From Gyrodactylus bullatarudis (Eukaryota; Platyhelminthes; Monogenea; Gyrodactylidea; Gyrodactylidae), in assembly GCA_012064415.1 (NCBI GenBank), contig SSNU01000061.1, positions 124,001 to 188,000 on the forward strand: a DNA stretch of 64,000 bases. The letters are read 5' to 3'. The position numbers and the translations under genes were made by a program. The stretch's first letter is position 1. Every line of letters begins with the position of its first letter. Shown one piece after another: positions 1-64,000 of the stretch. The notes under the pieces were generated by a model. That model did not search any database, had not been told where the DNA came from, and was given only the letters and a program-made list of their open reading frames with translations.

Positions 1-2882
1 TCTGGATACAAAAGTTCAAACTCTAGACGATAGTTTTTGGCAAGTGATTTGGAATTAACTCTAGGATAAAGTCTGAAAAAGAAGGATTAGATTAACTGAA
101 TTCATTTTTGAATTGAAATATGGAAACTAACTGATTGATTTCTGCAATTTCAGCTTGATATTGCTCGACCATGGCTTCAGAAAATAGTTGGTTTGGTGCA
201 TTATAAGAGTTTGAGGTTTGATCATTTAAAGAGAGATCATTGTTCGAGAAAATGCGTTCAGCAGAAATACCACAATGTACGAGTTGAATCTTATTCATGG
301 ACTCATCATCAATAAAAATGCTAGGTGAGTTTTCATTATTGCAGTCAGATTTTTGTTCAATTTTTTTATGTATCAGTGAAAGATTGAGGGCAGATGAAAC
401 ATTATCTTTTTCAAAATATGGATTTGATCCAGGATTTTCATTGGATTGAATAAATTCGATATCGTGAGATTTTTTGGGTTTTTTATGAATTTTGAGTTTC
501 TTTTTAGGCTCCAAGTTGTTAAATAGCTCTTTTTCGCTCTCTCTCTTTGTTTTGTTTCTCGAACCTGCCTTGGATACTTGGTTTTGACAAATCTTGTCGT
601 TATTCAAAGATTGGGAGTTGTTATCATTACTTTTATCTGTACTTTGATAGGTGCAGTTTTTAAAATCTTGATTGAAATTGTCATGGTTATTGATATCTTT
701 ATAGTCAATATTGTAAGATTTATTTTCAACTTTTCTTGTTTTTTGAATGACATAAGGCTTTGATGTAGGAGTTTGGTCACAATCACTAATATCCATTTCG
801 TCATCATTGTTAAACCGATCAATTGGCCTTTGGTATGATGACATTGAATTGGTATTGTGTTTTTCATTTTTAATCTCTATTTTCGAAGGGATAGTATTCG
901 TAATGGACTTCTTTACATCATCGTTAAGATTATTATTTACAGTATTATTCAATCGATGATTATTTTGAAAATTATTAGCGGCAATAGTTGATGTGATATT
1001 GAGAGAATTCTTTTGCAAATTTGAGACATTATTTGTGGAAGATTGTGTGATGAGATTTTTTGGAGACTCTTGAGTAAACGGAGTTGAATTTTGATTTATT
1101 ATGGAACTTGAACCACTACATGGCGTATGTTCACTACTTTCTCCTCCGCTTCCCAAATTAACTGAACTAAAAAAATTGTTGATAAGAAAAAAGAAGAAAA
1201 TAGTAAATATCGATAAATAAAAAATTACAAATAAAATAAATCGATTTCCAGTCTAATTTTTTGTTAATGGATTTCAAAATATTCTTTTATTTTCATTAGT
1301 AAAAATCAATTAAGTAATTTATGAATTGATTTGCAAAAGAGAATATCTTCAGAAGGAATTAATTCTGTATCGATTTAAATGCACTGTCGCATACTAACTG
1401 GTAAATATTTGAACTATCATGTGAATTATCAAAAAGTAAACTGTGTTTTTTGAATAATTAACACAATTATTAAAACATACCAAGCTATGTATGGACCTTG
1501 AGTGGTTTTGGCAATATTGCTAGTTTGAGAAATAAGACATGTATTGACGGCAAGTGAATTGTCAACTCGTTTGTAATCATCAACGCTTGATAATTGCGTA
1601 TCGATTTGGGATTGCACAAAATCTTTGAGGAATGGATTGTTTTCTTTTTTTGAAGCACGCAATCGACTGCGTGAACCAGGAAGGCGAGGAGCGGTTGAAA
1701 CTCTTTTCATGTCATAGTTGTTTTCAGAATCACTTTCCTGCAAAATGTCATTCGCAGATTTTCGAGGGCTTTTTTCGCCACTATTGTTAGGATTCTTTAA
1801 GTTATGTAAGAATTAATATTTATTAGAAAAAAATCAATCAAATTTGAAATAGATTTATAAAAAATCATTAATATATGAGAAATGAACATTCATATGAAAG
1901 ATTTTGTTAAGTACACGTTAATTGTGAGACCTTATTTGCGTATCAGATGTTAGAACTTTGCCAACTCAAAAGAGTCAATTAAGAAAAAACTAACTTTTTG
2001 ACTTATTTTTGTAACTTTTTCGGCACTATTACTTTTCGATTGATATCGTGAAAGCAATTCGAGGTATCCATCCTTATTCACTCTTGATACATCCAGAATA
2101 ATTTTTTGAAGCAGGGAAACATCATCTATTTGACACTCTTTTCGCAAAACGTTGACGAGATCAACCATTGTGAGAGGTTTTACAGAAAGAGTTTGGATAA
2201 TTTTCATCCTATTGAAAATAATTATAAACCAAATTTACTTTGGATTAACCGAATTCTTGGACTGATCTTTTATGAAAGATGCTAAATTAGGAAATTATAG
2301 AATTAATTAAAGTTACATTTTGCAGAAGGAAATTTGGAATGCTTAAATTCGTTCAACGTTTTTGTGGAATTCTTCTTAAGCTCATTATCGGCTTTAGCCA
2401 TTCGTTCACGTGCCATGGAGAAACTATCATCCTTAGCTTCGATTGTAATTCGGGATACATATTTACCATAAGATAATGTAGAGTTTCTACTATATTATTA
2501 ATTCTTTAGTATTTACCTTGAGAGCTGTAAACAATCATTGATTCCTTCAGCAGATCCTAGTTTAGAAAGTGAAAACGAATAAACAATCGGTTGAGGTCTT
2601 TCGTGCAAACTAGGAATAGTAATTTTCTATTTTGATAAGAAGAATGATCTTACTCCTTTATTTTGAGAGATTGATAGCTTGAATGTTGGTTCAGACTGAA
2701 TGAAAATAAGAAGAATTATTATATATTTCTTATAGATGGATATTTTCAAACAGTACTTGGGCAGAAAGTCGTTCTAAATTCTTGAGAGCAGAATCTGTAA
2801 GGCGGACATGATATATGGAGTGATCATTCGAAAAGCCGTTATCGATAAAATTTTCAAACTCAGGAAGATTAGTTTCAGACAT
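1..2882 (-). CDS. ELL: RNA polymerase II elongation factor ELL (3' end outside window)
   Basis: ELL suppresses transient pausing of RNA polymerase II as part of super/little elongation complexes in the nucleus. Nine exons chain in consistent phase: 2757-2882, 2654-2695, 2517-2626, 2317-2489, 2239-2281, 1995-2208, 1481-1794, 132-1166 and 1-72 (continuing off the window). The N-terminal part reads YHVRLTDSALKNLERL, then ITIPSLHERPQPIVYSFSLS, then ITIEAKDDSFSMARERMAKA, which parallels the ELL N-terminal domain (LTDSALRAFE, ISIP, KITVCATDDSYQKAR). Next comes the short helical block starting MKIIQTLSVKP. Exon 8 encodes a long Asn/Ser-rich linker with a basic patch (KKKLKIHKKPKK). Exon 9 starts the C-terminal occludin-like domain (SKSLAKNYRLEFELLYP). 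About 709 codons are inside the window. Introns are 61, 27, 27, 35, 30, 200, 314 and 59 nt. ATG at 2882 precedes the first conserved block directly; an upstream non-coding exon cannot be excluded. Confidence 0.88.
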
Positions 2883-3097
2883 TAAATTCAACAATAAAGT
2901 GTATAGATAGTACCCTGCTGCCCTCAGCTGATTTCAAACTATGAGCCAGATTCCTAAAATCCAAACTATAATTTTAATAAGTAGTCTTATTGTTTGTCCA
3001 ATTCAATAGAGGTAATTTGATTAATTTTAAATAATTTTTTTGGAATAGAAATTTTTGTTTATTAAACTGATAATAAAATATAGATAAGTATGTGCAA

Positions 3098-3331
3098 TTA
3101 AGAAAAATAGTTTCTGAAGAGGTCTTCGTCCTCTGGGATGAGTCTCTGGAGGAATGTACAGGTGGATTTGACGGTTGTGGAAGGGATTGAATCCAATGAA
3201 AGTTTGAATCTGGCCTGGAGACAGAGGATGTTCCGAGGAGAAATTTTAGAATAGAATTTTCAAGAAATGTGAGAAAATTGTTTAATACTTACCTGGAAAA
3301 AATGTAAACTGTTAGACATTGAAACATACAT
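3098..3331 (-). CDS. Possible small two-exon gene or 3' end of a longer gene (unknown protein)
   Basis: Exon 3293-3331 starts ATG and ends at a consensus GTAAGT donor. A 78-nt intron ends in CTCTGTCTCCAG, and exon 3098-3214 continues in phase 0 to TAA. The product is 51 aa, with a second exon reading ARFKLSLDSIPSTTVKST followed by an acidic end (PEDEDLF). An AATAAA signal lies about 35 nt past the stop (minus strand, 3058-3063). The sequence just before the donor is itself a pyrimidine tract ending TTTTTTCCAG, so the first exon could be misassigned and the second could be the last exon of a longer gene whose upstream part was disrupted by the repeats at 3.4-7 kb. It lies in the same orientation as ELL, roughly 215 bp upstream of it. 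I do not recognise the protein. Confidence 0.3.
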
Positions 3332-3424
3332 TGTAGCTTGTCAATTTTACAAAATAAAAAGAGAATAATGGACGATTATTAATCTTAACTTATATATAAT
3401 AGATTTTTATTTATTTATAAAACT

Positions 3425-3985
3425 TACAATTTATTATCGATATATTGGACTCTCATATGACCACAATCTCAAAACAAGTATCCATTCAAAAGATATCCTC
3501 AAAAAATTACGTTGCAACCTACTTTCTAAAGAAATTTGTCAATGATCCGTCTCTGCGTCTCAATCTATAAAAATCTCTAATTCTACCTCATCTTGACTAT
3601 GGATCAGGTATTCTTTGTGATCTTCCTTTTGGGACCAGTAAGAAACTCGAAAGGATTCAATACACATACCTTAGAAGCTGTCTTGGTCCTCTTCCATACA
3701 AGGATCTCCTTGACAGAGCCAATCTACATCCCCTCTGGCTAAGAAGAACTGCCTCTTCTGCTGTCCTCTACTCTAAATTTGCGCCCAAATCAACCAGTCA
3801 TTACAATCTGAGAGCTTCACGAGGATATTCTATTTTACTCAATATCCTTCTCCCTCTCAGAATCAGATTCCAAATAGATTTAAAAATTTTAAAATCCAAA
3901 AACATTTCAAAAATATGTCAAATTCTTATTGAACTTGTACCAGATTCTCATAATTATTTTAATAATTTTGTAAAATAAAAATCTA
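3425..3985 (+). mobile_element. Degenerate LINE remnant (type B), 3' end of reverse transcriptase ORF
   Basis: Broken frames resemble the region after the reverse-transcriptase catalytic core of jockey/I-like non-LTR elements: an IGLSYDHNLK-like segment, then LPHLDYGSGILCDLPFG, KLERIQYTYLRSCLG and a terminal segment LHPLWLRRTASSAVLYSKFA followed by SHYNLRASRGYSILL. Several stops and frameshifts interrupt it. A second fragment of the same type lies near 41960. It abuts the foldback element that begins at 3989. Confidence 0.7.
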
Positions 3986-3988
3986 GTA

Positions 3989-4748
3989 TATATAAACCTA
4001 ATTGACATGAAGATGAGAATTTCCTATTTTTACAAAAAACTCAATATTTTTATCCAGAAAGTCAGGAAAAAATTTATTTTTTGGATTCCACTATGAAATG
4101 AGCTGATTAGTTTTGAAAACAAAAAAATTTCCGAAAAAATTTAATCTGACCAAAATTGAGCCGTTTTTTGAATTTCGGAAATGTTTCAAATTTCCACTTT
4201 TTCAACTTTCAAATCCAAAGTTTTTATCGATTTCAAAGATTTGAAGCAGTTAAATATTGATAATCAGCATCAACATTAGACGAGGATTTCGAATTTGGCC
4301 GTAGAATTTGAGAGAAAATTACTCTTTCCGAGAAAAAGTTTAATCTCTATATTTTGGATCATTTTCCCTTGTGATAATCGAAAAATTCAAATGGTTCCAT
4401 TTCCCACCGTAATGACGAATTTCTGTGAATTCCTGCAGTCGAATTCGAAATCTTCGTCTAATGTTGATCCTGAATATCAATATTTAACTGCTTCAAATCT
4501 TTGAAATCGATAAAAACTTTGGATTTGAAAGTTGAAAAAGTGGAAATTTGAAACATTTCCGAAATTCAAAAAACGGCTCAATTTTGGTCAGATTAAATTT
4601 TTTCGGAAATTTTTTTGTTTTCAAAACTAATCAGCTCATTTCATAGTGGAATCCAAAAAATAAATTTTTTCCTGACTTTCTGGATAAAAATATTGAGTTT
4701 TTTGTAAAAATAGGAAATTCTCATCTTCATGTCAATTAGGTTTATATA
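3989..4748. mobile_element. Foldback (long inverted-repeat) element, complete copy
   Basis: Arms of about 310 bp (3989-4300 and 4438-4748) are near-perfect reverse complements around a non-palindromic centre of about 140 bp. The outer ends read TATATAAACCTAATTGACAT and its complement. No coding capacity is apparent; a 69-codon open frame at 4295 is just centre plus arm. A related, asymmetrical copy is at about 38980-39405. The terminal TATATA makes the target duplication ambiguous. Confidence 0.85.
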
Positions 4749-4870
4749 TTGAAACGCGTTGGATGATTTACTTGATGTAAGACTGTTTATTTTTATCTAT
4801 CATTAATTTTCAAGTTTCTATGAAATTGTTATTTTCATGGATAATAGGGTTTGGCATATATATATATATA

Positions 4871-6400
4871 GTGGTCGACATAAAAAAGTATACACTTATA
4901 AAATATCTTCTAATTATTTAGAAAAAGGCATTATCAAGATGTAATATACATCATTCGATAGGGCAGAAAATTCTACACATGAATCTGTTTACACATGTGT
5001 ATTTACTCTCACCGTTATTCATTCAAACTAAATTTACTATCAATCATTAAAAATAACAACGACAAATTAAAGTATACACTAATTTCGATCATTTTTTGAT
5101 TAGTTGAACAATTGAAACTCAATCACGAGAAACTTAGATTCAAGATCTGGCATTAATATTTCTATTCCCAAATTTTTTTTCATAAATTCCTAAATGGAGA
5201 ACAAAATACCGAATTATTCGAAGTTGACAAATATAGAGAAAGATCGAGCAATAGCGCTGCGAGATGATGGCTTAAGTATGAGGAAAATTGCAAATATTAT
5301 GGGAAGGACAACTAGAACCATAAGTAAGATATTTCTGAAGAAAAAACCCCTGAAGAAAAGAGGTCCAAAGGCATTAATTCCAAACTCTATGTCGAAAAAA
5401 ATCAAAGATTTGGCTATAAAAAATCACTTGAGTGCATCTCAGATTAAATCAGAATGTAATTTAAACGTCAGTATAAGGACAATTGAGAGAAAATTGAAGA
5501 ATAGTCTGAACCTCTTTTGGGGTAAGCCTAAGATGGTTCCGAATCTCAATTCAAATGACAAAGAATCAAGAAAGCAATGGGCTTACGAAAAAATTGTCAA
5601 AAATCAGGATTGGACTAAAATAATTTTTTCTGACGAGAAAAAATTTAACTTAGATGGTCCTGATGGTCTATCATCTTGCTGGTTAGATAAAAAACAACCC
5701 AAACCAACAAAGATCAAACGAGGATTTGGTGGTGGCAGTGTCATGATTTGGGGATGTATAACAAGCAAAGGAATATCTAGCTTAGTTATAATAGATGAAA
5801 AACTCAATTCAATTTCCTACCAAAACTTACTTGAAGACCACTTGCTTGCGTTTAAACAGGAAATCATTGCTGAAGATCTGATTTTCCAACAGGATAATGC
5901 TCCATGCCATCGTTCTGAATCAACTAGAAAGTGGTTTTCGGAAAATGAGATAAAGATATTGCCATGGCCTGCAAGAAGCCCAGATTTAAATCCTATCGAA
6001 AATCTTTGGGGGATTTTATCACAAAAAGTTTATGAAAATGGAAGAACATTTTCAAATAGGCAGAATTTGATATTTAAAATTTTAGAGGAGTGGAGTTTAA
6101 TCTCGAAAGAAACCATAGATAGCCTGTATAACTCTATGCAAAAAAGATGCCTCAATGTTATATTATCTGAGGGAAATTTCACTAAATAAAAGTGTATACT
6201 TTAATTTGTCGTTGTTATTTTTAATGATTGATAGTAAATTTAGTTTGAATGAATAACGGTGAGAGTAAATACACATGTGTAAACAGATTCATGTGTAGAA
6301 TTTTCTGCCCTATCGAATGATGTATATTACATCTTGATAATGCCTTTTTCTAAATAATTAGAAGATATTTTATAAGTGTATACTTTTTTATGTCGACCAC
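4871..6400 (+). mobile_element. Tc1-like DNA transposon, structurally complete, IR/DR type
   Basis: The 1530-bp element has terminal inverted repeats of 210 bp (4871-5080 and 6191-6400) that look identical along their whole length by eye. It starts GTGGTCGACATAAAAAAG and is flanked by TA on both sides. Each inverted repeat contains a 12-bp direct repeat AAAGTATACACT at its outer part (4885-4896) and its inner end (5069-5080), mirrored on the right, the arrangement of IR/DR Tc1 elements with two transposase binding sites per end. The intact transposase ORF (5194-6189) lies between them. The left end sits in a TA microsatellite. Confidence 0.95.
5194..6189 (+). CDS. Tc1-family transposase (DD34E), uninterrupted
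   Basis: The 331-aa transposase has no stops or frameshifts. Residues about 13-110 form a bipartite helix-turn-helix DNA-binding region (TNIEKDRAIALRDDGLSMRK; second unit from about residue 64) with a basic KKRGPK hinge at 54-59. The catalytic triad is visible: D147 in FSDEKK, D234 in FQQDNAPCHR and E269 in SPDLNPIENLWG, with 34 residues between the second D and the E. A glycine-rich GFGGGSVMIWGC block is at 177-188. ATG at 5194 is 113 nt inside the left inverted repeat boundary and the stop is directly before the right repeat, so the gene fills the element. It would cut and paste the element at TA dinucleotides. Completeness plus identical ends suggest a recent insertion. Confidence 0.96.
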   Translation: MENKIPNYSKLTNIEKDRAIALRDDGLSMRKIANIMGRTTRTISKIFLKKKPLKKRGPKALIPNSMSKKIKDLAIKNHLSASQIKSECNLNVSIRTIERKLKNSLNLFWGKPKMVPNLNSNDKESRKQWAYEKIVKNQDWTKIIFSDEKKFNLDGPDGLSSCWLDKKQPKPTKIKRGFGGGSVMIWGCITSKGISSLVIIDEKLNSISYQNLLEDHLLAFKQEIIAEDLIFQQDNAPCHRSESTRKWFSENEIKILPWPARSPDLNPIENLWGILSQKVYENGRTFSNRQNLIFKILEEWSLISKETIDSLYNSMQKRCLNVILSEGNFTK

Positions 6401-6409
6401 TATATATAT

Positions 6410-7005
6410 TTAACACAAATATAGTAATCAGGAAAAGCATTATTAAAATAAAGGTTTTCTGCATCTTGGGCATCTTGTAAATATAGAATGAATTAAATAT
6501 AATCTGGTTGGATTTGAAACACTTGTAATGAAGATAAATAGGCCATTAAAGAATTTTCAATAAACATTCTGGAGTTAGTGGAATCTCTTAGTATAGTCAG
6601 GTTTAGATCGGATATGTGACATAACGGATTTTATACTAGAGAGATTATAACATTCACATAATTTATATTAACTATCTATCATATTATAGTATATCATTGT
6701 ATGACGGTAGATCAGGATAGAGAAAGAATAAAAATTTGGATTGAATATGTTCAATCTCCAAGGTTTTTTCACTGCTTAATGATGGGACTAGAGGTGAAAT
6801 ATAGTCAAGATAACTAAGTACTAATGCTTTGTAAACTTTTAGTCTCAAATAAACTGATTTAGAAAATTTTAGAATTGAGTAAATTCGAGAGTTTATTTGA
6901 GACAGATTTTAAAGGGGATTAATTTCAAGTCCATTAGAACTACTGAAACCGAGGTCTGAAGTTAAGGAGACAATTTCTCCAGGAAGTAGAAGCGATTCAC
7001 TCCAC
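6410..7005 (-). mobile_element. LINE-A 3' end remnant
   Basis: The reverse strand at 6955-7000 encodes the SLLLPGEIVSFTSDLGFSS-like motif found again at 24.2 and 25.6 kb. The lower part (6480-6600) matches the 3' untranslated region of the copy near 23150 (the CCAGAATGTTTATTG segment). Many stops interrupt it. It begins immediately past the right end of the Tc1 element, so the two may be nested. Confidence 0.7.
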
Positions 7006-7049
7006 GGTTTGTACTAGGTGTTAGTAGTAACCAAAATGATTCATTTTAT

Positions 7050-7319
7050 ATGCGTAATTTTCCATACATAGGATTACTTATATTTATTGTTACTAGGAAG
7101 AACCCGTTCAAGGAACTGTTCAAGCGCATCGATATTGATGGTTCCGGTAAGATTGACTTCTTCGAAGCCAAAATGATGATGAGCTCATTCGGGCTAGAGG
7201 TGCCGGACAGTCGAGTCAAAGACTTTTTTGTCAATGCCGATGTTAATCGAGATGGCTATGTTGACCTTAAGGAATATCTCAATTTCATGCAAGAAATTCG
7301 AGATAATTTCTTTTAGAGA
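7050..7319 (+). CDS. Orphan EF-hand exon (two calcium-binding loops), possibly 3' part of a gene
   Basis: Two canonical EF-hand loops follow each other: DIDGSGKIDFFE and DVNRDGYVDLKE, each with acidic residues at positions 1, 3, 5 and 12 and Gly at 6. Calcium binding is therefore likely. The preceding helix (KNPFKELFKR) starts just after an AG at 7096-7097 (TTATTGTTACTAG), a plausible splice acceptor, so the true exon probably runs from about 7098 to the stop at 7317-7319 and upstream exons lie elsewhere. The alternative in-frame ATG at 7050 would give an 88-aa protein with a hydrophobic leader. AATAAA follows near 7408. The pair resembles calmodulin-type or SCaMC-type EF-hand pairs. The 5' part may have been lost or separated by the LINE directly upstream. 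Confidence 0.55.
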
Positions 7320-8041
7320 AACAAGAAAATAACATTATCCATTGCTAATGGATCCCAACTATTTATTTGATACATTCAACAATCTATAATTTATTCATCC
7401 TAGACCTGAATAAATTTAAAATATTTTATACGTTTTTTTCCAACTTAGAAATCACCTTGAGGATATATTGAAAAGGTCAATTTGAATAATCAATAATTAA
7501 TACATACAATATTTAATAGCTAGTTACTTTGAAGTAGATATATGTATCTATATAATATTAAGATAACCATTTATCGTTTAAGACTCATTTAGACTCTTGA
7601 ACATCAAGTTATAAATTATAAAAGATTTATTTTCCCATCATCTGAATCTATAAACAAACTCTTGAATGAAAAAAATTACCCTTCATAGAGTACACGATGG
7701 CATGTAACCAAATATTTACATACACTAGAGTAAGAGGAAGAGAACGGGAGGAGCCATAGTGACAGGCGATAAGACAAATAAAAAGGAAAATACACACATC
7801 TCAATACATTGTTTTTTTGGCAACGACTATGGAATTAGAAAAATATGTTTGATGGTTTTATAAAAGAATTATATTATAATCAGTATATAGGAATATTAAT
7901 CATTACCAATAGAAAATAACAAATAAATAACAATAAATCTAGGGGGTGTTGGGATCTCTCATCTCGGATAGTTAATCTCGATATAGTTGATAAAATATTC
8001 TCATTTTCAATATATAGGATAGGATAGATCTGGATCTGAAT
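7320..8041. other. Intergenic, no gene seen
   Basis: A+T-rich spacer between the EF-hand exon and the 3' end of the PDZ gene. It contains the polyadenylation signal of the EF-hand exon near 7408; I see nothing else assignable. Confidence 0.5.
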
Positions 8042-9364
8042 CTATAATCTCTTTGGTGTCTTGATAATAAGATCTAATCTGAGGTCCTCTTTTACCATTG
8101 CCTTGATTGAGGCGACATCTGCTGTGAAACCATCTATGCCCTGGATGAACTTGAGTCGGTCACCAACCTTTACTAGGCCATTCAGGTAGGTAAGATTCTT
8201 TGAATTGCCCATCTTGCTAACATAAATTCCATCTTCATCCTTGGAGATGTAGAAGCCAAAGGGAATCTTTAGTGAGGTTCTCTCCAATTGAATGTGTTTA
8301 GAACCGTCAGGGTATGATTTGACAATGTGACAATTTAGTTTATCAATTATGTCTAGAATAGTTTCCTCGGTGACAACAGGAATTGGTGTACAATTTGAAG
8401 AAGATGAACTTCGTCTAGCGTTCATGACAAGTTTCTTAGGAGACATTAGGACACGTTGGCGTAACTTAGGTGTTGTTATGACTTTGGATGATTCATCATC
8501 AGTTGACTTTCCTGAGATTTGATCAAGTCGATCTGCACTTATGGCTCTTCGGATTGAACCGAAGGCAGTCTTTAATCCAGCCAACATGTTGGCTCCGGAA
8601 CTTCTACGACTTGAAGACGAGGATGAATTCTTTCTAGCTCTGTGATTAATGATTGGAGTCTTTTGATTGGATCCCTCATTTGAGAGAAGGGAAGTCTGAA
8701 CATCTGTTGGATAGGTCTGAGTCTCAGAGGAAACAGTAGGTCTCTGGATAGTGATTGGATTTGGTGCAAACATAAACATATTAGGCAATGGTATACTACA
8801 AACGGGTCCTAGATCTTCATTACTGGAATTGTTAGAGGATACAGATGAAACTGTACTGATGGATGATGAGACATCTGAGAATTTGGTCTTTTTGTATCTT
8901 GGATGCATGTGAATTCTGGTGCCCATGGGGACAAAGCGTGTCTTTTTTTGTTGGCTCTCTTCAGTTGGGAGAACTCTCTTGACACCAAGTTGTGTGTTAG
9001 CACCGAGACGAGGCAAATGGTAGAATACTGGCTCGGAAAACTCGGAGCTTGATGTTGACTCATTGGGTGAAGATAGATATTTCTCAGAAGGACATAGTGA
9101 CTCAATGGTTTCCTGTTCGCGTTCAAATGAAATAGGTTTTGATCGTCTTTTCAAAGAGGACCTTGTTACATAGGTGAAATGGTTGTTGATAGTTGTTTGA
9201 TCATTTGTTTTGATAGTCGATGATCGAAGGGGTGTAATCTTGTATGATCTAAAATGAAGATAAGAGATTAATATTTATGATAGATGTGAAATTTATTCAT
9301 TTTGATTTACAAACTCGATTCAGAGTATAAACTTTTTCAATACTTACCTAGTTGAAAAGTCCAT
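8042..9364 (-). CDS. Serine-rich protein with C-terminal PDZ domain
   Basis: Exon 1 (9348-9364) encodes MDFST plus two bases. A 99-nt intron with GTAAGT donor and CTTCATTTTAG acceptor follows; exon 2 (8042-9248) completes a 407-aa protein. Residues about 323-404 form a PDZ domain, with the peptide-binding loop IPFGFYISK (334-342), then DGIYVSKM, LVKVGDRLKFIQGIDG and a final strand LRLDLIIKT. PDZ domains bind C-terminal peptides of membrane or scaffold partners. The rest is low-complexity with basic/Ser phosphorylation-like sites (ARKNSSSSSSRRSSGA, RRSSSSS). The short first exon was chosen because the phase fits exactly and a TATA box lies about 100 bp upstream. No specific ortholog is assigned. 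Confidence 0.8.
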
Positions 9365-9458
9365 TATAGAATCTTGTTAATATGTAAATCCAAAGGGAAT
9401 GTAATGATAAGATAACTCTGGTAATGTGAATCTTGTTTCACCTTAAGCTAGCTTACTA

Positions 9459-9466
9459 TATTTATA
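9459..9466 (-). promoter_or_regulatory. TATA box for the PDZ gene
   Basis: Reading the minus strand, GGTATAAATATAG lies 95-102 bp upstream of the ATG at 9364, placing a transcription start near 9430. It is the only strong TATA match close to a predicted first exon that I noticed. Confidence 0.5.
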
Positions 9467-11269
9467 CCAAAAAATGATTAATTTTTCGACCAATAGGAAT
9501 GCTTCGCTAAGCTTGAAATGAAAATTGCTTCTCAGCCAATCAGAATCAAGTATGAGAATATTGTATTGAATGCTGGGGGATGTGTATGTTCCTGACCTAC
9601 TCCTTACCTATCCATATTATTTCTAAACTTAAATTTATTCATTCTCTCAGCATTACTTTTATGACATAACATCCATTTTCTTTTGTTTCATCAATTTTCC
9701 ATTCTCTTCAACAACAACGAACATGGAAAAAACTGTAGGGATTTAATGCTAGGGTAGAAGACTGGGTATGTATGTAAACCCCAGAACACACGTGATGAAA
9801 AAGCTTTGCACGAGCCATAGACAAATCTCTCATTCGAATGACTCATTCAACTGTTTTACCAGCAGGGTTTTATATTTATTCTTCATTGTACATAATAAAA
9901 TACATAAAAGTCTAGAAGTAAACGAAGAAAAATAAAATGGGTTTATCTGTTGGAATAAATAAAAAAGTTCCAGCACACATGGTACCAGACACACACACAT
10001 ACAAGAGACATCTTCACGTGTATGCCTGGGCCACGACTGTTTTCTTGTTATGTTCCTGTCTATTTTCTTAATGATGCACTGATTTTTATCATCACGAAGA
10101 AGAAAAACCTCTCTGTCTGTCTTTCTCCACGAGGAACAGAACCTATGGAACAAAGAAGAAAATTCTGTCAATTATAATTCACTCGCTCGCTCGCTCTATC
10201 TCGTTTCCTCCTATGAACTCATGATGAATTTAAGAAGTTTGCAAATGTCGAATCAATCTTGTTAGACTAAAGTTACATTGATTAATCCGTGACATTAGAA
10301 GAATAGCTTATTTTGTAGAATTAGGGATTGAACATATATCGCTCATTCAACTAGAGATTTCGAGATATGTAAATCAATACATAGTTAGGATACAATGATG
10401 ATAAAATCGATATTTTAATTCGATACTTAATACCTAGGTAACAGATCAATTAAAAATATTGCAACATTTAAAAATTACAAATCTCGATAATTAGGACCCG
10501 ACAACTATCCAAATAGAGAATATCGATAGTGCAAGAGAGATAGAAAGACCTATATAATTAAGATCCCATATATATAATTATCCCAAAGTGTAATCAAAAG
10601 TGTAGATTTAGTTGATGTTGTTGTTAAGAGACCTATTTCATTTCACTATACAGGTCTAATGATAACTTGTAGTTTATTCACACTTGATACTACTCTGCCC
10701 AACAACTCTTCGCCATCTCCCCTCCTTTCTAACACCAATACTGAATGAGAATGGAGTAATAATAGTTATTATACTTTTGAAATCTCTCTTACAAGTTCTG
10801 ATTTGAGTAGGGTAATGGAGAGTTTTGTTGCCATTGTGATTATATATAGTGGGAAAATATTTCGGTTTGTTTTTGTTATTTCTACTATAGATTATATTTA
10901 TATCAGTCGGAGAGATAAAATTATCAAAGGTTTCTTATTTTTCTTTCCTCCGGCCATCTCTCTATAGTTCATTGCCAATGTAAACATTTAACATTTAAAT
11001 TTGCTTCTCTGTATAGAATATGTTAATTCGAAAAAAATTTCAAAGGTTATTTTTTATAAATGTACTGTGAATCTGAATAGGAAAAAATCCAACGAAAAAA
11101 AGATTGTTGCACGCGTCATTGATGATAAGGGGCCTGTGATAATACGGTGAAATTCACATAAACAAATCAAGAATATATACAGTCAGAGAACTATCGCTCC
11201 TGATCAACTCTACATGTCTCTTCTTTATTCTCATTTTCAAAAGCCAGATGATTAACGAATTTCTTACAG
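9467..11269. other. Intergenic, no gene seen
   Basis: Start of the 26-kb gene desert. Open frames here are short, unsupported by splice sites and of low-complexity composition. No repeat family was recognised. Confidence 0.4.
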
Positions 11270-11411
11270 ACTTATTAGCATTTTATTTTTTATTTTTAAA
11301 CAAATTGCTTTGCCTACAAAACTGACAATTATGAACATTTATGAACACTTACATTTTATTTTATATATATATTTATTTTCTTTCAAAAAAATAAATTTTT
11401 CTAACAAAAAA
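11270..11411 (+). mobile_element. Probable LINE-A 3' tail fragment
   Basis: The stretch ends in TTCTAACAAAAAAAA (11397-11411), the same terminal signature as the better preserved LINE-A copies at 26356 and 28572, and has the same T-rich untranslated character before it. No coding part remains, so the assignment rests on the tail. Confidence 0.4.
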
Positions 11412-14400
11412 AACTCTCGATAAATGAATTACTATTAGCTTTTTGCACTTGTTCAGTAAAAAGGTTGAAACGTTTGAGAGAGAATTAATCCTCATGTTTA
11501 CATTATTTAATACCCTACCCATTCTGTTATCTGATAGTCGCTTGGACAACCTGGCCATCTCTCTTCTCGTTAGCCAAAGAGGATTTACCTTAATATTTTC
11601 CAATTCAAATTTTATTGTTGACAAGTTAATCATGGTTACTTGATAATGACAAGGGGATGAATAAAAAAAGCTATAAACATTATCAGTTGGTAGATCAAAC
11701 ATCGAAAAGTTATTGTTTTAGTCAGGTTGACTTATCCATGGCCTTACCTAATTCTTGGAATAGTTTATTAAAATGAGAAATTTTTTCAGACTTAACTATA
11801 AGTCTACCTATAGTTCGAGTGACCGGCTTTCATTGCTTTCGTATGATATAGAAATGTTTCTTGTCTTTCAAACTACAAAAATAAACTCGTGTAATAAGAT
11901 CCTTGTTATAAAAATTTTCTTGCTCGTGGTTGGTAACAAATGAATTTTAAATTTATTATTTTTTGAGTATCAAATTTTATCATAATAAAAGCATGTCTTT
12001 TCTCGGCCATTAAATCAAATGAATTGAAGGGGAGACCTTAGTCAAACCTTTCTGATTCATTTACGTGAGGACTGAGATTCCTTCGAATAGAAAAAAGAAA
12101 GCGATAGAAAAGGTTACACTCCGTCGAGATCAGAGGAGGTTGAAAGGACTGAGAAGTAACTAAAGGAACAGCAACTAACTAAACTAACAAGAGATGTGAA
12201 TAATATGCAAATTCAGTTGACATGAGAGCTCATAAATAATCCGAGTCAATCTCCAAAAAGAAAATATATAAAGTATAATTTCCAATTCATCTCGGCAACA
12301 ATGCAAATTTTGACTCGAGATCTCAGTAAATGTACTCCTTTTGAGGATGCCAAAAAAAGAGAGAGAGAACATTTCTTTCTTTTAAATATTCATCTTTTTA
12401 TTTTTTATTGTTGAATCTAATTCAAGAGCTTTTCCTTTTGCTGAAAAAGTAATAATTTTAATATTGACACTTTGTTGAAACAAAATATACAATAATTCGA
12501 AATAGACTACAAGTTTATAGCAGTTCAAGTACTAGGATCCTTGAGAATAATGCAAATGATAATAATTTATAACCCAACAACTAGAGGTTCAATGTCTGTT
12601 ACTTTACTAGCCTCGCTCAAATGAGATGCGAGCATTGTATGAGTTCAAAGTCTCCAAGAGAAAAATCTAGCTACATCTTCCTCTCCTTAGACCTGGAATA
12701 GTAAATCAAATAAAATTCAATTTCTCACACAGAATTACAAATAGAAAAACTTTTGGTACAAGTCCAAACGAGTTTAATAGCTTATCACATACAGAGTTTT
12801 TCAAGTTAAATACGATCTGAATTTATTATCATCTTTACAGTGTGTACACAGGAGATGATGTTACGTAAAATTTACATAGTAAAATCACATTGTGGCAATC
12901 CCTTCGATGGGTTCCTCATGTGTCCCCTTTATTCCTTTGCTCTTGCAATACAATCTAAATCATTTTTTGTTTGTTTTTTCGTAATGATTTACTTGAATCT
13001 TTATCTTAATAAATATATTTCTCACGAAAAGAATAATAATGAAAATACACAGAAGATTAGTGGAAACAGTAGACTGTCTAGAGATTGCTCTGATCAAGAT
13101 AAAAAAATATTGTTTATTCTTTACGACAGGACCTTTAGTCATCTTCTATTCTCAGGAGAATTCTGACAAATAAGTAAAACTATTCTCTTATCTCTTTGCA
13201 TCTTGTAGAAATGTTTATTTCTAAGAATTTTGAAAAAAATAAACAGACCCATGAATTCATCTGTCATAGAGGACCCATTAACCTTATTTACTCATTTGTA
13301 ATCTAACTCGTTAGCTCTTTTGATTTCGGAAGAGCAAAAGCATTCCCAACAGTCACGAGATTTAAAAAATCATTTTACATTCCAACACAATGGATGAAAA
13401 GAAAATAAAATCCCTAACGAATACAAAAACTGATTTGCAAGGATGTCTAGGTTTTATGTGTTATGTGAGTTCATTGAGTCTTCATGTTCCTTCCTACTCA
13501 GTTGGCCTTTTTCCAACTCACACACACACACACTAGACTCACCTTTTTTCCTGTATTCAAAAGAATAATTTTAATGATCTCTTCATAGCAACATAATAAT
13601 AACGAGATGATAATGACCATAGAGATGACGCTGTTGAATTTTTCTTCACTCTGTATATGCTCAAATGGTTCTTGACTCTTTCAACAAAAAGATTCCACTT
13701 ACGAGTAGAGCGTCTTTTTTAAGAAAATAACCCAGCAGACTTTTCATTACTGCAGTATCCTTTGGGAATCAATTACAGTACAATTTTCAGTTTAGTAAAC
13801 AAGTCAACATATGGCCCATATATTAAGAAGAACAAGAAAGAGAGACAAAGGAGCCTGTCCTCTAATTTCCTCTGTAGGTGAATACTCTGAGGAATTTCAA
13901 TTGTGACAGACTCCCTGCTATAGATGGATCGTTCCTAAAACTTCTAGAGTCATGTCACACTGTCAACAAAAATGTCTAAATCTGCATTTTACATTAGTTA
14001 ATGAGAAGGAAAGTTGGAGAAAATATAACGAGGAAGAAAAACTTGTCCCTTCAACAGTACAACACATTACTGCTACATCTGAGATAAAAAACAGGGTTTC
14101 GATGACGCATTTTATGAGGTTGAATTTGAATCGACATGTGTCTATTTTTCCTCTTAGCTGACTGTTATTGACTAAACTCTTTTCTACCTTTCTTTACTAC
14201 CACAAATAGGAAATATTTCTCTTTTTTTGTTTTGTTAGGTATGTTTTATACATTTGGGAGATGAAGAAACAAAGAAAGTAAGTCATTTAACTTGTTACAA
14301 AATAAAATTTCCCAAATTCATGTGAAAATGTATTCATCTAAAGTTCATTTTTCCCCTAGAGAATTCTTATTATTGATTTATTGTTGAATATGAGTTTAAT

Positions 14401-15630
14401 TAAATTCTTATCGAAATTTAACCAGAAAGAAAATTAAATATAAAGGTTTAATTTGTTTCTTATTTGGTTGAAGAATTTCGTGACAAATTTATCACGATTC
14501 TCTCTCTTTAACTACATGTCTTTTTTCTCGTCATTTCTTTATTTTCAGATGAATTTAATGAAGTTGAAGAGTGAAAGTCAAATTAATGTTTTGAGAGAGA
14601 CAGGGCGCAGGAATAAATCTCTTTCTCTCAACACGTGGTCTAGTCTGGTCTGCTCACTCTCATATGGACTCCATAGACTGGGTATGCTGATATTATTATA
14701 GTTGTTGCAACAAGTCATTCATTCCCTTTCCAATGCAAGATTGAGGAAATTAATCAGGCCTCTCTCTTTTTGAGTTGGTGGTTGTGTTATAATGAAAGAA
14801 AAACATGACTATAATTCGTGCCATTTTTATTAAATAAATAAATAATAATAATAGGCCACAAGTCGATATTAAGTAAATCTATTCATATTCCAATTAATTC
14901 TCCATTGATGATGAAACAGTTGAACATCAATTCTAATAGAAACCATAAGAGAATATAAGATCTAGGTTACGAATCGTAACTTACGATGGTGTCTTTTGGA
15001 TGATAGCAACTGTCAACCATCTCTCACAGAACCCTTTCATGTGTAGATATTTTAGGATATCCTGTGAACAGACATTTTTGATTAGCATTGAACATTGCAT
15101 TGATGTCTATAGAGGCTAGATGTACATGGTTCCTTTTGAAAGGCATTAATGTACGTTCCCCTGTTGTATAGTATACTTGAGAAATGGGGTTTTATCTCCT
15201 GTTACCAAGGGACATTTTGGCATTTCTATCTGCTAGAGTGAGAGAGAAAGAGAGAGAGACAGAGAAAAATATGAAAATGGAACACGATAGAAACCATGTC
15301 TATCTGGAAATAAAATCTATCAACCATGTACAACTAAGAAAACATCAAAATCCCAGAAAGACCAACAACATACATCAACTCATCATTCCTTGGCTAATGG
15401 ACTAGAGAAGGGTATTTTAACTAAAATGTGGTTTTCATGTCTTGTATGGGAATTAAACTCAACATTTTCCTAATATTCAACTTCTCACGAAAAAAATTAT
15501 TTAAAAATAAATAAATTTCTCTACATGGAGTCATTAAAATTGTGTTGATAATCAATTCAGAAATGGAAAAAGGCAAAGAAGAATTCTAAAATCATTTATT
15601 CTCTACGCTCAATATTTTTTTTTATAAAGT
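11412..15630. other. Gene-free stretch
   Basis: No conserved protein, RNA gene or long repeat recognised. There is a short (CA)n run near 13520-13535. Open frames of 60-110 codons lack splice context and family similarity. Confidence 0.4.
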
Positions 15631-16125
15631 TATTCTCGATGAATTTGGGAATTCATGATTTTTAAAAAAATCTCATTTTTTCATCACGGTATCAGGAATC
15701 AAACGTTATTTTTCAGAATAATCATTAGTGAAAGAAAATATTACTCTTATTCATTTTTTTGAAAGGACCAGTTATTTTGAAATGATCTTGGATTACACCA
15801 GTTTATCAATTTTCAAGTAGTAAAAAAGATCGAAAAATAGAAAGTAGACTTTCACACGTAAATGGTGTGTTTTATCAAAAAAATGAATGAGAGTAATTAT
15901 TTTCTTTGTCTAACGATGATCCTGAAAGATTACGTTTGATCCCTCTCAGACCTTGAAATCAACAAAAATTTTCAACTCAAATTTTAAAAAAAATTAAAAA
16001 ATAGCGCCATCTAGAATTTTAGAATGTCTCTAAATTTTTCCAAAAAATCCTTCATAAATTTCGATGCGTTGATGAAAAAATGAGATTTTTGTAATAATCA
16101 TAAATTCCCAAATTCATCGAGAATA
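15631..16125. mobile_element. Foldback MITE with mariner-like ends
   Basis: The ends are inverted repeats of about 55 bp: TTCTCGATGAATTTGGGAAT at 15633 and its complement ending at 16123, both flanked by TA. Inside, a second inverted pair (TACTCTTATTCATTTTTTT near 15740 and its complement near 15885) makes the element largely self-complementary. No ORF. TA target duplication and end structure suggest mobilisation by a mariner/Tc1-type transposase. Confidence 0.7.
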
Positions 16126-19100
16126 GCTGTATCTGATAACAAGAGCGTCTTGACAATCTATGAATGAATATATAGATTGAATTGAATCGGTTGTGATTTC
16201 GTGAGTTTTCTTTCCTGTTTCTACCTTGTTAATCTAATGTGAGTGAAAATCTTCATTAATAAATTGTTCCTCATGCCAAGAAGCGAGCGTAATAAAAAAT
16301 CTGAATAAGTTGTTATGAAAAAGGACGTGACCCAATTTAGAAATCTATGCAAAACCTCTTATTGTTATTTGAGGAGCGAGCTCCTTTTTTTGTTTGTCAA
16401 AACCCTTCTTAGTTGCTATTCTAGTCTCTTTCACAAAACTGACTTTTTTGTTATTGTAAATAAAATACGGAATGTACTTCCTACCTTTAACACTTCCGTT
16501 TTACTCGGTTTGACTCAAGTTCAAACCGAAAATTAATTTTATCACATGGATGCCAATTAGTCAGAAGTCTCCATCATTCCCTTTTTTCAATTGAGGAATA
16601 GAATATTTGTTGAATTTTATTTTTTTTAATACCTTGAGAATCTATCGATCACAATTAAGCAGGTCGTAAAATAGGGATTGTTTTCAACGAGGATAAACAA
16701 ACAAAAAAACCCGCAGAAGACACGAGACGACACATGTTCCCATTCAATCACGTATTTATATTTTTTATAGACTATTTGACCCACTTCTCTGCCACATGAT
16801 TCATTCATGAATTTACATAGAACGTAAACTCCACTGGCAGACCCCTTCTTTCCGGTATTTTATGTATATAGATAGGAATTGATGAAAACTGATTTTTTAT
16901 GTTTTATATCTGGAGAATCTGTATCTCTCTCCATTAATGACTTTTGTATTTCAGAGGAGATCCACATTGATAGATGGACTTATCATCAAATCTTGTATTT
17001 TATCTTTGAGGAATATATAAAGAGGAATAATCAATCATGGAAGGATGACTCACCTGATAAACAATTTTCAACTAGTTTACTCCCACTCACTCAACCAGTC
17101 TATAATTAATTATAGACATACACACACACACACTCTTCAATCTTGAAATTGTTTATTTCCATTCATCTTCAGAATAATTATAATCTATTGTAGTAGACTT
17201 TAAGTAGATAAGTGGCTCTCTCCCTTTATTTTTTACAGCCTCACACACGAGATAAGTAATTCTTCCTCTTCTACTCAATCAATCAATTAAACTCTATCAT
17301 AATTATGGAAAATTATAGACTTGAAAAGGTTTGTTTATACTTCCTCTGCTTCTTCCCTAATAGCTATAATTAGTACTTCTCTGAAAACAAAAAAGAAGCA
17401 CTTGTCCTTATTGGCACGATAACAGGTTAATTAATCGAAAAGCTTCCCTGTAATTAATCTTGAGAGTCAATCAACTGATTAAAGCCATCAACTTCTAATT
17501 AGACCTATTTTCAATTTTTCTCCACAAATTGAATCTGATAGGTAGCATTTGAAAACTTGCCATAACTATGATGTCACAGATGAGGAAGTGAGATGCGAAA
17601 TACAAATGCAAAAGACTCCATTGGAGTCAAGTCTAGTTAATATTGAATTTTTAAATTCAACCAGTTGGCTTTTTATTGCATTACTGGATTTACTACTACA
17701 TGTAGAGGATGAATAAAACTCACATTAAAAACAATTGTTAACAAATTAATGATTAATATCTTGGCAACTGTTCCCATCTCTTTTTCCATATTAAAGCCTA
17801 CAATCACACACGGGCAGACTACACGTCCCTTTCTTTCCTGTTCATTTATGTACCGAGGATATGAAAAAAACAACGATGATGATGTTGGAAAAAATTTCTC
17901 TCTTTCCTAGGTACCAACTAGGTGGAGAATAAAAAGACTGAAAACCAGTGGGTAACTCCGACTCATAATCCAATATATATTATTGCCGTGGTATTGTTTC
18001 TCTAATCTGACCAGTGTATAAAAATATAAAATCAATGAGCAACAAACAAGTTCATTCTGTTTACCAGTAGATTTAATGTATTACAAGAAATTAAGGCTTA
18101 GGTATGGAAAAAGAACTACATTGGTAAAATAGCATACTCAATTGTATACCTGGATTTGGACTGATTAAAAAAATATAAACTAAATTCACATGATTCAATT
18201 AACTCGTTGGAGTAATGACCAAAACAGGCCAATGAATGGTAAATATCCCTCAAAATACAGGGGATTTAACTAATCACATGATTGAGGCACAGTGTCTGGT
18301 TTTTTCATGTCATAGGGTCAGTGTTTGTGTGCTATTCTGATTGTGTGTAGAGAGGGGGGGTCGTGTTTGATGATAGGTATGGGAAATATTTACTACATGA
18401 CGAGTTGACAAAATAATCTAGGTCTGGAAGATGAATTTATGATGAAAACAGGACCCCTGGGCTGTGATTTTCTCTCTCTGATAAACTGATCCAGAAAATG
18501 TCACATATTTTATCATTATTATGGTAATTATTCTGTGTGTATTACACCTGTGATATCGTTATTTCATATGAATGAGGGTTGTGGATTAGCCAATGTGACT
18601 TTGCATCTCATAAGCATAACCCACAAGAGGGGAAAAGGGAACATGTCAGGTCATGGAGAGTAGCTTCCATTGTTTCATTCATTGGCATTATTTTAATTCA
18701 CCGTATTAATACGGATTATGACCCATGGGCTAGGTAAAAGTATAAATTGCATTGATGAAAATTTCTATCACTCAAGCTATTTGAAATAAAAATTAAACTT
18801 TGGTTGGCTACGAAACGATACGATATCCGGTCGAGTGTTTTATGACTGAAATGTAAGACAGGAGAGGGGAAAAAACTTGCTCTTAATGCAATAAGGTAGC
18901 CCTGAGCATTTTTCAATTTTATCAAAAATATGGATAGCATAATAATAGTCTATTATTTGAATAAAAGACAAGATATTAATAATTCAATATGCAGTTATAT
19001 GCATGTATTCATACATGTTTAATATACATTGTATATTAGATGACTAGAGGGATATTTAATTTGTTTAGGTTACTTCAACTGGAATGAAACAAAATACAAT

Positions 19101-20018
19101 AATTAATAAATGTACAGAATGTAAAATAATGTTAAAGTCATCAAACTACTCTCAAGTAAACTAAAAAGAATATGAACTTGTAAATAATTTAGAGAGATCC
19201 TATTCGATATAGGGAATATCTCATCAGAATTTGAGATGTAAAAGATTCTGAGAAAATTTTATTTGGGATCTATTATGTGTCACCTAAGATATAAGAGCTT
19301 GACTATACAAAATCTCTTCTCATTTTTGTTTGAGTCAATTAGAATTGAATAAATAATAAATTAGTATTTCAAGAAATTCCGATAACATGACTTTGATCTC
19401 TATTTGAACGAATAAGTCCTCTGATAATGGGACCTTTTAGATTCAATTAATTGTAACCCTGTTTCTGTGAGATAAATGTTTGAACTCAAGAATAAACTGT
19501 TTTCTGTTCCTAGTTCCCTTTGAAGATCAGATGATATTAAATGTGGATTCTGCTGAGGTGCATTGAGTCGGAGTTCAATTGTTTGAATTTTTTTTGTTAG
19601 AAAGATTATAATGATATGTTCAGCTTAGGTAAATAATTATTACAAAATAAACATGATGGGCGGTCAAAATGGTATTTCTGCTATTTTTGAGATTTATGAA
19701 ATTAACATTCTTGAGTATCAAAAATAGTTCCTCACAAATTAATTTTCCTATTTTTCTGCTATTCAAAATCGAATGCTATTTTTCCACTAATTAATTGCTA
19801 TTTTTTGCAATTTCTCCGGGCTAAGCCCTTGTCAGATAAATGGTAACATGAGAACAAATCTTATTTTTTTGATTACTATCATCTCTTCATTTGAATTAAG
19901 TTGTTTCTAAAGCGTCTCAATCTTGTAATAAGGCCTGTTCTAAAGGTTTTTGATTGGTCAAGGAAAAATTTTCAGCTTGGTATATTATATTAACATCGTT
20001 CTGTCCATAATTAAATGT
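16126..20018. other. Gene-free stretch
   Basis: No recognised gene. It contains a short (CA)n run near 17119-17132, and 19650-19830 has repeated GCTATTTTT words resembling the inside of the hAT-type element that follows, but no clear boundaries. Confidence 0.4.
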
Positions 20019-20026
20019 CTGATCAC

Positions 20027-20594
20027 TAGGGCCTCAAAAATAGTACCAAAAGAGATGAAAAATATTATCTCATAAACTGAAAAATAAGTAGAAAAAAGTA
20101 CTTTCAAGAAAATTTAAGGGATTTTGAGTCAAAAGATAGTCCTCTACCGTAAATTGTTGCAGAATTTAGTCAATCTTGTGTCAAAAAAATTTCTGATTTT
20201 TGTTCAAATTTTTTTCCATGATAGAAAATGACCCTTTAACTGTTCTTATGCATATTTTACATAATACAAACATGGAATAGTTAAAATTCATGAAGGAATG
20301 TTATACAACAAAAAGCTACGATCTAGATGCTATTTTCTTACATGATGAAAGCTCGATATCAGGAATATCGCTATAAATTCATGGAAAATTTTGATTGGTA
20401 GCTAGTTGAGGGATACTATTTTCTAAGATTAAATTTGAAAAATAGTACAATAAAGCAACAATTTAGTACAGAAATAGTACCAGCTATCTTTTAAATAGGA
20501 TTAGATAAGCAGAATTTTTCTTCAGATTATTAAAACTCAGTCAGTCCTTTGTCAAGAGTAAAAATAGATCACATAGTACTTTTTTGAGGCCCTA
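20027..20594. mobile_element. Non-autonomous hAT-type element
   Basis: Terminal inverted repeats TAGGGCCTCAAAAA (20027 onward) and TTTTTTGAGGCCCTA (ending 20594) are flanked on both sides by the identical 8-bp direct repeat CTGATCAC (20019-20026 and 20595-20602). An 8-bp target duplication with TAGGG-type termini is characteristic of hAT transposons. The 568-bp interior has no transposase ORF; it is rich in AAAATAGTAC words. The perfect duplication indicates a fairly recent insertion. Confidence 0.9.
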
Positions 20595-20602
20595 CTGATC
20601 AC

Positions 20603-22739
20603 ACGTTTGGACGCAATGTTCTGTCCTCTTCCCAAACGAAAAAGTTTTTTGATGTTGTAATATTTTACTTGCGAGTAGTATATAAAAATATTTTCTGAAG
20701 TGAGTCTCAAATCTATAAAATTACCATTACAATGAGACCACAAAGCTAAAATATCAATTTCTACACAGTGCGCAGTTGACACTATTTCTGATGAATGCAC
20801 TTGGGATAATATGCCTGAAAACTAGGATGCCTTGGTTTTGTACTTTTGATTATTTTCAATCAGCTTTAACTATTATAAAAAATCATGATTTTTGTTCATA
20901 TTTGTGTTTATTTCCTATCTTTTTCGATGTAATCTTGCTATTTCAAAATAAATCCATATGTTTTATCAAAAGTGTGACCTCTATTTGGCTTATTCTTTCA
21001 AAAGTAATATTGATCAGTTGCCTCTTTTTTTGGATTTTTATTTTTTTCTACTTTTGAAATTTATTAGTTAGTTGATGTGGTATTCCAATTTTAATACAAA
21101 TTCAGAGCTTTCATCATCTTGAGGTCTCTATTGACGAAATATCTTTAAGATCAAAAATGATTTTGTTGAAAAATTCAATAAATTCACCATAAATTATAAT
21201 GTTTTCTTAGATTTTGTCAGTAAAAAGTTCACGAAATATAAAATATTAATAGTACCTCACACATTTTTTGTTTTCATTTTTTGTTATGAATTAAGCCCCA
21301 GATGGATCATATATGGTTACTTTATCAAGCCATGATTCTGTTTTAAAGAAACTGAAGTGAATTTATTGACCACTTTTCTTTGTAAAGCTGTAATAGTTTA
21401 TCGAGAAGTCATTGACTATTTAAAAATGACTCGTTTTTTGTGAAAAAGTATAAAAATATAAAAAAACGTTTTTTTTGAAAAACAGAGATCGAAGAGAAGA
21501 AAGAAACTTTTATCGAGAAACCACACCCGTAGAATTCAACCGTAGAGAATAGGACCTTTATTTCATCTCTTGAAATAAATAAGTTAATTAACAGCCGTTA
21601 CTAGTTTTTATACCTTGATGAGAAAAATTTTGATAGCTAGAATATTTGAAAGAGAATTTTTCTATGGATCAAAAATTTTTGTGTGGTTTGAATCATTGCT
21701 CAACCAAGACTCATTTCACACAAAATGGAAAAAAATAACAGTTAGAAAAACAATTTTATTACACTACTACTCCTAGGGGTAAAGATTTTTGGCAATTGGC
21801 CAAGAAAAAAGTCTCTTGCCAAAAAATAAAAAAGAAATAGCTGATTAAATTGTAAGCTCACTTGGCTACACGACAACTCCTACTCATTGAGTAGAGAGGT
21901 ACTCACCACTACCACCACCCCAGTTGCGTTCATGTTCAATGTGTAGTGAGTTCCATTTTAATATTATATTCTCTTGCCTTTTTCCATCCATACATCCCCT
22001 ACCAACCTCCCTCCCCTCTCTTTTGATATCTGTCTTTCTAGCTGTGTTGTTTTCAAATATTCTAGATTGCATCGGCAGGACGAAGAAAAATGGAATATAT
22101 TTGCGTGGAACAACAACGAAAATATTAATTCTTTCTTTTTCCATAAAGTTAGTTGGTTACTATATATTAAAATCAGGACCTTGGCCCATCATTTAGTTCA
22201 ACCTCCTATATTGGCTTCCAATGAGTCTCTTTCTCATCTCAACAGGAAGTTACATATTTGTATTATAATTATGATCATTATATTCAGCTTTATTAGATTA
22301 AGAATAATTCCCAAGTCAAATGTAAAGTAAACAATCCATTGACATTTCTTTTGGCAAGCATCTAAAGCCATCTTTAATAACTTTAAATCTACTCCTCTCC
22401 TATTTGAGAAGTGAGCTCTATCGTTCTGATTTTATTTAGTTTACTGTGAAAAAAACTAACTAATCTGAGATCCCTTTTGGAGACTTTTTCTATTCAATGT
22501 CTGTTTAAAGTTCAAACTTTAAATTGATTTAGCATCACCGGCTTTGTAATCAAATTCCTCTTATGAAGTAAAGATTCTGGCCCCACATTTGAGATTATCA
22601 GAGAAAAATTTCTGTTCTCTAATCTTCATTTAATTGACGATTCAAAATCACTTCAGACCTAATTATATCGTCTGGCTTTTCATCCCTGTGGTCCTTTATA
22701 CTGGTTCAATATTATGATTCAAAGAAAAAAATAGTTACT
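20603..22739. other. Gene-free stretch
   Basis: Open frames here (for example 21884-22330 on both strands) overlap each other, lack family similarity and have low-complexity composition. Nothing further is supported. Confidence 0.4.
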
Positions 22740-23313
22740 CAGCGTGCAGTAGAAACGGATTTAGACTCTGTCTCATGCCTTTAGCTGCTCTCTGGTCTTC
22801 AACTGGCCTTTTTAACCTTTGGTAAAAACAGTCATCTCAATTAGTTGATAATTTCTACCAATCTAAGAAGATCCTCATTTTCAGATCACTATTTAGTCTC
22901 TGCTTATAATATAATAGATCCATTATGTCACATATTCGATCTAAACTCGACTATACTAAGAGTCTTCTATTAGTTTGAGCGAAAAGTAATGGGATTTTGA
23001 CTTTAAACTAATATTTCTCTATCAAATAAATAAAGTAGAATTTAACCAATGCTGAAAGATTTGTCTTATTTGAAGGAAATGGTAGCCAATCTCATCAGGA
23101 AACTACTTCCATTGGATGATATTCCTAATATATATTCCAATCTTCACTAATTCCAGAATGTTTATTGAAAATTCTTAAATGGCCTACTTACTTTCATTAC
23201 AAGAGTTACAAGTCCAACTAGATTATATCCAAAAAACTCCAGTGAACCTCTATTTTAATAATTTTATTTTATATCACTATATTTTCTGTGCATAAACTAT
23301 TCTAACAAAAAAG
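22740..23313 (+). mobile_element. LINE-A 3' end remnant
   Basis: A segment near 22925-22975 encodes the HIRSKLDYTKSLL terminus shared with other LINE-A copies. It is followed by the untranslated CCAGAATGTTTATTG block (23153) and the tail TTCTAACAAAAAA (23301-23313). Coding frames are broken, with an unrelated-looking insertion between about 22980 and 23100. Confidence 0.65.
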
Positions 23314-23689
23314 GAGTATATTTTGTCTAGTAAGGTCGTGAGAAAGAACAAATCACATTTTTTTTTTGAAATTGCAACATTATATTATGTAGATTGATAT
23401 AAATAACATAAATATGTACAGAGAAATCATAGATGTTCAAAATATAGTTTTTTTTAATCATAAAATCCATAAGCAAGACGAGACATCCTGGGTTTCTGCG
23501 GTTGGCACAACCTCTTAAGGTCCTTCAGCAGAATTAGTCTCTAATACACGGACTATTAGACGGATTATTTATTGGTATTTAAAATATAAATTCATTAAAA
23601 AAAATACTCTGTACATAATATCCTTGTGAATGACAATATTTGAATAAAGTATCTGGCTATTTTGGCAATGTAAAATTAAAATAGAATAA

Positions 23690-24700
23690 ATGAAAATTCG
23701 TAAATCTGTAAGAAACTCGTTAATCATCTGGTTTATGAAGGTGAGAATAAAGAAGAGAAATTGAATAATCCAGTTTGGATCTTATATGAGACATTATTAA
23801 TTTTAGACTAGTGAGGTTCTCACAGTCGGCTAATTCAAATTTTGCATAGATACAAATTAGATAGAATTAAAAGCAGATAATAAAAAATTAGATTTAAATT
23901 TATCGTAACGGAGATTGTAGCTACTATGAGCTGTGGAATAAGTTTCCGAGAATTTTTTCACTAAGAATGCAGAGTGGTTGAAGTCCTGAGACAGAGATAA
24001 GTGCATTATATGAGTCTAAGTGAGGGTAAATAGAATGTAAGAATCTATATTGGATCCTTTCTATTTCCAACATTGAGAGTTATTTAACATTAATCTAACA
24101 TTACAGGAGAGCGAGAATTTTTTTATAATAAAAATATGTGACTTAATTCTAGGCAAATTTGAAAAAGGGTCAATTTTTAAATTAGAGTTGATACTGAAAC
24201 CTAGATCTAAAGTAAAGGAGACAATTTCTCCAGGAAGTAGAAGCGATTCCAAGAGGGTTGCAGGGAGACCAGATGGGAGCATAATTTTGCATTTATCTCC
24301 CCCATGGCCTCAAGGGAATCTTTAAGAAGGGAAAAGTGATGATTAATTTTAATAATGTCAAGAGCATTATTTATTTTGTAGATGAATTTCAAATCATCAG
24401 CATATTTTAAAAGGACACCCTCAATATCCTTTAGGAGCTGAATTTCAGCGAAACAAAGATTAAAAAGAAGAGGGCCGATAGATGAACCCCAGAATTAATA
24501 TCAACTTGATTGCTAATAGTGGAGTTAAAAGAGACAAATTGAGTTCTATTTGACAGAAAATACATAGTTAAAAGAAGTTTGATAGCTTATCTGAATAGGA
24601 ATCTAACAGAGATGGCCACAGTTTGAATAGGTTGAGGAAGGCCAGACTAAAGGAGGCTTTAAAAAACATTAAATCCTCATGAGTAAAAAAGATGGCTATC
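23690..24700 (-). mobile_element. LINE-A remnant including the reverse-transcriptase YADD motif
   Basis: This is the longest 5' reach of the family in the window. The reverse strand encodes a GPLLFNLCFAEIQLLKDIEG-like stretch, then the catalytic YADD box (24393-24404), then KINNALDIIKINHHFSLLK and the LPSGLPATLLESLLLPGEIV motif near 24230. Downstream parts match the C-terminal post-RT region and 3' untranslated region. Multiple stops and frameshifts make it inactive. Confidence 0.8.
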
Positions 24701-25409
24701 TATATAGTCAGCAACAAATATTTATTTCTCAAGATATCTTGAAACAAGCAAGTGAAAACAAGTAAATATCACTGGCCAGATAGTGTAGTCTAGTGAAAAA
24801 CTAATACAGTGTATGTATCTAATCTGGTATTACATGGTTATTTTGAGTTGTTGTTGAATAATATTAAAATATTTAACAAGTTGTTCTATCCCTTTCAGTT
24901 GGCCAGCTCCTCCTTCTATCCATATTGCTCAACCACTACTTCCCCCCTCCCAATTTTCCTTGCTATCTCTTTCGGGTTGATTACATGGATATGGTTATAT
25001 GCTAGTGAATATATCGTGTAACTCACCCGACCGTAGGCATTCGGCTAGTGTAATGGCCCGACGAATAAATAAAACACATGAAAAATATCTCCCCTCGAAT
25101 GATAATGATGATGATATTACTTGATGATAATAACAAGAGTAATATCTGTTCCCAAGGTAACTCTGTTCAGTGCCCATATTCATAAAAATTTCAATGTGAA
25201 AAAGGGAAGAAAATGACTGGCCAACAGATTATTTATTATACAATAATAATAAATACATTTCTCAAGTAATTATTGGATTAATATTATTCACTATTCCTAA
25301 ATCTACTATCTGAATCTATCTTGGAGATTTAGACCTACCTACATGCTTGAATATAGGAGAGACGAACACTCATAAAGTGAAATAGAATTTCAACAAGTAT
25401 ATTTTTATT
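24701..25409. other. Gene-free spacer between opposed LINE copies
   Basis: No gene recognised. It separates a minus-strand and a plus-strand LINE-A copy. Confidence 0.4.
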
Positions 25410-26356
25410 ATTACATAGAGGGTGTTCTCCTTAAATTTGCTGACGATCTAAAGTTCGTCTTCAAGGTGAAAAATTTCCTTGATATTTTAAAAATAAATCA
25501 CAACTTCTCACTTCTTAAAGGTTCCCTTGAGGCCATGGGGCTCTATATTAATAGAGATAAATGCAAAATTATGCTCCCATCTGGTCTCCCTGCAACCCTC
25601 TTGGAATCGCTTCTACTTCCTGGAGAAATTGTCTCCTTTACTTTAGATCTAGGTTTCAGTATTTCTGATGGACTTATAATTGACCCACTCTCTAATTTAC
25701 CTAAGATTAATACCATAATTTTTTCAATTTTAAAATTCTCCAAGTCAATTAATTTAAGACTTAAAGGTTATAAAGCCTTTGTTTTGAATAATCTTGATTA
25801 CATCTCTCCACTTGTTCCCTCTTTATCCATAGAAAAATCTTTGGAGATCGAGCATGTCCAATCCAGGTTTTTGTATTTTCTTTATCCAGATTTAGACTCG
25901 TATAATGCACGAATTTTGATATCTGGACTTAACCCTCTATGGGTTAGAAGATACGCAATAATTACAAAAACTTTTGTAAAATCAGCCAAAATTTTTGAAA
26001 ATTCATATAATCTTAGATCTTCCTCCTTCTCCAATCATTATTTGTTATCTACATATAACATGATTGAAAACAAATTTAAAATATCAGAATGCAATGATTT
26101 GACCAATATTAAGGCAATCATGTTGCATATTAGATCTAAATTAGATTATACAAAAAGTCTAGTTTATCTTCAATAATTCCAGAATGATTTAGTGAAATTT
26201 CTTGAAGGGCTTATTTAGTCATTATGTTATTTTTTATATTTCTTTTATGAAACCTTTTTTCGGAAATTGAATTTATTTATTGCCAACTTATCCAAATAAC
26301 ATTGAATTTATTTTGTATATAATTAGTTTTAAATAAATATTGTCTAACAAAAAAAA
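25410..26356 (+). mobile_element. LINE-A copy with longest open C-terminal RT frame
   Basis: This 5'-truncated copy enters just before the catalytic box, read here as FADDLKFVF (near 25436), and stays open to a stop at 26174-26176, giving about 250 residues of RT thumb and post-RT region. Landmarks are INRDKCKIMLPSGLPATLLE, LLPGEIVSFTLDLGFSI, LEIEHVQSRFLYFLYP, LNPLWVRRYAIITKTFVKSA and the terminal SKLDYTKSLVYLQ. About 175 nt of untranslated sequence ends in TCTAACAAAAAAAA (26343-26356). With the N-terminal half missing it cannot be autonomous. It is the best local reference for the family. Confidence 0.88.
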
Positions 26357-26465
26357 TCTTTAGATAACCGAAAAGTCTAGTTAATCTATAACTGCTCATA
26401 TAAGTTCTAAAATTGACTATTCAAAATCACTTCTTTACCCCCACCTTCATTAATCTTATCTTTTT
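26357..26465 (+). mobile_element. LINE-A 3' fragment in tandem with previous copy
   Basis: Immediately after the previous copy's A-rich tail, the plus strand encodes ISSKIDYSKSLLYPHLH and a stop, the LINE-A C-terminus. The join at the tail suggests insertion of one copy next to another. Confidence 0.6.
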
Positions 26466-27339
26466 GATCGAATATTTATTTGAAAATATCATGGAATTTC
26501 AGTATCTGACTTTTCGACTGCTCCTAACTTAAGTAGAGGAAATAGTGAAGTTTGACTATTTATGAGCCTACAATGCCGATTGTCCAAGGATGAGGTCGAA
26601 CTTTTATTTCAACCTGCTATAAACATCTATTCTGTTAATGTTTATTTTATAAAAATGATTAATTTTGATTTAATAAAATATATAATTTCAAAGAAAAAAA
26701 ATGCGTGTCTCAGAGGGTTTTGTACACATTTATCTAAATTTTGTAAAATGTACATATTACTTTCAAGATAAGTTGCAAATGAACTCAACTGCTGATTCCA
26801 GAAAGGCAGAGAAAGATCAGAAAGTGATAATGAAATCAATCACATGGAAATATAATCCTTCCTATTCCCATCTGAAACTGATAAAGACCGATTACATGAA
26901 TATATATATACAACCTAACAACAACAAGAAGAACCTTCGTATCGATAAATAGCCCTTTCTTATTTTCTTTAGCTGCCTTTATTATTTTAATGTACATAAC
27001 ACTTTGTGTGAGTGAATGTGGGTCTGTGTGAAATAATAATATTCTATAGAAGGAGATGGGAGGGAAGAAAGTTGACATGGTTTCTTCCGACTTTCCCTGT
27101 GTCCTTGTGTGGATGAGTAAATATTGTCCTCTATAGTTTCAGTTGAAAGTGAAGGGTGGTGGATTCAATGAAATGTAAAGAAAAAATAGACTAAAAGGTT
27201 TTATTGGACAAACTTGAAATAACATCAACAAAACCCAACAACATGAAGTAGTGAGGAATAAAAATATTATATAGAGGAAAGATTATCTTTAGTTGCTAGC
27301 CTCTCAAAAAAGGAGAAGCAAAGTGAAATATGAAGAGGT
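26466..27339. other. Gene-free stretch
   Basis: No gene recognised; short overlapping open frames on both strands with no similarity or splice context. Confidence 0.4.
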
Positions 27340-27560
27340 TGTGTGTATTACTCGGTGGGTAAGGTGTTTTCTTTCTTCTCTAAGAGAGAAATCAGGCATT
27401 AAACTAGTATAATTTTGTAGAATACTTTTCTCATTCGGACCCCCTTACTCTCGGTCCAAGGTTCAAACCCTTCCACACCGGGCACATTGAACACTCTTTC
27501 TCTGTTCTCTTATTTGTACAATCATTAATCATTATAATTCTGTATATAAATAAAATTGTT
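27340..27560 (+). mobile_element. tRNA-related SINE-like sequence (tentative)
   Basis: An A-box-like TTACTCGGTGGGTAAGGTG (27348-27366) precedes a good B-box GGTTCAAACCC (27460-27470), the two halves of an internal RNA polymerase III promoter. Spacing of about 95 nt and the absence of a convincing cloverleaf argue against a functional tRNA. An A+T-rich 3' part follows. A SINE head or tRNA pseudogene is the simplest reading; no second copy was found in the window. Confidence 0.35.
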
Positions 27561-27639
27561 CGATTTCAAAATAAATGATGGTCCTATTATTCGAGAAACT
27601 TTAGGTACTATCCAAAGATCATGCCTTTGATAGATTACA

Positions 27640-27935
27640 ACCCTACTTTTTTGGTCAATCTGACTAACTTTTAAGCTCGAGAGATTGAAAGAATTCAAAG
27701 TAAATATCTATATTGGCTTTTCCCTTTTTTAGAATCATATAATTCTCTGATTCTAGCCTCGGGTCTTCAGCCTCTTTGGGTTCGAAGATATGCTTTTATT
27801 GTTAAAAATTTCCTAGCAACTTTTTCTCCGTTCGAGCATAATTATAACTTTAGACATCAATCCTATAGAAAATCTTTTCTACCCTCATCTTATAAATCAA
27901 TCAGTGATAAGTATAAAATTTATTATAATTAAAAT
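27640..27935 (+). mobile_element. LINE-A coding remnant
   Basis: Frames read LQPLWVRRYAFIVKNFLATF-like and then YNFRHQSYRKSFLPSSYKSI, parallel to the C-terminal post-RT region of the copy at 25.4 kb. It is truncated at both ends and broken. Confidence 0.65.
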
Positions 27936-27949
27936 CTTGTTCAATCAAA

Positions 27950-28110
27950 AGGATCTGCAAGAAATTCGAAAATCACCTCAAGATAGGAATAGAGTAATCA
28001 ATTTTAAGTCTGACATGAGACATGACCAATTTAAGATCAGTCAAGTCATCACAAATCAGATAATTCATATTTTGTAGTTAATAGTTGGGTTCATGTAATT
28101 TATTAAAACC
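27950..28110 (-). mobile_element. LINE-A 3' fragment, opposite strand
   Basis: On the minus strand, a short SHVRLKIDYSIPIL-like terminus matches the LINE-A C-terminal signature. It lies head-on against the plus-strand fragment before it. Confidence 0.45.
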
Positions 28111-28294
28111 CAGGTCGATATGAGTATTCTCAGCTATGGTCATCCAAACGCATCGACGCTGATTGTCTTCACACGCTTTCTGTGTTTGATGAGCTCGTCG
28201 TATCACTGAAGAAGGCATGTGAAGACAATCATTTTCAAATACATATTTCGAACCTCAATCATTGTTTTTCTTACACATTTATGTTATTTATATG

Positions 28295-28572
28295 AATTTA
28301 TCCATCTTATGAATCAATCAATGATAAGTATAAAATTTACGAGTGTGATAATCCTAAATCTATAAAATCTATAATGCAACATATTCGTAAGAAGTTAGAT
28401 TATACTCATTCTCTCCTTAATCCAGATCTTCACTAAAAACCAGAATGTTTATTGAATTACTTATTAGATTTATGTTTTATTTTGTTCTAAAAACATCTCG
28501 ATGATTTTTAACCATTTCCTATGTACTCATTATAATTCATTTTGAAAACAGATTTATTTTCTAACAAAAAAA
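28295..28572 (+). mobile_element. LINE-A 3' end with tail
   Basis: It encodes SINDKYKIYECDNPKSIKSI-like then HIRKKLDYTHSLLNPDLH and a stop near 28434. The CCAGAATGTTTATTG untranslated block and the tail TTCTAACAAAAAAAA (about 28560-28572) follow. Typical 5'-truncated copy. Confidence 0.7.
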
Positions 28573-29278
28573 ATGTTGCAATTTCGAAAAAAAATTAGAA
28601 ATTTTTTTATTGAACCCGAGTTCAGATTTTTTTCTTTGAAGTTGCACATTTATTAAATAATAAAAGTATGAAATAGATGGTGTTCACAAGATTTAAAGTT
28701 AGACCTCATCCTAGGCCAGATTATATTTATTATTTGAGAGAGAATCGGAAAGCACTTTTTTATAATTTTTTAAAATTGATTCAAGTAGTGTTTTACATTC
28801 GAGTATATAATCCAGGGAAATTAGTGATAGACTGAAGAAAAGAGAATGATAGATTGATTTGTATGCAGTACGGATGAATTTCCCAGAGTTTACTATTCTT
28901 CCCAGAATGTCATTATTCTAGCGCGCTATTAATTTTTCTTCCAAGATTGTTGTCTTATTTTTGTGTTGTTCCACACATCTCGTTTTGCTTCCCTTCCCTT
29001 GATTCCCTAAAGGAGAAGAGGTTAATTTATTTTTCATCCCTCTAAGTACACATAGGTTGGAATGTATCATCGAGTTAGTAGTAAGAACTTGATGTACACA
29101 TTGGGTTGTCTTTTACTTTCCTTTTTATGGCTTCCTTGCTTTATTCACCCTGACGGCGATCATTTTGTATTTTTGAAGAAATAAATCATGACTAAATATC
29201 AATCATTTGCTAAAAGATTGAATTAGGAATTTCTGACGATTGTTCTTTTATAATCAAATTTTAATCATAATTTAATTT
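28573..29278. other. Gene-free stretch
   Basis: No gene recognised. Parts near 28740-28900 may be an old repeat but I could not match them to another copy here. Confidence 0.35.
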
Positions 29279-29835
29279 AATTTTTGTTAGAAAAAAATTC
29301 TATATTGAAAAAAAGATAAATACAAAAATGAAATAATCTTTTACAATAATGAAATTTTTTTTTTAAATCTGCATGTTGTGATAGTCATAAATAATATAAA
29401 AATTTCATATCTGAGAAAAGTAAATCTGAAAAATTTTAACGAAATCAAGCTGGCTTTTGGTATTAGTGAAGATCAGGATAGAGAAGAGACTTAGAGTAAT
29501 CAATTTTTGATCTTATATGTTCTGTAATAGCTTTAATGGAATAAAGATTACCACAATTAAAAAAATTAAATTTTTCATAAAGAATGTTATAGGAGGAAAG
29601 AAGAATATTATTTTGATAAGAAATGTTTCTTAAATTATAGTTTTGTTCAATTTTTATGGAGGTTTCTGTAAATTTTTTATTATGAAGGCAAAACGGCGAA
29701 TCCATAACGGATTTAGACCAGAAGCCGGGATACGAGCATTGTAAGACTCCAACTCAGGGTAGAGTGCGTATAGAAATCTACTTTGGATTCTCTCGATATT
29801 TCGAGCTTAATAATTATTTATAAATTGAAGAAAAA
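29279..29835 (-). mobile_element. LINE-A 3' end remnant
   Basis: The minus strand encodes QNYNLRNISYQNNILLSSYN and TEHIRSKIDYSKSLLYPDLH (stop near 29463), with upstream LYPELESYNARIPASGLNP-like sequence up to about 29810. Its tail side reads TCTAACAAAAAT on the minus strand at about 29280-29295. The frame is interrupted. Confidence 0.7.
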
Positions 29836-30039
29836 TCCTTGCATTGCAGATATGAATATTTATGATTCTTAGAACAGTCTCAATTGGTTTTTTAGGATCA
29901 CGATTAGAGAAGGAAATCGATTATCATTTCGTCTAAATTAGATTACTTTAGATTTTCTAGCAGCAATTAGGGCCAAGAAATCAAAATTCGACTTTCAAAT
30001 TGGATGATGAATACTAAACAAATTGGCATTCTAGTTATT

Positions 30040-30450
30040 AGACTCAAACGAAGTTTTTCAAAAATACTTAAATAGCCTATCGATATGATGAATCTAATCA
30101 ACAAGTGTTTCTAACATCATTCCAAATGATATTAAAAAAATTTTCAAATTAAGAACGTTTTTTCACCGTTCAGAATTGATATATTGACTAAAACTATTCA
30201 AAAGAAATTTAATAGGATTCAAGTCATTTTTACAGCTTTTGAGGAATGAATTCAAGTGGATTCAAGTTAAAATTATGAAAAAATCATTAAAAACGTTTTT
30301 TATGTTATTTTCATAATGTTTAAAATCTGTTTGTAGAAACATACAAAGAAATTTTGAAGCGATATTCGATGGGATGATGTTTAAAAACTTTAAGATTAAA
30401 TTCATCATATCAATGGGCTATTTAAGTCACTTTGTAAAACTTTGTCTAAG
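30040..30450. mobile_element. Diverged foldback element
   Basis: Outer arms contain TACTTAAATAGCCTATCGATATGATGAATC (30066-30095) and a near reverse complement around 30397-30430. The centre has inverted AGAACGTTTTTT/AAAACGTTTTT words. The arms share the TTAAATYGCCYATYGATA core with the better-preserved element at 32665-33175, so they belong to one family. Confidence 0.55.
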
Positions 30451-32013
30451 TCTTCTAATTATTATTACCATATTTTTATGTGAAGCCATCGGTTGCGACG
30501 AAATAAAACAACTTTCGATCACCATCACCCTTTGAAATCAACAAAAACCTTCCAGCTCCATAAGTGAAATTAAATGAAAAATTTACGTCTACTCGATACA
30601 AATTGAATTCTATCTTCTTAGGTGATTTAAAAGATTTAGAGTGCGAATCTCACGAAAAGGTCTTTTTTATTTTATCAAATTTTCCATGTATTCATATTCA
30701 AAAAACCTCTCTCGAGGGTTAGAATCGATACAAAAAATAAGGATTCAATGATTTTTTGATCTTGGTGAATGCAATCTCTATTTATTTCCATTCGTATGAA
30801 TTTTCTTTCTCCTCGAATGTCACTCAGGAATTAAAGACTTTTTTCATCAAATCATAACTGACTCGTGCGAGGGGAACGAATCAATCTTTTATCAAAATAA
30901 TCGTCCTACTTCTTCATCTCCTTCCTTATTCTATTGCTTAATGATTAATGACCGTTGTATAATGAATTAAAGAGGGGATATAAAAAAGTAACTGTATAGT
31001 ATATTCTTAATATCTTTTGGTTGGAGTAGTTTATCCATGACATGTTCTAACATTGTTTCAGATTGTTTCAGTCCAATCCACCTTTCCCTTCATATGCGAG
31101 ATGTATCGAGAAAATATTACGACGTGATATTTTTTCGCGTATTTAAACATAATCTCCTCGTGTCCTCAAATAAAAAGAATATAAAAAAGACAGTGGATAA
31201 AAAAAGAAGAACCCTCAAGATTTACATGTAATTGGAGTACATTCATTTATTCAGATATGGAAAAGACTATCTGTTACGAGGAATAATAATACCAATTCAG
31301 ACCGTATACAACAAATGAAAATAATAGGTCATTTATTTTCTATAACTGTTCTTTTTTATATTCATAATGTCTGTAAGAACAGAGGCGAATGCATGATTGA
31401 TAGAGAAATAATTCTGGTTTTGCACAATAACAGTGTTATATGTTACATAATAGTCGGTTAGGAATTTATGACAATATCAGCCCCACCACAAATACGACCA
31501 TATTCATATGACAGGTTAGAAGCAGTTTAATGGATGCCATCAAAGTGTTCTTATATATCAGAGACTCCTGACAGAGAGCACTGCCTTTCCATTGTAAGAT
31601 GAAACCATTGTGTCCTATATTCTCTATTTTAACTAGATTGAAGGATTCTACACTGGATAGGTTATATAATAAAGAAACTAAAGAATGCATAGATCTTTGA
31701 GCTTAAGCTCTAGAATTTTCATATTTGTTTAGAAACATAAAAATTTGCATTTTAGAATTAATCACACCGATTTAGAAAGGCCTTTTAAGAAAAAATATTT
31801 TGTTTAGGAAATGATTGGAGCCAATTTTTATTTGGAGTTGGCGCGTTTTTTCATGTTTTTGGAAATTTTGTTGATTTCAAGGTGTGAAGTACCATCAATT
31901 CGAACTGATCTCGGATTATTTTATTTTCAAACAGTAAAAATGGTCGAGAAATAGGTATTTTAAATGGAAAAAACCAATTCAAAATTTAACATGTTCCTAG
32001 TTTTTTACTCATT
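30451..32013. other. Gene-free stretch with repeat-like words
   Basis: No gene recognised. Segments at 30520-30560 and 31850-31960 share the TTGAAATCAACAAAA / TTGTTGATTTCAA words seen in foldback elements at 15.9 and 56.1-56.4 kb, so some of this is decayed transposon, probably flank of the mariner remnant that follows. Confidence 0.4.
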
Positions 32014-32620
32014 TTGCTTTTCGAATCGGTTTTCGAAAAATTTCGAAACCTTGATGTAAGAATGAGATTTTTATCAAAAATCATGTATTCCAAAACTCAT
32101 CGAGGATCTATTAAAAGACAATATGACAGTTTTCCTAAGAATATTGTAACAACGGACGAAAAAGGGATCTTTCTGAGTGACCAGAGTCGAAAGAGATCAT
32201 GGAAACGAGTGGGAGAACATGTTATCCAACCGACCCAAAATCGATTTGCCAAAAAGGAATGTTGACAGTATTTTGAACAATGAATGGTATTGTTCACTAC
32301 GAACCTTTAGATTATGGTCACACAGTCAATGGTGAAAGATATTTGTTCTATCTGAAGGAAATGGTGGCCAAACTGAAACAAAAACATCTGAAATTCGGTA
32401 GAGTCACATTTCTACAGGACAATGCAAGACCTGATCTTGGAAAAGATGTGAAAGAATTCTTTGAAGAAAAGAACTTTGATTTGATCGATCATCCACCAGT
32501 CCAGATCTTGCTCCATCAGACTATCATCTTTTTAGGTCTCTACAACATTTCCTAAAAGGTAAAACTTTCAGATCAAAAGAAGACGAAAATTCGAAAATTT
32601 ATAGATAGGAAAATCATTCA
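32014..32620 (+). pseudogene. Broken mariner transposase
   Basis: Three frame segments align with the catalytic half of mariner transposases: VTTDEKGIFLSDQSRKRSW with QPTQNRFAKKE (first Asp; stop at 32263), MNGIVHYEPLDYGHTVNGER, then FLQDNARPDLGKDVKEFF (second Asp), and after a frameshift SPDLAPSDYHLFRSLQHFL (third Asp, DD34D). At least two frame changes and the missing N-terminal DNA-binding region make it non-functional. Confidence 0.85.
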
Positions 32621-32664
32621 ATCTATTTATAACGACCTTAGGACTTTTTCAGAACCTGTAAGTG

Positions 32665-33175
32665 TAATACTTAGTAGACTTGGACGAAATTTTGCAAAAT
32701 TACTTAAATCGCCCATCGATACGAAAAAACTAATCTTCAAGTATTTAAATATAATCCTACCAAATTTCGCTTCAAAATACCTTTCCATGCTTCTGGGATA
32801 AGTTAAACAAAATTGTAGAAATTTTCAAATTTAGAACGTTTTTTATTGTTTCATATTTATATTTTTAACTTGAATTCACATTATTTCTTTACTTAAAGTT
32901 GTAAAAATGACTTAAATCCCAGTAAAATTGTTTTTTCAAAGGCTCAAAACGAAATTTCTCTTATTTTTCATGAATATTACAATTTTGATAGGTCAAAAAA
33001 CGTTTTAAATTTAAAAAGTTTGACAATTTTGGTTTTCTTATTCCAGAAGCATGGAAACGTATTTTGAAGCGAAATTTGGTGAGATTAAATTTATATACTT
33101 GAAGATTACTATATAATATCGATGGGCGATTTAAGTAATTTTGCAAAATTTCGTTCAAATCTAATACTTAGTATA
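32665..33175. mobile_element. Foldback element, family of TTAAATCGCCCATCGATA
   Basis: Arms of about 180 bp (32665-32845 and 32993-33175) are inverted copies with some mismatches. Shared landmarks are CGAAATTTTGCAAAATTACT, AATCGCCCATCGATA, TTCGCTTCAAAATAC, CATGCTTCTGG and AACGTTTTT. The centre is about 145 bp. No ORF. It sits right behind the mariner remnant; a related copy lies at 30040-30450. Confidence 0.8.
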
Positions 33176-36114
33176 TGTATATTATTGGAATAGAATTAAA
33201 AAGTTCTACAAGATTGTGACCAGGCGGAGATTTGCTAATATTTGGAGAAAAGGAAATCCCTAGAAGAATAATTAAATGAGTTATGTAATATTGCAGCACC
33301 TATACTTGTACCAAGTTTATCTACAATTATTTCGTTCTAGGTGCTTAGGTAATAATATATCCCACAGGTTCGTTTTATATGCTTATGAATTAGTTCATGT
33401 CACTGAATGCTTACAAATGGATCTAACGACAATGCAAGATATCCTAGATTCAAATCGAAGAGAATAAAAGCGCATATATGTCCAACAGAGATGCTTAGAT
33501 TATTTAATTCTTACTGGCAATAATGGAATCCATTTGTAAGATGTAATTGTAAGTTTTAATTGTAGAATTAAATGATTTGTTAAATTAAAAGCTGGAATAA
33601 AGATTCAATCCAAATCTGAATTTAGATCCAAAACTGGAATATGAGCAAGATCATTTATATCAGGTGAGGTAATTGACAATTATTCTGATCCAAATAAAGT
33701 CCAGACTTTTCAATGAGATAAAAACATATTATGAAGGTTTATGGTTATCTAAAAAGACAAAAGTAATCACAAAGCCGAGAACAATGTATCAAACCTCCCC
33801 CTCCCTATTGCACTGGTGTCAATAAGAAAATGAACAAATGGAAGGTCCGCAATTGATTATTATAATTAGTATTTAAATTTTACCGGGGTTGAGTCTGAAG
33901 AGACCCGGCGAAATATAACGTTTATCACTCAAATACACGCTTGTTGTTCTCTAAACCTTACAAATGAGTTTAGAACCTAACTCAAATATTCTTGATGAAG
34001 TTCGTAAGTATTATCGTTCAAATTATATTAAATCATTAAATTCATTTTCAATTTAGGATACAAGATTTTTTCATTCTCTTGAATTTAGAACAAAAATTAA
34101 TTTGAATTTCTGTTGAACTTTACCTTATGGTAAACCCCTTAGCCTATCTGTTCCTAGAAAACCCTTCTTCGGTTGGCTCCTCTCCCTATAATACCAGTCC
34201 AAATGCAATGCCTAATTTCCATCTTCTTTATCTGGTCGCCAATACAAATTAGAAGGAAATAAAGATATTTTAAACAAAACATCATCAGCATTCATGGTTG
34301 AAAAAAGCATTTAGTTTTTTTGGAGTAGATGAGATAATTTTTCCCTCAAAATATTCTACTGCAATCATCGCTGATAAATGTAGTCTTTACTAAAAATAAT
34401 TTATATAGCCATTGAAAAAGAATTCAAGATAACCTCATCTTAAATGGTACATTTTTCTGCCTCTCATGACTTTTTCTTTTACTCTCTCACCCATCTCTAT
34501 CTGAGGTTACATTCAAGGAGAAATAGATTTTGTTTAGGGGGGGACCCTTGAATCTGACGATATTCAACCCCTCAACTCTCTTAGGCCTGTGCGTGGAAGA
34601 GAGAAAAATAGAATCTCCATGAGGTAAGCTTCCTCAATGAGGTAGAAACTGGTACGATTAGTCAATTTTAGAATATGAAAATATAAAAAAAACTGTGATA
34701 TTAAATGCCTACTAAGCTACTTTTAGAATCAAGAATAAAAAGTGGTGTAGTAGCAATTAATGTTGAGGTTACAAAAGAATAAAATTAGTCCGAAAACTAA
34801 TAATATCCCCAGAAAGGAGAAAAATCATATAGAAGAAAAATTATATTACTTTTTGGATAAATTTCCCCCAGAAAGAAAATTGGAAAGCAGATATGTGTGA
34901 GGGTTTTTTTGTTTCTTCTTGAAAAGAGTCAATAAAAAAATGAATTCATTCTACACTGCTTTCTTCTGCTTTCCTCTTGAAAGAAATATAAAAATAAAAT
35001 TGAATTCCTTATGAGTATTACTCGGGACATTAAAAACTAAAGGGAGGAGTTCTTTACTACATAAAACATAATAATAATAATAACTGTATTATTTATGCAA
35101 TTCAGTACGATGGAAGAAGAAGTACGCCTTCAATACATGTCTCTTTTACAATTTGTAATAGATTCCCATAATTAAAAGGGTAATAAAATTATTAAAAGGG
35201 TTTCTGGTGAAAATTTCTGGTAAAGAATTCTTTATATGCACACAGTGTGTGTGGAGTAATTTTAGACAGAGTAAATTTTTATAAGCAAGGTATTAGACAG
35301 AAGAAAATGTCTTATCTGGCAAGACTATTCTCATTGTAATCTCTGTTTATTGATTTAACAATTATAATCGAAGAGAATTTGTTTTTCATTTCATCGATCA
35401 CTGACTCTTTTTGTCGGTTGAAAGAGAATTCAAAATTTTTTGAAAAAATGGAATTTGTCAATTTTCAGCTGGAGCACAAAAAGCAGGAAAGACAGTAAAA
35501 GTTTCATTCTAAAAATTTATTCGAATTGAAAAAGATGAGATAAATAAACTCTCGGCCTATAAATGAAAGGATACAGATTCTGTATTACAGAACGAAACAA
35601 CGTAAGAACCTGTAACAATTATTTAATTATAATGAAAACTTATTCTACGTGAGAAATTTAGCATTTAAAAAGAATGAATAGAGTCTTGATTTATCAATTT
35701 CGACCTTTTAGTATATGTATTAACTGATTTTGAACTGAAATTGTTCATAAAAAATATTAGTATAATGTGTTTACTTCAAAGTAAACCTATTTATTTATTG
35801 AACGAGATCTTCTCGTAAGTGTAATACATTCCATAATTTCTTGTTTAGTATGAATTTTTCTCATTTCAGATTAAATCTCATAGAACCTCAATAAAACTTG
35901 CAATCAGGGCGTAAAATAAAATTCTTTTCATTCTTCAATTTGGATAGATAAATAAATGAGAAGATTTTATTAAAAGTGTAACTTTTTTAAAAGTGTAAAT
36001 TTCTTGTATGTTTGTTCAGCCTTGTTTATTTGGATTCTAGATTGAGATATTCACTTAGCAATAGGCAAGACTAAGAGATTCGCTTGATAATCTCTACATC
36101 TAACTCTAATCCTG
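33176..36114. other. Mostly gene-free stretch
   Basis: Apart from a possible isolated first exon at 33964-34003, nothing is supported. The sequence is A+T-rich with short homopolymer runs and no long open frame. Confidence 0.4.
33964..34003 (+). CDS. Possible isolated first coding exon (speculative)
   Basis: ATG opens MSLEPNSNILDEV and runs straight into a consensus donor (C|GTAAGT). The local context before it is less A+T-rich than its surroundings. The phase (one base over) would fit an acceptor TTTAG at 36121-36124 inside the membrane-protein gene, giving DEV-H-SIYEF instead of that gene's own ATG at 36115. The polypyrimidine tract there is weak, so the link is unproven. Confidence 0.2.
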
Positions 36115-37272
36115 ATGGGTTTAGATTCCATCTACGAGTTTGTACAGGCGTTCAGACTGAAATTCTCCTCAAATGTTACCCTGATCAGGCATTTTATGCT
36201 TCTTGTCGCTGTTGGGACGTTGATTGTATTCGGAATTTTACTACCCCTTCCGGGTGTTTTCACCAAAAAGTTGTCAACTTTTGATTTACACTTTCCAGTC
36301 CTTCAAAATCTTTTACCATTTTCCCTACTAACCCTGACTCTTGGATCACACTCTGTTTACAAATGCTTCACAAAGTCCTTTGCATTGTCAAAAAGTCATT
36401 TTTTCCGAAAGATTTTATGGAAATTTGCTTTAACTGGAATATTGGAGGCTCATTTCTACATATCTCTAGCATTTTCCCTAAGATTTACAAGTCTCATTTC
36501 TAGTTATATCATGTTGACGACAGTTTCTCTATTTAGAACTTCATACAAAATAATTGCCAAAAGAATTCCATCAAAGGGATACATGAATATTTTCTTTATA
36601 ACTGCCATGTTGGGTCATACAATCTGGTTGATATCAGATTATGAAAAGGACAATGAAGTTCTTTTCACAAACAGCTCAATCACCTATAAGGAAAGTCTTT
36701 TTAAGCCAAAAACGTCAAGTCTCTTTGGTAGTCTGATTGCCCTAGTTGGATCTATGGCTATTGGTCTTGTCTTTCATTTTCGAGATGAATTAATTTTTTG
36801 CTCAAATACTCATTTCACCCTGGGATTATCAAGCATATTCTCAACAGTAATATTACTCATGTACTTTTTCATCTTTGAGATAAAGAGTATAGAACATTTC
36901 TTTCAATACGGCAATAAAGGTTTCAACGAATCTGGCTCAATATTTCTATTTGGATACACAATGAGTACATTATTTCTCATACCGGGCCTTTACAAAGTTC
37001 AGAGTTTTATCAATGCAGATTTCCTTGATATTCCAATTTTTCTAGCCGCCATCCAAGCAATTATATATAATTTTGTACTGTTTGAATTTGTTTGGCATCC
37101 AGGTCACATTTTGGCCTTATGTCTAATTGGACTTAGCTTTCCACTGAGCATTTCTTTCGAGAACCCAACAGATCAATTTTCAAAAGTTCGCCAGAAATTT
37201 TTCGAATTGCAAACTAATGACACAAAAGAAGTTCCTGAAAATTCTGGAGATCTTGAAATCAGTTCTCAATAA
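36115..37272 (+). CDS. Multi-pass membrane protein, drug/metabolite transporter-like
   Basis: The 385-aa single-exon reading frame has about ten hydrophobic segments. The first is around residues 27-50 (FMLLVAVGTLIVFGILLPLP); later ones include SLFGSLIALVGSMAIGLVF and LSSIFSTVILLMYFFIFEI. A hydrophilic, acidic C-terminus of about 35 residues would face the cytosol. Ten-helix topology and length fit the drug/metabolite transporter superfamily (SLC35-like), but I see no subfamily motif, so the substrate is unknown. AATAAA overlaps the stop codon. It is convergent, 258 bp apart, with a second protein of the same architecture, suggesting an old tandem duplication with inversion. The start is ATG at 36115; an upstream exon at 33964 is a weak alternative. 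Confidence 0.75.
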   Translation: MGLDSIYEFVQAFRLKFSSNVTLIRHFMLLVAVGTLIVFGILLPLPGVFTKKLSTFDLHFPVLQNLLPFSLLTLTLGSHSVYKCFTKSFALSKSHFFRKILWKFALTGILEAHFYISLAFSLRFTSLISSYIMLTTVSLFRTSYKIIAKRIPSKGYMNIFFITAMLGHTIWLISDYEKDNEVLFTNSSITYKESLFKPKTSSLFGSLIALVGSMAIGLVFHFRDELIFCSNTHFTLGLSSIFSTVILLMYFFIFEIKSIEHFFQYGNKGFNESGSIFLFGYTMSTLFLIPGLYKVQSFINADFLDIPIFLAAIQAIIYNFVLFEFVWHPGHILALCLIGLSFPLSISFENPTDQFSKVRQKFFELQTNDTKEVPENSGDLEISSQ

Positions 37273-37530
37273 AATTATGTGTTTTAAATAAAAATTTTCT
37301 ATTATTTTTAGACTGCCTTTGTTCTCTTATGATATATACTGGGTTCTAGTAGGGTCAAACTAGTAGAACTAGGAGTGTTAAATATTTTTATGGACTACGA
37401 TATGGGCAAGTAAGAATAGTAGACGTATCGGGACTTTATTTAGTTTGAGAAAAAAAAGATGGTTCAATCTTGATAACAAAATATAGAAAATTTTATATTT
37501 TAAATGAAAGAAACTTCTTAAATAGAATCA

Positions 37531-38508
37531 TCAATAGCCAATGAGAAAACTCTGAGCTGATATTCCCACCAAAATGACAGCATATGCAATAATATAGGTG
37601 AAGTAAAACTTGTCTTGAAAGTAATACATCAAAAAGATTAATGAGTAAAACGAGCCAGTCAGAAAGGAGACGTTAACATAGTGGTAATCTTGAAATTTCA
37701 ACGAGTATGCTGTCATTATCACAAGGAAAATGCTCATCATTCCAGATGCTATGGACACAATGATCAAGTTAGATGAATCGAATTCTCCGTGTAACTTGAG
37801 GAATTGAATAATCGTGTCCTTTTCCTCGACAAGAAAATAACCAAGAATGAAGACTGTCTTAAAGGTACAATTGAAAAATATCGATAATGATGAACCATTA
37901 TAGCGTATTGATTTTGCATTCAAACGAAATGATATAGCCTGACAGAGGTATCCGAACGTGGCCCAAATTAGACCCTTGACTTTAGCATATTTTTCCGAAG
38001 GAGTTAAATTTGATTGAAAGCCAATGAAGCTGCCTCTGTGGAATTCAGCGTAAAAGTTTACAATAATTCCCAATTGAATGATCAACATTGGTAAGAGGGT
38101 TAACCAATGGAATCGTCTCACTCTACTAATAAGTGACATTATTAAAGTGATCAATGCAGCCACATCACGAAATGGATCCAGGACATTGAGACCCGACAGT
38201 TTATTTGCATACAAGAGAGAAACTTCAAAGATGAAATTCAACAATGCTGCACAAAAGTAACGTCCCATGAAGTCTGTTGGAAATGAAAATTCCTCTTTCC
38301 ACTTGAAAATGACCATATAGAGGAGTGTCATGAATAGCAAGATGATATTTGGAAAGAAACTCATCGTTATCGGCATACTCAGAGGGGATTTGAAAATGTA
38401 CAAGGATGAAATGAATACAAACGAGTGAAGAACCGACAACAGCTGACCAATGAGAAATAGGAAAATCTTTTGCATCAAGTTCTTTGTTCTTGTCTTTTTC
38501 TTCTTCAT
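37531..38508 (-). CDS. Multi-pass membrane protein, drug/metabolite transporter-like
   Basis: The 325-aa single-exon frame has a very basic start (MKKKKTRTKNLMQK) followed by about ten hydrophobic helices, ending at a short tail (SAQSFLIGY). Identifiable helices include IFLFLIGQLLSVLHSFVFIS, LTLLPMLIIQLGIIVNFYA and a C-terminal YIIAYAVILVGISAQSFL. Topology and size fit SLC35/DMT-type carriers, which exchange small metabolites or nucleotide sugars across organelle membranes; the actual substrate is not readable. A second frame overlapping the start encodes an acidic stretch but has no helix pattern and is rejected. It is the convergent partner of the gene at 36115. Confidence 0.72.
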   Translation of the reverse strand: MKKKKTRTKNLMQKIFLFLIGQLLSVLHSFVFISSLYIFKSPLSMPITMSFFPNIILLFMTLLYMVIFKWKEEFSFPTDFMGRYFCAALLNFIFEVSLLYANKLSGLNVLDPFRDVAALITLIMSLISRVRRFHWLTLLPMLIIQLGIIVNFYAEFHRGSFIGFQSNLTPSEKYAKVKGLIWATFGYLCQAISFRLNAKSIRYNGSSLSIFFNCTFKTVFILGYFLVEEKDTIIQFLKLHGEFDSSNLIIVSIASGMMSIFLVIMTAYSLKFQDYHYVNVSFLTGSFYSLIFLMYYFQDKFYFTYIIAYAVILVGISAQSFLIGY

Positions 38509-38551
38509 CTTGTGGATTTCCCGAGAACTTCTTCCGAATGTAAGTAATCAA

Positions 38552-38979
38552 TGAATTTCAGTTGATCAGTTGATGTAGTTGTCTGTCTTACTTTCTTTTG
38601 TTAGTACATTTAAACAGTTTACTATCGATGTATTGTTTTATTGAGTGATAATAAGTGATAAAAACGCAAATCTTGGTTACTGTTCATGAGTATTGAGAAA
38701 TTGTTTTGTATTTTTTGTATTTATAAATAAATAAAATCAAATCTTTAATCTGGTTTTTATGAGAATCACCCCATAACCGTGTCAAAATCAAATTTTGATT
38801 TTTTGATCATTTTCCCTACCTGAAAGTCGATGAAAATTGATATTTCAAGATCATTGAAAAATGACGAATTTATCAAAATTATGATGATAAGCGGTTTTCT
38901 TGTCTTTTATTGATCCTAAAAATCAACTTTTGATCACTCTCTCACATTGAAACCAACAAAAAAATTTAACTCAAAGTTA
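38552..38979. other. Short intergenic stretch
   Basis: Upstream flank of the minus-strand membrane protein gene. From about 38740 it becomes repeat-like, with words shared with the foldback families (TTGAAACCAACAAAAA near 38946). Confidence 0.4.
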
Positions 38980-39405
38980 CAAAAAACTCAATATTTTTAT
39001 CTAGAAAGTCAGGAGAAAATTTATTTTTTGGATTCCACTATGAAATGAGCTGATTAGTTTTGGATACAAAAATATTTCCGAAAAAAATTTAATCTGACCA
39101 AAATTGAGCAGTTTTTTGAATTTCGGAAATGTTTCAAATTTCCACTTTTTCAACTTTCAAATCCAAAATTTTTATCGATTTCAAAGATTTGAAGCAGTTA
39201 AATATTGATATTCAAGATCAAAATTAGACGAAGAATTCGAATTTGGACGTGGAATTTGAGAGAAAATTACTCTTTCCAAGAAAAAGTCCAATCTCTATAT
39301 TTTGGATCATTTTCCCTCGTGATGATCGAAAAATTCAAATGGTTCGATTTCCCACCATAATGACGAATTTCTATGAATTCATAAATTCCCATCTTCATAT
39401 TAACT
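38980..39405 (+). mobile_element. Asymmetrical copy of the 3989-4748 foldback element
   Basis: This region aligns closely with the left arm and the centre of the 760-bp element at 3989: the same CTCAATATTTTTAT, AGTCAGGA, CCACTATGAAATGAGCTGAT and TTTCCACC words in order. The right arm is almost entirely missing; only a last piece near 39380-39405 (CCCATCTTCATATTAA) remains. The loss converted a palindrome to a one-armed element. Confidence 0.8.
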
Positions 39406-40219
39406 ACCTTTAGTACTCTTTCAAGATTTATTAGGATTTCAATAACATGTTACGATAAAAAATGATAACTAGAACTGATAGTTCTATCCGAAAATCAAGT
39501 TTAACCCCTTCGAAACGATAAGAGAAAAGAGCTATTTATAAATAAACATGGAAAAAATGTTGGCTCGAAAGAATGATGAATGTTTGAGCTGTTTTTGAAT
39601 CGGATATTTTAGTATAGAAGAAAATAGTCGGAATAGAAATCCTCTTCACATATTGAAGATATTTTTCTCAATTAACTCAACCAAGTATGAGAGCTGTACT
39701 TTTGAAAACACCTGGATTGTGACATTTTGGTCTTTCTAGCGAAATGTTTACATGAAAAGCTCAAGTTGCTTTCTCATTCATTGCAATTCCTAGCAAATGT
39801 AATAGAACTCGAGCGAAGACGCAATTATCATTTTGTAGTAAATCAATAGAATAGTAGTAAATAAAATTTCCATTCAAGAGAAAAGGCAAATCTAATTTAA
39901 AGTTTTTTAATTATTTTTATCGACATCTCTGTTAAAAATATACTAAGCCATTCTGCCTGAATTATTTATGAATATGGATTTTTTTCAAATAAGAAATACA
40001 TTTCCACTCTTTTATTTTGGAACAGGAGTTTCATTTGTTAAATAGTTGTATACAGTCAGAACTCAAACTAAAGTGTATTGAGCATAAATGAATATCAAAA
40101 TTTGGAGCATTTAGTTTTTTTCCGCTTAACTCGTTTTTTCAAGGGTAAAATTTAGATCCTTTATTTTCAAGGATCAGAAAAGTCTTGAAGAGTTTGAAAG
40201 AATCAACGTAAAGCTAATT
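39406..40219. other. Gene-free stretch
   Basis: No gene or recognisable element seen between two foldback elements. Confidence 0.4.
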
Positions 40220-40636
40220 GATTTGAAAAATATGGCCATTTTTCAAATTTCGATTTGGCTCCAAAATCCCATTTTTTCGAACTTTGAACCGAAAATCTTT
40301 AATTATTTAAAAGTTGGAGGTTGATCAAAAGAGGTTTTTTGGGATCAAGATTAGACAAGAAAATCAATTCAACTGAATCTTATCTGATGCATAGCTTTTT
40401 ATCGTTTGGGAGCTGAATTTCAATTTTTTGATCATTTCACTACTTGAAAATCAATGAAATTAAGATAATTCAAAATCTCTCAAAAATGGGGTAACTGTCG
40501 GTGTTAGTCAGCTTTCTTGTCTAATCTTGATCAACCTCCAACTTTCAAATAAATAGAAATTTTCGGTTCAAAGTTCGAAAAAATGGAATTTTGGCACGAA
40601 ATCAAAATTTGAAAAAACGGCCATATTTTTCATAAA
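40220..40636. mobile_element. Foldback element, family with GGGAGCTGAATTTC centre
   Basis: Arms 40220-40365 and 40505-40636 are inverted copies sharing AAAAATATGGCC, ATTTTTTCGAACTTTGAACC, AAGTTGGAGGTTGATCA and TAGACAAGAAA. The centre has TTTGGGAGCTGAATTTCAAT then TTTTTTGATCATTTCACTAC. Similar centre words recur at 54560-54610 and (inverted) at 59080-59125, indicating more members. No ORF. Confidence 0.78.
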
Positions 40637-40853
40637 AATTATTTTTTTTTCAAAATTTTTTTCTTCAACTGGGCATGTCCATGGTGTTGATTTTGATGTG
40701 TTGAGTTAACAAGTGGTTACATACTGAGTTAACAAGGCTGAGCAAGATTGGCAGATTGGATATGGAGGCTTATCTATAGAACATTTGCCCCCTCTTGTTT
40801 TCCAGTAATTTTTCTGAATGACAAAGAGACTAAGGGCTTTTTAACATCGATTA

Positions 40854-40965
40854 AATGAAAACGAATCCCTTGCGGTGAGTTTTCATGTCATCGATAATAA
40901 AAAAATCAACAAGATTCAAAGTAAACTTGGAGAGAAATAAGAGGGGCAACTGTTCTCTAATTAAA
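40854..40965 (+). repeat. Dispersed repeat, copy 1
   Basis: About 112 bp, containing GTGAGTTTTCATGTCATCGA, GTAAAC and GGGGCAACTGTTCTCTAATT. It aligns in the same orientation with 53700-53812. Boundaries are approximate and I see no terminal structure. Confidence 0.7.
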
Positions 40966-41561
40966 CCGATATGGGTCTGTAATCAAATTCAGATTGCGGA
41001 TTGAAATTCTTTGGTATTATTGGTGTTATTTTGACACATGTCCATTCATGTGGGATAAAATTATATGAAAGGGCTGAAGACATGCGATTTTATCAATAAA
41101 ACTGTTTGGTGGAGAGAGTTTTAATCTCAGCGATGTACCTTGAAAAAAATTTCTCTAGATCTTGTTGAATCTGAAAGTTTATTTTCGAAATCAGAAATAA
41201 ATACCCCTAGAGGATTTGACTTCCTACTTCAATTTGGATCTATTGATCAGATTTCTTATGCAATTTTTTCCTTTTTGCAATGAACTCTACTTTGACTACT
41301 AGATGCTGGAATAATTTTAATTTTGAAGTATAAATTGCTGTATTTCTAGTCTAGATTTTTTCCAGATAAATTTTCAAGGTTTCAATTTAGCTTCCAATGA
41401 CGTTAAATTTTTTTAAATTTTGCATCTTGTCAGAAGAAAAACAGTCGGATTATTTTATTATGACCTAGATTCTCAAATTAGATTGCATGTAGCAGAGTGA
41501 CGCAGATTAGTCTGAGTATAAAAGAATCATGTCTCTATTATGCGCATAATATGCATTTGTC
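40966..41561. other. Gene-free stretch upstream of a possible small gene
   Basis: No gene recognised. It could hold the promoter of the Asn-rich small protein that follows. Confidence 0.35.
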
Positions 41562-41861
41562 ATGAGTCACAAGAAAATCCAAAAGGTTAACCTCCACTCT
41601 TCGCCAAGTACAAAGTGTCTAATACCTCCAGAAAGTTTAATTGAAAAACGAAGTCCCAATAATAATAATAATAACAACTCAAATCACAACCATAATGGCA
41701 ACAAATCAAAAATTGACAAGGCAATCTCACAGATAATAAAGGACCCAAAATTGGTTAAGAATTTAGATATTGATTTGAATACTGTTTTTGATTTTATGAT
41801 TAATGGAATGGAGAAGGGGATTCAAGTTCTGAATCTCATCAAATCCACCTTGGCCAAGTAA
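41562..41861 (+). CDS. Possible small Asn-rich protein (unknown)
   Basis: A single-exon 99-aa frame begins at ATG 41562 and ends at TAA 41859. Residues 34-47 are an Asn/His-rich tract encoded by an AAT/AAC microsatellite. The C-terminal half (from about residue 50) is an ordinary mixed sequence with amphipathic helix character: KAISQIIKDPKLVKNL, then FDFMINGMEKGIQVLNLIKS. AATAAA follows about 50 nt after the stop. It may be a genuine short gene or the last exon of one. No family recognised. Confidence 0.38.
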   Translation: MSHKKIQKVNLHSSPSTKCLIPPESLIEKRSPNNNNNNNSNHNHNGNKSKIDKAISQIIKDPKLVKNLDIDLNTVFDFMINGMEKGIQVLNLIKSTLAK

Positions 41862-41959
41862 CTAACCGACATTAAAAAAAACTTGTTTTTCGATTTATGT
41901 ATCTACAACTTGTAAATAAATTATTTCATATCAAAGATTCGATAATATTTACATATTCA

Positions 41960-42160
41960 AGTCAAGGCTGATCTCTACCCCATCTGGCTGAGAAGAATCG
42001 CATTTTGTGCTGTTCTCTATCTCAAAATCCCGTCTACTCCCAATCGAAATTACCACCTTCGCTCCCCTAGGGGTTTTACGATCCTTCTTACAACGCTTCA
42101 TCCCTTAAGACACAGATTTCAACTTAATTTTGATCTTCTTAAAAATCTAATGATCTTCCA
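41960..42160 (+). mobile_element. LINE-B 3' remnant
   Basis: It encodes LYPIWLRRIAFCAVLYLKI, then a frame change and YHLRSPRGFTILLTTLHPLR, parallel to the segment near 3730-3860. An open frame of 124 codons continues to 42524 but its Tyr/Asn-rich sequence has no family resemblance. Confidence 0.65.
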
Positions 42161-43207
42161 GATTATTCCTATTATTTCTACTTTAAGTTTAAATATCTTA
42201 AGTTTTTTGAAAAATCTCACGCCAGAAGAAGAATACGACATGTATTTGAAATATTGTGTGAGTCCTAACTATTTTTATCAGGGTATTCTAAATTTTTTTT
42301 ATTCTAATCTTAATTTTAATGTTCTTTCAAGTGATGAATTATATTATCAGAGTAATTACTCTAATAATTCTGATTACTATAACAATCACTGTAATTTTTA
42401 TAATCCTTATTTTTTAAGAAATACTACACCTTTCTCTCCTTTTTCTTTTTATACAGATATACCAATACAAGCCAGAATACAACATAGTCAGGCAGCAAGC
42501 GAACAACGTTATAGTCAATCATGACTATTTTACTAACTTTTTCAAATAAAAATCTTATATATATATCACAGAAACCCCCAAAATTAAGTAAATTTCATTA
42601 CCTACAGTTATTTTTGTCTAAGTAAGGTGGGTGAAGGAATCTTTTATTTCTTTTCTATATAGAAACCTGAATCAATGAAAACTAAGACTATACATTTCAT
42701 ATTTTAAATGACAAATTTTTCTTGTGTATATCACGTGTACTATTAATGATGAGATGAATAATGTAAGAAGAGAAATGAAAAACATCTTAGACTGTCAACA
42801 TTTACATTAAAAGATGCTCTTTTTCAATTAATTGTCGAGAATTATTTCATGAAAAAATATCTCCGATGAAGCTTTATTGGCAATTAACTCTTGGTTAACA
42901 AAAAGAATAAATTATTCAACACTCCGGTCATAAAAATTTGAATAAAACGAATTTCTTTGCAAATCGAAATACTACATTATAGTTTTTCAGAGAAATCAAT
43001 CAGTTTCTTAAGGGGAATACTACATACTGTATAATTAAAATATGACCTTTGTAAAATCAACAAATACGATACTTTTTAATTCAGATTATTACTTCATTGA
43101 CCATTTTATTGTATTTTCAAAAAAGAGAAATAATTTTTTTAAAATAAAATAAAATTTGTATTAAAAGTACATAATATTCTCTCTGATACGTATCATATAT
43201 ACTGTAA
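42161..43207. other. Intergenic, no supported gene
   Basis: It contains the low-complexity open frame described with the LINE-B remnant, then A+T-rich spacer up to the 3' end of SLC66A2. Confidence 0.4.
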
Positions 43208-43966
43208 CTAACCATTAGTTTTTGTATTAATCTTCTGGTAAATGACTCTTGATTTTGAGTTATACCTCAAGTATTGAATCAATACTAGAATATCAATGAG
43301 TATTTGAACAAGTCCACAAAATAAGAATTGCTTCGGAGCCTCTTTGGCGTAAAAGAATATACATTTGCCTAGATCACCAAATAACCAGAGAATTACCATT
43401 GTGACACTCATACCTTCAGTTGATTTATTTTCATAGTTCTTGAGCAGCTGAGGAAATCCAAGCAATGCCTCCAATGAGAGTGATATAAATCCAAGAAATT
43501 CGATAAAAAGTTGATAGTTTATCAGAAAATAAGTGGTAATGCAAGAAAAATATGCGAATAATGTAACGAAGAATATATAGGATGTAAAGTTTGTCCATTT
43601 CCAAAAATACTTGTAGTTAAAAACTTCAAGATATGTATTTTTTTCGTTTCTCTTGGAGTCCCTTTTACAAATCTCCCACAAAAGAGCGAGCATGACTAGA
43701 ATAATTACTAGAGATTGCAAGAAAAGTGGTAATGGATATTCTTTCCCAATTCTAATTGTTAAATATTAAAAAATATAAGCTAACCTGAAGCTGATTCGTA
43801 ACACACTTGCACTAATTAGAAGTAAACAAACGTAAGGAGAAAACCCTTGCTCATTATTTTGGGATTTTAGCTGGAAATATTGGGGTATAAATGGTATAGC
43901 TCCTCCAAAAATGATAAAAACATCATAGATGTGCCAGAATAGTAAAGATACATAAAAGTTTATCAT
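43208..43966 (-). CDS. SLC66A2: PQ-loop repeat membrane protein SLC66A2 (PQLC1)
   Basis: Two exons, 43785-43966 and 43208-43751, are joined by a 33-nt intron (GTTAGC...AATTAG) in exact phase and give 241 aa. Both PQ-loop signatures are present: GGAIPFIPQYFQLK with GFSPYVCLLLISASVLRI, and ALLGFPQLLKNY with STEGMSVTMVILW. This matches SLC66A2/PQLC1 in order and spacing (FGGVVPYIPQY; TEAMLGVPQLYRNH; QSTEGMSIKMVLMW). The family has seven helices and the protein is linked to endosome/Golgi phospholipid flippase function; substrate transport by this member is unsettled. ATG at 43966 gives a short N-terminus (MINFYVSLLFW). It shares a 139-bp spacer with the divergent SH3BGRL gene. Confidence 0.9.
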
Positions 43967-44105
43967 TGAATTTCTGTTTAGCTTAAACAATACTCCAATA
44001 TAGATAAGAATTTTAGTTTTTTGTTTTGCTCAATCTTGAATGGAGTTTACAAATATTCAAACTTTTTGAAATAAATACAAATTTTTCCATCTAAGATCAT
44101 TCATA
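43967..44105. promoter_or_regulatory. Shared divergent promoter region, SLC66A2 / SH3BGRL
   Basis: Only 139 bp separate the two start codons, so both promoters and 5' untranslated regions must lie within it or overlap the genes. No clear TATA box for either direction was identified. Confidence 0.55.
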
Positions 44106-45070
44106 ATGACTATAAAAGTATTCGTTTCTAGTCAATCTGGTAATATGAAAGTCAAAAAACAACAAAATGATGTAACATTTTTGTTACGAGCAAAGAAAAT
44201 TGAGTTTGAAGAGATTGACTTAACTCATCCAAAAAACGAACTTATCAAATTTCAAGTTTTTGAAGAACTGAAAGCAAAGAATCTCCCTACACTTCCACCT
44301 TTCTTGTACAAGGATGATGATTTTCTTGGTCTTTATGAAGATTTTCATGATGCCATTGAAATGGAAGCACTAGATCCGTTTTTGAAGCTTACAACTAGCA
44401 GTGTAATTTATCTATGTTAATCCATAATTTTTCTAGAAAAGTTTTGAAGATATGCTGAAAAATGAAGTAAAATTTACTATTCATTTCGCATGGATCGCAT
44501 GAATATTTTTGGCATGATAACGTTTTATCTAAACTAAACGGTACTAATGAGTCTTTGTTTCAAGATTGTCGACGAAAAAATTGAACAGGATAAGGTAAGA
44601 TATTAATTCTTAATATTGTTAAGATTGAGGAAGTATCTGCATCTGTTGAGGATAAAACTCAAGAGGATGGAGCATCAAAAAGTTCTAGCCGAAAAAATTC
44701 CAAAGAATCTGAAGATAATGAGAATTCAAGAAAGTCTTCCGTAGCTGAGGACGACAAAGGCAGCTCAAAGAGTTCAAGAAAGTCTTCTGTTGCTGAGGAA
44801 AATAAAGAGAGCACAAAGAGTTCCAGGAAATCATCTGTTGCTGATGAAGAAGAGAAATCGAGTCGTAAAAGTTCAGTGGCTTCCTCTAAAAAGTCATCAG
44901 AAGAGAATGAAAGCAAATCTTCATCAGGCAGTCGTAAATCCTCTGTTGGGAATGATGCATCAGACAAGGACGAAGAAGATAAAAGTAAGAGTGATGGCTC
45001 AGAGAAAAGTTCTCGCAAATCATCAGTTGCAAGTGATAAGGAAAAGAAATCTGAAGAGGAGGAAGATTAA
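44106..45070 (+). CDS. SH3BGRL: SH3BGR-like thioredoxin-fold protein with phospho-repeat tail
   Basis: Exons 44106-44402, 44565-44594 (30 nt) and 44624-45070 join in phase 0 to give 257 aa; introns are 162 and 29 nt. Residues 1-95 match the SH3-binding glutamic-acid-rich (SH3BGR) family: MTIKVFVSSQSG, KIEFEEIDLTHP, then LPPFLYKDDDFLGLYEDFHD, a glutaredoxin-like fold without catalytic cysteines. The 30-nt exon encodes IVDEKIEQDK. The tail from about residue 110 is acidic and Ser/Lys-rich with six RKSSV units (mostly SSRKSSVA), each resembling a basophilic kinase site. Canonical vertebrate SH3BGRL is about 114 aa; invertebrate and SH3BGR members carry acidic tails. Convergent with FAN1, 115 bp away. 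Confidence 0.87.
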
Positions 45071-45185
45071 ACATTTTAATTGGCTGAACGCAATGCTTTT
45101 ATATTCCTTGGACCTGTTGTTTACTTTTAAAATACATTTAGCCTTGTAACTCCATTAAAAAGTTGCTCAGTTATAAAATAATTTT

Positions 45186-47204
45186 TTATTCATCTTTAAT
45201 CTTTAATCTCTTGTTACTCGAAGCTTCCACATGGCAAACGATAATATCAGCTTCTGCTCTATGTAGAATGTCGATCCAGGCAATTTGCTGATATGAAAGT
45301 TTATCTGTCGGGCCCTTGACCTCAATGAATCTGCACCTGTTTTCTTGGAAATTGCACAAGAGTAGATCTGGACCCCCTGAACTCCAACTTTTAGGATTTT
45401 TAGCAATTGTTGATACAATTTGGCAAATTGTTTTCTTGCCAAGGCATGTAATCAAATTGAAAAACTCCTCCTCATCCTTCAAAATGTCCCATGAGACATA
45501 GACAATACGGGTTCCATACAGATCGGAATAAGTTTTTTTAGCTCTTAAAGAAATCGCTTCAAAGTTTTCTTCAATCTCAGTGAAAAGCTGTTCAAATTTG
45601 CCTCTTCTCTCCTGAAAGAACAAATCATCCACAAAAAAATCTAGTGGACATGTTTGTCTTAAAGAGATGAAACGATCCTCTAGTGAATTGTCAAATATCA
45701 AATCGTACGAAAAGATAACAAATAACAATAGGAGAATTGAAGTCTCACAATGATAACCGATAATGAATCCATCTTTATCCTTGAAATAATTGATACACCA
45801 ATCTTCCACATAAAGGAGTTCTTTTGAGTCCTTCTCTGAATCCTCCCACAGATACATGGGTCTAGCTGAACCGAAATCAGTGGAAGAAGCAACAACCTTT
45901 GCCTGAACCGTCACTTCTTTAGCTGATATGATCAATTCATTTTCATCATTAATTGTCTGATCAAAGAGTATTCTGCGCTTTTTTGAACAATTTGCATTGC
46001 TTTTCATCTTGACAATTTGTTGCTGTAGAGAGATCGAAAGACCAGACTTTAATTTGGGATTTATTTTGTCAATAAACTTGAGAGATCTTTCTTGATCTTT
46101 TATGTGTCGACAATTAACCATGTAACGATCAAGAATTTTCCCCAACTTTTTACTTCCCAATATGGATTCAATGATAAAAACATTTGGTTCGTTAGATTTA
46201 AGCAATAAAAGCCTTTCGATAGTTTCCACAGCTTCCTCAAACTTTTTGAGTTTTTCACAGGTTTCAATATATCGGAGTATGATTCTAACTTGGGAATTCA
46301 TTAGAGTAAATTTTCTGAGAAATATTGGCAAATCGACTCGATAATTTTTATCATTTCTTATATAGCCAATGTAATTTTCTTCCATATCTTCTGACAGTTG
46401 CATATAAATTTCGTCGAATTTCTTATTAAATACAAGACCACTAAGAGAAAGAGATTTCTTCTTTAGATTGATGTAATCATCAAGAGCATCAGGAGATTCG
46501 ATGATGGATGATTTTCGTAGAATTTTGTACGTTGGATAAATCATTTCTCCATATCTGGTCCTGGAAATATTGTAAAGTTCTGATTTGAGGATAGTTGTCA
46601 AGGAAAATACATTGCCTGCGTCGATACGCTCAGATGTCAAAGTAAAGAGGATTATAATTTTATTTATGGTGTCGACAACTATATCTGGAACAGCATAAAC
46701 TTTATGAATAAGATCTAAGATAGACTTTCTGAGTTTTTGTTCAATACTGCTATTGGAAAAAAATGATTTTCTAGTTGTTAAACGGATAAGCTCTAGTCGA
46801 ATGGCATCCATTTTTAATTTGTTGTTAACTTTGTATTGTTTGCATAGTATTTCGATCTCTTTACGCTGAAGTAAACACAGTAAATCGTGTGTAGAAGTGT
46901 TTGCGGTGTCAGATGAAATTAATTCCAACTTTAAAGCCTCTTCTATAATATCTTCAGTAATCTTAATGGACTCTAATAAAGTTTGTTGTCGAAATAAAGT
47001 TGTTACGCGTCCATATAATCTTATAACGAAAAGTAGACAGTCACTTGACGCTATTTCTAACAAGTTCTTTGCAGTCTTATGATTCTCATCAGTGAGCAAC
47101 TTTCGATATGGTTCGTATCTATAGACTTCTACATAAGCATCTCTTAGTGAATTTTCTGAGTAGTTTTTAAATGGTTCATCGCCTGTCGGGTCTTCTTCAA
47201 TCAT
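45186..47204 (-). CDS. FAN1: FAN1 structure-specific nuclease (Fanconi-associated nuclease 1), UBZ-less
   Basis: FAN1 incises branched DNA during interstrand crosslink repair in the nucleus. This 672-aa protein is encoded by one uninterrupted exon. Its C-terminal VRR_NUC/PD-(D/E)XK site is intact: GGPD at 610-613 (Asp613), then FIEVKGP with Glu628 and Lys630, and Gln639 in SYQQIAW, ending IIVCHVEA, very close to vertebrate FAN1 (GGLPDLVVW, LVEVKGPNDRLSHKQMIWL, EVCHVVAV). An upstream GYHCET segment holds the conserved Glu. A SAP-like segment is near 105-145 (LLCLLQRKEIEILCKQYKVN). The N-terminal UBZ zinc finger that recruits FAN1 to ubiquitinated FANCD2 is absent, and the protein is about 345 residues shorter than the human one. 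AATAAA overlaps the stop. ATG at 47204 is 138 bp from KLHDC10. Confidence 0.95.
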   Translation of the reverse strand: MIEEDPTGDEPFKNYSENSLRDAYVEVYRYEPYRKLLTDENHKTAKNLLEIASSDCLLFVIRLYGRVTTLFRQQTLLESIKITEDIIEEALKLELISSDTANTSTHDLLCLLQRKEIEILCKQYKVNNKLKMDAIRLELIRLTTRKSFFSNSSIEQKLRKSILDLIHKVYAVPDIVVDTINKIIILFTLTSERIDAGNVFSLTTILKSELYNISRTRYGEMIYPTYKILRKSSIIESPDALDDYINLKKKSLSLSGLVFNKKFDEIYMQLSEDMEENYIGYIRNDKNYRVDLPIFLRKFTLMNSQVRIILRYIETCEKLKKFEEAVETIERLLLLKSNEPNVFIIESILGSKKLGKILDRYMVNCRHIKDQERSLKFIDKINPKLKSGLSISLQQQIVKMKSNANCSKKRRILFDQTINDENELIISAKEVTVQAKVVASSTDFGSARPMYLWEDSEKDSKELLYVEDWCINYFKDKDGFIIGYHCETSILLLLFVIFSYDLIFDNSLEDRFISLRQTCPLDFFVDDLFFQERRGKFEQLFTEIEENFEAISLRAKKTYSDLYGTRIVYVSWDILKDEEEFFNLITCLGKKTICQIVSTIAKNPKSWSSGGPDLLLCNFQENRCRFIEVKGPTDKLSYQQIAWIDILHRAEADIIVCHVEASSNKRLKIKDE

Positions 47205-47342
47205 ACCGGGTAATCAAATTTGTACTCTAAATTAGAGACTCTAATTAAAATTTATATAATTGTATAATTGAAACAAACTATCAACTTAAATTAAGGGTTT
47301 TAGTGGGCCTAAAATTCAAAACATTATACTCTTCGAGATCGT
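47205..47342. promoter_or_regulatory. Shared divergent promoter region, FAN1 / KLHDC10
   Basis: 138 bp between two divergent start codons. It must carry both transcription starts. No obvious TATA box or other core element was recognised. Confidence 0.55.
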
Positions 47343-50300
47343 ATGATGTCTCGATTCAATCGATTTCATTGTGTTAAAAGTCAGAAAATTATCGAGTCAG
47401 GCTCAGAATTAGTGCCGTTACCTCGAAGTGGTCATAGAGTCGTTGCTGATGAATCCAATCTTTATCTTATTGGTGGTTACGTTCAGAGAGGGAATGATGA
47501 CTTTGCCGTCGAAGGAGATGTTTGGAAGTTCAACTTTTTTACGCACAAATGGACTAAACTTGAATTTGAAAATTCAACATTTCGTTTAGGAGCTTCTCAT
47601 GCTGCTATAAAAATAGATGATTCGATTATAATTCATGGAGGGACCGGTGCAGAATTTGGCAAAGAAGTTGATAATACTCTTATAAATTTAAATATTAAAA
47701 CATTAAAATGTTATGTAATGGAATCCAAACCAAAAGACAATATTCACCAAAATATTCCTCTGCCTTCGTATGGCCACGTAAGTATTGCAATTCATATTCA
47801 AACCTTCATATTTTAATTTTATTAAATTTTTCAAGTCTTTGAACTATACAATTTTAAATGGACGTCCATATCTCTATAAATTTGGAGGAGCTATTGGAAA
47901 TACTTATATTAACCATATTTATCGATATGATATTGAAAGCCATCTTTGGGAAAGGGTTTATCCCAAAATCGGATATGAGTATCTTCAGGATGAAATTCAG
48001 CCAATGTATAGACACGATTCCGCAATTTACGAGAATAAACTTTACATCTTTGGCGGCTCAAATAGTTTAGAATACTTTAGTTTTAATCCTGTAAGATTTC
48101 AACGTAATTAATATCATTGCCAAAAATTTATTTAATAACGACCATTTTTTTCAAGGTCAAGGTGTTTGATCTAGTCTCAAATAAATGGTCAGAAGTTACA
48201 TTTCGTGGCAAAATTCCCAAGGTTTTTAAATTCCAAAGTGCCTCTCAAGATGGTCACTGTAAGTTTAAATTATTTATTCATGAATCAAGGTGAAGAGTTT
48301 GAAAAATCCCATCTAAAATATTCATGATGGTTAGCTCATATTTTGATCCCAATTTTTACATTAGTGGTCTACATGTGTGGTGGCATAATGCTGGGAAGAT
48401 TTAAATTAAATAGAAATGCCTACTGCTACAACCTGAAGGACTTGACATGTTCCCTTATTGCCAGACAAGGTTCTACTTCATATTTCCATGATTGTGCTTT
48501 TGCTCCAAAAGTGAGTCTTTTAATTAAAAAGAATTTGCTCTAAAATTTCAATTGAGAATATAAAAGTTTATAGAAACAACTTTTCTTGCAAAATTAACCA
48601 ATAGAACTACGCTCGATTATTCTCACGTTGAAAAAACTCAAGTCATATTTTTATCATTTTAGATAAGGCATCTATATTCATTTGGTGGCGTTGTCAAATT
48701 TCATCCCATCACTCGTATCAATAGTCTTCAGCAATTCGTATTAGCTGATGAGCCAAAACGTCTGGATGAGCTAGCCTGGCAAGCACTTCAACCAATCCTT
48801 AAACTTAGCCGACGCAAGAATCGCATAGAAAAGTTGACATCTCTGCAAAATCCAGTAAATTTTTTTTCTCTTTTACCTTGTTCTGCTCTTGAATTTTCTC
48901 CCTCTTAATAGATGAATCGATTTCAATCAGCTGGTCAATTGGTCATGACTGTTATTCAGAGGATTGAGGAATCTTTCAAAATGAACCCAGAAAAGAATAT
49001 TCTCATTCAGCCATCAAATTCAAATCGTAGCAACTATACATTATCAAGAGCCTCTGCATCTACGGATAGTTCATGGTCTGGTAGTCCGATTATTGGCTCT
49101 ACAGAAGAGGACGAAGAAGAAACTAACCACGAAGATAACATTAGCTATGACGACGGAGCTGAAAGTGCAGAAGAAATGTGTAAGTAAGAAAGAAGATTCT
49201 ATTTTTCCGGTGGTTATTTAATTTCTGTAGAATAGGGATTTTGTTCACTTAAGGTATAATGTACATTCTTTATGGTTCATCAGTAGTGACATCAAAACTC
49301 TTCAGTAAATAGCAACAGTGAAGAGAAAAGCTCACATAGGCCAGGGTAATTGAAGAATCTTGAACAAAGATTATAAGAGTAATCTTTCTGAACACACAGA
49401 TTTAGTTTAAAGTGCTTGGTTATATTCTCCTCTTCAAATTGATATATCCTTCGTTGAAATAGAGTGATTATTCTTGATATATTCCAACTTGATACTTTTT
49501 CATGTCGACCACTATATATTCACTATAATGACCATTGGTCAGACTATTGAAAAGACAAGAACATCAGCTGTCCTGGGTTCAGTGTCTCTTTCAAAATAAT
49601 GTAAAAAATAAAAATACTGAATACTAAATACTCAGAAACCTAAATTTCTAGTTATTTATGACAATTCAAATGATGCCACAGACAATAATAGTAATGCCAC
49701 TCCTGCCTCCAACCCAAGGAATCCTCACTTGGGAAACTTTATCAATCGAATCCAAAGGTTCACTGATCAAATTAGGAACTCTTCATCCCGTGATGCCAAT
49801 ACCAACAGAATTAATCTTGTGTAAGTCTTTCTTTCTAATCTTTTACCAGAACTGTAGTTGTTAGGAAAGTTTAATAATATTTGAGTTCAATTTCAGTCTA
49901 GTAATATGTAGATTTTTTTTATTTTCTCGATTTTATCAAAATTTCAAATGTCTAACAATCAATTCTACAATAAATAGAATTTATTAAGTAAAATCTCTTT
50001 TTTTTCGTAACCCATGTCAATGTGCAAAGATTTTATTGATTCTTTTCATTATCTCTATTGATTACTTTATTCTTTCTCTAATATTGAATTCCTACCTACT
50101 ATTCAGAAAATTTAATTACTACATTTAATGAGCTAGGAAATATTCATTCATTTATTAGTAGAACCTGTTAGTTTAATTCTCAGAATGATTTTCACCCCGG
50201 CTATATGCATACTTTTGGTTCATTATCATCATTTCAACATATGAACAAGGCTTTGAAAATGTTTCACTCTTTTTGTACTCATTCAAAGTTTCCCGGCAGT

Positions 50301-52143
50301 TACTATAGACAACAAAAGAATTCGTCATGTTCAGAAATTTTTAGATTGCCGCTAGTCAATATTACTAAAATGTGTTGATTCTTTCATATGAAAAAACCAT
50401 AAGAACAAAAAAATGACTGTTCTGTGATTCTGAATGGTTTTGAGATAACCTTGTCATAAGAATTCGAATGAAACAAGAAAAGATATCAGTGCGATACATG
50501 GTAACTAACCCTTAGAATTTTTTTATAAACACCATAGGAAGTAGGTTTTCAAAAAAAAAACGTTTTAAACAAAAATTAAATTTAAAGCACGTGTTTGACG
50601 AATAATAGAGCTGGTCTTTTAGTGGAGATTTATAGATTTCCTATAGAATTTTTTTACAGATTTAGCAGTGTTGAAATCCAATCGTTATTATCGTTGGATG
50701 TAGCCAACTTGAATGATGATGCCTCTACATCAAATGACCAGAATGCTGGCTCACAAAATGAAATTTATTTAAATAATGTTGCAGTGGCCAGGGGCTCTGC
50801 CCTCTATAGAATAATCAGCAACATTTACTCAAGTCAACGAGTATCCATCCATATTCACGATGAAGAGTCCTCAGATGATGATCATGATGAAGTGGCGGAG
50901 GAAGACGAAGTTGATTCCACTGAGGAAGATGATGAGGAAGACGACGAATCAACAGGCCATCTCGATAATCATAATGAAAATCAGAGTACAGAGTCCATCA
51001 GTAGTCAAGATACAAGCTCCAGTGCTAATAGATCCCGGCCAGCATCTGTAGCCAATAGTGAAAATTCTAGCATCCACCAACAACTCATACAATTACAACG
51101 GTGGATAACAGGTTAGCCATACTTTTTCATAATTATAATTAATGTTAGAACTGTTCAAATACCTCTTTTAAATATTTCAAGGCCATGTATGATAGAACAT
51201 CAGAGGAATCTTAATTTTTGAGAAAATTAAACCTATGATTACCAGGGTAATACAAAATATTTTTTCCCGAACAACTTTCTGGTCGATTTGCTAATTCGGA
51301 TGCTTTTCCACAACAAAGAAGATTTTCATGAAATTTGTTGTCCTAAATACCCATAAATCCTATTTTCCCAAAATTCTCTAAAACACAAAAATTTTAATAA
51401 AAATATTAACTAAGTAGAATTCAATCAAAATTGTAATTTTCCAAATGAAATTTTGTACATAACATAAAATACTACACATACTATACATTTCATAAAATAT
51501 TGTTTCTTCCATAATTCTTTTCTTCATATGGCGAGAGTAGGCCTCAGGATCTAGATTCTAAAAAATCCTAATCAAATTCAATTTCTTGGAGAAAAAATTG
51601 AGAATCTTGTGAAAATCATCAAGTTCTTTCAATAATTATTTAAGAGATGATTTGCATTTGTTTTACAGATTTTATTGTACATAATATTCATATCTTGATT
51701 TTTATAATTAAGCTATAAGAAGATACTGGGGAAGCAATTCTCCCACCTATTCAATCAACCAATCTGGTGAAGCTGACTCAACCAGTACAATTGGTTCAAA
51801 CTCCTCTACTGGTGCTACGGGGGGTGGAGGTTCAGTATTTGCTGATGCTGCCGGACATTACCACAAGGAACCCCTTTCCAATCGTAATATCAACAATGCA
51901 CATCCCCTTGTTACTGATGAAGCTTTAGTTATTGCATTCCTCTATATTCTTGGTGTTCCACTATCCTTCATCCGGCGAATTGAAAGAGCCGAGCAAATAA
52001 TTTCCCTTGTTGAAAGTGTTTTCACTTCTAACGAAGTCCTATCCATACCTAGCATGAATTTTAATGCAACCAATATCAATTCCAACTCATTTTCCAATAA
52101 CACAACTGGCGGAAATGAACGATTCCAAGATCCAAAATCTTAG
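47343..52143 (+). CDS. KLHDC10: KLHDC10-like kelch protein with long acidic C-terminal extension
   Basis: Nine exons join in consistent phase: 47343-47777, 47836-48090, 48156-48258, 48365-48510, 48663-48854, 48912-49179, 49652-49820, 50660-51111 and 51713-52143, giving 816 aa. Residues 1-375 or so carry six kelch-type blades (LPRSGHRVVADESNLYLIGG, IIIHGGTGAEFGKE, YLYKFGGAIGN, LYIFGGSN, VYMCGGIMLGRF, LYSFGGVV) and then RLDELAWQALQPIL, the segment that follows the propeller in KLHDC10. That protein is a substrate receptor for Cullin2 ubiquitin ligases. Vertebrate KLHDC10 is about 440 aa. Here some 390 extra residues follow, with acidic runs (EEDEVDSTEEDDEEDD) and Ser/Asn-rich segments, ending in an ordinary helical patch (IAFLYILGVPLSFIRRIERA). 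Introns grow from 57-152 nt to 472-839 nt towards the 3' end. AATAAA at 52265. Joining of exons 7-9 is inferred from phase. Confidence 0.85.
49492..49512. mobile_element. Tip of a Tc1-like element in KLHDC10 intron 6
   Basis: ATACTTTTTCATGTCGACCAC followed by TATA matches the outer end of the 4871-6400 transposon with one mismatch. The matching left end is not found nearby, so this is a terminal fragment or the end of a diverged relative. Confidence 0.6.
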
Positions 52144-52574
52144 CTTGGCAGATTTTGGTTATCTCTTTCTATTCTCAAACCAACTCTATAGATATTTTTT
52201 AAAAATAACTCAATTCATAAAATAACCTCTTCTACTGACGATCAATATTTTCAACTTTTGAGAAAATAAACTCTTTTTTCAACATTGTATTCCTTGACCC
52301 CATTGGTCATTCAAAATTATTGTAAATCTATAACAACACGAGAAATAAAATAATTTCCTATGCAAAATACTCTTCTTCTTTTCCATACTTGAAAGAGTTG
52401 GAGAGTAAAAGTACTCTAATTATGTTGCGCTGTTTTACTATTCCGAGAATTCCTATTTTGATAGTTGAGAAACAACATTACTGAACAAGAGTCAATTCTT
52501 TTTCATGACTCGCATTCAATTTCTTATCTATCAAATGGTTTTTATATTGTATTTTGTAGCTTATTCTCACTTAA

Positions 52575-53090
52575 GTTTAAATTAGCAGGGATTGCTCTGC
52601 TTATTTATACTGAAAGGACAGAGGATAATAATACATCGCTTAGACAAAGTAGCAGAGCAATCCCTGCAAATTCGTACTGGAAAGATTAAGCCTTGTATCT
52701 TTTATGCAATTCAACCTTTGAGTTTCTGTACTCGATATGTTCTCATTTACATTTACAAATTTGTTCAACCTGTATAATTTTCAAAAAAACTTTTGTAAGA
52801 CTTATTCAAATAGAGAATTTCATTCTTTTCCTGAAAGCATTTTCAATCTTTTTAAATCATTAAAATAACTAGACAAATCAGAAATTCTCTCAATGAGGTG
52901 TGAAAAATACGTTGAAAAATTATAAATGTGAACAGAAACTCAAAGGTTGAAGTTAAGTCTTTTCAGTATGAATTAGTAAAGATTGCTCTGCTAATTGACA
53001 CTGAAATTATTAAGCATACACTTGGTCTATGCCCTTTCAGTATGAATTAGCAGAGCAATCCCTGCTAATTTATACTTGAGTATGAATTAG
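52575..53090. mobile_element. Nested palindromic (foldback) element
   Basis: Four copies of a 35-40 bp word (TATGAATTAGCAG, ATTGCTCTGC / GCAGAGCAATCCCTGC, TAATTTATACTG) lie near 52580, 52650, 52963 and 53041, in alternating orientation. Between the two pairs a further inverted repeat, TTCAACCTTTGAGTTTCTGT (52711-52730) and ACAGAAACTCAAAGGTTGAA (52931-52950), folds the whole unit. No ORF. Confidence 0.75.
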
Positions 53091-53699
53091 CTACAACATA
53101 CACACTGATTACGAATCTAAAGTCGTTCTGGAAATAGTCTTCGCGTTAGATTTGAGGCTCACGCTAAAAAATGATTTTCCTAGCTAATTTTTTATTGCGA
53201 ACCAATAAAATTATATCTTGAAAAAAACCGTAAGATGAAGAGCAGTTAAGGAAGAGAAAAAATTTTTTTTCGATCAAGATCAGATCTCAGGGTATGGATC
53301 AAAAACAGGGTTGAAAATTTTCATTTGACAATTTTTTCACAAAAAGTTTATTTGACGAGTTGGAGATTTCTAACCTAAAAAATCAGAATTTTTGAAGAAA
53401 TTTGACCCTTACTCGTGTGATCGACCCAAAAAATCGGATCAGATCAAGGAGAAAAAAAATTTTACCCTGACTTGTTGATCGCTTGGCATTCTTTATAGTT
53501 ATTATAAAGCAATCATCTTAGTTTATCCAAAAATAGGGTATCTTTAGCAGATAGAGTTCAGGCGATTGTATATTGACTGTATTTGAATTCTGATTTCTCG
53601 ATTTAAAGTCATCTTGTATCTATGATCCTGGAAAACGTTTTAAATATTAATATTAATTTTTCGAAAAAAATCAATCTTTTTTGAATTAGTATAGCACTC

Positions 53700-53812
53700 A
53701 TGAAAACAAGTCCATTGCAGTGAGTTTTCATAGTCATCGATAATAAAACGACCAATACGATTCCAAGTAAACAAAGAAAGAAATAAATATGGGGCAACTA
53801 CTCTCTAATTTA
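53700..53812 (+). repeat. Dispersed repeat, copy 2
   Basis: Aligns with 40854-40965 in the same orientation (GTGAGTTTTCATAGTCATCG, AAGTAAAC, GGGGCAACTACTCTCTAATT). The two copies differ by scattered substitutions and small indels. Confidence 0.7.
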
Positions 53813-54158
53813 ACAGCTTTCAGAGGTTCTACAAAGTTTGAGGCAAGCAAAACCTATCGAATACATTTTTCGCAGTTTTATTTGACGCGATGAAGAATTT
53901 CTTCGTATCATGATATTAATTTTATATTCTTTATATTCGTCCAATTTAGAAAAATTATAATACACTTTGTTGTCAATGTTTTTTTTTCTTAAATTTACCA
54001 TAAAATCATTTCTTTATCGATAATAATATTGTCTCAAAATAAAATAATAATACAAAAATTGAGTTTTTAGTTCAAGCATTAACATTGTAAGAAGTTTGAA
54101 AAGTAAGTCACCATTCTGTTCAGAGTTATTCCCGTCTTTTGTAAATTAATAATCGGGG

Positions 54159-57100
54159 TTAACGACATCGGTATATTTTAACTGTTTCTTCACAGGTTTC
54201 ACATTCAACCTTACAGCACCATTTGAACTTACAATTGCACTTTGTCTCGACATGATGAACTTCCTCAATGAAACCTCTTCCGCAGCAAAGCTCATTGCAA
54301 TGAGACTGACCGATCTCATCAATTTGACAAACACGACCTGGAAAATTAAGATTAAATGGCTTATTCATTTTACATACATAATATATGAAGAATGATCTCA
54401 ACTTTTTCATTAAGAATATGATAAATATTTTTCAAAATCCAGATGATTGAAAACCGGAAATTTTAATTAAATTTGAAGCGAGCGGGCTGTAAAAAGATGA
54501 CTCTCAGAATCAAAATTTAAACAAGAAAATCAAATTTACTAAATATGATCTAGTAGATTACCTCATTATCGTATAGGAGTTGAATTTCGATTTCTTGATA
54601 ATTTTTACTGCTTCAAAATTTGTAAAATAAAAAAAATGGAAATTTGGCGCCAAAATATTTTTTTTTCTTCAATCGTTGAGCTTATTTGGAAAAATCTTAT
54701 CATATTCATATTCTCTATGAAAAAATTGAGATTTTTGTAAACATTATTACAAACTTTATAGCAATTCCTTTCGACATTAGGGGTCATGAATAACCTCTAT
54801 GATTAAACCAACTTTTCAGCACATTTCTCATGATTCTTTTTTGAATTATAATTATGGCTTACCAGTTGTTCCCAAAGTCCCGTATTTTCGATTGTGGTCA
54901 CAATACGAAGGGGAATAATTCAAGTACACCAACTGGTTATCGGTCGGTGGACCTTGGAGGGGTTGCATATTTCTTGGAAGACGACGAGAATTTCTGACAA
55001 ATCGTTGATAATAATCGTAGTGCATTGGCTCATTAATAAGATGAAGTTTGCGATTAACCACTTTGATTTTCTTGGAACTTTTATACATCTCTTTGAGGGC
55101 ATTACCGACAAGACGAAAATCAGACAGGGTTCTGAAGCAGGCTTTCATTTGACAAGAGCCGCTTGTGCCATGGCATGTGCACTTTTTGGTCATACTTTCA
55201 AGGACCGCCTTAAGATATAATAATAAATTACATATCTACTATAAAGTAAGCACGAGTAAAATAAGTTTCATTAATTGGCAACATCTTGAATCATTTTTTT
55301 AAAGGTTCCCATCATATATATATACATAATTCTTGATCAGAATAACAATGATCTGATCATAGTTCATACTTCACTTGTGGGCTAGATGGGAAATTCTGAT
55401 TTAGATAGTTGAATTTTCGGATTTACCTAAAGGTTGAATAGGCTATTGATGGCAAAATCAATTCTTACTTGATTTTGACGCTCTCCTATAGATTCTCTCA
55501 GATAATAAAGTAATGAAAACCTCTAGTTATGCCCTTATACAACAGAATACATTCACATTTCGGGCATAAATCCATGTCAATGTCAGAGCTTTCTCTCTCC
55601 TCCCTTCCGAGAGTGTATTACCGTATTATTATTATTATTATTTACATCCACTGAAATGCAAGCAGTATGGTTATTATGTCATATTTTGATTGATGATGAG
55701 AGATGTTTGATTAATGGGAACATTCCGATGACTCCTCAGTTCAGGAGGTCAATAAAAACATTCTGATGCGTTGTTGTCATTTTTGCATTTTAAAATACAA
55801 AAAGCCTTTGATAGAATATTTGAAACTGTAATATCAAGCTTATTCCTCCTGTTTTAGACTTAGGAAAGGAAGCCTTGCACATAAAAAAGTTCTAAAAATA
55901 AAGATCAACCCTTTTTTCTGTATATTTTCTGTTATCTATCCTCAATTTGTTTCTAAAAAAATATAAATGAAGCACTTATTTTTGCATTATAGTCTCGTAA
56001 TTTTTTGAAAACTGATCCAAAATATACATTTTCACAGACTGGAGAAAAATTGAAAAAAAATTTGAATTTCGAGTTGGCGCGATTTTTTTTTATATTTAAA
56101 ATTTTTGCTGATTTCAATATACAGTATGAGTTGGGTCAAGCGTAAGATTCAAGATCATCCTTTGAAAAGGAAAACAAAAATTGTCATTGATATTTTAGGA
56201 AACCCTCAATCATTGTGCGAAAGCATTTTTCGACCATTTTCACTAAATTCAAATTTACGGTTCTTTCACAAACTGAGTAATGTTATCTGACTTCTTCGTT
56301 TATCGGTAAAAAATAACGTTTGATCGATCCTAAACCTTGAAATCAACAAAATTTTCAACTTTCTAATATTATGAAAAAACGAAAAAACACATCAATTCTA
56401 AATTTAAAATGTCTCTATTTTTTCCAAAATAAATCAAATGAGTGAAGGAAACCCACTCAATGATCTATTGGAGTGTTTTGGTGTTATTTTCTTGTAAAAA
56501 ATATGTAATTGATGTTAGACTTTACTCACTTTTCGTCCGACTAAACTATTGTGTAAGTTAGTTATGGTTGATTGTGGATACTTTCTAAGACGTCTAGCCA
56601 ACTTTGGATCGAGAAAGTCTCTTGCAAATGCATCCCCAAAGTGGACGTTTTCTGAGCAACCTTTCCACTCGTGATTGTTGAAAGCACCTGGATAGGAAAT
56701 TTCACTTGTATCACAACCACATTTGCTCAATTGGCCAGCAGCACAAGCCTTTGTAACGCTATGGACAACTCCAGCTGAACTTATTGCTAGAAAGTAAGCT
56801 GCTTCCTTATTACCTATAGCAAAATTAAGCGTTAGAATGAAATAATCCCATTTTTGATGTCTACTAGTCTATGAAATAGAATTAGCTAAAGGTGAAGCAT
56901 TTATGATCAATATTTTGGTTCACAAGCCTTCACCTAAAGAAGATCAATTATTTGGGATTCTTCTGGTTAGCAATAAAAATGCTCACTTTGGTATATTAAA
57001 CGGTCCATATATGTCCGATAGATTCTATCAGCTAAATTCCTGCGAACCCTTGTGGGAGTTTCAAAAAGAATGGTGTGGTTATGCCCACGACAATTCCAGC

Positions 57101-57530
57101 GTTGAGTTGAAAACTGATTCTCACATTCACTAATTGCTAGAGATAATCCTCTTATCGCACTTGGTATCAACTCCAAATAGTTGAGGCATACAGACCTCTG
57201 TGATGGAACAAAGAATGGAGTCGACTGACATAGGCTTGGCGTAAACTCTCCGTTCATTGTAAGAAATGGCAGTAGAGTATGAGATTGATTCAATGAATAA
57301 TAGGCGTGATAATGCTGGTTCGGATTTAATGGAATTACATCAGATTGTGATAATAATCGATGACTCTTGATGTCTGAGGGTTGATATTTGAGAAAGATAA
57401 AATCATCCTTGGTCAATTGGTTCCCTGTCAACAATGGGTCATTGTGGCCAAAATTGATTAAGGCTGACTTTAACTGATTGCTAGAAATTTCATAGAGAAT
57501 TAACAAGAATATGAGCGATAAATTTCTCAT
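54159..57530 (-). CDS. Wnt family secreted ligand (Wnt10-like by motif, subfamily uncertain)
   Basis: Four exons, 56987-57530, 56530-56813, 54863-55208 and 54159-54337, join in exact phase to 450 aa. An N-terminal signal peptide (LSLIFLLILYEIS) is followed by a prodomain-like region, then QRWNC, NKEAAYFLAISSAGVVHSVT, the palmitoleoylation site CHGTSGSC (acyl Ser in GTSGSC), LVYLNYSPSYC, and the C-terminal cysteine-rich end ELCCGRGF...CNCKFKWCCKVEC. Wnts are lipidated secreted signals that bind Frizzled. CTCHGTSGSCQMKAC and WKGC...FGDAFARDFLD resemble Wnt10, but the AISSAGVVHSVTKAC segment is generic. It is longer than most Wnts (350-400 aa) mainly in the N-terminal part (about 100 residues before the first conserved block). 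Introns of 173, 1321 and 525 nt carry repeat fragments. Confidence 0.96.
54440..54760. mobile_element. Decayed foldback fragment in Wnt intron 3
   Basis: Shares with the 40220-40636 element the centre words AGGAGTTGAATTTCGATTTC and TGATAATTTTTACTGCTTC plus the AAACAAGAAAATCAA arm word. Arms are incomplete. Another relative, in opposite orientation, is at 58980-59215. Confidence 0.55.
56000..56420. mobile_element. Decayed foldback fragment in Wnt intron 2
   Basis: TTTTTGCTGATTTCAA (56102) and TTGAAATCAACAAAATTTTC (56337) form an inverted pair also found near 31880 and 15955. The flanking GAGTTGGCGCGA word recurs at 31837. No ORF with similarity. Confidence 0.5.
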
Positions 57531-60500
57531 TCTAAAGTTAACACTTCACATATAAAAGTAAAAATCCACTTTAGAAGTATTGGAAGAAGGTTCCAGTATC
57601 TCCTGGATTAGGTATGTTATGATAATGCCTTTGGAGGTTTATATCAGTAGTAGTATATAAAATAAAATGTATATTTGAAGAGTTTATTTAGCATATTGGG
57701 GCTGAGATTTGCTTAGTTTTTTGACAACCAAATTGTTTACACACATTGTAGAGTGAGAGAAGTAGAACTGTCTTCTGTATATCTATCTATCCTATCAATT
57801 CGAATTTATCTAAACACTGAATATACAAATACAGAATAGATGTATAGTAGTTGTAAAAAAGGATGTATAGAATAAAATTTCTATATTTTCTATGATTAGT
57901 AATTCATACTCAAATATGATTGGTCAGAATGATTTATTTGTGAACCCATTGGCTAGACCAATAAAATGCCACTTGGTCATCAGAAAAATAACATAGACAG
58001 ACCAATACTTCTGTCACGTTATTGTTTCTACATGTTTTCAGGTTTGATAGAGTGTGTCTATATATTTTGTGTATGAGTCAGACCTAATAATAAATTTTCG
58101 AAACAAAATTTCGACAAACATTCCAGCGGATAGAGAAACACCTAGATTCATTCATTAATCATGTAATCAAAGATGAATTTTATCTATTTTGCATTCACTT
58201 TAAGCCAATAAATAAACTACCATGATTATAGACACAGATATCAATGATTTTATTCACAGATGCCTAAAATTTATTACCAAACAAAGCATCGTATTTGACT
58301 TTACGATATAACTGAATGTCATCAAAAGATGTTTGAGTTGTTACAAGATTTTTCATGTTTTTGTTATTAATGAAACCAATCAAGTTTATGTTTTATAGAT
58401 GTTGAAAGGAAACTCTAAAATATCTATACCAACTGTAGATATGTTTTTGTGCGGTTGAAAATTGAATTCTCTCGGTTAATTTAATGGAATCGAGGACCTT
58501 TTTGAAACATTCCTACTTAACCCTTAAAGTCCCACTTCATTCCCCCCCTCCATTAGATAGGAAATCTATTAATCTTCTGGAATACGCAAAGATCTTGGCT
58601 CTATCATTCATCTAACTCGTGCTATACTAATTCAAAGAGAGTTAATTTTTGTTTAAATCGTTTTTTTGAAAACCTACTTCCCGGAGTCATTGGTAGAAAG
58701 TAAGATAACCTTTATTCGAGTAATCATACCTGTAGAATTTAAATATGAAATCGCCTGAACTCTATCTGTTAAAGCTACAAAGATAGCCTGCGTTTGGATC
58801 AAAAATGACCCATTTTTGATCGATAACTTCTGAACGAAAAGTAATTTCATTAAAACAACTGTAGATTCGTAATCAGCGTATTAACAAACCATAGGATAGA
58901 CAAAAGATTGAATCTGAGTCATGAAAAAAAAATCTCTGGGACTTTGAGGGTTAAAATTGGAGCAAAAATCCCTGAACTGATCATTTTTATTGATTTGAAA
59001 GTAGCAGAATGATCAAAAGGGATGAAAAATTTACGTAAAATCTACCAATTTTAACGGATTTTGGGTTATCGAAATTTTAAAGTAGTGAAAACGATGAAGA
59101 AATCGAAATTCAATTCCCAAAGAATGATGAGACAAATCATTAGATCAGATTTAGCATAACGGATTTTCTTATCTAATTTTGATCAAAAATAGTGATTCTT
59201 GCGCGAAAATGATGTCGGTTTTATTGCTCATCTATAATTCATTCTAATTCCGAATGTGTATTCATATTCAATGACAGAAGTTAGACTCGAACCTGAAAGG
59301 GATAACCCCATATAAACACAATTTACAATCATAGGAATCAAGCATAGAGAGTTCGAACAAGAGAAGGACAAGAGAAAGATTGTCCATATGAGAGGTGAGA
59401 GAAATACCACTTTGGCACACCAATAAAGACTAATTGAATTTAAACCATGATATCTAAACAGGGGACCTCAAGAAAATACTCCTGGACGATCAAATGGAAC
59501 TCTATAATCAATCCTGTATCTGAATTTAAGCTTTCTCTAACATCTTCAATAACTGCAATTTTCGACTGCAAACTATGGTTGTTAGAGATAGATTTTGCAA
59601 ATTATCGATTTCTAGCCTGGGTCAGAATCTTAATTAAGGAGAATTCGAACGTTGTATAAAACATTTGGTCCAAAATCTATTCATGTACTGGCTACAATAG
59701 AACCATTGCTTTTAATATTACAGAAACTATCATAATGAAGAATTTCACTTAATTAAATTTCAGAAATTCTTTTAAAAACTATAAAGAATATATATTACAG
59801 TAATACAGTTTCATTTGATATGCTTTCAACTAGGTGAGAACTGCTTGTACGATTTAAAAGTGATTGAGCATCTTCTTAATTTCTAAGAAATTATCACATA
59901 AAAAAGAATATAAAGTCGTCCACAAGTTTCTTTTTTTTCATCCCATAAACATCAAAGGGTTTCTATAGAATCTTATACTTCTTTCCAAGGTATTACAAAT
60001 CACAAGTTTACTAATCAAATTGTATTGCTATCAAGAGATTAGAGAAAAAAAGTTTTCAAACCTCTTATACTGTATAAAAGAGTATTAAAAAATTATTTTG
60101 AAAACAGGTTTATTCTTGAATAAGTAAGGGGGAGGAAGACAGAGGGGAGAACAATAAGTAATGCAGTTAATAAGTTATCCTACTGCATTTTTGAACAAAA
60201 ATTGTACCGAGTAAGAAAGAAAGAGAGAGAAAGACATAAAAAGAACCTGATAACTGAACAAAATTTTATTAGTCTAATGACAATTAACAGATAATTTTCT
60301 TTATTTGTTTTTATTTAGAGGAAATCTAGATTTTAAGAATAAAAATTATACCTATATCAATATTAATACAGTGGTACAGTTTAAAAAATAATAGGTTTCA
60401 CTCTCAATTTAAAAAGAAATGTGAACGTTGAAAAATAAAATTTGATTTGTCTTGCTTTAGATTCCTGATTTCCGCGAATATATTATCATTTTGCTGACTA

Positions 60501-60565
60501 ATGTCTTGCATTTTGTAGGTAGAAGACGAAAATAGATTCTGGGTGAATATGAGCTCTTTATTTTT
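57531..60565. other. Upstream of Wnt: no gene seen
   Basis: It presumably holds the Wnt promoter. At 58640-58700 a word pair (GTTTAAATCGTTTTTTTGAA, AACCTACTTCC) is the inverse of 50525-50580 in a KLHDC10 intron, and 58745-58775 (AATCGCCTGAACTCTATCTG) is the inverse of 53541-53562. Segment 58980-59215 is a decayed relative of the 40220 foldback. No protein-coding exon recognised. Confidence 0.45.
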
Positions 60566-60715
60566 GTCGGTTCTCATCAGACCCTACACCGACATATGTA
60601 TTTATACAGAATATTAATCAATGAAATGTGAAAGTTCGTATGGGCCAATCAGAGCATTTATTTGTAATATTCTGTATAAATACATATGTCGGTGTAGGGT
60701 CTGATGAGAACCGAC
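60566..60715. repeat. Perfect 51-bp inverted repeat (small MITE-like hairpin)
   Basis: Arms 60566-60616 and 60665-60715 are exact reverse complements, beginning GTCGGTTCTCATCAGACC, with a 48-bp loop. The hairpin would be very stable. No target duplication could be recognised and no other copy is present in the window. Confidence 0.85.
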
Positions 60716-63700
60716 GAAAATTTGATTTGTTGGATTACTCCCTGAAAATTCAATCATTGAATAGCACGGTGTACAAAATCAAGGCAAAAATTTTCTACTC
60801 GCGTAATTTTCACATATTTGGTACAGCTTTCTCTCTTGATCACGAAACTGAAAATCGTTTTTAATTCAAAATATATTTGAGATCTCCACATTGATCCAAA
60901 GATTTCGATCCTAATTTTTATTGGAATCAAAACATACATACCCATTGCATAAGACCCCCTTTTTAGATTTACATTGTACAGAGTAGTCATTAGTTGCAAA
61001 TTAATTTTAATAGGAAAACCACCATAATTTTTACTATTCTGAGCTAGAAACTAGGTTTTTTTTATTTTTTCTCAACTCGATGTAACGAATCGATTAATAC
61101 TCGAATCAAAATAATCTGAATATGATATGTCTGATACAAGCATTTTCGGAACTTTAAAGGTGTAAACTCAAACCAAAAAAGATTATATCGAAATAAATAA
61201 ATTTTTATGTTTTTCTACATAATATTTCCTTCAAAATGACATGTCGCTCGTTATATTAAACTTCATTCACAAACAAGACCTTCATTTCGTTTTTTTTACA
61301 TCATATTCGTATTTTTACAATTAGAGATCGTAAAACTCATGCCTGAATTAATAGCTGAATAGATGCTTCAGAACAAGGTATATTTTCAAACGATATTCAT
61401 AAGCAACTCCATGAAATTAGGCTACATTTGAGTCAACAATATCTAGGTTTTTTTAAATCAAATCGAATAAATACTTTTTGACATTCACTGAGTATTTTAA
61501 TCCATGGATTTCCAGGTAATTCTACTCATTCTCGGAAGTTTATTCTTGACGAGAAATTATACGAAAGAAATTTCACCTAAATGGTTGATTCAAAAAGCTT
61601 CAACTAAAGCTTGATTTGATCTGAAAATGAGAATTGACCATATTTTCCTCTGTGTATAGTCAGGAACTTGATTAATTTACTTTTTACAAGAATTAATTGC
61701 CGATAAGAAATTGAAATCCTTTTCAAAGGAGAAGCAATGATGATATCTTCTACAAGTGGAAGATTATACAACAATACATACGCGTATGAATTAATTGAAT
61801 GTGTTGAAATGATTTCATAAGAGATTGTAACGTTTTTTAATCAACACATTCTCCAATTTATTCTATTGTAGGAAATTAAACCAGTAAAACTTTTTTATTC
61901 CTATCAGAGGAGTTATTCAAGTACCCCTTTGTAGCTACAATTAGCCTTTATCTAACACTATATAGATTTATTAGTTTGCATAATTAGAAAAATACAATAG
62001 AAAAAGAGTAATACAAAAGAAATTCAAGAGTTAAATGAACAGAGATAACTTACAAATAATTTTTATTCAATTCTTGAATAAACTGGGGGAATCAAATACA
62101 AACAAGTTAAATTTATCTTCAAAATCCATTACATAATAGAGAAAATTATCAGTAATTCTTACTCTGGATCGCATATTTTAATATCATTCTAAGGGTGGGG
62201 TTATATTTCTTTGACTAAAGGAGATCTCAACTCAGGACTTTTGATCATTCTATTCTTTGGAAATCTTAAATTACAATCAAGTAGAAATTTAGAGTAAACC
62301 CAAAATGCATTTTTCTATCAAAAATTTTTCTTTTCCAGATTTAGTCCAGATTCTCTCTCAGATGATATTGATTTTTGTTAACTAGGCAATTCTCTTGTAA
62401 TCAATTAAAATTAACATTAACTCTTCCATAAGCTCTCAAGACTTGGAGGATTATCACTGATTCAAACAACTTTTTTCTAAAATTTAATCTCATGTTCCTG
62501 TGAGAATTTGATTTTGTTTATTGCACCACGTCGCTATTAAGCTCAGTTTGCCCTATATATATAGGTTAGAGTAGGCCAAATTTTTCAACTTTACCCAGTC
62601 TTAATCTTAATTTTAAAGATGATCTATTACTAAGCATTCTTTCCTTTAAAACCATAACTACGTTTTCAAGTTTGTTCTAATATACAAAATCTCGACTGAA
62701 AATGACAATCTCTGAACAAGCGCCAGGATTTTTTCAATGAATTTTACTACGAGATTAAGATTTTTGAATACTCTTTGCAACATTTTGAATAAAAATAGCG
62801 TTAATAGTAAAAATTGAGTGTTTCTCACATGTTGAAAGAAAGTCTTAGGAAATTAGGTAAATTTTGATGATTTTAGGGAAAGTGGGATATCTGGGTCTAT
62901 CAGAACATTCATTTTGACTTTCGATATGTGTTTTTCATCGTTAAAACATCAATTTTCGATTAAGGCATAGAAAAGAAAATTAGATTTTGTATTACCCAAA
63001 TATAGATTGATTAAAAATTTTTTCTTTTATTTTATCTAGGGATTCATTTACTTGGATTTTATTATTTCGTCAAACTCCACTAGGACCTACAGTCTTGTAT
63101 TTAAAAGCCACAAAAAAACTTTTTTCCCCTAAACACTGAGGGAACATTAGAGAGAACTACTGAGTATTTCACCAACATTTGTATCATCAAGAGTTATTCC
63201 TAAAATGAAACTTTTAATTTTCTATTTTCTTATAAGGAAAATCTTAGAACCGTATTATCATCTCATTCTAACGGTGCTCTTTAACCGAATCAACTCTTTC
63301 TCAAATAACAAAATTAGTAATTTTTGATATTATTATTTGAAGCCCTCGAAGCGAAGCAAAATATTAAACTAGAAGAGGTGTAGAATACAGCTTTTCAAAA
63401 ATCTCAAAAAGCTTTATTCAATTCAATCCGAGGAAGAAGAATGTTAAAATCTCATGACTAATTTGTACCATGAGATGGTTGACTGGCAAGTTTTGGCAGA
63501 AATATCGAAAATTCATTTATTATAAATAGAAGAATTCGATCTAGTTTCTATTCAAGATAATAATAATTACAAGGGATTAAAAGACGAATTATTACCTGGA
63601 GTATTCGAGTCTTTATTCAGTCTTATCAAGTTTCTTTTCGTCTCAAAGTTGATAATCATTCCTTAGTTATTTGTTTAATAACCTAAATAGTTGTATCTAT

Positions 63701-64000
63701 TCTGGAAGAGAATGAAAGAAATTTGAGCCACTATAAATTTGAGATCTTTAGAATTAGATTACAATAAAGAGAGACAAGTAAATATTGTTTAGCTAAGATT
63801 TCTATTTTTAAAAGAACTCACACACCGTGTAGGAGACTCCATCTCTGAGCTGGAAATTCACAAGTGACAATTGCCAGAAAGCCAATTATGAGTAGTAAGA
63901 TAATCTTGATGCTTCTTTTAGTCAAGGTAATCCGTATCATTTCTACATAATATTACTGTATTACTGTATTATTATTATTATTATGGTGTACAGAGTAGGG
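60716..64000. other. Gene-free end of window
   Basis: No conserved frame, RNA gene or dated repeat recognised. An (ATT)n run lies at 63963-63983 near the end; another is at 55629-55650 in a Wnt intron. Confidence 0.4.

Follow-up and report, generated by a model that had tools for sequence, protein, structure and literature searches.

The left end of the window (the whole 64,000-nt stretch of DNA analysed here) is taken up by a homologue of the RNA polymerase II elongation factor ELL, which lies on the minus strand at 1..2882, begins with an ATG at 2882 and has its 3' end beyond the window start; an ab initio prediction carries it on to C436:123706, C436 being the window's own contig. Five minus-strand introns have been placed in its 5' part: intron 1 (2696..2756; 61 nt, GT..CAG), which belongs to the second of two short size classes described below, followed by four microintrons that adjoin one another, namely intron 2 (2627..2653; 27 nt, GTAAG..ATAG), intron 3 (2490..2516; 27 nt, GTAAA..ATAG), intron 4 (2282..2316; 35 nt, GTAAC..TTAG) and intron 5 (2209..2238; 30 nt, GTAAA..ATAG). 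The acceptor of intron 3 reads ATAG|TAG, so that its length may be 27 or 30 nt, with the same frame either way. When the 61, 27, 27, 35 and 30 nt are removed, 236 codons stay open from the ATG, and retention of any single intron brings an early stop (5/5; after 50, 64, 93, 154 or 165 residues, with a frameshift in the case of intron 4). This model comprises 708 coding nt, and the maximum reachable in the 888-nt piece, when up to five GT..AG segments of 20-70 nt each may be excised, is 741 nt; 200 dinucleotide-shuffled versions of the stretch all fell short of that figure (median 260, maximum 651).

Introns 1-3 lie within the match of the spliced N-terminus to PF10390 (79 bits, E 5.5e-22, residues 20-140); without splicing, the best piece of the genome scores 34.7 bits. 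The spliced protein also aligns with the ELL2 chain 7okx_M (E 8.1e-8, residues 21-139), where each of these three junctions has a gap of 1-3 residues close by. Homology thus supports the removal of introns 1-3 but leaves their exact last base unfixed because of the gaps, and the prediction of introns 4 and 5, which lie beyond the Pfam match, rests on the open frame and splice signals.

Two further genes in the window contain one microintron each. The SH3BGRL homologue (44106..45070, plus strand) encodes 257 residues in a full open frame and matches PF04908 over residues 1-96 (E 1.1e-21). Its first intron (44403-44564, plus strand) is 162 nt long; the second and last (44595..44623, plus strand; 29 nt, GTAAG..TTAAG), which leads to a stop if retained, sits in a repetitive tail past the domain's end at residue 96, with no homology across the junction; it is predicted from its splice signals and from the open frame of 257 residues. 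A 48-bp tandem repeat of 2.7 copies (window 44721-44848) encodes part of this protein's Ser-rich tail. The PQ-loop gene SLC66A2 is represented by a two-exon homologue (43208..43966, minus strand; 241 residues, full open frame, PF04193 at E 3.3e-21) whose only intron (43752..43784, minus strand; 33 nt, GTTAG..TTAG) likewise introduces a stop when retained. Twelve homologues with 40-46% identity were found, in 11 of which the 33-nt junction is gap-free, the segment being absent from the twelfth; a search of solved structures gave weak matches (best E 0.0097).

About 2.7 kb past the right end of the window, on the same contig, a UMP-CMP kinase gene (C436:190656-191306) has two introns, the second of which is a 34-nt GT-AG intron. 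For the first, once the acceptor is placed so as to recover the conserved HLSAGDLL, three donors keep the frame open and give 29, 35 or 50 nt; the gene finder described below chose 50 nt, and frame and homology decide for 29 nt, with GCAAGT as a GC donor, the sole reading of the three to keep every residue aligned. The protein in this 29-nt reading, on which the alignment was run, matches UMP-CMP kinase 1tev at E 2.9e-50 over residues 6-188 with both junctions gap-free, and excision of the 29-nt and 34-nt introns yields one open frame, retention of either leading to an early stop (2/2). Intron 1 would most simply be a GC-AG microintron.

All six segments listed in the first-pass annotation are thus present where it had placed them, with lengths of 27, 27, 30, 35, 29 and 33 nt and GT..AG ends. 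Its statement that they keep the frame of conserved domains applies to three of the six (two in ELL and that of SLC66A2), ELL introns 4 and 5 and the SH3BGRL intron lying outside domain matches. The trend from tiny 5' to larger 3' introns that it described is seen in one gene, ELL, where the sizes run, 5' to 3', 61, 27, 27, 35 and 30 nt and then about 200, 314 and 59 nt (the last three ab initio).

Short intron classes in the host genome

The 77.3-Mb assembly, of 471 contigs, includes a mitochondrial genome (contig C13; 14,926 bp, 26% GC, flatworm code) whose 12 protein genes all lie on one strand and run cox3-cob-nad4L-nad4-atp6-nad2-nad1-nad3-cox1-(gap)-cox2-nad6-nad5, the neodermatan order; the genes were named by eye except COX1 (Pfam), from ORFs of at least 70 codons, a threshold too coarse to judge atp8. 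Under the flatworm code, COX1 shares 89% identity with a record of Gyrodactylus albolacustris and 83-84% with three further monogenean genera, Macrogyrodactylus, Cichlidarus and Paragyrodactylus; identity is at most 71% for the others among the best 120 of 7995 matches. In size and AT content the molecule resembles published Gyrodactylus mitogenomes, and published Gyrodactylus nuclear genomes span 67-91 Mb (PMC12677651). The genome is accordingly assigned to Gyrodactylus or a closely related gyrodactylid. An origin in a dicyemid was rejected, since the mitochondrial genome forms a single 14.9-kb contig and COX1 falls with Gyrodactylus.

A purpose-written gene finder was trained and first run on 244 kb of the window's contig (349 kb). 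The main survey covered 304 kb in five stretches on four contigs, or about 0.4% of the assembly, and GT-AG was compared under the same model with eight decoy dinucleotide pairs. At 50-69 nt, 26 GT-AG calls were obtained (one of them the kinase intron, misplaced at one end), compared with a decoy mean of 2.7, and the second short class is clear from these ab initio calls. At 25-39 nt there were seven (3, 3 and 1 in the bins starting at 25, 30 and 35), while the decoys averaged 2.3 with a range of 0-6, the worst being TG-AG with six and GA-AG and GC-AG with three each, of which GC-AG is not a pure decoy. The valley at 40-49 nt stood at background (two calls; decoy mean 1.9), no intron of 38-46 nt was called in the 304 kb, and the long introns given by the gene finder there showed no excess over decoys. 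Ab initio calls taken by themselves give the micro class modest support, and the class rests mainly on cases backed by frame and homology; the ELL microintrons were missed by the gene finder.

Pooling the six microintrons of ELL, SH3BGRL and SLC66A2 with the two of the kinase gene and six gene-finder calls gives a non-random convenience sample of 14, with lengths of 26, 27 (four), 29 (two), 30, 31, 32, 33, 34, 35 and 37 nt and a median of 29.5 nt; the 34-nt kinase intron was also a gene-finder call, and two of the six called microintrons belong to low-scoring genes (33 and 20). The second class (n=25, every one a gene-finder call) extends from 51 to 67 nt with a median of 59 nt, and some of its members fall inside Pfam matches, two of them (53 and 57 nt) in an Mtr4-like helicase and one of 57 nt in an adaptor subunit. 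Among the microintrons, 12 acceptors are TAG, one is AAG (the TTAAG of SH3BGRL) and one is CAG; in the second class 16 are TAG and nine CAG, so that CAG is used in 1/14 and 9/25, respectively (Fisher p=0.064). The pyrimidine fraction at -18..-4 is 0.60 in the micro class and 0.69 in the second, both samples being small (n=14 and n=25).

Two calls were left out of both classes, one of 47 nt (C436:43159-43205) in an apparent retroelement and one of 49 nt in a gene with a score of 12. The stretch C436:39227-44318 is coding and retroelement-like, with protease- and integrase-like words noted by eye, and misled the gene finder. Farther along the contig, at C436:64143-75942, lies a run of neighbouring gene predictions rich in short introns (37-70 nt), which might be pieces of a single very long gene and may resemble BLTP1/KIAA1109.

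As a model-free length histogram, GTAAG..WTAG was tallied by total length on both strands of the whole genome, giving 4304 (20-24 nt), 4718 (25-29 nt), 4933 (30-34 nt), 4388 (40-44 nt), 4768 (56-60 nt) and 4325 (90-94 nt). These counts agree weakly with two peaks, at 25-34 and 56-60 nt. The excess at 25-34 nt is insecure because repeat copies inflate both of its bins, by eye adding about six (25-29 nt) and about 13 (30-34 nt) among roughly 100 places listed for each; the 56-60 nt bin appears less touched. Reversed-pattern controls gave 13836, 12593, 12350, 13053, 12703 and 12590 in the same bins, always far above the pattern itself because base composition differs, and are unusable as an expected number. 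For GTAAGT..TTTCAG at 22-52 nt no excess over the reversed control was found (548 vs 1011).

Nature of the segments and their removal

On sequence evidence, the segments are very probably ordinary U2-type spliceosomal introns belonging to the flatworm microintron class, in a gyrodactylid monogenean genome; the major spliceosome is indicated by their GTAAG-like donors and AG ends. If they were instead mostly retained, as regulated stop-bearing inserts acting in nonsense-mediated decay or the control of splicing and not as constitutive introns, each would have to halt translation, and every tested intron does stop early if kept (five of five in ELL, the microintrons of SH3BGRL and SLC66A2, and two of two in the kinase gene), as a retention switch needs. 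Such stops are, however, expected by chance in AT-rich introns, and default retention would disrupt conserved genes (ELL, SLC66A2 and UMP-CMP kinase), which makes mostly retained inserts very improbable. Readings other than introns, whether indels in the assembly, decay of a pseudogene or spacers passed over by bypassing or a programmed frameshift, are harder still to credit, to the point of being negligible: nothing was found in their favour, and all eight segments (the six in the window and the two of the kinase gene) start like donors, end in AG and recur in unrelated conserved genes.

A milder doubt, which is unlikely to be borne out and nonetheless deserves more weight than either of these, is that some junctions are off by a few bases, in which case single lengths would be wrong and the class would still be real. 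The two equally fitting lengths of ELL intron 3, the residue gaps near the ELL junctions, the SH3BGRL acceptor as the only AAG of 14 and the kinase intron that was called at 50 nt and later settled at 29 nt all speak for some displacement of this kind; against it, the SLC66A2 junction and the two kinase junctions are gap-free relative to their homologues.

As ordinary spliceosomal introns, the microintrons would be removed by the major spliceosome through intron definition, with the U1 and U2 snRNPs assembling across 26-37 nt, and an intron of 27 nt would have to be recognised as one unit. The polypyrimidine tract would have little room, so that U2AF65 probably binds weakly or can be dispensed with, and the choice of the 3' splice site may depend on a short run of AT-rich sequence that in most cases ends in TAG. 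Human short introns whose polypyrimidine tract is truncated, in which SPF45 replaces U2AF65 (PMC8363638), may serve as a model for the microintrons here. U2AF2 is present in the genome, which does not separate these mechanisms. The U2AF large-subunit gene (C344:30782-32164, minus strand) consists of one open frame of about 502 aa and is apparently intron-free over the matched part. The size floor would most likely reflect spliceosome geometry following deletional shrinkage in a small, AT-rich genome.

A bolder reading, and a doubtful one, holds that short introns in this lineage are quantal, at about 29 and 59 nt in a 1:2 ratio as in tapeworms (36 and 73 nt; PMC5036155), and that this would reflect two fixed spliceosome geometries, both shifted shorter in gyrodactylids. 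It would imply two modes of recognition, a compact one for the microintrons, needing neither a complete polypyrimidine tract nor contact with U2AF65, and a normal one for the second class; the medians of Dicyema (27 bp) and Intoshia (57 bp) match one size each (PMC6543705).

A length of 26-37 nt leaves scant room for the signals of the 5' splice site, branch site and 3' splice site, and an animal rich in such introns would be a handy system for studying minimum intron size and dispensable splicing factors. A default minimum intron length in annotation will break such genes, as noted for Clonorchis (PMC6530080).

Comparison with short introns of other animals

The first-pass annotation had placed the segments near the lower limit for animal spliceosomal introns, which agrees with their spliceosomal appearance and with the 26-37 nt class in the 304 kb. 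They are not the shortest animal introns: in Dicyema sp., the median intron is 27 bp and two thirds are below 30 bp (PMC6543705), although an assembly of D. japonicum gives a mean of 38 (PMC6736024). Likeness to dicyemids extends to many introns of about 27 nt and a small animal genome; in contrast to Dicyema sp., however, introns below 30 nt are here a minority beside those of 51-67 nt, which make up 25 of the 39 collected short introns, so that most of the introns collected are not below 30 nt. The orthonectid Intoshia linei has a median intron of 57 bp (PMC6543705). The short human introns with a truncated polypyrimidine tract that depend on SPF45/RBM17 resemble the microintrons in being short and perhaps in the truncated tract, and offer a candidate mechanism; the model case there, at 56 nt, is longer than the microintrons here (PMC8363638).

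Closer parallels are found among flatworms. In liver flukes (Opisthorchis felineus), short introns peak at 37 and 90 bp and introns below 75 bp account for about 34% of the total; microintrons, numerous in trematode genomes, are clustered, lie near the 5' end and have a weak polypyrimidine tract, other flatworms also possess microintrons of varying mean length, and two short peaks in Cestoda and Monogenea are credited to earlier work (PMC6530080). The present genome resembles the liver flukes in that some introns are much shorter than 75 nt, in its second short class and in several adjacent 5' microintrons in one gene (ELL); a weak polypyrimidine tract like theirs is at most hinted at here. 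Tapeworm short introns peak at about 36 and 73 nt, and bimodality is also recorded in Gyrodactylus salaris, so that two short classes have a precedent within the same genus; the shortest class (peak 1) lies toward the 3' end in tapeworms (PMC5036155), whereas the ELL microintrons are 5'.

In light of these descriptions, the "unusual" character attributed to the arrangement in the first-pass annotation cannot be upheld, as the two short peaks had already been described in tapeworms and G. salaris (PMC5036155) and 5'-clustered tiny introns in the liver fluke (PMC6530080). Within the part of the literature covered, no numeric short-intron peak was found for any Gyrodactylus. Both size classes (26-37 nt, median 29.5, n=14; 51-67 nt, median 59, n=25; small samples) appear shorter than the published flatworm peaks, including the 37 and 90 nt of liver flukes (PMC6530080), which would be new if real and possibly reflects the small sample. 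With a class of its own well below 75 nt, a second short peak and a flatworm host, the finding is another instance of flatworm microintrons, ordinary for the phylum.
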